Source: Acetobacteraceae bacterium (lineage in GTDB: Bacteria > Pseudomonadota > Alphaproteobacteria > Acetobacterales > Acetobacteraceae). From it: a DNA stretch of 51,852 nt. Made by a program: the position numbers and the translations under genes. The number at the start of each line of letters is the position of its first letter. Positions within the stretch are counted from its first letter, which is position 1. Positions 1 to 51,852 of the stretch are shown piece after piece. Location of the stretch: positions 1 to 51,852 of the forward strand of contig JANXMB010000019.1 of the NCBI GenBank assembly GCA_025354865.1, in the 5' to 3' direction. The notes below the pieces were generated by a model. It made no database searches, had not been told where the DNA came from, and was given only the letters and a program-made list of their open reading frames with translations.

Positions 1-756
1 ACACCCCGCCTTAGCGATCTGGACCGCCCCGCAGTGTGGCAGGCCCGCGTCGATCTCGCCGCCTGCTTCCGTGCCGCCGCGCGCCTCGGCCTGCACGAGG
101 GCGTGTGCAACCACCTGTCCTTCATGGTTCCCGGCCGCGACGACCTGTTCCTGGTCAACCCCGACGGCTGGTCGTTCGCCGAGATCACCGCCTCCCGCCT
201 GCTGGTTTGCGACTTCGAGCGGCGGGTGGTGGCCGGCGACGGCGTGCCCGAGGACACCGCCTTCTTCATCCACGCCCGCCTGCATATGCGCATCCCCCGT
301 GCGCGCGCCGCCTTCCACACCCATATGCCGAACGCCACCGCGCTGACCATGATCGACGGCCCGCCGCTGCTGTTTGCCGGCCAGTCGTCGTTGAAATTCT
401 ACGGCCGGATCGCGGTGGACGAGGAATATGGCGGCCTCGCGCTCGATGAGACGGAAGGCGATCGCATCGCGTCCACGATCGGCGATGCCGACATCCTGTT
501 CATGCGCCACCACGGCGTGATGGTCTGCGCGCCCACGATCGCCAAGGCCTGGGACGATCTCTATTATCTCGAACGCGCCGCCGAGGTGCAGCGTCTCGCC
601 GCCGCGTCCGGCCGGCCGGTGCGAGCGATCCCGAGGGAACTCGCCGAACGCACCGCCGAGCAGATGCGGCACGAAGGCGGGCGGGATTCGCCGGCTTTGC
701 ATCTGGAGAGCATCAAACGTCAGCTCGACGCGACATCGCCGGAGTATCGCCAGTGA
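1..756 (+). CDS. Class II aldolase/adducin family protein (5' end outside window)
   Basis: The frame is open to the left edge, so the true start is probably upstream; the first start codon in the window is GTG at 34. Family members are metal-dependent aldolases, epimerases or dehydratases related to FucA and AraD. Visible marks are GVCNHLSF near the start (substrate/phosphate loop of the family), HTHMPNATAL (metal-ligand His pair) and MRHHGVMV (third His region). About 240 residues are seen, close to the usual size. The stop overlaps the next start by 4 bases, so the two genes are probably co-transcribed. The substrate cannot be told from the sequence. Family call is secure; function is not. 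Confidence 0.85.
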   Translation, partial: TPRLSDLDRPAVWQARVDLAACFRAAARLGLHEGVCNHLSFMVPGRDDLFLVNPDGWSFAEITASRLLVCDFERRVVAGDGVPEDTAFFIHARLHMRIPRARAAFHTHMPNATALTMIDGPPLLFAGQSSLKFYGRIAVDEEYGGLALDETEGDRIASTIGDADILFMRHHGVMVCAPTIAKAWDDLYYLERAAEVQRLAAASGRPVRAIPRELAERTAEQMRHEGGRDSPALHLESIKRQLDATSPEYRQ

Positions 757-1169
757 GAGCCGCCCCGCTTTTGGCCGTGCTGGCCGCCGTTGTCGGCACC
801 ATGGCCGGTTGCACCCTGATCGACCAGCGCACCTTCGCCCCCTCGCCGGAGGCCGAACCGATCCCCGTCGTCGGGATCGCCGCGCCAGCGACCGGGCGGC
901 CGGCATTGCTGGTCGTCGATTATGCCGTCCCCGCCCCCAATTACCGCGATCTGCTGCGGCTGGCAGTGCGGGCGGCCGAGGCACGCAGCGCCAATGTGCA
1001 ATACGATGTGGTGGCGATAACCCCGACGCTGGAAGCCGCCGCACCGCCGCAGGCGATCGAAATCCTCCGTGCGATCGTGGCGGAGCATGTGCCGGCCGGC
1101 CGGGTTCACCTGGGAATGCGGGCCGATCCCGCGGTGTCCGCGATCCAGGTTCGCGTTTACGTCCGCTAA
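753..1169 (+). CDS. Small putative lipoprotein
   Basis: 138 residues starting at GTG within the stop of the previous gene (GTGA overlap). The N-terminus has a hydrophobic run followed by TMAGC, a lipobox-like site with Cys20, so export and lipidation are likely (inference; the -3 position is Met, which is not ideal). The mature part is hydrophilic and has no motif I recognise. The C-terminal half (ILRAIVAEHVPAGRVHLGMR) resembles the mixed alpha/beta pattern of small periplasmic domains, but I cannot name it. Translational coupling to the aldolase gene suggests the same transcript. Confidence 0.65.
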   Translation: MRAAPLLAVLAAVVGTMAGCTLIDQRTFAPSPEAEPIPVVGIAAPATGRPALLVVDYAVPAPNYRDLLRLAVRAAEARSANVQYDVVAITPTLEAAAPPQAIEILRAIVAEHVPAGRVHLGMRADPAVSAIQVRVYVR

Positions 1170-1173
1170 CCCC

Positions 1174-2058
1174 GTGCCAGCGCGCCGTTTCGTCGGTTCC
1201 CGCGCCGAGGGGCTTTGCCTCGTGCTATTCACCGCCTGCACCTGGGGCCTGACCTGGCCGCAATCGAAGTTCCTGCTGACCATGCTGCCGCCGTTCAGCA
1301 TGCGCACCGCCTGCGGCATCGCCGGCTCCCTCGTTGCTTTCGGCATCGCCGCCGCTCGGCGCGAAAACATGTGGCCGCCACGCAGCGAGTGGCCCTGGCT
1401 GCTGGTCTACGCGATGCTGAATTACGGCCTGTTCGTCGTCCTGACGACGGTTGCGCTGGTGTATCTGCCCGCGTCGGAGGCGGTGACGATCACCTATACG
1501 CTGCCGATCTGGGCCTCGATCCTGGCGTGGCCGCTATTGGGGGAACGTCTGACGCCGACCCGCATCCTGGCCATTCTGCTGGGCTGTGCGGGCGTCGCGA
1601 CCATGGTCGGGATCGGTTCGGAGGCCGCGCGCTGGGACAAATTGCCCGGCGCCGCCACGGGTTTCGCAGCGGCGTGGCTGTTCGGGCTGGGCACCGTGAT
1701 GGCGAAGAAACGCCCGCTCAGCCTGCCGCCGTCCACCAGCGTCGCGTGGCAGGGCGCAATCGGCACCATCCCCGTGCTGATCCTGGCGCAGTGGGAGCAT
1801 CCGCATTGGGCCGGCGTCACCCATGCCGGCTGGGTCTCGATCGCCTACATCGCCAGCCTGCCGCTGTCGGTGGCCTATCTGGCGTGGTTCCGCGCGCTGA
1901 AGCTGGTTTCGGCGTCCACCGCGTCCACCACCGTCCTGGTATCCCCGATGATCGGCGTCATCGGATCGACCCTGCTGCTGGGGGAGGTTCTTGGCCCGCG
2001 CCAACTCCTCGCCCTCGGCATGACCCTCACCGGCGTCGCCCTCGCCGCTCGGAATTAA
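1174..2058 (+). CDS. EamA/DMT-superfamily transporter
   Basis: About 294 residues, almost all in hydrophobic helices, with the two-fold EamA repeat. The first repeat begins TACTWGLTWPQSK and the second GFAAAWLFGLGTVMAKK; the pattern fits ten transmembrane segments. DMT proteins export small metabolites or amino acids from the inner membrane; the substrate is unknown here. I chose GTG at 1174, four bases after the preceding stop. GTG at 1222 has a better-spaced GAGGGG upstream and is a possible alternative. An in-frame ATG at 1069 exists but overlaps the upstream lipoprotein gene by 100 bases and adds non-hydrophobic sequence. Confidence 0.85.
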   Translation: MPARRFVGSRAEGLCLVLFTACTWGLTWPQSKFLLTMLPPFSMRTACGIAGSLVAFGIAAARRENMWPPRSEWPWLLVYAMLNYGLFVVLTTVALVYLPASEAVTITYTLPIWASILAWPLLGERLTPTRILAILLGCAGVATMVGIGSEAARWDKLPGAATGFAAAWLFGLGTVMAKKRPLSLPPSTSVAWQGAIGTIPVLILAQWEHPHWAGVTHAGWVSIAYIASLPLSVAYLAWFRALKLVSASTASTTVLVSPMIGVIGSTLLLGEVLGPRQLLALGMTLTGVALAARN

Positions 2059-2069
2059 CCGCCCATCGC

Positions 2070-2172
2070 TAGAGCGCGATGACCGAAGGTGGAATCACCG
2101 GAGGTCTGAATCGCGCGAACAAACAATAGGTTAGATCGCGATACGTGAGCGAGAGCGAACGCATCGCGCTCT
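2070..2172 (+). repeat. Dispersed intergenic element, copy 1 (forward)
   Basis: About 103 bp closely matching 29669-29773 and, inverted, 2873-2963 and 49403-49490. Ends are inverted: AGAGCGCGAT at 2071-2080 and ATCGCGCTCT at 2163-2172. A second inverted pair (AGATCGCGAT near 2133 against the right end, one mismatch) flanks a 20-base loop identical to that of copy 3. An ATG at 2079 opens a 16-codon frame, MTEGGITGGLNRANKQ, ending at 2129. The element lies between the transporter and the OmpA-like gene. Confidence 0.85.
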
Positions 2173-2254
2173 GGCGGCGAACACAACCGCGCGAGGCCCG
2201 GTCGCAATGCCCGAAACGTGCTATACCGCCGGTATCAAGAATGGGAGATCCACC

Positions 2255-2809
2255 ATGCGCACCGCGCTTTTGTCCGCCGCCCTGCTGCTGGGCACCAGCC
2301 TGCCCGGTTGGGCGCAAGTCAACCCCGACGCCGATCAGATCGTCAAATCGCTGCAGCCGCTGACCACAAGCGGCGGCAACCGAGGCGTACGGATCGCCAA
2401 TCCCTCGGGTGCGGCCCCGGCGGCTGCACCGGCTGCGGCTGCGACCCCGGCCGCCGCGCTGCCGTCGGCGAGCCTGAGCGTGCTGTTCGCGTCGGGATCG
2501 GCCGAACTGACGGCCTCGGCGGTCGCGACGCTGAACGAACTGGGTAAGGCGCTGACCGATCGGCGTCTGGCCGACGGCAAATTCCGGATCGAGGGCCATA
2601 CCGATACCGTCGGCACCATGGACGGCAATCGGTCGCTATCGGAAGCGCGCGCCAAGGCGGTGGCCGATTATCTGGCGTCCAGCCACCACGTCGATCCCGG
2701 CAGGTTGCAGGCGGTCGGCATGGGCGAGGAAGGTCTGCTGATCGCAACCCCGAACCAGACCCCCGAACCGCGCAACCGCCGCGTTGTCGTGGTCAACATC
2801 GGCGGCTGA
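2255..2809 (+). CDS. OmpA-family outer membrane / peptidoglycan-associated protein
   Basis: 184 residues. A signal peptide (residues 1-21, ending GWAQ) is followed by an Ala/Pro-rich linker (about 50-72) and an OmpA C-terminal domain (about 73-183). The domain has the diaminopimelate-binding pattern GHTDTVGTMDGN (114-125) with LSEARAKAV (128-136) and a late NRRV (174-177). Such domains anchor envelope proteins non-covalently to peptidoglycan; there is no beta-barrel, so the protein is periplasmic or lipid-anchored by other means. ATG at 2255 is preferred because GGGAGA precedes it and the signal peptide then starts MRTALL. A strong terminator follows. The gene sits between two oppositely oriented copies of the dispersed element. 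Confidence 0.9.
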   Translation: MRTALLSAALLLGTSLPGWAQVNPDADQIVKSLQPLTTSGGNRGVRIANPSGAAPAAAPAAAATPAAALPSASLSVLFASGSAELTASAVATLNELGKALTDRRLADGKFRIEGHTDTVGTMDGNRSLSEARAKAVADYLASSHHVDPGRLQAVGMGEEGLLIATPNQTPEPRNRRVVVVNIGG

Positions 2810-2830
2810 ACGGCGCATCCGGAAAACAAG

Positions 2831-2863
2831 CGGCGCGGACCGGTATGGCCCGCGCCGTTTTTT
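2831..2863 (+). terminator. Rho-independent terminator of the OmpA-like gene
   Basis: Stem CGGCGCGG (2831-2838) with CCGCGCCG (2850-2857), extended by two inner pairs after one mismatch, 5-base loop, then six T (2858-2863). It starts 22 bases after the stop codon. Confidence 0.9.
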
Positions 2864-2872
2864 AACCCGTTT

Positions 2873-2963
2873 TGCCTTCGCTGACGCTCACGCAACGCGG
2901 TATTGCTCTTTGTTCGACCGCACGATTCAGACCTTCGACGATACCGTCTCCGGTCATCGTGCT
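2873..2963 (-). repeat. Dispersed intergenic element, copy 2 (inverted, diverged)
   Basis: Most diverged copy. The core CGATTCAGACCTTCG and CGGTCATCG are shared with 49403-49490, and GACGCTCACGC matches the loop region of copies 1 and 3, but the terminal palindromes have decayed. On the minus strand an ATG at 2957 opens a 31-codon frame beginning MTGDGIVEGLNRAVEQ and ending at 2862. It is preceded by GGAG and starts 10 bases after the stop of the substrate-binding protein gene. It could be a small coupled gene; evidence is weak. Confidence 0.7.
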
Positions 2964-2967
2964 CCGA

Positions 2968-4143
2968 TCAATACGCCAGAGCCGATTGTTCCACCGGCAT
3001 CCAACGGCCATCCTTCACCACCGTCAGGAACGACTTGGACGAGCCGTGGTGCTGGTTCGGGCCGAACGACAACTCGGTGCCGAAGATGTCCTTGTAGTTG
3101 GAAATCTTCTCCAACCCGGCGACGAAATTGTCCACCGTCAGGTCGGGACCGGCGTTTTGCAGCGCCTGGATGACGATCTGGGCGGCGGTGTAGCCGACCT
3201 CGCCATGGAAGTTGACATCGCGGCCATACTTCGCCTTGAAGCGCTTGGCGAAATCCTGCACCGCCGACCGGGGATCGTCGGGGTAGGCATACAGCGCCGG
3301 AGTCATGCAGAAGAACCCATCGGTCGCGCCGCCCGGCAGGCTGGCAACGGCGGTATCGTACGCCGCGAACTGGCCGATCAGATCGACATTCCAGCTCATT
3401 TTACGGGCGGTCTGCACGATGATGTTGGTGTCGCGCACGATGGTGCCAAGCATGATGGCGTCGCAGCCGGCATCTTTCAGCTTCGACACGTTGGCATTGA
3501 AATCGGTGTCGGTCGGCTTGTGCGCGGTGGTGGCGACGACTTTCATGCCCATCGCCTCGGTCTGCGCGACCACGCCGGCCAGCACGTCTTTGCCGAAATC
3601 GCTGTCCTGATACATCACGCAGAACGCCTTGCGGCCGCGCTTTTCGGCGAAATACTTCACGGCCGCGCGCATCTGATCGTAGTACGAGGCGAATTGCCCG
3701 AATTTGAGCCTGTTGTACGGCTCGTACATCAGGCGGGCGGCGGTCAGCGGCAGCACATTCGGCACGTTCTTGGCGAACTGCGCCGGCATGTTGGCATCGT
3801 TCATCGGCGTGCCGCCGTTGCCGAGCGCCAGGAAGATATTATCGTTATTTAACAGTTTATTCATCGCCTGCACCGCGCGCGGCACCTGGTACTGGTTGTC
3901 CTCGACGATGTGCTTGATCTTGCGCCCGTGAATGCCGCCCTTGGCATTGATCTCCTCGAACGCGAGGTGGATGGCATCGCTGTTGTTCACACCCTGCACG
4001 GCCGTCACGCCCGAGAGGTCGGTGATCTGGCCGATCACGATTTCCGTAGCAGTCACGCCACGCACGGGATCGGCCGCCTGGGCCGAGGTGCCGAACAGCA
4101 ATGCAAGCGCGAGGGCCGCGCCGGTTGAGCGTGGTGTGAGCAT
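2968..4143 (-). CDS. ABC transporter substrate-binding protein (type 1 periplasmic, Leu/Ile/Val-like)
   Basis: 391 residues with a signal peptide (about 1-23, ending SAQA) and the start of the mature protein typical for this class, TEIVIGQITDLSG. The fold is that of LivK-like receptors of HAAT ABC importers, which bind branched-chain amino acids, amides or aromatic acids in the periplasm. Later blocks typical of the family are KHIVEDNQYQVPRAVQAMNK and a C-terminal HHGSSKSFLTVVKDGRW. No permease or ATPase gene is next to it, so either the transporter is encoded elsewhere or the receptor is an orphan. A short AT-rich patch near 3835-3862 codes for NKLLNNDNIF. The ligand is unknown. The upstream ThDP enzyme gene lies in the same direction. 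Confidence 0.92.
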   Translation of the reverse strand: MLTPRSTGAALALALLFGTSAQAADPVRGVTATEIVIGQITDLSGVTAVQGVNNSDAIHLAFEEINAKGGIHGRKIKHIVEDNQYQVPRAVQAMNKLLNNDNIFLALGNGGTPMNDANMPAQFAKNVPNVLPLTAARLMYEPYNRLKFGQFASYYDQMRAAVKYFAEKRGRKAFCVMYQDSDFGKDVLAGVVAQTEAMGMKVVATTAHKPTDTDFNANVSKLKDAGCDAIMLGTIVRDTNIIVQTARKMSWNVDLIGQFAAYDTAVASLPGGATDGFFCMTPALYAYPDDPRSAVQDFAKRFKAKYGRDVNFHGEVGYTAAQIVIQALQNAGPDLTVDNFVAGLEKISNYKDIFGTELSFGPNQHHGSSKSFLTVVKDGRWMPVEQSALAY

Positions 4144-4250
4144 GGTGTTTCCTTCTGGTTCGACCGGTCGCTTATTGGCGCCGTCCGGCGATATCGGCAG
4201 GGCCGGCGCGCCGTGTCAACGCACTGGCTACCCGGTGGGCCACCCCGGGC

Positions 4251-4302
4251 AGCTACCCAGCAGACGACGGTCGCTGGATCAGGCCCCAGATGCTGGGTAG
4301 CT
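4251..4302. repeat. Inverted repeat over the ThDP-enzyme stop codon
   Basis: AGCTACCCAGCA (4251-4262) and TGCTGGGTAGCT (4291-4302) are perfect 12-base complements with a 28-base loop, spanning the last 16 codons and the stop. A further GCTACCC at 4228-4234 and a GC-rich dyad at 4231-4249 lie just downstream. Possibly part of the transcript 3' end; there is no T run. Confidence 0.5.
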
Positions 4303-5869
4303 CGCCCACCGGAATTTCGATCAGGGCCGGGCCGGGATTGGCGAACGCATCCCGCAATGCGGTGCGCAATGCCTCCGGCGTTTCGGCCTTGGTTCCTCGC
4401 ATACCGAAACTATGCGCCATCGCGACGAAATCGGGATTTCGCAATTCCACCCCGATCGTTCTGCCACCGTATTGCGTTTGCTGGATCCGTTTCACGTTGC
4501 CGAACGCGCCATCGTTCATCACGATGCACACGACATCGATGCCGTGCGCCACAGAAGTAGACATTTCCTGCACGTTGAACATGAAGCCACCATCGCCGGA
4601 AATCGACAGCACCTTGCGATCGGGGAATGCCACTTTGGCACCGAGCGCGGTGGGGTAGGCGTAGCCGAGGGTGCCTTGGAAGCCGGGGGTGATCAGGGTG
4701 CGCGGGCGGTAAAATGGCATGCCGTATTGCACGAACGTTGCGAGTTGCGTGACATCCGTCACCAGAATGCCGTCTTCCGGCAGTTCCTCCCGGATGACCT
4801 GTGCCAGAGCGAATTGCTGGGTCAGGGTCGCGAGTTGCGCGGCCACCGTCCGTCTGGCCGCCACGACCCGTTCATGGTTGGCCGTGCGTTGCGCCACGCT
4901 GGACGTCAGCGCGTCCATCCCGGTATCGGCATGGCAGATCAGCGCGACATCGGCCGGCCGAGGCAGCGTGGCCTGCACCGGATCGATATCGATGCGGATG
5001 GTTTTCACCGCCCCCTGCCGCCCCCATGCCAGGCCGGGAGCGAGGAACCGGGTTCCCACCACGATCGCCAGATCGGTGTCCGCCCACAGCGCCTGCCCGG
5101 CCAACATGCCGGCGGCCAGGGGGTGACGGGCATCGATGGCGCCGGCGCCGGAGCGGCTCATGATCACCGGCGCCTGGATGCGTTCGGCGAAACGACGGAG
5201 GGATTCGCTCGCATCCATCGCCCCGAAGCCGACGAAAATCGCCGGGTTTTTCGCCGCCGCGATCAGTCGCGCCGCTGCCTCCACCGCCATTGCCTCGGGC
5301 TGCTTGCGTTCGATGTCCAACGGACCTTCCGGCAAAGCGACCGCGCCGCTGCTGGCCAGGATGTCCGGCGCCATTTCGAAGACGGCGGGGTGCTGGCGGC
5401 CTTGCAGCATGGACTGGAAGGCTTGTTGCAGCAAAGCCGGCGCGGCGGCCGGGCTCTCCGCCCGTTCCACCCAGGGCACGACGCCTTTCAGCGCCATCGT
5501 CTGGTCGCGCAACTCGTGCGGGATGCCCAGGCCCAGCCCGATCTGATGCGAGGGGATTTGACCGGTGAGGCCGAGCACCGGGACGTTGGAACCGGCGGCT
5601 GTGGCGAGGGCGGCGGTGGCGTTGAGGATGCCGGGACCGGGCACGACGGCGAACACGCCCGGCTTGCCCGAGGCCTGGGCATAGCCCAATGCCATGTAAG
5701 CCGCGCCTTGTTCGTGCCGTGTGTGGAAGGTGCGCATGGTCTGGCGCTGGCCGTGCAGCGCATCGAACAGCGGGTCGAGCTGGATGCCCGGCAGCCCGAA
5801 AATCGTATCGACGCCGAGGCGCGCGAGGGTGCGGACGACGGCCTGGCCGCCGGTCATTTTTTCGGTCAA
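4253..5869 (-). CDS. Thiamine-diphosphate-dependent enzyme, acetolactate synthase-like
   Basis: 538 residues in the three-domain ThDP arrangement: Pyr domain (about 1-170) with catalytic Glu53 in RHEQGAAY, central domain (about 190-320), and PP domain (about 350-530) with the cofactor/Mg motif GDGGFMFN at 425-432 and the closing ND at 448-449. Relatives are annotated as acetolactate synthase large subunit, benzoylformate decarboxylase or oxalyl-CoA decarboxylase-like. No ilvN-type regulatory subunit is nearby, so a catabolic 2-oxo acid decarboxylase or carboligase is as likely as a biosynthetic role. The amidase gene lies 37 bases upstream in the same direction, and the substrate-binding protein follows 109 bases downstream. 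The substrate is not predictable. Confidence 0.88.
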   Translation of the reverse strand: MTEKMTGGQAVVRTLARLGVDTIFGLPGIQLDPLFDALHGQRQTMRTFHTRHEQGAAYMALGYAQASGKPGVFAVVPGPGILNATAALATAAGSNVPVLGLTGQIPSHQIGLGLGIPHELRDQTMALKGVVPWVERAESPAAAPALLQQAFQSMLQGRQHPAVFEMAPDILASSGAVALPEGPLDIERKQPEAMAVEAAARLIAAAKNPAIFVGFGAMDASESLRRFAERIQAPVIMSRSGAGAIDARHPLAAGMLAGQALWADTDLAIVVGTRFLAPGLAWGRQGAVKTIRIDIDPVQATLPRPADVALICHADTGMDALTSSVAQRTANHERVVAARRTVAAQLATLTQQFALAQVIREELPEDGILVTDVTQLATFVQYGMPFYRPRTLITPGFQGTLGYAYPTALGAKVAFPDRKVLSISGDGGFMFNVQEMSTSVAHGIDVVCIVMNDGAFGNVKRIQQTQYGGRTIGVELRNPDFVAMAHSFGMRGTKAETPEALRTALRDAFANPGPALIEIPVGELPSIWGLIQRPSSAG

Positions 5870-5906
5870 TTGGGCGTTCCTTCGATTCTTGAGGGCTTAA
5901 CCCTGG

Positions 5907-7250
5907 TCATCGCGATTGAAGGCACGCCTCCACCGCCGCCGCAATCCCGAACAACCGCGCATCGCCCATCGTCTCCCCGGTCAGCATCAGGCTGGTTGGG
6001 GCGTCCCCCGGCCGATGGCAGGGCAGCGCGATCGAACAGCGATCGAAGAAATTGCCCAAAGCGGTATTGCGCAAAATCAGCATGTTGATGCGGTTATAGG
6101 CTTCCCGATCGGACAACGACGCGATCGTCGGCGCCACGATCGGCACTGTCGGCATCAGCACACAATCGTAAGCGGCGGTGGCGGCGTCGAAACGGGCGAT
6201 CGAGCGCGCCCGGGCGTCCCGCAGGTCGAGGTAATCGGCCGCCGACAGGTGCTCGCCTCGGGCAATGCGCACCCGGATGTTGGGGTCGTAGCCGTCGCCT
6301 TTCGCCGCCAGCAGGCCGCGATGCCAGGCATAGGCTTCCGACGCTGCGAAACCGCCCTTGGCGTTGATCGCCGGGACATCGTCGAAGGCATCGAACCGCA
6401 CCCGCGCAATCGTCGCCCCCTCCGCCGACAGGGCCGACAAGGCGGCGTCGAACGCGGCGGCCACGGTTTTATCGAGGTCGTCCAGCACCATGTTATCCGG
6501 CACCGCAAACCGCAGCCCACGCAGGCCGATCGGCGCCGGGACACCCGCCGTTTGGCCGGCCAGAATGCCGTCGATCGCCGCGCAGCAAGCGACACTGGGG
6601 GCGAGCGGGCCGACCGAATCGAGGGACGGCGCCAAAGGCAGCACCCCGTCGATCGGCACCCGCCGCGCCGTGGGTTTGTAGCCGACGACCCCGCAGAACG
6701 CGGCAGGGATGCGGCAGGAACCGCCGGTATCCGTACCCAGCCCCGCCGCCGCCATGCCATCGGCGATCGCCACCCCCGTGCCGGACGACGAACCGCCGGG
6801 AATGCGCCGCGCCGCACGATCCCAGGGCGACGCCGGCGTCCCGTAATGCGGATTGATGCCGAGGCCGGAGAACGCGAACTCGGTCATGTTCGTCCGCCCG
6901 ACCGGGATGAAACCCGCCGCCAGCATGCGCGCCACCACCGGCGCATTGGCCGCAGCCGGGGGCGCATCGGCCAGCACCGCCGACCCGGCCGGCGTCGGCT
7001 CCCCCGCGATGTCGAACAAATCCTTCAGCGCGATCGGAATCCCGGCATACCGCCCCGGCGACCGCCCCACTCGCCGCAGCCCATCCGACGCATCCGCCAT
7101 CGCCCGCGCCTGCTCGGCATGCACCTTTATGAATACCCGAGCACCCTCCCCGGCGGGATCGGCGATGCGGGCGAGCGCGTCTTCGATCAACGCGCGGCTG
7201 CTGGTCTGGCCTGCATCCAGGGCCTGGGCGAGTTCGTCGATTCTGCGCAT
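5907..7250 (-). CDS. Amidase (amidase-signature family hydrolase)
   Basis: 447 residues. The Ser-cisSer-Lys triad is visible: Lys76 in IPIALKDLFD, cis-Ser154 in PGGSSSGTG, and nucleophile Ser178 in DTGGSCRIPAAFCG, with the GYKPT block following. Such enzymes hydrolyse amide bonds in the cytoplasm. The sequence does not look like GatA because no gatB or gatC is nearby and the C-terminal part is short and divergent. ATG at 7250 is preferred over longer in-frame starts because AGGAG lies seven bases upstream and the protein then begins with the family's usual first helix. The gene is divergent from the uronate dehydrogenase gene with only 33 bases between start codons. Confidence 0.88.
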   Translation of the reverse strand: MRRIDELAQALDAGQTSSRALIEDALARIADPAGEGARVFIKVHAEQARAMADASDGLRRVGRSPGRYAGIPIALKDLFDIAGEPTPAGSAVLADAPPAAANAPVVARMLAAGFIPVGRTNMTEFAFSGLGINPHYGTPASPWDRAARRIPGGSSSGTGVAIADGMAAAGLGTDTGGSCRIPAAFCGVVGYKPTARRVPIDGVLPLAPSLDSVGPLAPSVACCAAIDGILAGQTAGVPAPIGLRGLRFAVPDNMVLDDLDKTVAAAFDAALSALSAEGATIARVRFDAFDDVPAINAKGGFAASEAYAWHRGLLAAKGDGYDPNIRVRIARGEHLSAADYLDLRDARARSIARFDAATAAYDCVLMPTVPIVAPTIASLSDREAYNRINMLILRNTALGNFFDRCSIALPCHRPGDAPTSLMLTGETMGDARLFGIAAAVEACLQSR

Positions 7251-7283
7251 GATAGGGCTCCTGTCCTTCGTTCGGAGCATGCC

Positions 7284-8126
7284 ATGACCGCCGTCCCAGC
7301 TAAACCCGTCTTCCTGACCGGCGCATCCGGCGCCCTTGGGCGTGTGCTGGCGAAGTTTCTGTCCAACGCCGGTTGGACGCTGGTCATGACCGATATCGCC
7401 GCCTTCCCCGATCCCCTGCCGCCGCGCGCGACCTTTACCAAAGCCGATCTGAGCGACGGCGTCGCGATCCTGCGGCTGGCCGAGGGCTGCGGCGCGATCG
7501 TTCACCTCGGCGGGGTGTCGGTGGAGCGGCCGTTCGAGGAAATTCTCGGCCCCAATCTACGCGGCCTCTACCACATCTACGAAGCCGCCCGCCGCGAGGG
7601 CGCTCGGGTTATTTTCGCGTCGTCCAACCATTCCGTCGGCTTCCACGAACGCACCGAGAGCCTGCCGGCCGACACGCAATTCCTTCCTGACGGGTACTAC
7701 GGCTTGTCGAAAGCCTACGGCGAGTTGATGGGTCGGCTGTACTGGTTCAAGCACGGGGTGGAGAACGTGAATTTGCGCATCGGCTCCGCCTGCCCCGAAC
7801 CGGTCGACGCCCGCATGCTGGCCAGCTATTTGTCCTACGACGATTTTTCCCGGCTGGTCGTTGCCTGCGTAACCGCCGACAAAACCGGTAGTTGCGCGAT
7901 CTGGGGTGCATCGAACAACAGCCGCATGACATGGTGGCGCGACGATGCGCGCAACGATATCGGCTGGGCGCCAACCGACAGCGCCGATCCCTACGCCGGG
8001 CAACTCGCCGGCAAGGTCACTGGCGATCCGGTGCAGGAACGTTACATGGGCGGAGCGTTCTGCGCCATCGGCTATTCCCGCTCCGCCTTCGCCCCCGCCG
8101 GCCTGTTCGACAAAACCGGAGATTGA
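7284..8126 (+). CDS. udh: Uronate dehydrogenase (NAD-dependent, SDR epimerase fold)
   Basis: 280 residues. Rossmann motif GASGALG (13-19), substrate block IVHLGGVSVERPFEEIL (72-88), FASSNHSVGF (111-120), and catalytic YGLSK (Tyr139, Lys143) match the known Agrobacterium-type uronate dehydrogenase pattern, as do RIGSACPEP (165-173) and SYDDFSRL (184-191). The enzyme oxidises D-galacturonate or D-glucuronate to the aldarolactone with NAD+. Genes for aldarate processing are not adjacent; the SMP-30-type lactonase gene at 24860 is distant. It heads a plus-strand run with a GST (4 bases between) and a VOC protein, probably one operon. Assignment to udh rests on recalled motif similarity. Confidence 0.8.
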   Translation: MTAVPAKPVFLTGASGALGRVLAKFLSNAGWTLVMTDIAAFPDPLPPRATFTKADLSDGVAILRLAEGCGAIVHLGGVSVERPFEEILGPNLRGLYHIYEAARREGARVIFASSNHSVGFHERTESLPADTQFLPDGYYGLSKAYGELMGRLYWFKHGVENVNLRIGSACPEPVDARMLASYLSYDDFSRLVVACVTADKTGSCAIWGASNNSRMTWWRDDARNDIGWAPTDSADPYAGQLAGKVTGDPVQERYMGGAFCAIGYSRSAFAPAGLFDKTGD

Positions 8127-8130
8127 GGCC

Positions 8131-8793
8131 ATGTCCGACGGCAAAATTTACATCGGCAACAAGCGCTATTCGTCCTGGTCGATGCGCGGTTGGCTGGCGG
8201 TGCGGCTGGCAAAACTCGATGTCGAGGAAATCGCCATCCCCTTCGTCCGCCCCGGCCCAACCCCGGCGATCGCGGAACGTTCCCCCACCGGCCTGGTTCC
8301 ATACCTGGAACATAATGGTGCGGCGATCTGGGAGTCGTTGGCGATCTGCGATTATTGCGCGGAATTCGCTCCCGAATTGTGGCCGGCCGATCGGATCGCG
8401 CGCGCCCATGCCCGATCCATCGCGGCCGAAATGCATGCCGGGTTCCGCGATTTGCGGATGGCGATGTGGATGAACCTCGGCCGCGATTTTTCCCCGCACG
8501 GGCGGACCCCCGGAGCCCTGGCCAATATCGATCGGATCGAGAAAATCTGGGCCGACACGCGCGCCCGTTTCGGTGCCGGAGGTCCCTATCTGTTCGGTGC
8601 GAGCTTCGGCATGGCCGACGCGATGTATGCCCCGGTCGTCGGGCGATTCCTGGGTTGGAAGCCGGAGTTGACCGCCGCATCCCAGGCCTATTGCGACGCC
8701 GTGCGGGCGCATCCGCTGGTCGATACCTGGTATCGCGACGCCCTGGCCGAACCGGCATCGATGTTGGTGGACGATTACGAAACTCTGCCATGA
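8131..8793 (+). CDS. Glutathione S-transferase family protein
   Basis: 220 residues. The thioredoxin-like N-terminal domain (about 1-80) contains IGNKRYSSWSMRGWLA with the SSWS segment that places Ser at the active site, TGLVPYLE with the cis-Pro of the glutathione site, and WESLAICDY matching the conserved ES motif. The C-terminal helical domain has GASFGMADAMYAPVV, the usual N-capping Asp box. The type resembles maleylacetoacetate isomerase and related zeta-like enzymes, but the substrate is unknown. It starts four bases after udh and its stop overlaps the next start (ATGA), which argues for a udh-GST-VOC operon. Confidence 0.9.
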   Translation: MSDGKIYIGNKRYSSWSMRGWLAVRLAKLDVEEIAIPFVRPGPTPAIAERSPTGLVPYLEHNGAAIWESLAICDYCAEFAPELWPADRIARAHARSIAAEMHAGFRDLRMAMWMNLGRDFSPHGRTPGALANIDRIEKIWADTRARFGAGGPYLFGASFGMADAMYAPVVGRFLGWKPELTAASQAYCDAVRAHPLVDTWYRDALAEPASMLVDDYETLP

Positions 8794-9539
8794 ATCGGGC
8801 GGTCGCACTCGATCATGTCGGCATCGTGGGACGCGACCTCGATACGCTGGCCGGCGCATTCGCATCGGCCGGATTTACCCTGACGCCGCTTGCACCGCAT
8901 CCGGGCGGGCGCACCGGAAACCGCTGCATTGTGCTGCGCGACGGCGGCTATTTGGAAGCGATGTCCACCCTGCCCGGCGGCACCAGTGCGACCTTGGAAC
9001 GTTTCCTGGCCCGCCATGCCGGCGCCCACACCTTGGCGCTTGAGATCGAGGATGAAACGGCGGTGGCCGAGCGCCTGCGCCGAGCATTCGGTGGCGCGCC
9101 GGAGGGGTATCGTAGCGAACGACCGATCGACGCTGCCGAACCCGACGGCCCCTGGGCGCGATTTTCGTTGCTGACACCGCCCGATCCGCCGGAGGGCCGG
9201 GTCCACCTGATCCGCCACGAAACGCCCGGCGCATTGTGGCAGCCACGTTTTTTCGCCCATGCCAACAGGGCCGTTGCGTTGGAGGTAGTCGCGATCGTGT
9301 CGGCCGAACCGGCAACGACGGCGGCGTGGTATGCGCGTTTAACCGGTCGGCCGGTGGTGCCCGATGCGTCCGGCGGTTACGCGGTGCCGTTGCGACGCGG
9401 ACGAATTCGCATCGTTCCACCCGGTACCATCCCCGCCCCCGCCCCGCCATGCATCGCCGCGCTGACATTGCGCACCGAAGGCGGCGAGGCCATCCGATTG
9501 AACATCGGCGGGGTAACGATCGTTCTAATACCGGCCTAG
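8790..9539 (+). CDS. VOC-family (glyoxalase-like) protein with two domains
   Basis: 249 residues. It opens with LDHVGIVGRDLD, the first strand of a vicinal-oxygen-chelate module, and a second module starts near residue 165 (VALEVVAIVSAEPATTAAW). The arrangement fits the glyoxalase-like domain found in many proteobacterial hypothetical proteins. The His in the first strand (His9) and a later Glu (LEAMS) could be metal ligands. Start ATG overlaps the GST stop. The stop codon TAG at 9537-9539 interlocks with that of the convergent amidohydrolase gene in CTAG. Reaction unknown. Confidence 0.8.
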   Translation: MNRAVALDHVGIVGRDLDTLAGAFASAGFTLTPLAPHPGGRTGNRCIVLRDGGYLEAMSTLPGGTSATLERFLARHAGAHTLALEIEDETAVAERLRRAFGGAPEGYRSERPIDAAEPDGPWARFSLLTPPDPPEGRVHLIRHETPGALWQPRFFAHANRAVALEVVAIVSAEPATTAAWYARLTGRPVVPDASGGYAVPLRRGRIRIVPPGTIPAPAPPCIAALTLRTEGGEAIRLNIGGVTIVLIPA

Positions 9540-10363
9540 GTTTTTGCGCCGCCAGATCGTTGCCAACCCAACCAGTTCACCACGCCCTGCCCCATAACTT
9601 TCTCCAGATCGGCGCCGCGCAACCACGGCAATTCCTCGGTAAAATGGGTGACGCATTGCCGATAGGAACACGGCATCCGGGTAATATCGGTGCCCCAGAA
9701 AAACCGATCCGGCCCAAAGGCGTCGAATATTTTCTGCAACCCATCGGAAATATTGCGGAACGGATAACCGTGGGAGGACGTCCCCGGAGCCCCAGTCGCC
9801 TTCACCGCGATATTCGGGTAACGCGCCAAAGCCGCGAGATCGGATAAATCGCCGTAAGCGGCCTCGTCCTTGCCTGAACGCGGCGTTCCCAGGTGATCGA
9901 CGATCAGTTTCAGGCCGGGATGGCGTTCGGCAATTTGGCCGAATAGTTTCAAGAAACGCCATGCCATGGTGGCAATCGGCGTGCCGGCCATTTCCGCCGC
10001 CGGCCACAGCCAATCCATGGTGCCGTCTTCGTGCCAAGTCAGCTGTTCCGGCCGGGTCAGCGCCCAACGCAGCCCCATCATGTTGGGCCGTTGCTTCCAG
10101 GTTTCGATCCGATGACGTTGCGACGGATCGTTCAGCGGAAACCAGCCGAGGGTGCAGAATTTATCGGGATACTGCGTGCAAGCGGCATCGGCCATTTCGT
10201 TCGAACCGAGGTCCCAACTCGGCGGATGCAGAACCGCGCCATCGACCCCGGCTTCGTTCATTTCGGCAATCAATTGTTCCGCCGAAAACAGCGAGGTCTG
10301 CCGATGGTGCGGCGTTGGCGTGCCGCTGCCCCAGATATGCACCTGCGCGTCAATAACCAGCAT
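9536..10363 (-). CDS. Amidohydrolase family 2 protein (ACMSD-like TIM barrel)
   Basis: 275 residues. The N-terminal strand reads VIDAQVHIWG, where the usual metal-binding HxH is QxH; this variant is known in a subgroup of the family, so it need not mean inactivity. Other barrel motifs are KLIVDHLGTP (His on strand 6) and FFWGTDITRMP (Asp on strand 8). Relatives hydrolyse lactones or decarboxylate aromatic acids. ATG at 10363 has AAGGGGA nine bases upstream; the longer in-frame start lies inside the divergent surE gene and is rejected. It is divergent from surE and convergent with the VOC gene. Substrate unknown. Confidence 0.87.
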   Translation of the reverse strand: MLVIDAQVHIWGSGTPTPHHRQTSLFSAEQLIAEMNEAGVDGAVLHPPSWDLGSNEMADAACTQYPDKFCTLGWFPLNDPSQRHRIETWKQRPNMMGLRWALTRPEQLTWHEDGTMDWLWPAAEMAGTPIATMAWRFLKLFGQIAERHPGLKLIVDHLGTPRSGKDEAAYGDLSDLAALARYPNIAVKATGAPGTSSHGYPFRNISDGLQKIFDAFGPDRFFWGTDITRMPCSYRQCVTHFTEELPWLRGADLEKVMGQGVVNWLGWQRSGGAKT

Positions 10364-10472
10364 AGTACGTTTCCCCTTCCGGCCGCAGCCAACATCGTTC
10401 GCTGCCCCCGACACTGGCAAAAACCCTCGGACCGTGCAACACCCGGGGCCGTAACCGAACCGGAGACCCATC

Positions 10473-11243
10473 GTGCTGGACCGCGTACTCCTGACCAACG
10501 ACGACGGCATCGACGCCCCCGGCATGGCAATCATGGAAGCCATTGCCGCCGAAATCGCCAAGGAGGTCTGGGTCGTCGCGCCGGAACACGACCAAAGCGG
10601 CCAATCCCATGCCATCAGCCTGCATCATGCACTGCGCGTGTCCGATCGCGGCGGGCGACGCTTCGGCGTGACCGGCACCCCCGGCGACTGCGCCGCCATG
10701 GGGATTTGCCACATCATGAAGGATTGCCTACCCGATCTCGTGTTATCCGGCGTCAATCGCGGGCTGAACCTGGGCAAGGAAACCGTATTTTCCGGCACCG
10801 TCGGCGGCGCAATGACCGCGATGATGCTGGGCGTTCCGGCTTTGGCGCTGAGCCAGGGTTATACTGATCGGAAAAATGTCAGTTGGGACAGTTCGCGCAA
10901 GCTGGGTGCTGCGACGATTCGCCGCCTGCTGGACCTCGGTTGGGGTGCGGATGCGATCTTGAATATCAATTTCCCCGCCTGCCCGGCCGAGGAAGCGGGC
11001 GAAATGACCCTGGCTCGCCAAGGCGCCGGTATTATTGCCGGAATGAACGTGGAAACCCGCACCGATCCACGCGGGATGCAGTACCACTGGTTGAATTTCC
11101 ATCGGTCGAGCCGCACGCAAGGCCCCGAAAGCGATTATACCGCACACCGCGCTGGGCGGATCGTTGTGACACCGTTGCGTTATGACCGGACCGACGAGGA
11201 CGCCTACGCCACTCTGGCAACCCAGCTTCCGCGCCTTCCGTAA
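10473..11243 (+). CDS. surE: 5'/3'-nucleotidase SurE
   Basis: 256 residues from a GTG start, with CGGAGA 6-12 bases upstream. The N-terminal LLTNDDGIDAPGM holds the conserved Asp pair of the metal site; APEHDQSGQSHAIS gives the Ser/Asn region and SGVNRGLNLG the third metal ligand Asn. The enzyme dephosphorylates nucleoside monophosphates and is metal dependent in the cytoplasm. In many proteobacteria surE sits with pcm and nlpD, but neither is here. Length is normal. It converges on the pRiA4b-like gene, with 11 bases between stops. Confidence 0.95.
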   Translation: MLDRVLLTNDDGIDAPGMAIMEAIAAEIAKEVWVVAPEHDQSGQSHAISLHHALRVSDRGGRRFGVTGTPGDCAAMGICHIMKDCLPDLVLSGVNRGLNLGKETVFSGTVGGAMTAMMLGVPALALSQGYTDRKNVSWDSSRKLGAATIRRLLDLGWGADAILNINFPACPAEEAGEMTLARQGAGIIAGMNVETRTDPRGMQYHWLNFHRSSRTQGPESDYTAHRAGRIVVTPLRYDRTDEDAYATLATQLPRLP

Positions 11244-11254
11244 CGATATCGTTG

Positions 11255-11812
11255 CTACCCGGGCTTTCGATCGAAACAACCGGCAACCATCGTGTCAGCG
11301 TCTTCGACCGAAAACGCCTCGGGGTCGAAATCGTTTCCCATCCGGTCTTTCCATTCGCGGTGATCCGGATGTTTCGCATTGGCGAGGATCGCCAGTAGTT
11401 CCTCGTAACCGGGCATGCCGCCGCAATCCTCGGGCGGGCATGCGCCGGCACCATCGACGCAAGCGGGATAAAGCTGGCCTGCCACTGCCGGTCGCGACTT
11501 TCCGACAACGATCGCATGTTCCCAATTGTCACCGAAATCGTACGTATAGGAAAATTCCGTCGTCCCGGATTTAACGATCCGATCCAGCGTTATCGTGGAG
11601 GAATCGACGAAGTCCTCCCCCGCGTCCGGATCGCCGTAGGCGGTTCCGTCCAGTTCGAAGGCGTGGTCGTGCCCGCCGTCCCAGCCCATCGCCGCCTGAA
11701 TGGTTTCATGCAGATCGTGCAAAGTCATGGACCCCGGCATAAGCAACCGCCGCCAGATGGCCGGTTCGGAATCGACCAATATTATTTTCAAACCGACGAC
11801 GGTTTTCGCCAT
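11255..11812 (-). CDS. Plasmid pRiA4b ORF-3-like protein (IS1096 passenger-type domain)
   Basis: 185 residues. The start (VVGLKIILVDSEPAIWRRL), the middle (TLHDLHETIQAAMGW followed by HDHAFEL) and FSYTYDFGDNWEHAI are the classic blocks of the pRiA4b ORF-3 family. Two Cys near YPACVDGAGACPPEDCGG may bind metal. The family is named after a plasmid ORF and an IS passenger gene, yet no transposase or terminal repeat is visible here. Biochemical role is unestablished. The gene starts three bases after the SDR stop and is the last of a five-gene minus-strand operon. Confidence 0.9.
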   Translation of the reverse strand: MAKTVVGLKIILVDSEPAIWRRLLMPGSMTLHDLHETIQAAMGWDGGHDHAFELDGTAYGDPDAGEDFVDSSTITLDRIVKSGTTEFSYTYDFGDNWEHAIVVGKSRPAVAGQLYPACVDGAGACPPEDCGGMPGYEELLAILANAKHPDHREWKDRMGNDFDPEAFSVEDADTMVAGCFDRKPG

Positions 11813-11815
11813 AGT

Positions 11816-12580
11816 TTATTGTCCACCCGTTACGTCAATCGTCAGTCCGGTTACAAAATCGGCATCCGAGGACGCCAGGAACGCAATGACTTTCGCCTGA
11901 TCCATGGCTTCGGCCACCCGACGCAGCGGGGCGCTGGCGATTTGCATAGCCTGTGCGTCCGGCGAGCGTTGGTTCCAATGCGGCGTTATCCGTTCCGTCA
12001 GCGTAAGGCTCGGCGCGATCGCATTGATATTGATATTGAACGGTCCGAGTTCGTAGGACAATTTCCGGGTGAACGCGATAATGCCGCCCTTTGCCGCTGC
12101 GTAGGCCGAACCGCTGGCCACGCTCATGCCGCGTCCGGCGATCGAGGCGAGATTGACGATTTTTCCCGCCTTCTGCGCTTTCATGATCGGCACGACGGCA
12201 TGGGTGAACAGAAATGTGCCGTTCAAATTGAAATTTATCACCCGCTGCCAATCGTCGAGGCTGTGTTCTTCCACATTGGCACTCGGCTTTGCGATAATCG
12301 TGCTGCCGCCGACGGCGTTGACCAATATATCGATACGGCCGAAAGTCCGCTCCACCTCCGCAACGGTCGAATCGACCTGCGATTCGTGCATGGCATCGCA
12401 CAGGCGGGGGTGAACGTTGCCGCCTTCCCGCGCCATCGCATCGATTGCAGCATCCAGACGTTCCGCATTATTATCGACACAGATAACGGTAGCGCCTTCC
12501 CGAGACATGATACCGGCTGTTGCGCGACCGATACCGTTGGCGGAGGCGGTTATCAGCGCAATTTTTCCTTGAAAACGCAT
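11816..12580 (-). CDS. SDR-family NAD(P)-dependent oxidoreductase
   Basis: 254 residues with the classical short-chain dehydrogenase pattern: nucleotide motif ITASANGIGR (the first Gly of TGxxxGxG is Ala here), the NAVG block in place of NNAG, catalytic Ser in VNLASIAGRG and YAAAK (Tyr and Lys). ATG at 12580 is preferred; the longer in-frame start runs into the upstream gene. It starts 14 bases after the LLM oxidoreductase stop. In this operon it would act on an alcohol or ketone intermediate of the flavin monooxygenase substrates (inference). Base composition is lower in GC than in flanking regions. Confidence 0.9.
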   Translation of the reverse strand: MRFQGKIALITASANGIGRATAGIMSREGATVICVDNNAERLDAAIDAMAREGGNVHPRLCDAMHESQVDSTVAEVERTFGRIDILVNAVGGSTIIAKPSANVEEHSLDDWQRVINFNLNGTFLFTHAVVPIMKAQKAGKIVNLASIAGRGMSVASGSAYAAAKGGIIAFTRKLSYELGPFNININAIAPSLTLTERITPHWNQRSPDAQAMQIASAPLRRVAEAMDQAKVIAFLASSDADFVTGLTIDVTGGQ

Positions 12581-12594
12581 GTTCTGAACTCCAA

Positions 12595-13635
12595 CTATCG
12601 GTTCAACCGAGCGGCTTCGGCCATAACATCGATGGCTGCGGGATCGCGCGACCGCACCGTTATACCCGTTGCCCCCGTACCCTCCCATGCTCGGAATCGT
12701 TCTTTAATCCGAGCGGGCGGCCCGACTAAGGATTTGAGATCGACCCATTCGTCGGGCACGGCGGTGATCGCTTCTTCTTTGCGGTGTGCGAGATAGAGTT
12801 CTTGAATGCGATCGGCGGCTTCGCCGAATCCGCGGCGCACCATTTGGTCTTTATGGAAATTTTTATCTTTGTGTCCCATCCCACCGACATAGAGTGCGAC
12901 TTCGGGTTTAAGCCGAGCAAGGGCGGATTTAACGTCGTCGGATACTTCGACGTGGACAGAGGCTTGGATTTCGAAATCGGCCATTGTTTTACCGTTTCCG
13001 GCGCGGCGGAAGCCTTCCTCCAGCCACGGGCGGTATTCTTCCATGGCGCCGGGAACGAAGCCCATCGGGCACCACCCATCGGCAATTTCCGCCGTCAATT
13101 TTACCGTCGATTCGTTTCCGGTCGCGAGATAGATCGGAATCGACGGATTCATATGCAAAATGGATTTCAACGGCTTGCCCACCCCGGCTGCCCCCGGTCC
13201 GCGATACGGCAACGAGATTTCCCGCCCCTCATGCGTCACCGGTTCTTCCCGCCGGAAGATTTTACGCATGATCGCAACGTAGTCTTTCAGGCGATAATAG
13301 GGTTTTCCCCACGGCTCCCCGTACCAGCCTTCGACGATCTGGGGACCGGAAACCCCCAAACCGGCGATAAATCGCCCGCCCCCGGCCATCGCATCGACCG
13401 TGCCGGCGCACATCGCGGCGTTGGCCGGCGTGCGCGCAGCGATCTGCATGATCCCTGTTGCCAGCTTGATCCTGCGCGTTTGCCCGGCCAAAAATGCCAG
13501 CGGGGTTACGGCATCGGAACCGTACGCCTCGGCCGTCCAGACCGAATCGTAACCGAGTTCCTCCGCGCGTTGCACCAGCTTCACCGGAATTTCCAGGTGA
13601 GCTTTCGAATAGCCGATCGACAGACCGAGTTTCAT
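12595..13635 (-). CDS. LLM-class flavin-dependent oxidoreductase (F420- or FMN-type)
   Basis: 346 residues of the luciferase-like TIM-barrel family. It starts MKLGLSIGYS and has AEELGYDSVWTAEAYGSDA, a motif typical of F420-dependent-reductase-like members, then GGGRFIAGLGVSGPQIVEGW. It could use FMNH2 or F420; alphaproteobacterial homologues with this start are usually annotated as LLM class without a proven cofactor. The gene starts 10 bases after the NIPSNAP stop. The codons are relatively AT-rich: 25 of 60 bases are G or C at 12841-12900. Substrate unknown; context suggests a second oxygenation or reduction step. Confidence 0.9.
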   Translation of the reverse strand: MKLGLSIGYSKAHLEIPVKLVQRAEELGYDSVWTAEAYGSDAVTPLAFLAGQTRRIKLATGIMQIAARTPANAAMCAGTVDAMAGGGRFIAGLGVSGPQIVEGWYGEPWGKPYYRLKDYVAIMRKIFRREEPVTHEGREISLPYRGPGAAGVGKPLKSILHMNPSIPIYLATGNESTVKLTAEIADGWCPMGFVPGAMEEYRPWLEEGFRRAGNGKTMADFEIQASVHVEVSDDVKSALARLKPEVALYVGGMGHKDKNFHKDQMVRRGFGEAADRIQELYLAHRKEEAITAVPDEWVDLKSLVGPPARIKERFRAWEGTGATGITVRSRDPAAIDVMAEAARLNR

Positions 13636-13645
13636 TGTCGTTCCC

Positions 13646-14281
13646 TTATTTCATCGGGCTGTAATCGGTAGGCAGCAGCATGACGTTGTTCATCTCCACG
13701 ATCGCCCCGGCGCCTTTGGCGATGAAGTCCAGCCATTCGGGATCCTTGAACAGATCGCCGCGCGCCTTTGCCCGTTGTGCCACCGAATCATAATTCCACA
13801 TGTGCAGAACCTCGTTCGGCTGCGGTGCCTCTCCGGTAAACAACCCGACGTTTTTGGAATATTTCTCCCGCACCGGCATGATCGCTTTGTAGCGCTGCGC
13901 CCAAGGGCCGGCCATGCCGGGATTGAAGCGATACATGCGCAGTTCGTAGAACCCGCCTTCCTTCTCTGGCGTGTTCGGTCCATTGACCGCGTTCAGCAGG
14001 CGAATATCCTGGCGCTGGATCAGCGGCCGGATATTGGGAACATATTGCGTTGTCCAATCCTTGTTCTTCGACAGTTCGTCGCGCAAACGCGCCCGTTCGG
14101 CGAAGCTCTCGTATTGCCACAGATGCCAAATCTGGTTCAACGAGCCGAATTCCGACGTCCAGTAACCGCAATTGACGCCGTAATTCTGCCCGCGCGCCGG
14201 GCGGCCGATATTTTTGGCGATGTCCAGGTATTGGGCAATTTTGCCCGGATGGAACGTGTAGGTGCGCAGTTCGTACAACAT
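13646..14281 (-). CDS. NIPSNAP-family protein with two tandem domains
   Basis: 211 residues made of two ferredoxin-like NIPSNAP units: the first begins MLYELRTYTFHPGKIAQYL, the second FYELRMYRFNPGMAG near residue 107. Both contain the typical W-x-Y block (IWHLWQYES and VLHMWNYDS). NIPSNAP domains resemble dimeric alpha-beta-barrel monooxygenases of the ABM type, but no reaction is established for this group. AAAGGA lies upstream of the ATG. It is 14 bases downstream of the NtaA-like gene and 10 upstream of the LLM gene, in the same operon. A single-domain relative is at 24462. Confidence 0.9.
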   Translation of the reverse strand: MLYELRTYTFHPGKIAQYLDIAKNIGRPARGQNYGVNCGYWTSEFGSLNQIWHLWQYESFAERARLRDELSKNKDWTTQYVPNIRPLIQRQDIRLLNAVNGPNTPEKEGGFYELRMYRFNPGMAGPWAQRYKAIMPVREKYSKNVGLFTGEAPQPNEVLHMWNYDSVAQRAKARGDLFKDPEWLDFIAKGAGAIVEMNNVMLLPTDYSPMK

Positions 14282-14295
14282 GGTTTCGTCCTTTC

Positions 14296-15636
14296 CTATC
14301 GGCCGATACGCGGGATGGGGATGCCCAGATTTTCCCGCAATGTTTCGCCTCGGTAATCCTTATGATACAGGCCGCGCCGTTGCAATTCCGGCACGACGTA
14401 TTTCACGAACTCGGCGTAAGTGCCCGGGGTATGTGTTGCGGCGATGACAAAACCGTCGCAAATACCGGTGGAAAACCATTCTTCCAACCCATCGGCGACT
14501 TCCTTGGCGCCACCGACGAAGGGTTTGTTGGGCCGAGCACGGGCGCTGTATTTGATGAAATCGCGGGGGGATGGATTGCGGATGCCGGATACCGCCAACA
14601 CACGATCGCGCATCGATTGGGTGCCGGATATATTGTCCAGTTCGTCGTCGGTGAACGGCTCGTCGAGGCCTTTCGACGCAAAATCGAAATTCATCGCTTC
14701 CGACAGCAACGATAACGCGTCGATATCCGTCGTCAATTTCTCGGTCAACGCCAGCTTATCCTCCGCCTCCATTTTCGTTTCGGCGCATACGATATAAGCC
14801 GACGGTGCGATAACGACATGATCTGGATTGCGCCCCTCCGCCGCGATCGCCGCTTTCATTGCCTTATAATTGGCGCGTCCGATATCCAGCGTAGGCGGGC
14901 TACCGACAAACAGAAGTTCGCCCCACCGCGCCGCGAATTTTTTGCCGCGTCCGCTTTGTCCAGCCTGGATCACAACCGGATGGCCCTGCTTGGACCGAGG
15001 CACCGTGAACGGCCCGCGCGATGCGAAATGTTTGCCTTTGTGATCGATCCGACGCACCTTGTCGCCATGCGCGAATAAGCCGGTTTGCTTGTTTTGGACA
15101 ATGGCGTCATCGTCCCACGACGTCCAATGCCCCATCACCACTTCCATGAATTCGTCCGCACGATCGTAACGACTATCGTGCTCGGGATGCAGCAATTTCC
15201 CCATATTCAACGCCTCGCCATCGTTCATCGATGTCACAACGTTCCAAGCTGCTCGGCCGTTCGTCATCAAATCGATGGTCGCAAAAGTGCGTGCGACATC
15301 GAAAGGTTCGTAATAGGTGGTGCTGCGGGTGGACCCGAGTCCGAGGCGCTTCGTCGCCATGCCCATCACCATCATCACCGTCACCGGATCCATCTTCACG
15401 CAACGAATGCCGTATTCGACGGTGTGCCGATGGTCGTTGCCGAAACGGTCGGGCATGGCCAACCGATCGTCGAAAAATGCCACCTGAAATTTACCGGCCT
15501 CCAGGATACGCCCGAGATCGGCGTAATATTCCGGGCTCCAGGTATCTTCCCGAGACAGCGGGTGGCGCCAGGAGCTTACAAGATTTGTGCAGTTCTGGGC
15601 TTGCAGAAAGCCCACCATCACCATTTGGCGATCCAT
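14296..15636 (-). CDS. NtaA/DmoA-family FMN-dependent monooxygenase
   Basis: 446 residues. The N-terminal GFLQAQNCTNLVSSWRHP, the middle LGLGSTRSTTYYEPFDVAR and NGRAAWNVVTSMNDGEALN are the standard blocks of the nitrilotriacetate / dimethyl sulfide / long-chain alkane monooxygenase group (bacterial-luciferase fold, reduced FMN as co-substrate). ATG at 15636 has GGAGAA upstream and yields the usual N-terminus; the longer frame reaches 15876 without any family sequence. The gene is first in the minus-strand operon. A flavin reductase partner is not seen nearby. The substrate may be an organosulfur, aminopolycarboxylate or alkyl compound. Confidence 0.92.
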   Translation of the reverse strand: MDRQMVMVGFLQAQNCTNLVSSWRHPLSREDTWSPEYYADLGRILEAGKFQVAFFDDRLAMPDRFGNDHRHTVEYGIRCVKMDPVTVMMVMGMATKRLGLGSTRSTTYYEPFDVARTFATIDLMTNGRAAWNVVTSMNDGEALNMGKLLHPEHDSRYDRADEFMEVVMGHWTSWDDDAIVQNKQTGLFAHGDKVRRIDHKGKHFASRGPFTVPRSKQGHPVVIQAGQSGRGKKFAARWGELLFVGSPPTLDIGRANYKAMKAAIAAEGRNPDHVVIAPSAYIVCAETKMEAEDKLALTEKLTTDIDALSLLSEAMNFDFASKGLDEPFTDDELDNISGTQSMRDRVLAVSGIRNPSPRDFIKYSARARPNKPFVGGAKEVADGLEEWFSTGICDGFVIAATHTPGTYAEFVKYVVPELQRRGLYHKDYRGETLRENLGIPIPRIGR

Positions 15637-15896
15637 CGTCTGTTCTCCGCTCAATTGATTGGGGCGCCGCAGACCGCAGTGCCACTGCCTGCCCGCAGGC
15701 CCCAACAACTGCGCAGGGGCCAATGGTCGTGACGGACGCCGATTTTCATCGCTGGGTTTCCTCGAACGCGGCTTGCACGGACGGTCGCACCGCGACGCCC
15801 GACGGTCAAGGAAGCGCCCCGCCCGACGACAGCAGGGATTGACGCCACCGGCGAAGCGCCGCCCCATGGGGCGCAACAGAAACGGGGAAACGCAAC
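15637..15896. promoter_or_regulatory. Divergent promoter region with two palindromes
   Basis: This 260-bp region separates the monooxygenase operon from the plus-strand SDR. Two adjacent palindromes stand out: GCAGTGCCACTGC at 15676-15688 and GCCTGCCCGCAGGC at 15687-15700. They are plausible operator or hairpin sites. No convincing -35/-10 pair was found and no regulator gene is adjacent. Confidence 0.4.
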
Positions 15897-16688
15897 ATGG
15901 ATTTCACGGGAAAAGTCGCCCTCGTCACCGGCGGCGGCGGCGGCATCGGGCGCGCCACAGCGCTCGGCTTCGCACTCCGCGGCGCCAAAGTCATGGTGGT
16001 GGACGCCGATACGACTTCCGGACAAGCCACGGCGGACATCGTCGCCCAACGCGGCGGCACCGTCGCCTTCGTCCAGGCCGACGTGACCCAATCCGCCTCG
16101 GTCCAGGCCTACGTGAAGAAAACCATGGACGCCTACGGCCGCATCGACTGCTTCTTCAACAATGCCGGGATCGAGGGCCAGGTCCGCCCCACCCAGGAAT
16201 ACGATGAGGATATGTTCGACAAAGTCATCGCGGTGAACCTGAAAGGCGTGTTCCTCGGCCTGCGCCATGTGCTGCCGGTCATGGTGGCGCAGGGCAGCGG
16301 CGCGGTTGTCAACACCGCCTCCGTCGCCGGGCTGTTCGGCGGCCCCGGCATGCCCGCTTACGTCGCTTCCAAGCACGGCGTGCTCGGTTTGACCAAGGTG
16401 GCATCGACCGATGTCGCCGGTCTGGGCGTGCGGGTGAACGCGGTGTGCCCCGGGCCGGTGGAAACGCGGATGATGCGATCCCTGGAATCGCAGCGCAATC
16501 CCGACGATCCCGAATCGATCCACGCAGCCATGAGCCGGATGATCCCGGCCGGCCGCTACGCGCTGCCCGAGGAAATCGCCAACACCGTGCTGTTCCTGTG
16601 TTCGGACCTATCGTCGAACACGACCGGCACGCAGGTCGTGGTGGATGGCGGTCGGTCCGGTTCGGGCGGAACCTCGGTGCGGCGATAA
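15897..16688 (+). CDS. SDR-family oxidoreductase
   Basis: 263 residues. Complete classical SDR pattern: VTGGGGGIGRAT (nucleotide site), FNNAGIEG (NNAG), NTASVAG (Ser), YVASKHGVLG (Tyr and Lys) and PGPVETRM. The C-terminal part ends in a Gly/Ser-rich tail. It is the type often annotated as glucose or cyclohexanol dehydrogenase-like; the substrate is unknown. GGGGAAA lies upstream of the ATG. It is divergent from the flavin monooxygenase operon across a 260-bp region. It is more GC-rich than that operon and like the rest of the window, so it may not belong to the same transferred block. Confidence 0.92.
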   Translation: MDFTGKVALVTGGGGGIGRATALGFALRGAKVMVVDADTTSGQATADIVAQRGGTVAFVQADVTQSASVQAYVKKTMDAYGRIDCFFNNAGIEGQVRPTQEYDEDMFDKVIAVNLKGVFLGLRHVLPVMVAQGSGAVVNTASVAGLFGGPGMPAYVASKHGVLGLTKVASTDVAGLGVRVNAVCPGPVETRMMRSLESQRNPDDPESIHAAMSRMIPAGRYALPEEIANTVLFLCSDLSSNTTGTQVVVDGGRSGSGGTSVRR

Positions 16689-16724
16689 CAAAAACGGCGT
16701 GCGAGGACTGCCTCGCACGCCGTT
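16689..16724 (-). terminator. Intrinsic terminator of the Mo-hydroxylase/MoaD-like operon
   Basis: Perfect 14-bp stem (16693-16706 with 16711-16724), 4-base loop, followed on the minus strand by a run of T. On the plus strand there is no T run after the hairpin, so it acts mainly for the minus-strand genes, though it may also limit the SDR transcript. Confidence 0.85.
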
Positions 16725-16740
16725 CACCTGAAGAACAGCT

Positions 16741-16995
16741 TCAGCCGCCTTCGATGCGGGGGATAAAAAACACCTCCGCCCCAGGGGGGACCGGCTGAAA
16801 CAGCCCGGTCTCGTGATATTCGCCGTTGATGGCGAGGGTGGTTTCTTCTTCCAGATGGAAGCCCAGCCCCGGAAACATGGCGTCCATCGCGCCGATCACG
16901 TCCCGCATCGTCTTCGCCTGGACCGCGAACTCCCGCACGCCCTTTGTGTAACGGGCGGCGAAGCCGCTGGTGAAGACAACGCGGGCCGGTTCCAT
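16741..16995 (-). CDS. MoaD/ThiS-family ubiquitin-like protein
   Basis: 84 residues with the beta-grasp pattern: RVVFTSGFAARYT at the start, TMRDVIGAMDAMFPGLGFHL in the middle, LAINGEYH, then VPPGAEVFFIPRIEGG. The C-terminal Gly-Gly is the site that is adenylated and converted to thiocarboxylate in MoaD and ThiS sulfur carriers. It starts seven bases after the stop of the Mo hydroxylase subunit, so it probably serves that enzyme, for example in molybdopterin sulfur transfer (inference). ATG at 16995 is chosen because the longer frame overlaps the upstream gene with no family sequence. No moaE or thiG is nearby. Confidence 0.8.
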   Translation of the reverse strand: MEPARVVFTSGFAARYTKGVREFAVQAKTMRDVIGAMDAMFPGLGFHLEEETTLAINGEYHETGLFQPVPPGAEVFFIPRIEGG

Positions 16996-17002
16996 CGTTG
17001 GA

Positions 17003-19282
17003 TTACGCCGACAGCGCCGCCAGAACCTTCGGCGGAGACATCGGCAGATCGACCAACCGCTTGCCGGTGGCGTTCTCGATCGCGTTGGCGATCGCGGCCA
17101 TCGGCGGGCAGATGCAGACCTCCCCCACGCCCTTGGCACCGTAGGGGTGCGTCGGGTTGGGGACCTCGACCAGCACCGCGTCCAGCATGGGCAGGTCGGA
17201 CGACACCGGGCAGCGGTAGTCCAGGAAGCCGGCGTTATCCAGCAGGCCCTTGGCGTTGTAGATGTATTCCTCGCTCAGCGCCCAGCCGATGCCTTGTACG
17301 ATGCCGCCATGGATCTGGCCTTCGACGTAGGACGGGTGGATGGCGCGGCCGACATCCTGCGCCGCGACGAAGCGCAGAATGGTGACCTTGCCGGTTTCCG
17401 GATCGACTTCGACGTCGCAGAACTGGGTGGCGAAGCCCGGCGCCTGACCGCCGGCATTGACCCCGGCGGAGGTCGTGATCGGACCACCCGTCGCTGCCGC
17501 CTTGCCGGCGATTTCCTTCAAAGACAAGGGCTTGAAGTCGCCCACGTTGGAACCCGCCGGCTTGGCGTAACCGTCGTCCCAAATCACCCCTTCCGGATCG
17601 ACGCCCCAGATCATCGCGGCGCGTTCGCACAGGATTTTGATCGCCGTTTTGGTGGCGTTGACCACGGCGGTGCCGGTGGCGAAGGTCACGCGGGACCCGC
17701 CGGTGACATGGGTGTAACCGACCGACGCGGTGTCGGCGACGATCGCCCGCACCTGGTTGTAGTCCACGCCCAGCGTTTCCGCCGTCATGATCGCCATCGA
17801 CGCACGCGAGCCGCCGATGTCCGGGCTGCCGGTTGCAATCAGGATCGTGCCGTCGGCGTTGATTTGCAGGGTGGCGGAGGATTCGCCACCGCCGTTGAAC
17901 CAATAGCCCGACGCGACGCCACGGCCTTGATTCGGCCCCAGCTTCACGGCGTAAGCCGGGTGCTTCTGCAACGCCTCAAGCGTTTCGATATAGCCAGCAT
18001 GGGCGTGTTTCGGCCCGGCGAGCGTCGGCGTGCCGATGCGGCAGGCATTCTTAAGCCGCAGCGCCAGCGGGTCGATGCCGAGTTTCTTGGCGCACATGTC
18101 CAGCACGCTTTCCACCGCGAAGGCGGAAATCGGCGAACCGGGTGCGCGGTAGGCGGCGGCTTTCGGGCGGTTGCTCACCACGTCCCAGCCCACAGCGCGC
18201 TGGTTCGGAATGTCGTACGGCGCATACGCGCACAGGCAGCCGTTCATCACCGGGGAGCCTGGGAAGGCACCCGCCTGGAACTTGAAGATGCCGTCCACCG
18301 CCACGATCGTGCCGTCGTTCTTGACGCCGACCTTGACCCACATGGACGAACCGGAGGTCGGCCCCGACGCGCGGAACACTTCTTCCCGGCTCATGGTCAG
18401 ACGGACCGGCAGGCCGGATTTTTTCGACAGCGTCGCCGCCAACGGTTCCAGATAGGTGACGGTTTTACCGCCGAAGCCGCCGCCGATTTCGGCCGGGATT
18501 ACGCGGAGATCGCCGAGCGCCTTGCCCATGATCTGGGCGGTTAGGGCGCGCATTTGGAAGTGGCCCTGGCTGGAGGACCAGATTTCGCACTGGCCATCGG
18601 CCTCGAACTTGGCGACGCAGGCATGTGGCTCGATATAGGCCTGATGCACGGCGGCGGTCTTGAACGCGTGTTCGATCACCAGGTCCGACGCGGCGAAACC
18701 GGCGTCCACATCGCCCATGGCGAACGCCAGCCGCTTGGAGATGTTGGACGGCTTGGTCGGCACCGGTTCGACGCCGCGGGTGATCATATCCTCGAACAGC
18801 AGCGGGGCGTCGGGCGCCATCGCTTCGTCGACGTCGATCACATGCGGCAGGACTTCGTATTCGACCTTAATCAGGGCGCAAGCCTGTTCGGCGATCGAAT
18901 TGCTGATCGCGGCCACGGCAGCGATGGCGTGGCCTTCGTACAGGGCCTTCTCGCGCGCCATGATGTTGCGGGTCACGTGCCAGAAGTTCACCGCGACGCG
19001 TTCCGGGCCGATGTAGTCGAATTTCTGCTGCGGTAGGTCGGCGGCGGTCATCACCGCTTTGACGCCCGGCAGCTTCTCGGCGGCCGAGGTGTCGATCGAC
19101 AGGATGCGCGCATGGGCATGCGGGGACCGCAGCACCTTGCCGTAGATCATCCCTGGCAACTTCAGGTCGGCGCCATACTGCGCGCGGCCGGTCACTTTGG
19201 GGATGCCGTCCGGACGGATCGGGCGCGTCCCCACCCATTTGAATCGCTTTACGGAATCGGTCACGATTGCTGTGTCGTTCAC
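17003..19282 (-). CDS. Xanthine dehydrogenase-family molybdopterin-binding subunit
   Basis: 759 residues, the usual length for the large Mo subunit. N-terminal domain: YGADLKLPGMIYGKVLRSPHAHARI. Cofactor blocks: QGHFQMR, AEIGGGFGGK and AAYRAPGSP. The catalytic Glu721 is in GAKGVGE near the C-terminus. Such subunits hydroxylate N-heterocycles or aldehydes using Mo-bound sulfur and water. They normally need a [2Fe-2S] and an FAD protein, but none is encoded on either side: upstream is a flippase and downstream only the MoaD-like protein. Either the partners are elsewhere or the enzyme uses other electron carriers. Substrate unknown. Confidence 0.93.
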   Translation of the reverse strand: MNDTAIVTDSVKRFKWVGTRPIRPDGIPKVTGRAQYGADLKLPGMIYGKVLRSPHAHARILSIDTSAAEKLPGVKAVMTAADLPQQKFDYIGPERVAVNFWHVTRNIMAREKALYEGHAIAAVAAISNSIAEQACALIKVEYEVLPHVIDVDEAMAPDAPLLFEDMITRGVEPVPTKPSNISKRLAFAMGDVDAGFAASDLVIEHAFKTAAVHQAYIEPHACVAKFEADGQCEIWSSSQGHFQMRALTAQIMGKALGDLRVIPAEIGGGFGGKTVTYLEPLAATLSKKSGLPVRLTMSREEVFRASGPTSGSSMWVKVGVKNDGTIVAVDGIFKFQAGAFPGSPVMNGCLCAYAPYDIPNQRAVGWDVVSNRPKAAAYRAPGSPISAFAVESVLDMCAKKLGIDPLALRLKNACRIGTPTLAGPKHAHAGYIETLEALQKHPAYAVKLGPNQGRGVASGYWFNGGGESSATLQINADGTILIATGSPDIGGSRASMAIMTAETLGVDYNQVRAIVADTASVGYTHVTGGSRVTFATGTAVVNATKTAIKILCERAAMIWGVDPEGVIWDDGYAKPAGSNVGDFKPLSLKEIAGKAAATGGPITTSAGVNAGGQAPGFATQFCDVEVDPETGKVTILRFVAAQDVGRAIHPSYVEGQIHGGIVQGIGWALSEEYIYNAKGLLDNAGFLDYRCPVSSDLPMLDAVLVEVPNPTHPYGAKGVGEVCICPPMAAIANAIENATGKRLVDLPMSPPKVLAALSA

Positions 19283-19374
19283 GGCAGCCTCGCTAGGTGT
19301 TCGGGGATGGTCTGGTTCGATGGGCCAGACTCGCCCAGCCGTGCCCGAAAGGCAAGAGGGGCACCCTTACCCCA

Positions 19375-20865
19375 CTAATGCGCTCGGAATTTCTGCCCCG
19401 GCACCAGCGCCCGGATCGCCCGCAACGCATCGGCCTCCGCCCCTGCCGGCCGGCCCACCAGCAGCCAGAGACCGGTCAGCACCACCGCGAACACGCCTGC
19501 ACCCACCGCCACGCCGGCCACCAGGGGCCACAGGCCGTTGCCGGTCCCGATTCCGCCCCAGCCCAGGCCGGATGCCCACAGCGCCGCTGCCATCGTCAGG
19601 CTGGCAAGCCCCGGCCGCCACACAAGGCCAGCCAGCGGCCCCGCGCCGATGCCGAATCGGCGCGCCGCCGTCGCCAGCACCGCGCCTTGTTCGACCGCGA
19701 TCGCGATCGCCGCCGCAGCCGCCGCGCCGGTCGCCCCGAATCCGGGAATCAGCGTCACCAGCAGCGCCACCCGCAACGCCGCTCCGCCCAGCGCGATGCC
19801 GACCAGACGCCCCAATAGCGCATGGGCGCTGAGCAAATGCTGACTGAGGTGCCCGAACACCTGCATCGCGCCCGCCATGCCCAGCACTTGCAGCACCGGC
19901 ACCGCCTGCCCCCAGCCCGGCCCCAGCGCCAGCCGGGTCAGCGGCGCCGCGACCGCCGACAATCCGACCCCGATCGGCAGCGCCAGCAGCGTGGCAAAGC
20001 CGATCAGCCGCAGGAACGTATCCCGCACCGCCGCCCCCTCGTGCCGAGCCGCCGCAAATCCCGAAAACGCCGCTCGGCCCAACGGCTCGATGAATTCGGT
20101 CGTCGGCAGCGCGGCGATTTCTGCCCCGATGCTGTAGATCCCGACGATCCCCGATCCCGCCATGCGGCCCAAAATCAGGCTGTCGCTGCGATCGCGCAGC
20201 AAGGTCGCGAGGCTGAGCAACCACGTCCAGAAGGAATAGCCGACCAGCAGCCGCCACGCCCGCAGGCTGAAGCGAGGGCGGAACGGGTGCATCGCGTAGG
20301 TCATCGCCATCCGCAGGGATCGGTTGACCAGCATCCCGCAGAGCATGGCGACATAGCTGTGCAGCAGGATTGCCGCCCCGATCGCGGCCAGAATGCCGCA
20401 GAGCTTGGGCAGCACCATCAGCGCGAATTCTTTGTGAAATGTCATGTTCCGGCGGAAATCCACCGCGCCGATATTGGCCAGCCCATCGAGCAGCGGCAGC
20501 AGCGCCACGACCAGCAGCACCGGCCCCAGCCGTTCGTCGCCGAAGAAGCCGGCAGCGGGCCAGGCAGCGATGGCGACCATCAGGCTCGCAAGGAGACCGC
20601 GCAGCGCGCTCAGGGTGAAGGCGCTGTCGTACACCGAACGGTCGGGATTGCGCTCGCGGATGACGGCTTCCTCGGTGCCGAGACTCATGAGGCCGTCGAC
20701 CGATTGTACGAATCCGGTGGCCAAAGCGATCAGGCCGAAATCGGCGGGGACCAGCAGGCGGACCAGAACCAGGGTGCTGGTCAGGCCGAGAACCCGCATC
20801 CCCAGCCGCCAGGCCATCACCCACCCAGCGCCCCGCGCGGTGCGCGCGAGCAGCGATCCGGTCAC
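19375..20865 (-). CDS. Lipopolysaccharide/oligosaccharide flippase (Wzx/MOP type)
   Basis: 496 residues, strongly hydrophobic with about 12-14 membrane helices. The start ARTARGAGWVMAWRLGMRVLGL and LVRLLVPADFGLIALA are typical for polysaccharide export flippases; further family features are RERNPDRS and the LRDRSDSLILGRMAG segment. These proteins move lipid-linked oligosaccharides across the inner membrane. The GTG start overlaps the stop of the dioxygenase-like gene (GTGA), so the two are co-translated. It suggests a surface-glycan pathway, as does the locus at 32.8-40.7 kb. The substrate glycan is unknown. Confidence 0.9.
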   Translation of the reverse strand: MTGSLLARTARGAGWVMAWRLGMRVLGLTSTLVLVRLLVPADFGLIALATGFVQSVDGLMSLGTEEAVIRERNPDRSVYDSAFTLSALRGLLASLMVAIAAWPAAGFFGDERLGPVLLVVALLPLLDGLANIGAVDFRRNMTFHKEFALMVLPKLCGILAAIGAAILLHSYVAMLCGMLVNRSLRMAMTYAMHPFRPRFSLRAWRLLVGYSFWTWLLSLATLLRDRSDSLILGRMAGSGIVGIYSIGAEIAALPTTEFIEPLGRAAFSGFAAARHEGAAVRDTFLRLIGFATLLALPIGVGLSAVAAPLTRLALGPGWGQAVPVLQVLGMAGAMQVFGHLSQHLLSAHALLGRLVGIALGGAALRVALLVTLIPGFGATGAAAAAAIAIAVEQGAVLATAARRFGIGAGPLAGLVWRPGLASLTMAAALWASGLGWGGIGTGNGLWPLVAGVAVGAGVFAVVLTGLWLLVGRPAGAEADALRAIRALVPGQKFRAH

Positions 20866-22142
20866 GCCGGAAGGATGTCCGCCGGGGGGTTGTCCAGCGG
20901 GGGGTTGTCCAGCGGTTCGCGGTCCGCATAAACGGCAGACGCGAAAACATGCCTCTCATGCGGATGCAGGCGGGTCGCGATCCGTTCGGCATACAACGGC
21001 GCGGCATAGCGCGGTGCCACCCAGGCGCGGATACCACGGCGCACGGACAGTTCCGGCGCGGCCGTCGTCTCGTGCACCAGATCGGGATGCAGCACCGCAA
21101 CCGAACCGAATGGCAGGTCCAACGGCAGCCGAGCGAGGCCGCCGCGGCGGATCGCGGTCAGCAGCCGCCCGGTGTGGCGGGTTTCTTCCCCGACGAGATC
21201 GGGCACGTCCATGCGACGGGCTTCCTCGGGCGATTTGTAGCGGTCGGCATAACGGTAATCGGCGAAGCGGTGGCTGCCGGGGTAGACGTGCAAGCCCGCA
21301 CCGTCCGGGGGATCGTCCAGCCCGAACCACAGCGTCGCGCCGTGGCGTTGCATCGTATGCGGCAGGACGGCCGAATCCTGCTGCGGCGGGCGCAGGATGG
21401 GGCGCAACACCCCCTCGGTCCCGGCGATGGCCACCGGGCTGTCGAACAATTCGGTCAGGAAACGGGCCACGGGGATCGCCAGGATCGCCGACCGGATGGG
21501 CTTGGACAGATAATGCACATCCAGCGCGGCGGTGGGATGCGGGGCGAGGTCCGCCGTCCAGCCGATCGGGTCGGGCGCCAAAGCCGGGCAGTGGAACATT
21601 GTGCCAGGCACGATCCCGGCGAAAATCTGTTCCAGCGCCAGCCGAGCCGGTGCCAGCCGATCCGCCACCGACCCGAGTTCGAGCACCGCGTAGCCATCGC
21701 GCGCCCAGCCCAACAGGCGTTCGGCCTGCCGATCCGAAATCCGCCCGAGGTCGAGGCGATTCTGCACGAGATCGGCGACATCGGCCCGATCCGTCCACAA
21801 CCCGCCGAACGGCGAGGCCACCGAACCAGGATCCGACGGGCGGGCGGCGGCGGCATTGGGCAGGTATCCCCGAGCACGGCCGCGCTGCACGAAATGCGCC
21901 GCCGCGTCGCCCCGCCCCGGTGCTCGGCCCAGATCGGCGGCAACCATCGGATAGGACGCCAGATAGAAGTCGGGATCGACATCGTTCGGCAACCGGCCTT
22001 CCCGCCGACCGTGCTTGTCGTAATGGTCCCACGCGCTTTCGACGACGCGGGCTTCGATTGCCTCGACCAATCCGGGATTCCGGCGCAGGTAGCCGGCGTG
22101 ATCGAACAAGTCGCGATCCTGGGGGCGAATTGGGTCGGCCAA
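20862..22142 (-). CDS. Phytanoyl-CoA dioxygenase-like protein with N-terminal EGR repeats
   Basis: 426 residues from a TTG start; an in-frame stop lies four codons upstream, so no longer form is possible. Residues 14-95 hold two units of the pattern FYLxxxP...HFxxxGRxxG (HYDKHGRREGRLP and HFVQRGRARGYLP), as in the small protein at 38627. Residues about 150-400 resemble the PhyH fold: LWFGLDDPPDGAGLHVYPGSH (271-291) and VAVLHPDLVHETT (348-360) with a candidate Fe ligand His357. The usual HxD reads H262-T-M264, so the Asp ligand is not obvious and activity is uncertain. The tail repeats LDNPP twice. It overlaps the flippase gene. Likely glycan- or lipid-modifying (inference). Confidence 0.65.
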   Translation of the reverse strand: MADPIRPQDRDLFDHAGYLRRNPGLVEAIEARVVESAWDHYDKHGRREGRLPNDVDPDFYLASYPMVAADLGRAPGRGDAAAHFVQRGRARGYLPNAAAARPSDPGSVASPFGGLWTDRADVADLVQNRLDLGRISDRQAERLLGWARDGYAVLELGSVADRLAPARLALEQIFAGIVPGTMFHCPALAPDPIGWTADLAPHPTAALDVHYLSKPIRSAILAIPVARFLTELFDSPVAIAGTEGVLRPILRPPQQDSAVLPHTMQRHGATLWFGLDDPPDGAGLHVYPGSHRFADYRYADRYKSPEEARRMDVPDLVGEETRHTGRLLTAIRRGGLARLPLDLPFGSVAVLHPDLVHETTAAPELSVRRGIRAWVAPRYAAPLYAERIATRLHPHERHVFASAVYADREPLDNPPLDNPPADILPA

Positions 22143-22340
22143 TAGAGCATCCTATGCTGATCGCGCCCGGCGATATCCGGGAACAGCGCAGGCCCGCACC
22201 ATGCCGCGAGACGCGCCGCGCTCCAAGAGGATATCCGAGCGCGGTCCATCTATGTGCGATGGTTGTTTGACCCCTGCCGACCCCGCCGCTAGAACCCGCG
22301 CCAACTGCATTCACCCATCGATCCCCTGGGGGGCCTGTCT

Positions 22341-22667
22341 TTGAGCACCGTGTTGCTGATCGTTCACCTATTCGTCACCCTGGCGCTGATCGGGGTCGTC
22401 CTGATTCAGCGCAGCGAGGGCGGGGGACTGGGCATCGGCACCTCCCAAGGCATGGGGTCCTTCATGTCCGGCCGTGGCACCGCCAACCTGCTGACCCGGA
22501 CGACGGCGATTCTGGCGGCAATCTTCATGGTCCTGTCCTTGAGCCTGGCATTGCTGAACCGCGGCGCGACCAGCGGCCAGAAGTCGTTGCTCGACTCCGC
22601 GCCGGCCTCCAGCACCACGCCCGCCGTGCCGCCGCCGCCCGCAAAACCGGCGGTCCCGACGAACTGA
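22341..22667 (+). CDS. secG: Preprotein translocase subunit SecG
   Basis: 108 residues. Two membrane helices (about 4-22 and 52-70) surround the conserved loop VVLIQRSEGGGLG, the signature of SecG, followed by a Pro/Ala-rich cytoplasmic tail. SecG associates with SecY and SecE and raises the efficiency of protein export. I use TTG at 22341 because a GGGGGG run lies 8-14 bases upstream; GTG at 22350 is possible. pyrG follows in the same direction, as in many alphaproteobacteria. Confidence 0.93.
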   Translation: MSTVLLIVHLFVTLALIGVVLIQRSEGGGLGIGTSQGMGSFMSGRGTANLLTRTTAILAAIFMVLSLSLALLNRGATSGQKSLLDSAPASSTTPAVPPPPAKPAVPTN

Positions 22668-22720
22668 GCCGCCGCGCCACCGACCCAACACGGTTATTTT
22701 TCTTCAGCTTTGGCAAATAA

Positions 22721-24403
<1,683 letters not shown>

Positions 24404-24416
24404 CGGCGCACCGAAC

Positions 24417-24443
24417 GGGGCGGTCGGGGGTTCCGACCGTCCC
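24417..24443. terminator. GC-rich hairpin between convergent genes
   Basis: An 11-bp stem with one G-T pair (24417-24427 with 24433-24443), 5-base loop, 13 bases after the pyrG stop. There is no T run on either strand. It probably ends transcription from both sides or stabilises the 3' ends. Confidence 0.5.
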
Positions 24444-24461
24444 GAACGAACCCTGCGGGAT

Positions 24462-24788
24462 TTACGGATGCGGACCCCACGGCGCCGCCGTTAGCAGTTT
24501 GACCTCCTGCGAAATCACCAGCGGGCGGAACTTGGCGGCGAACCCATCGACGAAATCGCTGTTGGAAAACACCGACGCCCAATGCGCCCGCCGATCCGCG
24601 TCGTCGTCGAATTTCCACATATGCACCAACTGGTTGATCATCCCGGTATCGGCCTGAAAATAGCCCACCAGCTTCTTGTCCTGGCCACCCTTCACCAGCG
24701 CGGGGTAGCCGAATTCGGTGTAAAGCTTCACCGCCTCGGCCATTTTGCCGACAACCAGGGTGTAGGTGCGCAATTCGTATACGGCCAT
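24462..24788 (-). CDS. NIPSNAP-family protein (single domain)
   Basis: 108 residues, one NIPSNAP unit: VYELRTYTLVVGKMAEAVKLY at the start and NQLVHMWKFDD in the middle. It is a relative of each half of the two-domain protein at 13646. AGGAGG sits 6 bases before ATG 24788, a strong ribosome site, which rules out the longer frame. It is divergent from the SMP-30 gene by 71 bp, so they may share a control region. Function is not established for the family in bacteria. Confidence 0.9.
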   Translation of the reverse strand: MAVYELRTYTLVVGKMAEAVKLYTEFGYPALVKGGQDKKLVGYFQADTGMINQLVHMWKFDDDADRRAHWASVFSNSDFVDGFAAKFRPLVISQEVKLLTAAPWGPHP

Positions 24789-24859
24789 GGGTTTCCTCCT
24801 GCGAACATGGTGCCTAAGCTTTGGCCAACTCGATAAAAACTGCAAGGAGACGCCGGACC

Positions 24860-25801
24860 ATGAGCCGCTACGACACCACCGCCCCGATCCGCTACCCCGA
24901 CCCCGATATCGTCGTCCTCGATCCCCGGTTTCAACACATGGTGCTCGGCCATGCCTCCATCGAGCGGATCGCGACCGGGTTTCGCTTCACCGAGGGGCCG
25001 GCCTATTTCGGCGACGGGCAGTATCTGCTGTTTTCCGATATTCCCAACGATGCCCTGCTGCGCTGGGACGAAATCACCGGGCAGGTCGCAACCCTGCGCA
25101 ACCCCGCTGGCTATCCCGATGGCAATACGCGCGACAAACAGGGCCGGCTGGTTACCTGCGAACTCGGCAGCCGCACGCTGACGCGCACCGAACACGACGG
25201 CACGGTCACGGTGCTCGCCTCGCATTTCGAGGGTGTGCAGTTGACCGGCCCGAACGATGTGGTGGTGAAGTCGGACGGCACGATCTGGTTCAGCGACAAC
25301 GGTGCCGGAATCCGTGGCAACTACCTCGGCGATAAAGCGACGCCGGAACTGCCCTATCGGGTCTATAAGCTCGATCCGCTCACCGGTCGGCTGTCGATTG
25401 CCGTCGGCGACATGGCGCGCCCGAACGGGCTGGCGTTCTCGCCGAACGAAGACCGGCTCTACGTTGTCGATACACCGTCCGGACCCAAAACGACCTATGT
25501 CTACGACATCGTGGACGGCAAAGCGGTGAACGGGCGCATTTTCTTCGATGCCCAACCCGGTTACACCGACGGTATTCGTGTCGATACCGAAGGCAATATC
25601 TGGTGCGGATTCTCCGGTGGCCCAGGGGAGGACGGGGTCGCCGTCTTCGCGCCCGACGGCATCATGATCGGCCGCATTTTGCTACCGGAACGTTGCGCCA
25701 ATGTGTGCTTCGGCGGGCGCAAGCGCAACCGCCTGTTCATGACCGCCAGCCAATCGGTCTACGCGCTGTATGTCGAAGCCCAAGGCTGCCCCGGAGGATA
25801 G
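24860..25801 (+). CDS. SMP-30/gluconolactonase-family lactonase
   Basis: 313 residues of six-bladed propeller type. Metal-site elements are FRFTEGPAYFGDG (Glu), TGPNDVVVKSDGTIWFSD (Asn) and YTDGIRVDTEGNIWCG (Asp). Enzymes of this family open sugar or aldono-lactone rings and use Ca, Zn or Mn. AAGGAGA precedes ATG 24860. One base separates its stop from the next start, so it is co-transcribed with the Cj0069-like gene. With udh at 7284, a uronate oxidation route through an aldarolactone is possible, but the genes are 17 kb apart. Confidence 0.9.
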   Translation: MSRYDTTAPIRYPDPDIVVLDPRFQHMVLGHASIERIATGFRFTEGPAYFGDGQYLLFSDIPNDALLRWDEITGQVATLRNPAGYPDGNTRDKQGRLVTCELGSRTLTRTEHDGTVTVLASHFEGVQLTGPNDVVVKSDGTIWFSDNGAGIRGNYLGDKATPELPYRVYKLDPLTGRLSIAVGDMARPNGLAFSPNEDRLYVVDTPSGPKTTYVYDIVDGKAVNGRIFFDAQPGYTDGIRVDTEGNIWCGFSGGPGEDGVAVFAPDGIMIGRILLPERCANVCFGGRKRNRLFMTASQSVYALYVEAQGCPGG

Positions 25802-25802
25802 C

Positions 25803-26852
25803 ATGTCCCAAGCCCCCCATCGCGATCGTAGGCGGGTCGCGATCGTCGGCCGGGGCGACCGCGATGCGGGGCGCGCCGCCACGCCGGCCAATAGCCGGTT
25901 CTACCGGGTGTTCGAAGAACTCGCCGCCTGTGGCATCCATGCCGAACCGGCGGTGTTCGACGAGGATTTCGCCGACGACGTTCGCACCCAGCTTCTAGGC
26001 GTCGATGCCGTGCTGGTCTGGGTCGATCCATTGCATAACGGCAAAGACCGCTCGGTACTCGACGCCCTGTTACGCGATGTCGCCGCGCGCGGCCCCTGGG
26101 TCAGCGCGCATCCCGATACGATCCTGAAAATGGGCGTCAAGGAGGTGCTGCACCGCACACGACACCTCGGCTGGGGGACCGATACGCAATTATATCGATC
26201 CGCGGCCGAATTCCATGCGGCTTTTCCAACCGTTCTGCAAACCGCCGGCCCGCGCGTGCTGAAGCAGAATCGCGGCAATGGCGGTCAGGGCATTTGGAAA
26301 GTCGAGGCTTTGTCGGATCGGACCGTCCGCGTTCTGGAAGCCCGCCGTGGCAGCATGCCGGAGGATATCGACCTATCCGCCTTCATGGCGCGCTGCGAGG
26401 CCTATTTCGCGGCCAACGGCTGCATCGTCGATCAACCCTTCCAGTCCCGCCTGCCCGATGGGATGATTCGTTGCTACATGGGGGTCGATCGGGTCGTCGG
26501 CTTCGGCCATCAGGCCATCAAAGCCCTTATCCCGCCCCCGCCCGAGGGACCCGACTCCCCCGAAGCCCAGCCCGGCCCCCGCATCATGGTCGGACCCGAA
26601 GCCCCCGCCTTCCAATCGTTGCGCTCTGCAATGGAAAACCTTTGGACACCGCAAGCGATGCAGGTGCTGGACCTCACCCGCGACGCCATGCCGATAATCT
26701 GGGATGCCGATTTCCTGTATGGGCCCAAGGATGCAGCCGGCCAGGACACCTATGTTTTGTGCGAAATCAACGTCAGTTCGGTCTTCGCCATCCCCGAGGA
26801 AGCCCCCGCCGCAATCGCCCGACTGACCTTGGCGCGCCTGCAAAACCGTTGA
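25803..26852 (+). CDS. Cj0069-family protein (ATP-grasp-like)
   Basis: 349 residues. The N-terminal RRVAIVGRGD and central VLKQNRGNGGQGIWKVE resemble an ATP-grasp nucleotide loop, and near the C-terminus there is YVLCEINVSSVFAIPEEAP with the Glu-x-Asn metal-site arrangement expected in that fold. The family is named after Campylobacter Cj0069 and lacks a proven reaction; a ligase joining a carboxylate to an amine is the usual guess for the fold. GGAGG lies upstream of the ATG. It forms a pair with the SMP-30 lactonase. Confidence 0.75.
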   Translation: MSQAPHRDRRRVAIVGRGDRDAGRAATPANSRFYRVFEELAACGIHAEPAVFDEDFADDVRTQLLGVDAVLVWVDPLHNGKDRSVLDALLRDVAARGPWVSAHPDTILKMGVKEVLHRTRHLGWGTDTQLYRSAAEFHAAFPTVLQTAGPRVLKQNRGNGGQGIWKVEALSDRTVRVLEARRGSMPEDIDLSAFMARCEAYFAANGCIVDQPFQSRLPDGMIRCYMGVDRVVGFGHQAIKALIPPPPEGPDSPEAQPGPRIMVGPEAPAFQSLRSAMENLWTPQAMQVLDLTRDAMPIIWDADFLYGPKDAAGQDTYVLCEINVSSVFAIPEEAPAAIARLTLARLQNR

Positions 26853-26865
26853 ACGAAGGCCGCAA

Positions 26866-28119
26866 TCACTCGCCCCGCAAAGCCTCGACCGGGTCGGTCC
26901 GAGCGGCGCGCCAACTGGGATAGAGGGTGGCGAGGAGGGAGAGGGCGAGGCCGAGGACAACCACCCGCACCACGTCGCCCCAGTCGATCGTGTTGGGCAG
27001 TTGCGTCAACATGAAGACCGAGGACGAAAACACCTCCCCGCCGGTCATTCGTTCGATCGCGTGTTGGATCGCGTGGATGTTGCTGCAAAATGCGACCCCG
27101 ATCGCGGTGCCGATCAGCGTGCCGGACACCCCGACGAAGGCGCCGCACATCAGGAAAATGCGCAGGATCGCCCCGCTGCTGGCGCCGATGGTGCGCAGCA
27201 CGGCGATATCCGCCCGCTTGTCCTTCACCAACATGATCAAGGACGAAACGACATTGAACGCCGCCACCAGCACGATCATGCCGAGGACGATGAACATCGT
27301 GTCCTTCTGGACCTGCAACACCCCGATCAACCCATCGTTCGCATGGCGCCAATCGCGGACATAGGCGGTCCTCGGGTCTACCAGCGACCGCAGCGCCGGA
27401 CCGATCGCATCGACCTGGTTGGGGTCGTTCATACGAATTTCGATGCCGGTCGCGCCATCGGCTTTCTGGAAAAACGCCTGCGCCGCCGGCAGCGGTAGGA
27501 ACACGATCGAATTGTTCCACTCGCTCAACCCAGCGTCGTACACGGCGACAACCTTGTAGGCCCGCACGCGCGGAATGGTCCCGAACGCGGTCGCCGCCCC
27601 CTGCGGGGAAATCACCGTCAGCGGATCGCCCACCCGCAACCGATACGCGTTCGCCAGCCCGACCCCGATGGCGATCGCATCGTCGCCAACGAAAGCATCC
27701 AGGCTACCATCGACGATATTATCGGCCACCGGGCGCAACCCCCGCAGATCGGCCAACGCCATGCCGCGCACCAACCCGCCGCGCGACGCCCCGCTGGCCG
27801 TGGTCAACAGCGCCTGACCGTCCAGCACCGGCGTCGCCGAAACCACCTGCGGCAGCGCGCGTATTCGAACCACGACGTCGCGATAGGATTCGATCTTGAG
27901 CCCGGCATAGGCCTCGATCGCGACATGGCCGTTGGCGCCTAAGATGCGGCTGACCAATTCGGTTTGAAACCCGCTCATGACCGAGGTCACGACGATCAGC
28001 GTCGCCACCCCCAACGCGATCCCGACCAAGGAGAAGATCGCGATGATGGAGACGAAACGCTCGCCTTTGCGGGCCCGCAGATAGCGGCCGGCGACCATGC
28101 GTTCGAAGGTGCCGAACAT
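26866..28119 (-). CDS. Lipoprotein-releasing ABC transporter permease (LolC/LolE)
   Basis: 417 residues: membrane helix at about 22-45 (FVSIIAIFSLVGIALGVAT), a large periplasmic domain (about 50-270), then three C-terminal helices starting near MFIVLGMIVLVAAFN, MCGAFVGVSGTLIG and VLGLALSLLATLYPS. It opens MFGTFERMVAGRYLRARK, as Lol permeases do. The complex extracts outer-membrane-directed lipoproteins from the inner membrane. Alphaproteobacteria usually have one such permease beside lolD; here lolD is not next, because the gene end meets a convergent gene. It starts 12 bases after the proS stop. Confidence 0.93.
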   Translation of the reverse strand: MFGTFERMVAGRYLRARKGERFVSIIAIFSLVGIALGVATLIVVTSVMSGFQTELVSRILGANGHVAIEAYAGLKIESYRDVVVRIRALPQVVSATPVLDGQALLTTASGASRGGLVRGMALADLRGLRPVADNIVDGSLDAFVGDDAIAIGVGLANAYRLRVGDPLTVISPQGAATAFGTIPRVRAYKVVAVYDAGLSEWNNSIVFLPLPAAQAFFQKADGATGIEIRMNDPNQVDAIGPALRSLVDPRTAYVRDWRHANDGLIGVLQVQKDTMFIVLGMIVLVAAFNVVSSLIMLVKDKRADIAVLRTIGASSGAILRIFLMCGAFVGVSGTLIGTAIGVAFCSNIHAIQHAIERMTGGEVFSSSVFMLTQLPNTIDWGDVVRVVVLGLALSLLATLYPSWRAARTDPVEALRGE

Positions 28120-28131
28120 CGCGGGGTTCCG

Positions 28132-29433
28132 CTACGAACGCACCTTGGCCAAGGCTTCCTCCGGCGAAACCTCCACCCGTTCCCCGGTTGCTCGGCGTTT
28201 CAGCTCGACCCGGCCGGCGGCGGCGCCGCGCGGTCCGACGATGATTTGCCAGGGATGGCCCATCAAATCGGCATCGTTGAATTTGACCCCGGCGCGGTCG
28301 GCGCGATCGTCGTACAGCGCATCGCCGGCCAGCGCCGCGTAGAGCGACTCGCACAGCGCATCGCAAGCCGCATCGCCGTTTTTGAGATTGAGGATGGCGG
28401 CCTTGAACGGCGCGATCGCATCCGGCCAGATAATGCCGGCGTCGTCGTGGCTTGCCTCGATCGCAGCGCCGACCAGACGGGACACCCCGATGCCGTAGCT
28501 GCCCATTTCCGGATGGAACATTTTTCCGTCCGGCCCGGCAACGGTGGCATTCATCGCCTTGGTGTATTTGGTGCCGAAATAGAAGATGTGCCCGACCTCG
28601 ATCCCACGCCCCTCGCGCCGATCGGCTTCGGGAATCTCCGCCCATTTCGCTGTATCGTGCTTTTCGTCGGTCGCGGCGTAGCGCGCGGTGATATCGGCGA
28701 AGAACCGATCCAGATCGGGGGTGCCGGCGTCGGCGAGGTAATCCACCCCCTCGAACGAGGCATCGTAATACACTTGGCTTTCCCCGGTCGGCGCCAACAC
28801 GATGAATTCGTGCGACAAATCGCCGCCGATCGGGCCGGTGTCGGCCACCATCGGGATCGCCTTCAGCCCCATGCGCTGGAACGTGCGCATATAGGCCAGC
28901 ATCATGCCGCGATAGGCCCGCACCGCGCCGGCGCGATCCACGTCGAAGGAATAGGCGTCCTTCATCAGGAATTCGCGCCCGCGCATCACGCCGAACCTGG
29001 GCCGCACCTCATCGCGGAATTTCCATTGGATATGATAGAGGTTGATCGGCAGATCGCGATACGATTTCACCGACTGGCGGAAGAGATCGACGATCATTTC
29101 CTCATTCGTCGGGCCGTACAACATTTCCCGGTCGTGCCGATCGACGATGCGCAACATTTCCTTGCCGTAATCGTCGTAGCGCCCGCTTTCCCGCCAAAGC
29201 TCCGCCGGCTGGATCGTCGGCATCAGCACTTCCTGCGCCCCGGCGGCGTTCTGCTCTTCCCGCACAATACGCTCGATATTGCGCAGCACCCGCAAGCCCA
29301 GCGGCAGCCAAGCATAAATGCCGGCCGAGGTCTGCCGCACCAGCCCGGCACGCAACATAAGCCGGTGCGACGCGATCTGCGCCTCCGACGGGATTTCCTT
29401 GATGGTGGGTATGAAGCCGCGAGACAAACGCAT
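28132..29433 (-). CDS. proS: Prolyl-tRNA synthetase (short alphaproteobacterial form)
   Basis: 433 residues. Class II synthetase: [24 protein letters not shown] at the start, the GPTNEEMI block, the motif 2 region [23 protein letters not shown], motif 3 near [14 protein letters not shown], and C-terminal anticodon domain from about 335. It lacks the large editing insertion of the 570-residue E. coli enzyme, as known for alphaproteobacteria. It joins proline to tRNA-Pro. ATG 29433 has AGGAAA upstream. The Lol permease gene follows in the same transcript. A 396-bp gap lies upstream. Confidence 0.96.
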
Positions 29434-29541
29434 GAGAGGGAGATTTCCTATCGACCGATCCGCCCGACCCTACCGCTGCTCGGCGTTCCCCGCCAGATGG
29501 ATTGGTTAGACTGAAATATTTGTGCGCCGCACAATAGAATT

Positions 29542-29567
29542 TTGAAAGAAAATGCCGAATTTCGGCA
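29542..29567 (-). terminator. Short T-tailed hairpin
   Basis: TGCCGA (29553-29558) pairs with TCGGCA (29562-29567), loop ATT; on the minus strand the stem is followed by TTTTCTTTC. The stem is short, so termination strength is doubtful. It would lie downstream of the DUF1467 gene and upstream of proS. Confidence 0.45.
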
Positions 29568-29668
29568 AAATTGCGGTGCTTTGGGCGTGACTTCCTGGGC
29601 CCGATTGGTTACCAACCGGTAGCCCCGTGCCCGGGCGTCAATCAGGGCAAAGTTTGGGGAGGAAACAC

Positions 29669-29773
29669 TAAGCGCGATGACCGAAGGTGGATGGCCGGAG
29701 GTCTGAATCGCGCGCACAAACAATAGCTTAGATCGCGATACGTGAGCGAGAGCGAACGCATCGCGATCTAAGC
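29669..29773 (+). repeat. Dispersed intergenic element, copy 3 (forward)
   Basis: About 105 bp, nearly the same as 2070-2172. It has a perfect 14-bp inverted pair, 29726-29739 with 29760-29773, around a 20-base loop identical to that of copy 1. The micro-frame found in the other copies is broken here by a missing base and reads MTEGGWPEV then stop. Confidence 0.85.
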
Positions 29774-29775
29774 GC

Positions 29776-29811
29776 ACGGGCGGCTCGGGGGGATATCCCG
29801 GAGCCGCCCGT
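29776..29811 (-). terminator. Hairpin after the rnj-DUF1467 genes
   Basis: ACGGGCGGCTC (29776-29786) pairs with GAGCCGCCCGT (29801-29811) around a 14-base loop, 18 bases after the DUF1467 stop. No T run follows; it immediately adjoins the dispersed element. Confidence 0.55.
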
Positions 29812-29829
29812 TGTGATTCCGGGTCCCGG

Positions 29830-30081
29830 TCAGCCCGCCAATATGCCGTGCCGGAAACTCAGCCAGTCGTTCACCATCGCCACCACCGTCACGGCGAATA
29901 CGATCGTCGCCACGAGCGTGGTGAGCAGCACCTTACGCCACATCCGCGCCTGACGCGGGGCGCCGCGCCATCCCGTCAGCGTGTCGGCCGAGGCGTCCGG
30001 CTGCGTCCCGATCGGCAGCACCGCGAACAGCGTCAGCATCCAGATCATGATGTAAAGGACGGCGCCCGAGGCCCAGTTCAT
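29830..30081 (-). CDS. DUF1467-family small membrane protein
   Basis: 83 residues. Helix 1 (about 4-24, SGAVLYIMIWMLTLFAVLPIG) is followed by a short polar loop and helix 2 (about 53-72, LLTTLVATIVFAVTVVAMV). The GTQPDA after helix 1 is a family mark. The family is confined mainly to alphaproteobacteria and its role is unknown. It starts seven bases after the rnj stop and lies between rnj and proS, the usual alphaproteobacterial position. ATG 30081 is chosen because the longer frame overlaps rnj. Confidence 0.88.
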   Translation of the reverse strand: MNWASGAVLYIMIWMLTLFAVLPIGTQPDASADTLTGWRGAPRQARMWRKVLLTTLVATIVFAVTVVAMVNDWLSFRHGILAG

Positions 30082-30088
30082 CGCCGGA

Positions 30089-31750
30089 TCATACCCGCAG
30101 CAAATGAACGTCCACCAACGGCCGCTTCTGCAGCCGCCGGCCCAACGCCCGACGCAGCGCGGTTTTCGCCGCTTCCTGCAACGCCGCATCGTCCCGACGC
30201 ACCGCTTTCGGCAGGTCCGCGACGGCATCGGTGAACGCGTAGATCACCCGATCCGACTCGTCGTCGTCGGCTTCGAACAAGCCGGGCGCGCTGAGTTTGG
30301 CTTTGCCGATCGGGTAGCCGGCTTCGTCCACCGCGAGACTGGCCACCACCACGCCATTGTACAGCATGCGGCGGCGGGCGTTCATCACCTCCCCCTTCAG
30401 CGGCACCAGGCGGGGGCCGTCCAGCACTATCCGCCCGACCGGCGCGCTGTCCACGATTTCCGGCGGCCCGCCGGTCAGCGAGAGGATGTCGCCATCCTCC
30501 ATCAATGTCGGGATCGCGCCGCATGTGCGGGCCAATTCGGCATGCGCCGACAGATGGCGCCATTCGCCGTGCACCGGCACCGCGTATTTCGGCTTCACCA
30601 GCGCATACATCCGGCGCAATTCGTCGCGCGCGGGGTGGCCGGACACGTGCACCATATGATCGGAATCGGTCATCAGATGCACACCGCGCCGCACCAGATG
30701 GTCCTGCACCGTCCCGATCGCCCGCTCGTTCCCAGGGATCATGCGGGAGGAGAAGATGACGGTATCGCCTTCCCCCAAAGCGACGCGCGGATGGGTGTCG
30801 AGCGCGATCCGCGACAGGGCGCTACGCCCCTCCCCCTGGCTGCCGGTGGCGATAATGCAAATCCGATCGTCGGCGATATCGTCGATATCGTCTTCGGTCA
30901 GGAATGGTGGCATGCCCTTCAGGTAGCCGCATTCCCGCGCGGCGGCGTCCATATTGCGGAGCGAACGGCCGACGAGGGCGGTGCTGCGTCCGGCGTCGCG
31001 GGCGGCGATGGCGATTGTTTCCATGCGCGCGACGTTGCTGGCGAAGCAGGTGACCGCGACACGGCCGCGTTTGACGCCCCGGATCAGCGCCGTCAGGTTG
31101 CGGCGCACATCGGCCTCGCTGCCCGAATGGCCTTCGACCATGGCGTTGGTGCTATCGCATACCATCGCCAGCACGCCCCGTTCGCCCAGCGCAGCAAGCG
31201 CGGCCTCATCGGACGGCGGGCCCAGCAGCGGGGTCGGATCCAGCTTCCAATCGCCGGTATGCAACACCAACCCATAGGGCGTGTCGATCGCCAGCGCCTG
31301 CGCTTCGGGGATGGAGTGCGCCATCCGAATGAACTGCAATTTGAACGGCGTCAGGTCGATCGCCCCGCCGGTCGGCACGACATGCAGATCGACCTGCCCC
31401 AGCAGCCCGGCTTCGCTCAGTTTCCGTTTCAGGACGCTGGCGGCAAAGGGGGTGGCATAGACGGGGCAGCGCAATTGCGGCCAGAGATGCGCAACCGCGC
31501 CCAAATGGTCTTCGTGCGCATGCGTGATCACCAGCCCCACCAGGGCATCCCGCCGCTCGGCGATAAAGGCGGGGTCGGGCATCATCACATCCACTTCCGG
31601 ATGCTCCGCGCCGCCGAAGCCAATGCCGCAATCGACTGCCAGCCAGCGGTCGCCCCGCGCGGTCTTGCAGCGATAGAGGTTGAGATTCATACCGATTTCG
31701 CCCGTTCCGCCCAAAGGCAGGAACGCTAGGTCGCCAATCGCCGCGTTCAT
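30089..31750 (-). CDS. rnj: Ribonuclease J
   Basis: 553 residues. Metallo-beta-lactamase domain with FLPLGGTGEIGMN near the start and the Zn motif HAHEDH at 77-82; the beta-CASP part has CDSTNAMVEGHSGSE, and the late HVSGHPARDELRRMY and PKYAVPVHGEWRHL are the usual RNase J blocks. It is a 5'-3' exo- and endoribonuclease for RNA decay and rRNA maturation. ATG 31750 is preferred; an in-frame ATG at 31771 adds MGHRQHF and cannot be excluded. coaX lies upstream, DUF1467 downstream, all minus strand. Confidence 0.95.
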   Translation of the reverse strand: MNAAIGDLAFLPLGGTGEIGMNLNLYRCKTARGDRWLAVDCGIGFGGAEHPEVDVMMPDPAFIAERRDALVGLVITHAHEDHLGAVAHLWPQLRCPVYATPFAASVLKRKLSEAGLLGQVDLHVVPTGGAIDLTPFKLQFIRMAHSIPEAQALAIDTPYGLVLHTGDWKLDPTPLLGPPSDEAALAALGERGVLAMVCDSTNAMVEGHSGSEADVRRNLTALIRGVKRGRVAVTCFASNVARMETIAIAARDAGRSTALVGRSLRNMDAAARECGYLKGMPPFLTEDDIDDIADDRICIIATGSQGEGRSALSRIALDTHPRVALGEGDTVIFSSRMIPGNERAIGTVQDHLVRRGVHLMTDSDHMVHVSGHPARDELRRMYALVKPKYAVPVHGEWRHLSAHAELARTCGAIPTLMEDGDILSLTGGPPEIVDSAPVGRIVLDGPRLVPLKGEVMNARRRMLYNGVVVASLAVDEAGYPIGKAKLSAPGLFEADDDESDRVIYAFTDAVADLPKAVRRDDAALQEAAKTALRRALGRRLQKRPLVDVHLLRV

Positions 31751-31807
31751 GAAATGCTGTCGATGCCCCATATGTCGCGCGCCCTATACATGGGATGCGG
31801 GGGGTGC

Positions 31808-31882
31808 GTCGAGCGGAACGCGCGCGGGATGTCGAGCGGAACGCGCGGGGGTGGATATCTCGCACGCGGAACGCGCGCGGGG
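31808..31882. repeat. GC-rich direct repeats between coaX and rnj
   Basis: The 12-mer GCGGAACGCGCG occurs at 31813-31824, 31836-31847 and 31866-31877. The first two lie in 23-base units that begin GTCGAGCGGAACGCGCG. The block sits just after the coaX stop, in the leader of rnj. No gene fits here. Confidence 0.7.
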
Positions 31883-32692
31883 CTACTCCGGCTCGATCAG
31901 GCGCGCGCGCTCCCGCGGCATGGCCGGCGCGGGGTTGCGTTCCGCCAGCATGCGGAGACCGTCGAGGGTCAGGTCCGGCAGGATGTGATGGATCATGGTC
32001 GTGCCCTCGGAAAACAAGGGCGCGAGGCCGCCGGTCGCGACGACCTTCATCGGGCCGCCGAACTCGCCTTTGATGCGGGTCAACAGGCCCTCGATTAGGC
32101 CGATATAACCCCAATAGACGCCGGATTGCATGGCCGGGACGGTGGAACGCCCGATCACCGATTGCGGGCGCCCCATCCCGATCCGGGGCAGCCGAGCGGC
32201 GGCCTGGTGCAATGCCTCCAGCGACAGGTTCACGCCGGGACAGATGACCCCGCCGAGATAGGCGCCGGTTTCATCGACCACGTCGAAGGTGGTCGCGGTG
32301 CCGAAATCGACCACGATCAGCGGCCCGCCGAATTGGCGGTGGCCGGCCAGGGCGTTCAGCAGGCGGTCGGCCCCGACCTCGTTCGGGTTGTCCACTCGGA
32401 TCTCGAAGCCCCAGTCCAGGTGCGCTCGCGCGATCAGGGGCTCGACATTGAACCAGTCGCGGCAGAGGCGACGAAGGTGATACAGCGCCGCCGGCACCAC
32501 GGTGCCGATCACCGCGCCTTCGATATCGGTGGATTTCAGGCCGCTATGGGTCAGCAGGGTCATCAGCCATACGGCGTATTCGTCGGATGTCCGTTGCGCA
32601 TCCGTTCTTATGCGCCATGACCCGCGCCATCCCTCGGGGTCGTGCACCGCGAAAACGACGTTGGTGTTGCCGGCATCGACGACCAGAAGCAT
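31883..32692 (-). CDS. coaX: Type III pantothenate kinase
   Basis: 269 residues. The ASKHA-type motifs are clear: [17 protein letters not shown] (phosphate 1), [12 protein letters not shown] (pantothenate/dimer region) and [15 protein letters not shown] (phosphate 2), then GGVICPGV. It phosphorylates pantothenate, the first step to coenzyme A; coaD for a later step is at 43819. CoaX enzymes need a monovalent cation and are not inhibited by CoA. The common neighbour birA is absent; the giant fusion gene lies upstream. Confidence 0.95.
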
Positions 32693-32800
32693 GCGTGGGG
32701 TCCCGCTGTAACCGAGCGGACATGATAGAACGGGCCGGCGGCTGTCAACCGTCGGGGGTTAGGGTTTGCGCCGCCCGTTGTCGGACCGGATCGGTGCCGA

Positions 32801-35800
32801 TTATGCCTCGGACGGCGGCGTTCCCGAACAGATGAAATGCGGGTTTTCCCAGCCGGGTTTGCCGTAGCGCAGCGGCGTTCCATCGGTGTTGCGGACCGAA
32901 CCGCCGGCGGCTTCCAGCACAGCTTGCGGCGCGCCGGTGTCCCATTCCATGGTGCGGCCGAACCGAGGGTAAAGGTCGGCAATTCCCTCCGCCACGCGGC
33001 AGAATTTCAGGCTGGACCCATAGCTGCGGATTTCCGCCACTGTTCGATCGGCCAGGAACGCGTCCAGTTCGGGGCCGGCGCCGTGATGGCGGCTGGCGAC
33101 GACGGTGGCGCCTGCATCCGGCACGGCGCGCGTGCGGATTTCGGTTTGCACCCCGCCCACCCGTTTCCAGGCCCCCTGCCCGACGATGCCGCCGAATAAT
33201 TCCCCGGTGGCGGGCACGCCGACGACGCCGAGCACCACGCGGCCGTCGCGCACGAGGCCGATGTTGACGGCGAAATCGTCGGAGCCGGAGGTGAATTCGC
33301 GGGTGCCGTCCAGTGGATCGACCAGCCAGAATGCGCCCGCAGCGATTTCGATCCGGCCGCCGGCGATTTCTTCCTCGGCGATCACCGGGATGTCGGGGCA
33401 GGCGGTGCGAAGGCCGGCGACGATCAGAGCCTCGGCCGCGCGATCAGCTTCGGTCACCACGGAGCGGTCCTTTTTGCGCTTCACTTTGAAGCCTTTAGCG
33501 CGGATCTTCAAAATCGCGACGGCGGCCTGCAACGCCAGATCGGCTGCGAGTTCCAGAAGCGCGGTGTCGGTCCGCGTCGGCGCTTCCGAGGTTACGGTTT
33601 CGGGCGTCTGGTCGGTTGCAGGGTCGGCGGTTGCCGCGGTGGCCGTTTCGGCAGCGGCGTCGGCCGCTTCGGTTGCGGCGTCGGCCATTTCCGGCGTCGG
33701 GCCAGCGTCGGCAGTTGCCTCCGGTGCGGCCTCGATCGGCAGTTCCAACACCGCATCCGTAGCCGCCCGGAAAACCGGCTCGATCGAGGCAACCCGCAAC
33801 GGCGCGGCGATCGGGCGGGCCAGCATCGTTTCGGCCAACGCGTGAACCTGATTGACCTCCAACCCACGCAGGCAACCCAGATTGCGCGGGCAATCCGCCG
33901 CGACCGCCAGATAGCACGGGCTGCACGTCATGTTGCGCCGCAGTGCCACGGCACGGTCCCCGACCGGACCCCATTCCGAGGCATCGACCACGCCCGAATG
34001 GATGCCGATCGTCGGCAAACCCATTGCCGCGGCGATATGTTTCGGGCCGCTATCGTTGCCGATATACAACACGCAGGCCGCCAGCAGCTTCGGCAAAGCA
34101 ACCAGCGAGGTCTGGCCCGCCATCGATCCGACGCATTCCGGGTGCAGCACGCTTTCCATCAAGGCATCGGCAATCGGCACCTCGTCCGGGCCGCCGACCA
34201 ACAGGACGGAAACGTCGTTCTTCTCGATCAATAAATCGATCAATGCGGAGAAATGTTCTTCCGGCCATTGCTTCGTGATGTTGCCGGCGCCGGGATGAAT
34301 GGCGACCACCGGCTTGTCAAACAGCGCCTGGATCGGCGCCGGCATATCGGCCAGCAGCATCGGTTCCGGCGACGGGCGCATCAGCGCGCGGTCGGATTCG
34401 GTGGCCGCCCCGATCGCTGCGATCAAAGACAACAGGTCGTCGACGACATGGGCGCGCTTGCGTTGCAGCGTCTTGTCCCCGTCCCATTCCAGCGCAATGT
34501 CGAGGAAGGGGAATTGCCCCATGTAATCGAACCCGGCGAGGAAGCGCGCGCCGGTCTGGCGCAGAATATCCCGGGTGGATAGATGCTTGCGCAGATCGAC
34601 CGCCAGATCGTAGCGGTGCGGTTGCAAACGCCCGCGCAATTCCGCCAGATCCTCGGCGGTCAATTCCCGCTCCCCCAACTGGGATCGGGCGTGGAAGAAC
34701 GAAAATTCGATGAAATCGTCGATCGCCGGTTCCAGCGTGGCGAAGGCGCGCGACGCCGGACCCGCCAGCACATCGATTTTCGCGTGCGGGAACAGGTGCT
34801 TCAGCTTGCGGATCGCCGGCAAAGCGGTGACGAAATCGCCGATGTGATCGAGTTTTACCACCAGAATGCGCTGGATATCGTCGGTCCGGAACAACGGATG
34901 CCCGGCATGGACGCATTCTGTCACCTCATCGTCGGGGCGGAAATCGTCGGCGTGGCGCGACAAATTGGGGTTGAAATACGGATCGCCGGCCGCGAACTGT
35001 GTCTTCCAGTGATTGTTGAAATGCGTGAGGTTGTAGACGTCCTTCAACCGCTCCCGGCTGGCCAGTTCGTGATGGATCAGCGTCGCGTGCGGCGTGTAAA
35101 CCGTCAGGTAGCCGGCCTTGTGGGAGCGTAGGCAGTAGTCCAGATCGTTATTGACGATTTCATGTGCTTCATCGAAACGACCCAGGCTGTCGAACAAATC
35201 GTGGCGGACCAACATGCAGGCGCCCGTCACCGCCATGACGTTGCGCTGCGTCAATGCCAGCCCGAAATAGCCGGGCTCGTCCGCAGCCGCGAAACGGAAG
35301 GCGTGCCGACCGATGCCGTTGTTCGCCAGGAACATGCCGGCATGCTGCACCTTGCGATCGGGATAGAGCAGTTGCGGGCCGACGATGCCGACCTCCGGCC
35401 GTTGCGCGCTTTCCATCAGCACGTCCAGCCAGTCTTCCTGCCAGAATTCGATGTCGTCGTTCAGGAACAGCAGGAATTCGCCATCCGCGACATCGACCGC
35501 CGCATTGTTGAAGCGCGACCAATTGAACGCATGCGGCATATCGACGATTTTATCGGCGTGCTGCTGCAACCAGATTTTCCACGCCATCTGGCTGTCGGGA
35601 ATATTGTCGATGACGATGATTTCGTAATCGGGATACGACGTCTTCGCGCGTAACGTGTCCAGGCAGGTTTCGACGTAGCCATGCGCCGCGCAGGTCGGGA
35701 TAATGATCGAGACCTTGCCCTTGACCGGCACCGCGCGGCGGAAGCGCCACGTGCCCTCGACCGCGCCGGGCAGGATTTCGGCGACGGTATCGCGCCGCTC

Positions 35801-38548
35801 CGCCGCCCGAACCAAGGCCGCCGCGCCGGCTTCGGCACTGTCCAGCGCCGCCGACCCACGGGCGCACAGCAATTTCGGCACATGGTGGATATGTGCGGCG
35901 ATTTCCGTCGCCCGCAGCACCAGATCGTATTCCCCCTGCGCCAGCAGCTCGGCCGGGGTCGGCGCCAGTGCGGCCAGCAGCGACGAGCGCATGGTCCAGG
36001 GACGGCCGATATAGTTGGTGGATAGCAGCAGATCGGGGGAAAAATCGGGCTTGAAAAAGGGTTCCCGCTCCCGCGAGGCGGGGCTGATGCGGGATTCGTC
36101 GGCATAAATCAGATCGGCGGACGGCCGCAGCAGCCCGGCCATCGCCAGTTCCAACAGCGCATCCGCACCGAGTTCGTCGCCCGGCGATAGCAACACCGTC
36201 GTGGCATCGCTGGCCGACAACGGCTGCGACCACGCTGCGTCGTCGCCGGTCGTGATCGACACCTGCGACGACAGCTCCGCATCGAAATCTAGCAGCACGG
36301 CGTCGATGTCCGCCCGCCCGGCCGGATCGGCCAACAGCACGGTCAGATGCCAAGCGCGGAAACATTGCAGCCGCAGACTGTTCAACGTCGTCGCCAGCAA
36401 CGCCGGATCGACCAGCCCGTCCTGGCGCAAATACAGCGCGAAACGCGGCGGCATGCCGGTGCCGATCAGATCGGTCAGCAGCGCATCGGTCAGATCGGAT
36501 TCAACCCGCGCGATGCGGCGTCGGATCGACCCGAAATCGTCGAGTTCCTCGGCCTTCTTCACCTGAATGGCGAAGACCTGCCTCATTTCATTGCCATTTT
36601 TCGCTCGGATATCGATCCGAACTTCGTGCGTGCCATCCCGCAGGCTACGCGGCGGACAGTGGAAAGCGTAGCCGCTGCGGATCGCGTTGTCCCAATCCGG
36701 GAACGCGGCGCCGACGTCTTGGCGCGCAAGGCCGTAATGCGCCTCCCCCAAGCGTTGGCCGCCGAGAAACACCTCCATGCTCGCGACGCCGGACCGGGCA
36801 AGCACCCAGCCTTCGATCGTCAGCCGACCGGTGACGATGGCGGTGGCGATGCCGTTATCGACGCCGGGGCTGTCGAGTTGGAAATTGAATTCGTCCTGCC
36901 CGGGCGCTTCGATCGCCGGCGCGGGCGGTTCGATCCGAACGAGCGGCGGCAGCAACGTGACGATCGGGAAGGAGTCGTCTTTTTCCTCGCCCTGCCCGGT
37001 CCGCACCAGCAGGCGGACATTGTGCTCCCCGTCGGTGAGTTCGAGCACCCGGCGATCGAACACGAAGCCGGCATAGGGGGCGGCAGCGATTTCGGCGAAT
37101 TGCCGCCCGACATCGGGCCGTTCGTGGCCGTGATCGGCTTCGCCGACCAGGGTGCCGTCGAGATAGATGAAGATCGACGCGATATCGCCCGCGCTGACCG
37201 CCCAGCCCGAGACGGTCAGAAAACCGTCCATGGTCAGGGCGACGGAATCGCAGAACATATGGATGTCGTGGCGGGGCGCGGGCGGCGGCGCGGTTTCGAC
37301 GATCGGGGCGATCGGGGCGCCCGGCACAGCGCCGCCAGCGAGCATCCCGCCGCCAACCATCCCACCGGCAACCATCCCGCCGACCATCCCACCGGGGAAC
37401 AAGCCGCCCGGCAAAGGGTCGGTGGCGATGCGGAAATCGGCGGTGATGCGGTACGACGGTTCCCGCTGCATCAGATTGAAACCGCCGCCCGAAGGCGCAA
37501 ACCCGGCGGGCGGAGCGGCGGGCTGGGCGGCCGAGGCCGGTATCGCGGCACCCGGCACAGACCGCAGCGACCGCCCCGGCAGACGCTCCAGCGGTACCAC
37601 CGTCTCGTGCGAAAATCCCATCAACCCGATCGCCTGCGCTCGGATCGTGCTGGCGTGGCGGTGTTCCTCGCCCAATTGCACCGTCAGGCTGAAGCCGGAG
37701 GTCCGGGCGTTGGGATAGGCCGGATAAACCCCGGCCACGTCGTCGCGCACGCCGCCAAGCCGAGCGGCGGAGATGCGTTCGTCGTCGGCGAAGATCTGGA
37801 CGGTGACGAGGGTGGTCAGGGCGATAGCCCAGCCATGGATTTGCAGATTGCCTTCGCCATCGAGCGCGGCGCGTTCGACATAGACCAGGACCGGCGGGCG
37901 GATGCCGGCGCTGGTCATCGCGTTCTGGGTCGGGCCGGCGGTCAGACGCACCGGAATCGGGCCGTGCGGATCGACCGCGAAGTCGAAGGCTTCTTCGAAA
38001 ATATCGCCATCGGCGGTGCGGGCAACGATGATGGGCGCGCACCGGGCGGCGGCATTGGCATGCAGCCGCGGCAGGTTGAAATGGAACGCGCGCTGGCGGG
38101 CGCGGGTGCCGTCCGGCAGGGACGCCGGGGCGGCATGATCGGGATCGCCGTATTGGGCGATGCTCACGACCTCCCCATCGACATGCAGGGCGATCTCCTC
38201 GGCCGGGGAGGTCGAGACGACCCGCCCCTTGATCGTCATGTCGAAGCGGCCGTGGATGAACCCGGCGGACACGCCTGGATCGACCTCGATCGCGACGATT
38301 GTCTGCGGGGGAACGGGGGTCTGCGGGGGAACGGGCGACCCAGCATCGGGCGTATCGGCATCGGTCGGGTCGGCGACGGTGGCGAGGTCGGCATCCTCCG
38401 CCGCCCAGGCGGTATCGGCATCTTGCGCCGGCACCGCGAGGGCGGTGTGCAGCGACGCCAGCGTTACCGGCGCGGGGAGGCCGGTTTCGGCCGCTTCGTT
38501 CGCGGCGGCGGCCGTCTTACGCGACGTTTTCCGGGGCTCGCGGCTCAT
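32801..38548 (-). CDS. 1915-residue multidomain protein: beta-sandwich modules, GT2, GT9 and CysQ-like phosphatase
   Basis: One open frame. Residues 1-85: basic, then acidic/Pro-rich. Four beta-sandwich modules follow (about 85-200, 205-325, 428-535, 552-665); the last three share a GW near the start and an RxDV. A Gly/Met/Val linker is at 381-406. Residues 700-925 are GT2-like (DLIYADESR, FFKPDFSPDLLLS) and 944-1165 a full GT2 domain (VSIIIPTCAAHGY, LFLNDDIEF). GT9 heptosyltransferase-like: 1226-1575 (ILVVKLDHIGDFVTALPA, IHPGAGNITKQWP, YIGNDSGPKH, four Cys at 1542-1559). An Ala/Thr/Glu linker (1605-1660) leads to a CysQ-like phosphatase (1660-1912) with EEE 1725-1727, VDPLDGTREF 1743-1752 and MEWDTGAP 1867-1874. 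No signal peptide. Surface-glycan assembly is likely (inference). Internal initiation at Met1621 could also release the phosphatase. Confidence 0.85.
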   Translation of the reverse strand: MSREPRKTSRKTAAAANEAAETGLPAPVTLASLHTALAVPAQDADTAWAAEDADLATVADPTDADTPDAGSPVPPQTPVPPQTIVAIEVDPGVSAGFIHGRFDMTIKGRVVSTSPAEEIALHVDGEVVSIAQYGDPDHAAPASLPDGTRARQRAFHFNLPRLHANAAARCAPIIVARTADGDIFEEAFDFAVDPHGPIPVRLTAGPTQNAMTSAGIRPPVLVYVERAALDGEGNLQIHGWAIALTTLVTVQIFADDERISAARLGGVRDDVAGVYPAYPNARTSGFSLTVQLGEEHRHASTIRAQAIGLMGFSHETVVPLERLPGRSLRSVPGAAIPASAAQPAAPPAGFAPSGGGFNLMQREPSYRITADFRIATDPLPGGLFPGGMVGGMVAGGMVGGGMLAGGAVPGAPIAPIVETAPPPAPRHDIHMFCDSVALTMDGFLTVSGWAVSAGDIASIFIYLDGTLVGEADHGHERPDVGRQFAEIAAAPYAGFVFDRRVLELTDGEHNVRLLVRTGQGEEKDDSFPIVTLLPPLVRIEPPAPAIEAPGQDEFNFQLDSPGVDNGIATAIVTGRLTIEGWVLARSGVASMEVFLGGQRLGEAHYGLARQDVGAAFPDWDNAIRSGYAFHCPPRSLRDGTHEVRIDIRAKNGNEMRQVFAIQVKKAEELDDFGSIRRRIARVESDLTDALLTDLIGTGMPPRFALYLRQDGLVDPALLATTLNSLRLQCFRAWHLTVLLADPAGRADIDAVLLDFDAELSSQVSITTGDDAAWSQPLSASDATTVLLSPGDELGADALLELAMAGLLRPSADLIYADESRISPASREREPFFKPDFSPDLLLSTNYIGRPWTMRSSLLAALAPTPAELLAQGEYDLVLRATEIAAHIHHVPKLLCARGSAALDSAEAGAAALVRAAERRDTVAEILPGAVEGTWRFRRAVPVKGKVSIIIPTCAAHGYVETCLDTLRAKTSYPDYEIIVIDNIPDSQMAWKIWLQQHADKIVDMPHAFNWSRFNNAAVDVADGEFLLFLNDDIEFWQEDWLDVLMESAQRPEVGIVGPQLLYPDRKVQHAGMFLANNGIGRHAFRFAAADEPGYFGLALTQRNVMAVTGACMLVRHDLFDSLGRFDEAHEIVNNDLDYCLRSHKAGYLTVYTPHATLIHHELASRERLKDVYNLTHFNNHWKTQFAAGDPYFNPNLSRHADDFRPDDEVTECVHAGHPLFRTDDIQRILVVKLDHIGDFVTALPAIRKLKHLFPHAKIDVLAGPASRAFATLEPAIDDFIEFSFFHARSQLGERELTAEDLAELRGRLQPHRYDLAVDLRKHLSTRDILRQTGARFLAGFDYMGQFPFLDIALEWDGDKTLQRKRAHVVDDLLSLIAAIGAATESDRALMRPSPEPMLLADMPAPIQALFDKPVVAIHPGAGNITKQWPEEHFSALIDLLIEKNDVSVLLVGGPDEVPIADALMESVLHPECVGSMAGQTSLVALPKLLAACVLYIGNDSGPKHIAAAMGLPTIGIHSGVVDASEWGPVGDRAVALRRNMTCSPCYLAVAADCPRNLGCLRGLEVNQVHALAETMLARPIAAPLRVASIEPVFRAATDAVLELPIEAAPEATADAGPTPEMADAATEAADAAAETATAATADPATDQTPETVTSEAPTRTDTALLELAADLALQAAVAILKIRAKGFKVKRKKDRSVVTEADRAAEALIVAGLRTACPDIPVIAEEEIAGGRIEIAAGAFWLVDPLDGTREFTSGSDDFAVNIGLVRDGRVVLGVVGVPATGELFGGIVGQGAWKRVGGVQTEIRTRAVPDAGATVVASRHHGAGPELDAFLADRTVAEIRSYGSSLKFCRVAEGIADLYPRFGRTMEWDTGAPQAVLEAAGGSVRNTDGTPLRYGKPGWENPHFICSGTPPSEA
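37341..37394. repeat. Short tandem repeat coding for the Gly/Met linker
   Basis: Four units built on ACCATCCCNCCG (15, 15, 12 and 12 bases) in frame inside the giant fusion gene. On the coding strand they give the GGMV-type linker at residues 385-402. Replication slippage could change its length without shifting frame. Confidence 0.75.
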
Positions 38549-38590
38549 ACATGACCTGCCATGCGGCGGTTTGCGCCAAACCCGACCGAA

Positions 38591-38613
38591 CCCGCCGCGA
38601 TTCCTTCGGCGGG
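38591..38613 (-). terminator. Hairpin between the EGR-repeat gene and the fusion gene
   Basis: CCCGCCG (38591-38597) pairs with CGGCGGG (38607-38613), 9-base loop, in the 78-bp gap. No T run. It could attenuate the downstream fusion gene rather than fully terminate. Confidence 0.35.
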
Positions 38614-38626
38614 ACCGCCCCCCCGG

Positions 38627-39022
38627 CTACATGCCATAAGGCATACGCCCTTCGCGGTAGCCGTCTTCGTCGAAATGCGCTTGCGCCGACGGCAGGATAC
38701 CGCGGCGGACGCTATCGGCGACATCCGGATTTTGGGTGAGGTACCAACGCTCGTCCACTTTCATCGCGAACGGCAGCCGGCCTTCGAAATACCCGTCTTC
38801 GACGAAATGGTGCTGCGCCGATTTGATCGAGCCTTCCCGCACCGCTTTGGCGATATCTTCGTACGTCCGCAGATACCAATCCTCGTCCACTTCGGTGCCC
38901 GCGATCATCTTTTTCAGCAGCCGCACGAACTCCTCGTACGATACGTTCACCCGCAACTCGCTGCGGATGGTGGAAATTTCGACGGAACGGCGGATCAGGT
39001 CGAAAGGGGGAAGGTATTTCAC
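38627..39022 (-). CDS. Small EGR-repeat protein beside the glycosyltransferase fusion
   Basis: 131 residues from GTG 39022, with TGGAG seven bases upstream; the in-frame ATG at 39094 adds unrelated sequence. After a charged helical start, two repeats of about 40 residues follow: residues 45-83 (DEDWYL...HHFVEDGYFEGRLP) and 88-128 (DERWYLTQNPDV...AHFDEDGYREGRMP). The WYLxxNPDV and HFxxxGxxEGR pattern recurs in large glycosyltransferases and in the PhyH-like protein at 20862. Function is unknown; the position suggests a scaffold or adaptor for surface-glycan enzymes (inference). It is divergent from hldE by 173 bp and 78 bp upstream of the fusion gene. Confidence 0.7.
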   Translation of the reverse strand: MKYLPPFDLIRRSVEISTIRSELRVNVSYEEFVRLLKKMIAGTEVDEDWYLRTYEDIAKAVREGSIKSAQHHFVEDGYFEGRLPFAMKVDERWYLTQNPDVADSVRRGILPSAQAHFDEDGYREGRMPYGM

Positions 39023-39195
39023 GATTGCTCCAGGCGGCCGGACGCGATGGTATTCCGGGGCGACACAGGCCCCGAACAAGCCCAAGCAATACAAGCAACA
39101 GCCCCGGATTGGAACAGCCGCACGCGCATTTTTTACCGATGCGGCGCGCCGCCCGGGGTGCTATCGGGCATCGCGGCAATAGGGAAGCAGGCCTT

Positions 39196-40689
39196 ATGAC
39201 GGGCAATGGGCAGCAGCACGGCGATACCGAACTCGCCGGCATCGTTCGACATTTCACCCAGGCGCGGGTGCTGGTCGTCGGCGACGCGATTTTGGACCTC
39301 TATGTCGTCGGCGCCGTGTCCCGCCTGTCGCCCGAGGCCCCCATCCCGGTACTGCGTCCCGACAAACGGCGATCCACTTTGGGCGGATCGGCCAATGTCG
39401 CGTTGAACATCGCGACCCTGGGCGGGCATGCCATCCTGGTCGGGGTGGTCGGCGCCGACGAAGCCGGGGCGGAAATGGCTCGCCTGCTGTCGCTGTCCCC
39501 CGGCACCGAATCCGCTCTCGTGGTGGCCGCGAACCGCCCAACCACCGCCAAAACCCGTTTCATGGCCGGGTCGCATCAATTGTTGCGCCTCGATGAGGAA
39601 GTGACGACCCCCCTCGCCCCCGAAACCGTCGCGGCGGTGTTGGCGCAGATCGAAGCCGCGCTGCCGCGCTGCGACATTGTCGTGCTGTCGGACTATGCCA
39701 AGGGCGTGCTGTGCGACGATGTGCTGCAACCGGCCCTGGCGATGGCTGCTGCGGCTGGCAAGACCGTCATAGCCGACCCCAAGCGCGCCGATTTCAGCGC
39801 CTATCGCGGCGCCACCATCCTGACCCCGAACGAACACGAAGTCCGCGCCGCCACCCGGATCGGGGTCGAACACGATGCGGAAGCCGATCGCGCCGGGCGC
39901 GAGGCCCTTGCCGCAACCGGCGGCCAGGCGGTGCTCGTCACCCGCTCCGCCAAGGGTTTAACCTTGGTCCGTAAGGATATGGAAGCACTGCATTTTCCAA
40001 CCCGAGCGCGGGAGGTTGCGGATGTGTCGGGTGCGGGGGATACGTTGGTCGCCGCCCTCGCCGTCGCGCTCGGCGCCGGGGCTTCGCTGCCCGATGCCGC
40101 CCGGCTGGCCAACGCCACCGCCGGGCTCTCGGTCGCCAAACAGGGCACCGCCACCGTGGCGCGGCACGAATTGCTGGGCGCGCTGCATATGCGCGACCTC
40201 GCAGCGACGGACAGCAAAGTGGCGACCTTGGAACAGGCGATGACCCAGTGCGAGGCATGGCACGGCATGGGGCTGCGGGTCGGTTTTGCCAATGGCTGCT
40301 TCGACCTGATCCACCCCGGCCATGTCCGCCTGCTGGCGCAAGCCCGCGCCGCCTGCGATCGGTTGGTGGTGGCGCTGAACACCGATGCCTCGGTCAAGCG
40401 GCTGAAAGGCCCCAACCGGCCGCTGCAAAACGAAACCGCGCGCGGCATTGTGATGGCGTCGATGGCGCCGGTCGATTTGGTGATCCTGTTCGATGAGGAC
40501 ACCCCACTGGAAGCCATCCAGGCGCTGAAGCCGGATGTGCTGGTCAAAGGCGCGGATTACACCGTCGAGCAGGTGGTCGGCGCCGATCTGGTGCAGGGCT
40601 GGGGCGGCCGAGTGGTGCTGGCGACGCTGGAAGAAGGCCATAGCACCACCGGCACCATCCGCCGCATGGCCACGCCGGAACGCGCCTGA
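39196..40689 (+). CDS. hldE: Bifunctional heptose 7-phosphate kinase / heptose 1-phosphate adenylyltransferase
   Basis: 497 residues. The PfkB/ribokinase domain (about 20-325) has VLVVGDAILDLYVVG, GGSANVALN and the catalytic GAGDT at 279-283. The nucleotidyltransferase domain (about 360-497) has GFANGCFDLIHPGH with the HxGH motif at 373-376. It makes ADP-D-glycero-beta-D-manno-heptose, the sugar donor for LPS heptosyltransferases (hldE/rfaE). Its divergent position beside the fusion protein with a GT9 domain fits a common pathway. AGGGAAGCAGG lies upstream of ATG 39196. hldD, gmhA and gmhB are not in the window. Confidence 0.96.
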   Translation: MTGNGQQHGDTELAGIVRHFTQARVLVVGDAILDLYVVGAVSRLSPEAPIPVLRPDKRRSTLGGSANVALNIATLGGHAILVGVVGADEAGAEMARLLSLSPGTESALVVAANRPTTAKTRFMAGSHQLLRLDEEVTTPLAPETVAAVLAQIEAALPRCDIVVLSDYAKGVLCDDVLQPALAMAAAAGKTVIADPKRADFSAYRGATILTPNEHEVRAATRIGVEHDAEADRAGREALAATGGQAVLVTRSAKGLTLVRKDMEALHFPTRAREVADVSGAGDTLVAALAVALGAGASLPDAARLANATAGLSVAKQGTATVARHELLGALHMRDLAATDSKVATLEQAMTQCEAWHGMGLRVGFANGCFDLIHPGHVRLLAQARAACDRLVVALNTDASVKRLKGPNRPLQNETARGIVMASMAPVDLVILFDEDTPLEAIQALKPDVLVKGADYTVEQVVGADLVQGWGGRVVLATLEEGHSTTGTIRRMATPERA

Positions 40690-40733
40690 CCGGCGGCCTG
40701 GTTCGGTTGTCGCCGCCGTCGCGCTGTGCTTAC

Positions 40734-40747
40734 CTACCGGTCGGTAG
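40734..40747. promoter_or_regulatory. TetR-type palindromic operator candidate
   Basis: CTACCG-GT-CGGTAG, inverted arms of six bases with a two-base centre, 23 bases before the start of the Baeyer-Villiger gene. The sequence resembles operators of TetR/AcrR regulators. No tetR gene is next to it. Confidence 0.55.
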
Positions 40748-40770
40748 CAAACACGCGGGAGCGTTAGGAA

Positions 40771-42411
40771 ATGTCCGAGGCCATGGAACGCAGCGCCGCC
40801 GCAGGGGCGCGCACGACCGATTTCGATGCCATCGTCGTGGGCGGCGGCTTAGGCGGGCTGTATGCGCTGCACCGGTTGCGCCGCCTCGGTCTGAAGGCCC
40901 GCGCGTTCGAGGCCGGCAGCGGCGTCGGCGGCACCTGGTTCTGGAACCGCTATCCCGGCGCGCGCTGCGATGTCGAGAGCCTGGAATACTCCTACGCCTT
41001 CGACAACGATCTGCAACAGGAATGGCATTGGCCGGAACGCTACGGCAACCAGTCGGAAATATTGCAGTATATTAACCACGTCGCCGACCGTTTCGACCTC
41101 CGCAAAGACGTGCAACTGAACACCCGCGTCACGGCGGCGGATTTCGATCCCGGCCGCAATGTCTGGACGGTGAAAACCGACCGAGGCGACACCGTAACGG
41201 CCCCGTTCTGCATCATGGCGACGGGCAATCTGTCCACCCCGCGGGTGCCGAATTTCAAAGGCATCGAAGCCTTTAAGGGCAAATGGTACCACACCGGCCT
41301 ATGGCCGCACGAAGGGGTGGATTTCACCGGCCTGCGGGTCGGAATCATCGGCACCGGATCGTCCGGCGTGCAGTCCATCCCGATTATCGCCGCGCAGGCC
41401 AAGCACCTGACGGTGTTTCAACGCACCGCGAATTTCAGCCTCCCCGCCCGCAACACGCCGATGGATCCCGAGATCGAGGCGCAGCACAAAGCGCAATACA
41501 CCGAACGCCGGTTGGCGGCGTACGACACGCCCTTCGGTATCGCCGGCTTCCCGCCCCCCACCAAATCCGCGCTGGATGTCGCACCGGAGGAGCGCGAGGC
41601 CCAGTACGAAGCCAAATGGGCCGAGGGCGGCAGCATCAGCTTCTTGTATTCCTATACCGATATCCTGGTGAACAAGGCGTCGAACGACACCGCGTCGGAA
41701 TTCGTTCGCAACAAAATCCGAGCGATGGTGAAAGACCCGGTCACCGCCGAATTGCTGGCGCCGAAGGACCATCCGATCGGCACCAAGCGCCTGTGCCTCG
41801 ATACGAACTACTACGAGACCTACAACCGCGATAACGTCACCCTCGTGAATGCTCGGGAAACCCCGATCGAGGGCCTGACAGCGAAAGGCGTGCGCACCAG
41901 CGCGGCCGAATACGAATTCGACGCCATCGTGTTCGCCACCGGCTTCGATGCGATGACCGGCGCGTTGAAGGAGATCGACATCCGCGTCGGCAATGGACCG
42001 ACCCTGGCGGAGAAATGGGACGGCGGGCCGACGACGTATCTCGGTCTGATGGTCGCGGGGTTCCCCAACATGTTCACCATCACCGGGCCGGGCAGCCCGT
42101 CGGTGAAAACCCAGATGATCGTGGCAATCGAGCAGCACATGGACTGGATCGCCGACTGCCTGTCCGCCATGCGCGCCCGTGGCATGACCCGGATCGAGCC
42201 GACGGTCGATGCCGAACGGAACTGGGTCCAGCACGTCAACGATGTCGCCGATAGCACGCTGTACCCGCTGGCGAATTCCTGGTACGTGGGGGCGAATATC
42301 CCGGGCAAGCCGCGCGTGTTCATGCCGTATGTCGGCGGCTTCGCCGGCTACAAGAAGCGCTGCGACGCGGTGGCGGCGAACGATTACGAGGGTTTTGCCA
42401 TATCGCGGTAG
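40771..42411 (+). CDS. Flavin-containing (Baeyer-Villiger type) monooxygenase
   Basis: 546 residues. FAD Rossmann motif GGGLGG at 24-29, then GVGGTWFWNRYPGARCD as in cyclohexanone monooxygenases. The Baeyer-Villiger fingerprint FxGxxxHxxxWP is complete: F168KGKWYHTGLWP179. NADPH motif GTGSSG at 194-199. Such enzymes insert oxygen next to a ketone to give esters or lactones, or oxidise heteroatoms. TTAGGA lies upstream of the ATG. It stands alone after hldE, with a TetR-like palindrome in front, so induction by a ligand is likely. Substrate unknown. Confidence 0.93.
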   Translation: MSEAMERSAAAGARTTDFDAIVVGGGLGGLYALHRLRRLGLKARAFEAGSGVGGTWFWNRYPGARCDVESLEYSYAFDNDLQQEWHWPERYGNQSEILQYINHVADRFDLRKDVQLNTRVTAADFDPGRNVWTVKTDRGDTVTAPFCIMATGNLSTPRVPNFKGIEAFKGKWYHTGLWPHEGVDFTGLRVGIIGTGSSGVQSIPIIAAQAKHLTVFQRTANFSLPARNTPMDPEIEAQHKAQYTERRLAAYDTPFGIAGFPPPTKSALDVAPEEREAQYEAKWAEGGSISFLYSYTDILVNKASNDTASEFVRNKIRAMVKDPVTAELLAPKDHPIGTKRLCLDTNYYETYNRDNVTLVNARETPIEGLTAKGVRTSAAEYEFDAIVFATGFDAMTGALKEIDIRVGNGPTLAEKWDGGPTTYLGLMVAGFPNMFTITGPGSPSVKTQMIVAIEQHMDWIADCLSAMRARGMTRIEPTVDAERNWVQHVNDVADSTLYPLANSWYVGANIPGKPRVFMPYVGGFAGYKKRCDAVAANDYEGFAISR

Positions 42412-42416
42412 ACCCA

Positions 42417-42450
42417 GGTCCGATCGTGACCGGCCGGCTGGCATCGGACC
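42417..42450 (+). terminator. Hairpin after the monooxygenase gene
   Basis: GGTCCGAT (42417-42424) pairs with ATCGGACC (42443-42450); the loop contains CCGGCCGG. It begins 6 bases after the stop. No T run. Confidence 0.4.
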
Positions 42451-42599
42451 AGTGCGAAGGTGTGGACCGGCAGGACCTCGGTCCCCCTCGATCCGGTCTT
42501 TGCGACGGACCTATGAGGGACGGAACCCGCCGCCGGCAACGATTTCGGTGTTGCCCCAAGAAGGAGAAATCCCGGACAATACCCAGGAAAATCCGCGTG

Positions 42600-42675
42600 T
42601 GGTGAGCCCGGTGGGATTCGAACCCACGGCCCCAAGATTAAAAGTCTCGTGCTCTACCAACTGAGCTACAGGCTC
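42600..42675 (-). tRNA. tRNA-Lys (anticodon UUU)
   Basis: 76 bases including an encoded CCA. Acceptor arm GAGCCTG/CGGGCTC closes with one G-T pair; D arm GCTCAGTTGGTAGAGC; anticodon stem CGAGA/TCTTG with loop CTTTTAA (anticodon TTT at 42640-42642); T arm GTGGGTTCGAATCCCAC. All arms fold without insertion. It lies between the convergent monooxygenase gene and the cytosolic cyclophilin gene. Confidence 0.97.
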
Positions 42676-42752
42676 TCACGCGCGGAGGGCGTCTTGAACG
42701 CTACTCCGCCCTGCCGGTCAAGCGCTTACCGGCGGGCGAAGACGCATTGCTG

Positions 42753-43229
42753 CTATTTTTCGTCGGAGGCGAGAGCAACCTTTACGATCCGGTCGGGATC
42801 GGTCATGCCGCGCCCCTCGCCGCGCTTGAGCGCATCGATGTGTTCCATGCCGTCGGTCACCTTGCCCCAGATGGTGTATTGGCCGTTCAAGTGCGGCGCC
42901 GGGGCGAACATGATGTAGAACTGGCTGTTGGCGCTGTTCGGGTTGGCCGTGCGGGCGGCGCCGACGGTGCCGCGTTCGAATTTGTAGACCCGGCTGAACT
43001 CGGCGGTCAGGTCCGGCAGGTCGCTGCCGCCGGTGCCGGTGCCCGTGGGGTCGCCGCCCTGCGCCATGAACCCGTCGATCACCCGGTGAAACGGGGTGCC
43101 GTCGTAGAAGCCCTGGGCGGCCAGGGTTTTCACCCGCTCGACATGCAGGGGGGCGATTTCGGGCAGCAGTTCGATCGTCACACGACCGGACTTCAGGTCC
43201 ATGTAAAGGGTGTTTTCCGGCGCAGCCAT
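42753..43229 (-). CDS. Cytosolic cyclophilin-type peptidyl-prolyl isomerase
   Basis: 158 residues. FHRVIDGFMAQGGDPTGTGTGG (catalytic Arg, Phe, Gln region), NSANSQFYIMFAPAPHLNGQYTIWG and a TVGAAR block are all present, so the active site looks complete. No signal peptide, hence cytoplasmic. It accelerates cis-trans isomerisation before proline. ATG 43229 is chosen over an upstream TTG. A secreted paralogue lies 26 bases upstream in the same operon. Confidence 0.95.
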   Translation of the reverse strand: MAAPENTLYMDLKSGRVTIELLPEIAPLHVERVKTLAAQGFYDGTPFHRVIDGFMAQGGDPTGTGTGGSDLPDLTAEFSRVYKFERGTVGAARTANPNSANSQFYIMFAPAPHLNGQYTIWGKVTDGMEHIDALKRGEGRGMTDPDRIVKVALASDEK

Positions 43230-43255
43230 GGCGGGTTCCAATCGTAGAGGGATTA

Positions 43256-43801
43256 TTATTGCACGTCGGATGCGACTCGCATCGTCACGATTCGGTCGGG
43301 GTTGGTCATCGAGCGGCCTTCGCCGCGTTTGATCGCGTCCACCAATTCCATGCCCTTCACCACCTGCCCCCAGACCGTGTACTGGCCGTCCAGGCCGGCA
43401 TTCGGCGCGAACATGATGAAGAACTGGCTGTTGGCACTGTTCGGATCGGATGTGCGCGCAGCCCCCACGGTGCCCCGCAGGAAGTGCCGCTTGAGGGTGA
43501 ATTCCGCCGGCAGATCGGGCAGATCGCTGCCCTTGCTGCCGGTGCCCGTGGGGTCGCCGCCCTGCGCCATAAACCCGTCGATCACGCGATGGAAGGCGAT
43601 CCCGTCGTAGAATTTCTTGCGGCAGAGGGTTTTCACCCGCTCCACATGTTTGGGCGCGAGGTCGGGGAACAACTGAATGACCACCCGGCCGGATTTCAGT
43701 TCGAGGTAGACGGTATTGTCCAGGTCGGTCGCGGCTTGCGCGAAGGCAGCAACGGGCAAAGCGGCGGCGGCGAAGCCGAGCGCAAAGGTGCGGCGATTCA
43801 T
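43256..43801 (-). CDS. Periplasmic cyclophilin-type peptidyl-prolyl isomerase
   Basis: 181 residues. The signal peptide (about 1-22, MNRRTFALGFAAAALPVAAFAQ) has twin arginines but no full Tat consensus, so Sec export is likely. The catalytic domain matches its neighbour over the whole length: FHRVIDGFMAQGGDPTGTGS, NSANSQFFIMFAP and GQYTVWGQVV. It helps fold exported proteins. The gene starts 18 bases after coaD. The pair arose by duplication, with one copy gaining or losing the signal. Confidence 0.95.
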   Translation of the reverse strand: MNRRTFALGFAAAALPVAAFAQAATDLDNTVYLELKSGRVVIQLFPDLAPKHVERVKTLCRKKFYDGIAFHRVIDGFMAQGGDPTGTGSKGSDLPDLPAEFTLKRHFLRGTVGAARTSDPNSANSQFFIMFAPNAGLDGQYTVWGQVVKGMELVDAIKRGEGRSMTNPDRIVTMRVASDVQ

Positions 43802-43818
43802 CGGGATCTCCTGCGAGG

Positions 43819-44340
43819 TTACTTGCGGACGCGCTGCATGACCGCTTCGTAGGTGCGGTGCGGCACGAAGGTCGCGATATCGCCGCCGAGGATCGCGACT
43901 TCCTTGACCAAGCGGGATGCGATGAACTGGTGGGTTTCGCTGGCCATCAGGAACACCGTCTCGATATCCGGGGCCATGCGGTAGTTCATGCCGGCCATCT
44001 GGAATTCGTAGTCGAAATCGGACACCGCACGCAGGCCGCGCACGATCGAACTGGCGCCGACTTGACGGGCGAACTGGATCAGCAATCCCTCGAACGGGAC
44101 GACTTCGATGGTCATGCGGTTCTTGTCGGCGATCGCCTCGATTTCGGCTTTCACCATCGCGACCCGTTCTTCGAGGCTGAACATCGGCCCCTTGCCGGTA
44201 TTGATCGCCACCCCCACCACCAGCTTGTCCAGCAGGCGCGCGGCGCGGGCGATGACATCCAAATGCCCGTTGGTAACGGGGTCGAACGTGCCGGGATACA
44301 GGCCGATGCGGCGCGGCATGCCTAATTTATTTTCCGTCAT
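43819..44340 (-). CDS. coaD: Phosphopantetheine adenylyltransferase
   Basis: 173 residues from ATG 44340; ATG 44319 gives 166 residues and the more usual start PRRIGLYPG. The upstream ATG is preceded by GGAAGGAAG and overlaps the gyrA stop by 14 bases, which would allow coupling. Motifs are [14 protein letters not shown] (nucleotidyltransferase TxGH), [17 protein letters not shown] and [15 protein letters not shown]. The enzyme forms dephospho-CoA from phosphopantetheine and ATP. It follows gyrA, as in many alphaproteobacteria. Confidence 0.95.
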
Positions 44341-47098
44341 CGCTTCCTTCCTCGGTCGCTCCGTCTTGGGCGCCGGTCTCATCCGTTTCGTCGTCCAGGA
44401 TGGGGAACACGCTGGTGACGTGTTCGCCCGAATCGACCCGGAACAGGGTCACGCCCATGCCTTGCCGGCCGGTAATGCGCACCTGATCGCCCGGCACCCG
44501 GATCAGCCGCCCGGCATCGGTCACCAACATCACATCGTCGCCGGATCGGACCGGGAAGGTCGCAACCACTGCTTTGCCATTACGCGGCGCGAGGGTGATA
44601 TTGGCAATCCCCTGCCCGCCCCGGCCGGTCATCCGATACTCGTAGGCCGAGGTCCGCTTGCCGAAGCCGCTATCGGTTACCGTCAGCAGAATTTCCTCCG
44701 CCAGCTCCATCGCTGCGACCCGTTCGGCCGCCAGCGCGACATCGGCCACGGCTTCCTCATCGGCGGCGGTTTCGGCTTCCTCGTCGTTGCCGGCGCGGCG
44801 TTTGGCGTTGGCGATCTTGATGTAGGCGGCGCGTTCTTCCATCGACGCTTTGAAATGGGTCAGGACCGACAAGCTCATGACTTCGTCGTTTTGCAGCAGC
44901 TTGATGCCGCGCACGCCGGAACTGTCGCGCCCGGCAAATACCCGCACGGTTTCGTCGGTCAGTTGGAAGCGGATGCAGCGGCCCTTGCGGGTGGCCAGCA
45001 GCGCGTCGTCGCCTTCCCGGCAGGTGGCGACGCCGATCAGCTTATCGCCCTCGTCCAGCTTCATCGCGATCAGGCCGGCGGCGCGGACATTGCGGAAGTC
45101 GGACAGCCGGTTGCGCCGCACGTTGCCCGACATGGTGGCGAACACCAGATGCAGGCTTTCCCACAGGGTTTCGTCCTGCGGCAGCGGCAGCACGGTGGTG
45201 ATTTCGTCCGTTCCCAGTTCCGGCAGCATATTCACCAGCGCTCGGCCCTTCGCCGTCGGCCCGGCTTCCGGCAATTTCCAGACCCGCACCCGGAACGCTT
45301 TGCCACCGGAGGAGAAGAACAACACCCATTGATGGGTATGTCCGTTGAAGCTGCGGGTCACGATGTCGTCGCCGCGGGTGGAGGCCCCCGACCGCCCGCG
45401 CCCGCCGCGATTCTGCGAGCGATAGGTTTCCAGCGAGGTGCGCTTGATGAAGCCGTCGCGGGTGATGGTCACTACCATCTGGCCCGGCTCGATCAGGCTC
45501 TCGTCGTCCTGGTCGGCATCGGCGTCGGCGATTTCGGTGCGCCGGGGGGACGCGATCAGGCTGCGCGCCTGGGTCAGTTCCTCCCGCATGACTTCCATGC
45601 GGCGAATATGCGACCCCAGAATCTCCAGCAATTCGGCGATGCGGGTGGCGACTTCCGTCATCTCGGCCTGGATTTTTTCGCGTTCCAGCCCGGTCAACCG
45701 CGCGAGGCGCAGTTCCAGAATGCCGCGCGCCTGTTCGTCGGTCAGGCGCACCGTGCCATCGGCGGCGATGATGTTGCCGGGTTCGTCGATCAGCGCCAGC
45801 AGGGCGCCGATATCCTCGGCCGGCCAGTCCCGATCCATCAACGCCACCCGCGCCGACGCAGCGTCCGGCGCCGCGCGGATAATGCGGATGACGTCGTCGA
45901 TATTGGCCACGGCGATGGCGAGGCCGACAAGATTATGCGCCCGATCCCGCGCCTTCCCGAGGTCGAATCGCGCTCGGCGGACGATCACGTCTTCCCGGAA
46001 GCGAATGAAGCATTCCAGGGCGTCTTTCACCCCCATCTGGCGCGGTTGGCCATTGTCCAGCGCCAGCACGTTGATGCCGAAGCTGGTCTGCAATTGGGTG
46101 AAGCGGAATAGCTGATTGAGCACCACCTCGGGCGTGGCATCGCGGCGGATTTCGATGACGATCCGCATGCCGGACCGATCCGACTCGTCGCGCATTTCGC
46201 CGATACCCTCGACCTGCTTGGCGCGCACCAGCTCGGCGATCCGTTCCAGCAGGGTTTTCTTGTTCACCTGGTACGGAATTTCCGTCACCACGATGGCCAT
46301 ACGGTCTTTGCGCAATTCCTCGAATTCGGTTTTTGCGCGAACGACGATGGAATCGCGGCCGGTTTCGAACGCGCCTTTGCAGCCGGAGCGGCCGATGATG
46401 ATGCCGCCGGTGGGGAAATCCGGGCCGGGCACGATCTTCATCAGATCTTCCAGGCTCACGTCGGGGTTTTCCATGATCGCCAGGGTGGCGTCGATGATTT
46501 CCCCGGGGTTGTGCGGCGGGATATTCGTCGCCATGCCCACAGCGATGCCATTGGCGCCGTTGATCAGCAAATTGGGGAATTTCGCCGGCAGGACTTTGGG
46601 TTCGTGTTCCGATTCGTCGTAGTTCGGCTGGAAATCGACGGTTTCCTTGTCGATGTCTTCCAGCAGCAGTTCGGCCGCCCTGGCCAGCCGGACCTCGGTA
46701 TAGCGCATCGCGGCGGGGTTATCGCCGTCCACCGAACCGAAATTGCCCTGACCGTCGATCAGCGGCACGCGCAGGCTGAACGGCTGCGCCATGCGCACCA
46801 TCGCGTCGTAAATCGCGGAGTCGCCGTGCGGATGATATTTACCCATGACATCGCCGACCACGCGGGCCGACTTACGATAGGCCTTGTCGGCGGTGTACCC
46901 GGCCTCGTGCATGCCGAACAGAATCCGCCGATGCACCGGCTTCAACCCATCCCGAGCATCGGGCAGCGCTCGGGATACGATCACGCTCATGGCGTAGTCG
47001 AGGTAGGAGCGGCGCATCTCGTCTTCCAGCATCACCGGCGTGGAGATGCCGTAGGGGCTGGGAGGCTGGCCGTTGGGATCGTCGGTGGTATCGCTCAA
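44327..47098 (-). CDS. gyrA: DNA gyrase subunit A
   Basis: 923 residues. The breakage-reunion domain has [17 protein letters not shown] (31-47), quinolone region [12 protein letters not shown] (Ser94, Asp98: the residues found in sensitive strains) and catalytic Tyr133 in AMRYTEVRL. The GyrA box is [10 protein letters not shown], and the C-terminal beta-pinwheel has repeated [12 protein letters not shown] blades. It supercoils DNA with GyrB. The start is TTG at 47098; upstream sequence has no better start, and the first ATG (residue 23) would remove conserved residues. The ribosome site is weak. An insertion rich in Glu and Ala (about 770-785) lies between blades. Confidence 0.97.
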
Positions 47099-47280
47099 GT
47101 TGGGTGCTCGTGGGGTGGTTCAGGGCCGGCTTGATAGGCTGATTCGACGGGGTTGGCGAGTGCCGATCCGACAGCGGTGCCGAGCCGCGCCCGCCGCTGG
47201 TGCATGCGCGGTAAACCGCCTGGATGTCGGCGTTGTTCGACGGTCTTGACGCCCCCCATCGCGGCGGCGTTTCTTGCCCG

Positions 47281-47451
47281 ATGGACCCCGCCCCTCCGCC
47301 AGTGAACCCGGCACCGCAGCCCCCCGACCCCAAGACCGCGCGCGACATCCGCCGTGAACGGGAGGCCGCTGCGCTGCGCGCCAACCTCCGCAAGCGCAAA
47401 GACCAGGCCCGCGCCCGCGACGCCGACGACGCCCCGCCGCCGGACCGCTGA
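47281..47451 (+). CDS. Small basic Pro-rich protein
   Basis: 56 residues: Pro-rich start (MDPAPPPVNPAPQPPDP) followed by a highly charged helix (AREIR-like pattern: TARDIRREREAAALRANLRKRK). I recall similar short proteins in other alphaproteobacteria, but no function. It is divergent from gyrA by 182 bp and convergent with phnM (19 bp between stops). It has no clear ribosome site, and an in-frame ATG exists at 47224. Real gene likely but not certain. Confidence 0.5.
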   Translation: MDPAPPPVNPAPQPPDPKTARDIRREREAAALRANLRKRKDQARARDADDAPPPDR

Positions 47452-47470
47452 CCGCCTACCCCAACCGGCC

Positions 47471-48616
47471 TTACCCCAGCCGCGCCGCGCCCTCGGCCGC
47501 GATATGGGCGATCCGGCCGCCGGCCACCGTCAGCACCGCGCGCGAGGTGCGGGGATCCAGCACCACGATATCCGCCCGCTTGCCCACCTCGATCGAACCA
47601 CGATCGGTCAGGCCGGTGGCGGCGGCGGGATTGGCGGATATCAGCGCCCAGGCGCAAGCGAGGTCCAACACACCCCGGCCGGCCAGAATCGTCGCCGCTC
47701 GCGCCATCGCGGGGTAGAAATAATCCGACGACAGCACGTTGCAGACCCCGATCTCCGCCATCGTCGCGGCCGACGCCCAGCCCAGATGCGACCGCCCCCG
47801 CACCACATTGGGGCTGCCCATCACCACGGTGTCGCCGGCTTCCCGAGCGGCGTGGCCGACGGCCTCGGCGATGGGGAATTCGCAGATGCGGGCGCCGCGC
47901 TCGCGGAAATAATCGCGCCGTTCCAGCGAATAATCGTCGTGGCTCGCCATCGGCAGCCCGGCCGCGCGCGCCGCCGCGCCGATCCGTTCCAGCCCCGCCG
48001 GCACAAGGGCCTCGGTCGCGGCAATCGCCTCGGCCATGGATTTGAACGCATCCATCTTCATGCCGGCGCGATCACTGTATTTCGCCCCGGCGACGGGATC
48101 GGCCAGTTTTTGCAGAATCGCCGGGGTGTGATCGTTGAACGCCAGCAGATGCACCCGCCCGGCGGCGATGTCGGCGATGGCGGTGTCGAGCGCGGGAAGG
48201 TTGAACGCCTCCCACCGGAGATGGACGCGCATATCGGCGGTCCAAGTCCCCGCCTCCAGCGCGTTCAGCAGGCGCGACCACGCATCGAGGCTGCGCAACC
48301 CCGGTTCCCACGACAAGGTAACGCCGTGGAAGGCGGTGGTGATGCCGTTGGCCAGCAACTGCGACTCGGTATCGCGCAACGCCAGATCGGTGGGAAAATC
48401 GATGCCGGGGCGGGGTTGCATCTGCCGCTCGAACGCATCGCCGTGGATATCGACGATGCCGGGCAGCACCCAGAGGTCGGAGGCATCGAAGCTGGCATCG
48501 GCCTGCACCCCGCTGCCGATCGCGCGGATCGCACCGTCGGCCAGCAGCACATCGGCGTCCGGCGCAAGGCCGGTGGGCAGCAGCATCGCGCCGCCAGTCA
48601 GTCGGAGGGATCGCAT
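47471..48616 (-). CDS. phnM: Alpha-D-ribose 1-methylphosphonate 5-triphosphate diphosphatase PhnM
   Basis: 381 residues of the amidohydrolase fold. LPGIVDIHGDAFERQMQPRPG (51-71) holds the first metal ligands in the PhnM-specific form; LSWEPG (101-106), MASHDD (223-228), VVMGSPNVVRGRSHLGW (264-280) and LSSDYFYPAM (295-304) follow. It releases pyrophosphate from the ribose 5-triphosphate intermediate of the carbon-phosphorus lyase pathway. It is 11 bases downstream of phnF, and together they diverge from phnGHIJ. ATG 48616 gives the normal start. Confidence 0.95.
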   Translation of the reverse strand: MRSLRLTGGAMLLPTGLAPDADVLLADGAIRAIGSGVQADASFDASDLWVLPGIVDIHGDAFERQMQPRPGIDFPTDLALRDTESQLLANGITTAFHGVTLSWEPGLRSLDAWSRLLNALEAGTWTADMRVHLRWEAFNLPALDTAIADIAAGRVHLLAFNDHTPAILQKLADPVAGAKYSDRAGMKMDAFKSMAEAIAATEALVPAGLERIGAAARAAGLPMASHDDYSLERRDYFRERGARICEFPIAEAVGHAAREAGDTVVMGSPNVVRGRSHLGWASAATMAEIGVCNVLSSDYFYPAMARAATILAGRGVLDLACAWALISANPAAATGLTDRGSIEVGKRADIVVLDPRTSRAVLTVAGGRIAHIAAEGAARLG

Positions 48617-48627
48617 CGCGGGTTCTT

Positions 48628-49401
48628 TCAGGGTTCGAAGACGATTTGGACACGTGGGGTCGGGTAGCAGCCGATCGCGAATTCGACGACCGCGCCGGCG
48701 CTGTCCACGTTGATGTTTTCGCAGATCAGCACGGGCCGGTTGCGCGGCATGCGCAAGTGTTCGGCCTCGGCCGGGGTGGGTAGGCGGGCGGTGACGCGGG
48801 TGACCTGACGCAGGTAATCGGTCACCCCGATCGCACGCAGGGCATCGGTGATCCCTGTATGCGCGTGCAGCGCGTCCAGCATCCCGCGATGGCGGAAATG
48901 ATGCCGTGCGAGGCTGACCGGTCGGCCATCGGCAAACCCGAGGCGCTCGAACAGCACGACTTTGACCCCTTTGCGCACGCCCAGCCCGATGGCGACCTGC
49001 GCGTCGGCGGCGATTTCGCGGAGTTGCAGCACCTCCCCCGAGGGTTCCTTGTTGTGCCGCCGGATCCATTCCGAGAATCGGGTGCGCTGCTCGACGGTGT
49101 AATCGAGCACGTCTTCGGCCACGAAGGTGCCGCGCCCCTGTTCGACCCGCACCAACCCCTCGCGGGACAGTTCTTCCAGCGCGCGCCGGACGGTGTGGCG
49201 GTTGACGGCGAAGCGGGCGGACAATTCGGCCTCGGTCGGCAGGCGTCCGCCGGGGCTGTGGATGCCGGTGGCGATATCGCGTTGCAGGGTTGCGGCGATT
49301 TGTTTCCAGAGCGCGACCCCTTCTTGGCGTTCCAGGGCCTGCCGTACGGACGATGGAGGCACGATGTTCACAGAGGCTTCATCCTTTTCGGCACCATCCA
49401 T
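48628..49401 (-). CDS. phnF: GntR/HutC-family phosphonate regulator PhnF
   Basis: 257 residues. Winged helix at about 30-98 (LWKQIAATLQRDIATG, LPTEAELSARFAVNRHTVRRAL, EQGRGTFVAE) and a UTRA effector domain at about 105-255. ATG 49401 has no clear ribosome site; GTG at 49371 (247 residues) has AAGGA upstream and may be the true start. The in-frame ATG at 49434 lies in the dispersed element and is rejected. Beside phnM and phnG it should repress the C-P lyase genes until phosphonate or phosphate limitation is sensed. Candidate operators are at 49529-49544. Confidence 0.9.
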   Translation of the reverse strand: MDGAEKDEASVNIVPPSSVRQALERQEGVALWKQIAATLQRDIATGIHSPGGRLPTEAELSARFAVNRHTVRRALEELSREGLVRVEQGRGTFVAEDVLDYTVEQRTRFSEWIRRHNKEPSGEVLQLREIAADAQVAIGLGVRKGVKVVLFERLGFADGRPVSLARHHFRHRGMLDALHAHTGITDALRAIGVTDYLRQVTRVTARLPTPAEAEHLRMPRNRPVLICENINVDSAGAVVEFAIGCYPTPRVQIVFEP

Positions 49402-49402
49402 C

Positions 49403-49490
49403 GTTAAGACGCGCGATGCGTTCGCGCTAAACATACTGTTTGCTCGCGCGATTCAGACCTTCGGCGATGCCGCCTTCGGTCATCGCGCTC
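49403..49490 (-). repeat. Dispersed intergenic element, copy 4 (inverted, shortened)
   Basis: About 88 bp. It matches the reverse of copies 1 and 3 but lacks about 20-27 bases of the loop region. Shared blocks are GCGATGCGTTCGC, CGCGCGATTCAGACCT and TTCGGTCATCGCGCT. On the minus strand an ATG at 49483 opens an 18-codon frame, MTEGGIAEGLNRASKQYV, ending at 49427. It lies directly upstream of phnF. Confidence 0.8.
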
Positions 49491-49500
49491 AAATGGAAGG

Positions 49501-49544
49501 TTGACGTTAACCCGGCCCAAGGCTACTTGTCCAGACGTCTAGAC
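49501..49544 (+). promoter_or_regulatory. phnG promoter with tandem PhnF-type operators
   Basis: A sigma70-like pair TTGACG (49501-49506) and TACTTG (49524-49529), 17 bases apart, is followed by GTCCAGAC (49529-49536) and GTCTAGAC (49537-49544), abutting. The second is a perfect palindrome of the GTNTANAC form known for HutC-type GntR regulators; the first has one change. A third partial copy GTCCAGA lies at 49554. Binding here would block the promoter. Confidence 0.65.
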
Positions 49545-49560
49545 ATATTTTGGGTCCAGA

Positions 49561-50028
49561 ATGACGGATAAATCACCCACCGACGCACCGAACGCCGCCC
49601 GCAAACGCTGGATGGCGGTGCTGGCCCGAGCCGGGGCGAACGCCATCGCCGCGCGGCTGGAGGGAATCGGCGAAATCCCGGCCTTCGTCCGCCTGCGCGG
49701 TCCGGAAATCGGGCTGGCCATGGCACGCGGACGGACCGGCGGCGGCGGCGCCCCGTTCAATCTTGGCGAAGTCGCGGTCACCCGCTGCACCGTGCGCGCC
49801 GAGGGCGGCCCGATCGGCCATGCCTATGTCACCGGCCGCGACGCCCGCCACGCCGAACTCGCCGCCCAGGTCGATGCGCTGATGCAGGATGCATCCCGAG
49901 CAGCGGAGCTGGAACGATCGGTGATCGCGCCGCTGGAGGCTGCCGAAACCGTGCGGCGGGCGACGATCGCGGCGAAAGCCGAGGCAACGAAAGTGCGATT
50001 CTTCGCCATGCGGAACATGCGGACATGA
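49561..50028 (+). CDS. phnG: Carbon-phosphorus lyase complex subunit PhnG
   Basis: 155 residues. ARKRWMAVLARAGANAIAARL at the start and FNLGEVAVTRCTVRAEGGPIGHAYVTGRD in the middle are typical of PhnG. The GHAYVTGRD block is the best conserved. PhnG belongs to the PhnGHIJ core that joins phosphonate to ATP and cleaves the C-P bond. No clear ribosome site precedes the ATG. The stop overlaps the phnH start (ATGA). Confidence 0.95.
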   Translation: MTDKSPTDAPNAARKRWMAVLARAGANAIAARLEGIGEIPAFVRLRGPEIGLAMARGRTGGGGAPFNLGEVAVTRCTVRAEGGPIGHAYVTGRDARHAELAAQVDALMQDASRAAELERSVIAPLEAAETVRRATIAAKAEATKVRFFAMRNMRT

Positions 50029-50600
50029 ACGATACCCTCACTGCCGGCTTCGACGATCCCGTTGCCGGTGCGCAACGCTGCTTTCGCGCCGTGCTCGATG
50101 CCATGGCACGCCCCGGCCGCATCGAAACCATCGGCGGCGTCGCGCCCCCCGAACCACTCGGCATCGCGGCTGGGGCCGTGCTGCTGACGCTGACCGATCA
50201 CGAAACCCCGCTCTGGCTCGATCCCGCTGCCGCCGCCGCGCGGCAATGGCTCGCCTTCCATAGCGGCGCCCCCACCGCCGCCGACCCCGCCACCGCCACC
50301 TTCGCCCTCGCGCTCGGCTTGCCCGATCTGACCCGCTTTGCCGCCGGCACGCATGAGGGACCGGAGACATCGGCCACCGTCGTGGTGCAACTCCCGTCGT
50401 TGACCGGGGGCACCGCGCTGCGCCTGCGCGGGCCGGGCATCGAAACCACCGCACTGCTGGCGCCCGCCGGGCTGCCGGCCGATTTCCCCGCCATCTGGCA
50501 GCGCAATCGCGGCCTGTTTCCCGCCGGCATCGACCTGATCCTATGCGCCGGCGCCGATCTCGCCGCACTGCCCCGCACCGTTGGGATCGAGGAGGCCTGA
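50025..50600 (+). CDS. phnH: Carbon-phosphorus lyase subunit PhnH
   Basis: 191 residues. The start GFDDPVAGAQRCFRAVLDAMARPGRI is diagnostic for PhnH; VLLTLTDHETPLWLD and RLRGPGIE follow. PhnH is a PLP-transferase-like fold protein without cofactor and acts as a structural member of the complex with PhnG, PhnI and PhnJ. Start overlaps phnG by four bases. phnI begins three bases after its stop. Confidence 0.95.
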   Translation: MNDTLTAGFDDPVAGAQRCFRAVLDAMARPGRIETIGGVAPPEPLGIAAGAVLLTLTDHETPLWLDPAAAAARQWLAFHSGAPTAADPATATFALALGLPDLTRFAAGTHEGPETSATVVVQLPSLTGGTALRLRGPGIETTALLAPAGLPADFPAIWQRNRGLFPAGIDLILCAGADLAALPRTVGIEEA

Positions 50601-50603
50601 ACC

Positions 50604-51686
50604 ATGTACGTCACTGTCAAAGGCGGCGAAAAGGCGATCGACGCAGCACATGCCTGGATGGCGGAAGAACGCCGTGGCGATCCCGCCGTGCCCGAAATCG
50701 GGGTCGCGCAGATCGCCGAACAATTGGGCCGCGCGGTGGATCGGGTCATGGGGGAGGGTTCGTTGTACGACCGCGACCTCGCGGCCCTGGCGCTCAAGCA
50801 ATCGCAGGGCGATGCGATCGAGGCCGCCTTTCTGCTGCGCGCCTATCGCACCACCCTGCCCCGCTTCGCCCATACCACCCCGATCGATACGGCTTCGATG
50901 CGCGCGGAACGGCGGGTGTCGGCGATTTTCAAGGACCTGCCGGGCGGGCAAATCCTCGGCCCGACATACGATTATACCCACCGGCTGCTCGATTTCGCGC
51001 TGGCGGCGGGCGGGCCGGTGCCCGCTGCGCCGATGGCCGAACCCGACACCGCCCCGCTGCCACGGGTGCCGGATATCCTCGGGCACGAAGGCTTGTTGGA
51101 AGCCGACGCCGACGCCGATGCTACCCTCGACGCCGTCCCCGGCGATCTGACGCGGGAGCCGTTGATGTTCCCCGCCGGCCGCGACATCCGCCTCCAAGCC
51201 CTCGCCCGAGGCGACGAAGGCTTCCTCCTCGCGCTCGGCTATTCCACCCAGCGCGGCTACGGCGGATCGCACCCCTTTGCCGGGGAAATCCGCATGGGGG
51301 AGGTTTCGTTGGAAATCGAGCCGGCGGAACTCGGCTTCGCGATCGACATCGGCGACATCGTGGTCACCGAATGCCAGATGGTGAACCAGTTCAAAGGCAG
51401 CAAAACCGTGCCCGCCCAGTTCACCCGGGGTTACGGTCTGGTGTTCGGCCATGCCGAACGCAAGGCGATGGCCATGGCGCTGGTGGATCGGGCCATGCGC
51501 GCCGAGGAACTGGGGGAGGAATGCACCGCCCCCGCACAGAATGTCGAGTTCGTGCTGTACCACTCGGACAACATCGAAGCGACCGGCTTCGTCGAGCATC
51601 TGAAATTGCCGCACTACGTCGATTTCCAGAGCGAATTGCAGAACGTCCGGCGCATGCGATCCGAATTGCGGGAGGCCGCCGAATGA
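50604..51686 (+). CDS. phnI: Carbon-phosphorus lyase complex subunit PhnI
   Basis: 360 residues. MYVTVKGGEKAIDAAHAWM at the start and LGPTYDYTHRLLDFAL in the middle are clear PhnI marks, and TRGYGLVFGHAERKAMAMALVDRA is a late block. PhnI is the nucleosidase-like part that displaces adenine from ATP with phosphonate to give ribose 1-phosphonate 5-triphosphate. Length is as usual for the family. Its stop overlaps the phnJ start (ATGA). Confidence 0.96.
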   Translation: MYVTVKGGEKAIDAAHAWMAEERRGDPAVPEIGVAQIAEQLGRAVDRVMGEGSLYDRDLAALALKQSQGDAIEAAFLLRAYRTTLPRFAHTTPIDTASMRAERRVSAIFKDLPGGQILGPTYDYTHRLLDFALAAGGPVPAAPMAEPDTAPLPRVPDILGHEGLLEADADADATLDAVPGDLTREPLMFPAGRDIRLQALARGDEGFLLALGYSTQRGYGGSHPFAGEIRMGEVSLEIEPAELGFAIDIGDIVVTECQMVNQFKGSKTVPAQFTRGYGLVFGHAERKAMAMALVDRAMRAEELGEECTAPAQNVEFVLYHSDNIEATGFVEHLKLPHYVDFQSELQNVRRMRSELREAAE

Positions 51687-51852
51687 CCGAGGGTTACAAT
51701 TTCGCCTATCTCGACGAGCAGACGAAGCGGATGATCCGCCGCGCGCTGCTGAAAGCGGTGGCGATCCCCGGGCATCAGGTGCCGTTCGGATCCCGCGAGA
51801 TGCCGCTGCCCTACGGTTGGGGGACCGGCGGCATTCAGGTCACCGCATCCAT
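51683..51852 (+). CDS. phnJ: PhnJ, C-P lyase (3' end outside window)
   Basis: The first 56 codons are present. GYNFAYLDEQTKRMIRRALL, then VAIPGHQVPFGSREMPLPYG and WGTGGIQVTAS, match the start of PhnJ very closely. PhnJ is the radical SAM enzyme that breaks the C-P bond; the Cys cluster lies beyond the edge. ATG overlaps the phnI stop by four bases. phnK and phnL probably follow outside the window. Confidence 0.95.
   Translation, partial: MTEGYNFAYLDEQTKRMIRRALLKAVAIPGHQVPFGSREMPLPYGWGTGGIQVTAS

Follow-up and report, generated by a model that had tools for sequence, protein, structure and literature searches.

The window, that is, the whole stretch of 51,852 nucleotides that was analysed, comes from a draft genome of an Acetobacteraceae bacterium (190 contigs, 99.25% complete, 3.56% contaminated). 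On its minus strand lies a single ORF of 1915 aa that reads from an ATG to a TAA without internal stops (38548..32801; Table 1), in exactly the position of the 1915-codon frame given in a preliminary description of this DNA, which had not stated the strand and had read the frame as a fusion of beta-sandwich modules, glycosyltransferase (GT) domains, and a CysQ-type phosphatase. Four different domain types exceeded their cut-offs in the Pfam search of this one frame, and chance is therefore no issue for its architecture.

Table 1. Features of the locus, with residue numbers of the 1915-aa chain and positions in the window.
Feature	Residues	Positions	Strand	Basis or content
Single ORF, 1915 aa		32801..38548	minus	Four beta-sandwich modules, two GT2-like regions, GT9, linker, CysQ
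Beta-sandwich module 1	~83-193	37970..38302	minus	AlphaFold2 model
Beta-sandwich module 2	~200-321	37586..37951	minus	AlphaFold2 model
Beta-sandwich module 3	~426-531	36956..37273	minus	AlphaFold2 model
Beta-sandwich module 4	~551-664	36557..36898	minus	AlphaFold2 model; Pfam Big_7 at 570-644
First GT2-like (GT-A fold) region	699-944	35717..36454	minus	Predicted fold only
GT2 domain (second region)	947-1121	35186..35710	minus	PF00535, 1e-12
GT9 heptosyltransferase-like domain	1227-1576	33821..34870	minus	PF01075
Low-complexity linker, predicted disordered	1578-1657	33578..33817	minus	pLDDT <50; split point of congeners aligns with linker end
CysQ domain	1665-1909	32822..33556	minus	TIGR01331 over cut-off; invariant columns; predicted fold
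155-aa ORF, upstream of the fusion		38627..39094	minus	Position conserved, no family
hldE, divergent neighbour		39025..40689	plus	Two HldE domain models, each above its cut-off
coaX, type III pantothenate kinase, downstream neighbour		31883..32692	minus	Family models

We modelled residues 60-1205 with AlphaFold2 on an alignment (A1) of 20 of 24 relatives, L009, L014, L017, and L055 having been left out by hand. The model contained four beta-sandwich blocks, spanning about residues 85-192, 200-319, 429-530, and 554-663, followed by two alpha/beta regions resembling GT-A folds and, given its mean pLDDT of 72 and pTM of 0.43, the domains are readable but their mutual arrangement is not. Together with the Pfam matches, it bore out the four beta-sandwich modules, the second GT2 region, and the GT9 domain of the preliminary description; Big_7 is Pfam's view of the beta-sandwich part, in two stretches versus the four blocks of the model. 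The two GT2-like regions claimed earlier fared differently. The second scored 48.6 bits against PF00535 (gathering score 23.3), whereas no Pfam family matched residues 681-944 and the first region stands by its predicted fold. Among the Foldseek matches of the N-terminal model, polymerases with two GT-A domains (2z86, 2z87, 8vh8, and 8viw) ranked 2nd to 8th with low TM-scores, the top ranks also holding Ig-domain proteins; these ranks and the predicted alpha/beta fold suggest that residues ~699-944 are GT-A-like. PF01075 matched residues 1303-1546 (5e-33; 114.8 bits versus a gathering score of 22 bits), with NCBIfam matches spanning up to residues 1227-1576. The NCBIfam equivalogs for LPS heptosyltransferases I, II, and III all scored below their cut-offs (83.6/185.3, 102.3/134.6, and 105.6/170.2 bits, respectively), and by these models this part is GT9-like and none of the named LPS heptosyltransferase I, II, or III enzymes. 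No signal peptide or membrane segment was seen by eye at the N-terminus, indicating that the chain is probably cytosolic.

The C-terminal part belongs to the CysQ group, as had been proposed. It matched Pfam Inositol_P (residues 1665-1898, 1e-49) and exceeded the equivalog cut-off of TIGR01331 bisphos_cysQ (246.8 versus 228.8 bits); a second CysQ model, NF008182 (PRK10931), also matched, but at 180.3 against a cut-off of 379, which sets the domain outside that model's group. Models of other phosphatases scored far under their cut-offs (HisN 126.6/275.15, inositol-1-monophosphatase 50.9/332, and FBPase/IMPase 50.3/264). Across 35 relatives, of which 31 are congeners and 4 belong to other genera, 86 columns do not vary; the domain keeps all 86, including the metal-binding motifs WLVDPLDGTREF and EWDT. 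In a second AlphaFold2 model (residues 1560-1915, linker and CysQ; alignment A3 of 23 of 24 relatives, without L053 and with L056 and L057 dropped), pLDDT was mostly 82-98 in the CysQ core, which matched SuhB, IMPase, and CysQ structures. Linker and CysQ were modelled in this way because the alignment that combined the fused part with the separate GT9 and CysQ sequences (A2) paired CysQ sequences with GT9, so that it was unsuitable for modelling GT9, linker, and CysQ in one piece. The closest solved sequence was the CysQ of PDB 3b8b (8e-38), and the inositol-monophosphatase fold is common to both; the CysQ of congeners is a separate protein, in contrast to the C-terminus of a long chain found here.

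The dN/dS of this domain against five relatives was 0.09-0.16, rough estimates at synonymous distances of 0.66-1.2. Relaxed constraint on the fused CysQ was considered and found no support; the highest of the five pairs (0.16, against G008) fell within the 0.07-0.19 of 13 other pairs. Its tip in the CysQ tree (0.15) was the second longest of five, compared with 0.06-0.17 in the four others of its group. Five matches to TIGR01331 were found in the genome at E <= 1e-20, and only the CysQ domain of the fusion was over the cut-off. As described in PMC8268124 and PMC3141025, sulfate assimilation, sulfotransfer, and coenzyme A metabolism yield PAP as a by-product, which CysQ converts to AMP. The fused CysQ most likely still acts on PAP as a housekeeping phosphatase, attached through a flexible tether, and this role would explain why it is the sole match over this cut-off.

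The adjacent hldE gene, which the preliminary description had also recognized, was confirmed by its two domain models; it remained under the cut-off of the full-length model (471.5 of 521), and its ORF probably starts too far upstream, since PfkB begins at residue 80. It adjoins the GT gene in 15 of 18 named loci that hold GT and cysQ (L038-L055), the other three having little or no sequence on that side. These loci are labelled Acetobacteraceae, Rhodopila, or Acidisphaera, with two exceptions labelled "Proteobacteria bacterium" and "Nitrosovibrio" (a bin), and are not independent of the genomes compared below, as several share contigs (L038 and L110 were checked). The 155-aa ORF matched no Pfam or NCBIfam family, and its position was kept in 16 of the 18 loci (16/20 for L038-L057); it holds two "WYL" repeats, one reading NPDV. 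On the downstream side, an RNase J gene lies beyond coaX. Only eight of the 18 loci had coaX behind cysQ, and it was not found in five that reach ~7 kb past cysQ (L046, L048, L050, L052, and L053), so that this side is less conserved. Between the stop of the fusion and coaX, TTGACA and TATCAT separated by 15 bases (32748-32722, minus strand) look by eye like a promoter for coaX. Elsewhere in the window (19375-22142, minus strand), the genes for a polysaccharide flippase-like protein (Polysacc_synt_3) and a 426-aa protein share a 4-nt overlap; the 426-aa protein has a weak PhyH match and, at its start, a "YLRRNPGL" motif reminiscent of the 155-aa ORF. The locus L055 (CALQHT020000039.1), labelled Nitrosovibrio sp. 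Nv4, carries hldE, the 155-aa ORF, GT, cysQ, and coaX in this order at 63-87% identity, and this record may be mislabelled or contaminated.

The genus was represented by 33 genomes, and only in the window's own did one match run through both GT9 and CysQ. The junction could be read in 31 of the 32 other congeners (G011 was excluded, its matches running into contig ends), and GT and cysQ were separate neighbouring genes in every one of them. An in-frame cysQ start overlapped the GT stop by 1-8 nt in 29 congeners (the exceptions being G006 and G042), and 23 offered an ATG at position -1 or -4 relative to the stop; these starts were chosen mechanically as the first start, and in some genomes (e.g., G047) the more plausible start is an ATG immediately past the stop. 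Distances of -4 and -1 nt are given as the commonest in unidirectional gene pairs, and coupling as needing such short overlaps, in the cited part of PMC10666635. The ancestral state, as read from these junctions, was probably a translationally coupled gene pair. The free GT2-GT9 protein of the genus has the modules and order of the fusion and differs from it in having its own stop before cysQ; it measures 1464-1728 aa (by first start, 24 loci) and shares 54-87% identity in the GT9 part and 45-70% over residues 60-1205 (20 relatives). Past the aligned GT9 part, the GT tail varies from 3 to 132 residues across congeners and is often Ala/Pro- or Lys/Arg-rich.

The window's genome fell in a supported group of five in the CysQ tree, with G008, G001, G045, and G015, and in a supported group of seven in the GT9 tree, with the same four, G010, and G047; all the others in both groups are split. 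Because it nests in well-supported groups of split members, the fusion appears by parsimony to be the derived state, and so far it is private to one draft genome. No conserved GT-CysQ fusion family emerged when the same architecture was sought in related genomes: none of the 31 testable congeners and none of the 18 named loci was fused, and no fusion appeared among the matches listed for 299 genomes of the family. The preliminary description had counted homologues that are always split in close relatives as evidence against the fusion; that is the arrangement found, yet split homologues do not show that the ORF is false in the source genome.

Two kinds of candidate for further fusions were rejected. 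A match spanning both parts in another genus (G176, contig C153, JANWJK010000153.1; locus L110, on the same contig as L038) proved to be split, since a TAG closes the GT gene and cysQ continues in that frame, with ATGs 18 and 45 nt after the TAG; one in-frame stop parts the genes in this arrangement, which comes near a fusion. Twelve CysQ matches lay in very long open frames (G195, G166, G202, G340, G254, G245, G218, G059, G081, G244, G110, and G231). Given that no match to the GT of the fusion was found in the stretches searched and that the codon preference for the CysQ frame drops just upstream of CysQ, we took these frames as chance ORFs in G+C-rich DNA.

Could the junction be an error of sequencing or assembly, with the true genes split as in the relatives and a mistake in the linker joining their frames? 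Of the 32 testable genomes in the genus, this is the only one in the fused state, the assembly is a draft, and the linker is G+C-rich and of low complexity; the strongest point in favour of an error is a TAA at residue 1652 in one shifted frame. Against this, codon preference pointed to the frame of the ORF in all 13 codon windows from residue 1481 to 1770, across the linker and its flanks, with a slight lean because the preference was derived from the same ORF. That frame has no stop at the junction and no ATG, GTG, or TTG between residues 1621 and 1673, and the bases aligned to the ATG of the relatives' cysQ read CGG. With the start codon lost at this point, one indel would not restore the split arrangement, and more than one change would be needed. 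A simple frameshift artefact is therefore unlikely on these features, and we consider the explanation by error as a whole improbable. The fusion with intact domains looks real by the same features, in agreement with the preliminary description, which had argued for an in-frame fusion of intact domains over a low-complexity linker; the mutational path is uncertain because the linker aligns poorly with the relatives. A different doubt concerns the products of the gene, which might be mainly the fusion plus some free CysQ started within the linker. In-frame starts do occur there at residues 1600 and 1601 (GTG/TTG, 33751/33748) and 1621 (ATG, 33688), and cysQ is a gene of its own in the relatives; by eye, however, none of the three has a clear Shine-Dalgarno sequence in the 20 bases upstream, and although such a second product is conceivable, we hold it to be unlikely.

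The preliminary description had seen in the link between GT and CysQ a possible sign of a sulfated or PAPS-linked glycan or of a new sugar-phosphate substrate, and neither idea gained from our results. Sulfotransferases and cysNC were both found, all elsewhere in the genome. Contig C162 carries cysD, cysNC (with APS kinase), and a cysH that was over the cut-offs of NF002537 and TIGR00434 (phosphoadenylyl-sulfate reductase) and under those of the APS/PAPS-specific TIGR02055 and TIGR02057. Three sulfotransferases, two of them with TPR repeats, lay on C145, C181, and C150 and none on the window's contig (PF13469 and PF00685 searched). Outside the genus, 19 of the 299 family genomes had both genes among the matches listed. 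The GT9 match and cysQ were on different contigs in 14 of these, which in a draft does not alone prove distance, adjacent in four (G176, G099, G055, and G074), and ~3 kb apart in one (G126); in two of the 14 (G062 and G105), no cysQ was found downstream of the GT. A plasmid of Gemmobacter fulvus encodes a "glycosyltransferase family 9 protein" (WP_215507948.1) with 47.7% identity over residues 809-1577 and rfaE1 nearby; unlike the fusion, it has no CysQ part, and no cysQ is annotated in the 26 kb around it.

A fusion serving sulfated-glycan synthesis, in which the GT-tethered CysQ clears PAP where a sulfotransferase acts on the same glycan, would fit the PAPS supply, the three sulfotransferases, and the adjacency of GT and cysQ in all testable congeners. 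It is nevertheless very improbable, given that the sulfotransferases detected with these two families lie on other contigs, that different contigs hold cysQ and the GT9 match in 14 of the 19 genomes outside the genus among the matches listed, and that the Gemmobacter GT2-GT9 homologue near rfaE1 has no annotated cysQ within 12 kb. Apart from the fact that the genome has PAPS metabolism and sulfotransferases at all, we found nothing in favour of a sulfated glycan. We give still less credence to a phosphatase with a new sugar-phosphate substrate, such as heptose bisphosphate, acting in the GT pathway. While hldE is nearby, NF008182 is under its cut-off, and the Inositol_P superfamily is broad, the domain is over the cut-off of TIGR01331 as the only such match in the genome, keeps its invariant columns, and is far under the cut-offs of HisN, inositol-1-monophosphatase, and FBPase/IMPase; nothing found ties it to a sugar phosphate.

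The genus-wide adjacency and overlap, together with the fusion, might instead reflect a physical partnership, CysQ being a subunit of the GT enzyme that clears PAP or another bisphosphate arising as the glycan is assembled, and the fusion having fixed a complex that the relatives would build from two coupled proteins; we see a small chance of this. According to the cited part of PMC10666635, short gene distances are enriched 4.5-fold in E. coli for subunits of the same complex, yet 69.6% of such close pairs encode no complex. PMC3711429 points out that neighbouring genes may be found fused elsewhere. A known fusion of sulfate-assimilation genes is CysNC (fused cysN-cysC; described in a passage of PMC3141025), also present in the source genome; it joins consecutive steps of one pathway, in contrast to GT and CysQ, which have no demonstrated common pathway. 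By title and abstract, the literature on CysQ or inositol monophosphatase fused with glycosyltransferases held nothing like GT-CysQ, that on CysQ fusions held nothing similar among the matches listed, and that on Rhodopila glycosyltransferases comprised unrelated work only.

We therefore favour, as the likely explanation, that a coupled pair of genes, encoding a cytosolic multi-domain GT and CysQ, recently fused in frame and that CysQ is still the usual PAP phosphatase. Two overlapping and probably translationally coupled genes would have fused in one lineage, the overlap of stop and start at their junction being lost apparently through more than one change and the variable low-complexity tail of the GT becoming the in-frame linker. 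The protein would be made as one whole chain with both GT and CysQ activities. Most likely, its GT portion attaches two or three sugars, among them heptose from the ADP-heptose of the adjacent HldE, to an acceptor that may be a lipid-linked or lipid A-core glycan. The CysQ part would fold independently and remove the 3'-phosphate of PAP arising from sulfotransferases and coenzyme A metabolism, being merely tethered to the GT. Counting against this fusion reading are its single draft genome, in 190 contigs and from one strain, the poor alignment of the linker, the possible free CysQ from the ATG at 33688, the CysQ score under the NF008182 cut-off, and the length of the CysQ tip, second in its group of five.

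The fusion defines no new enzyme family and is a one-genome oddity, and it serves as a warning that a functional link does not have to stand behind a striking domain architecture known from one draft genome. If a partnership between CysQ and the GT were true, PAP turnover would be tied to surface-glycan synthesis in Acetobacteraceae. As a recent fusion, the locus would show cleanly how two overlapping genes turn into a single one, with the split and mostly overlapping state kept in 31 relatives and one descendant fused.
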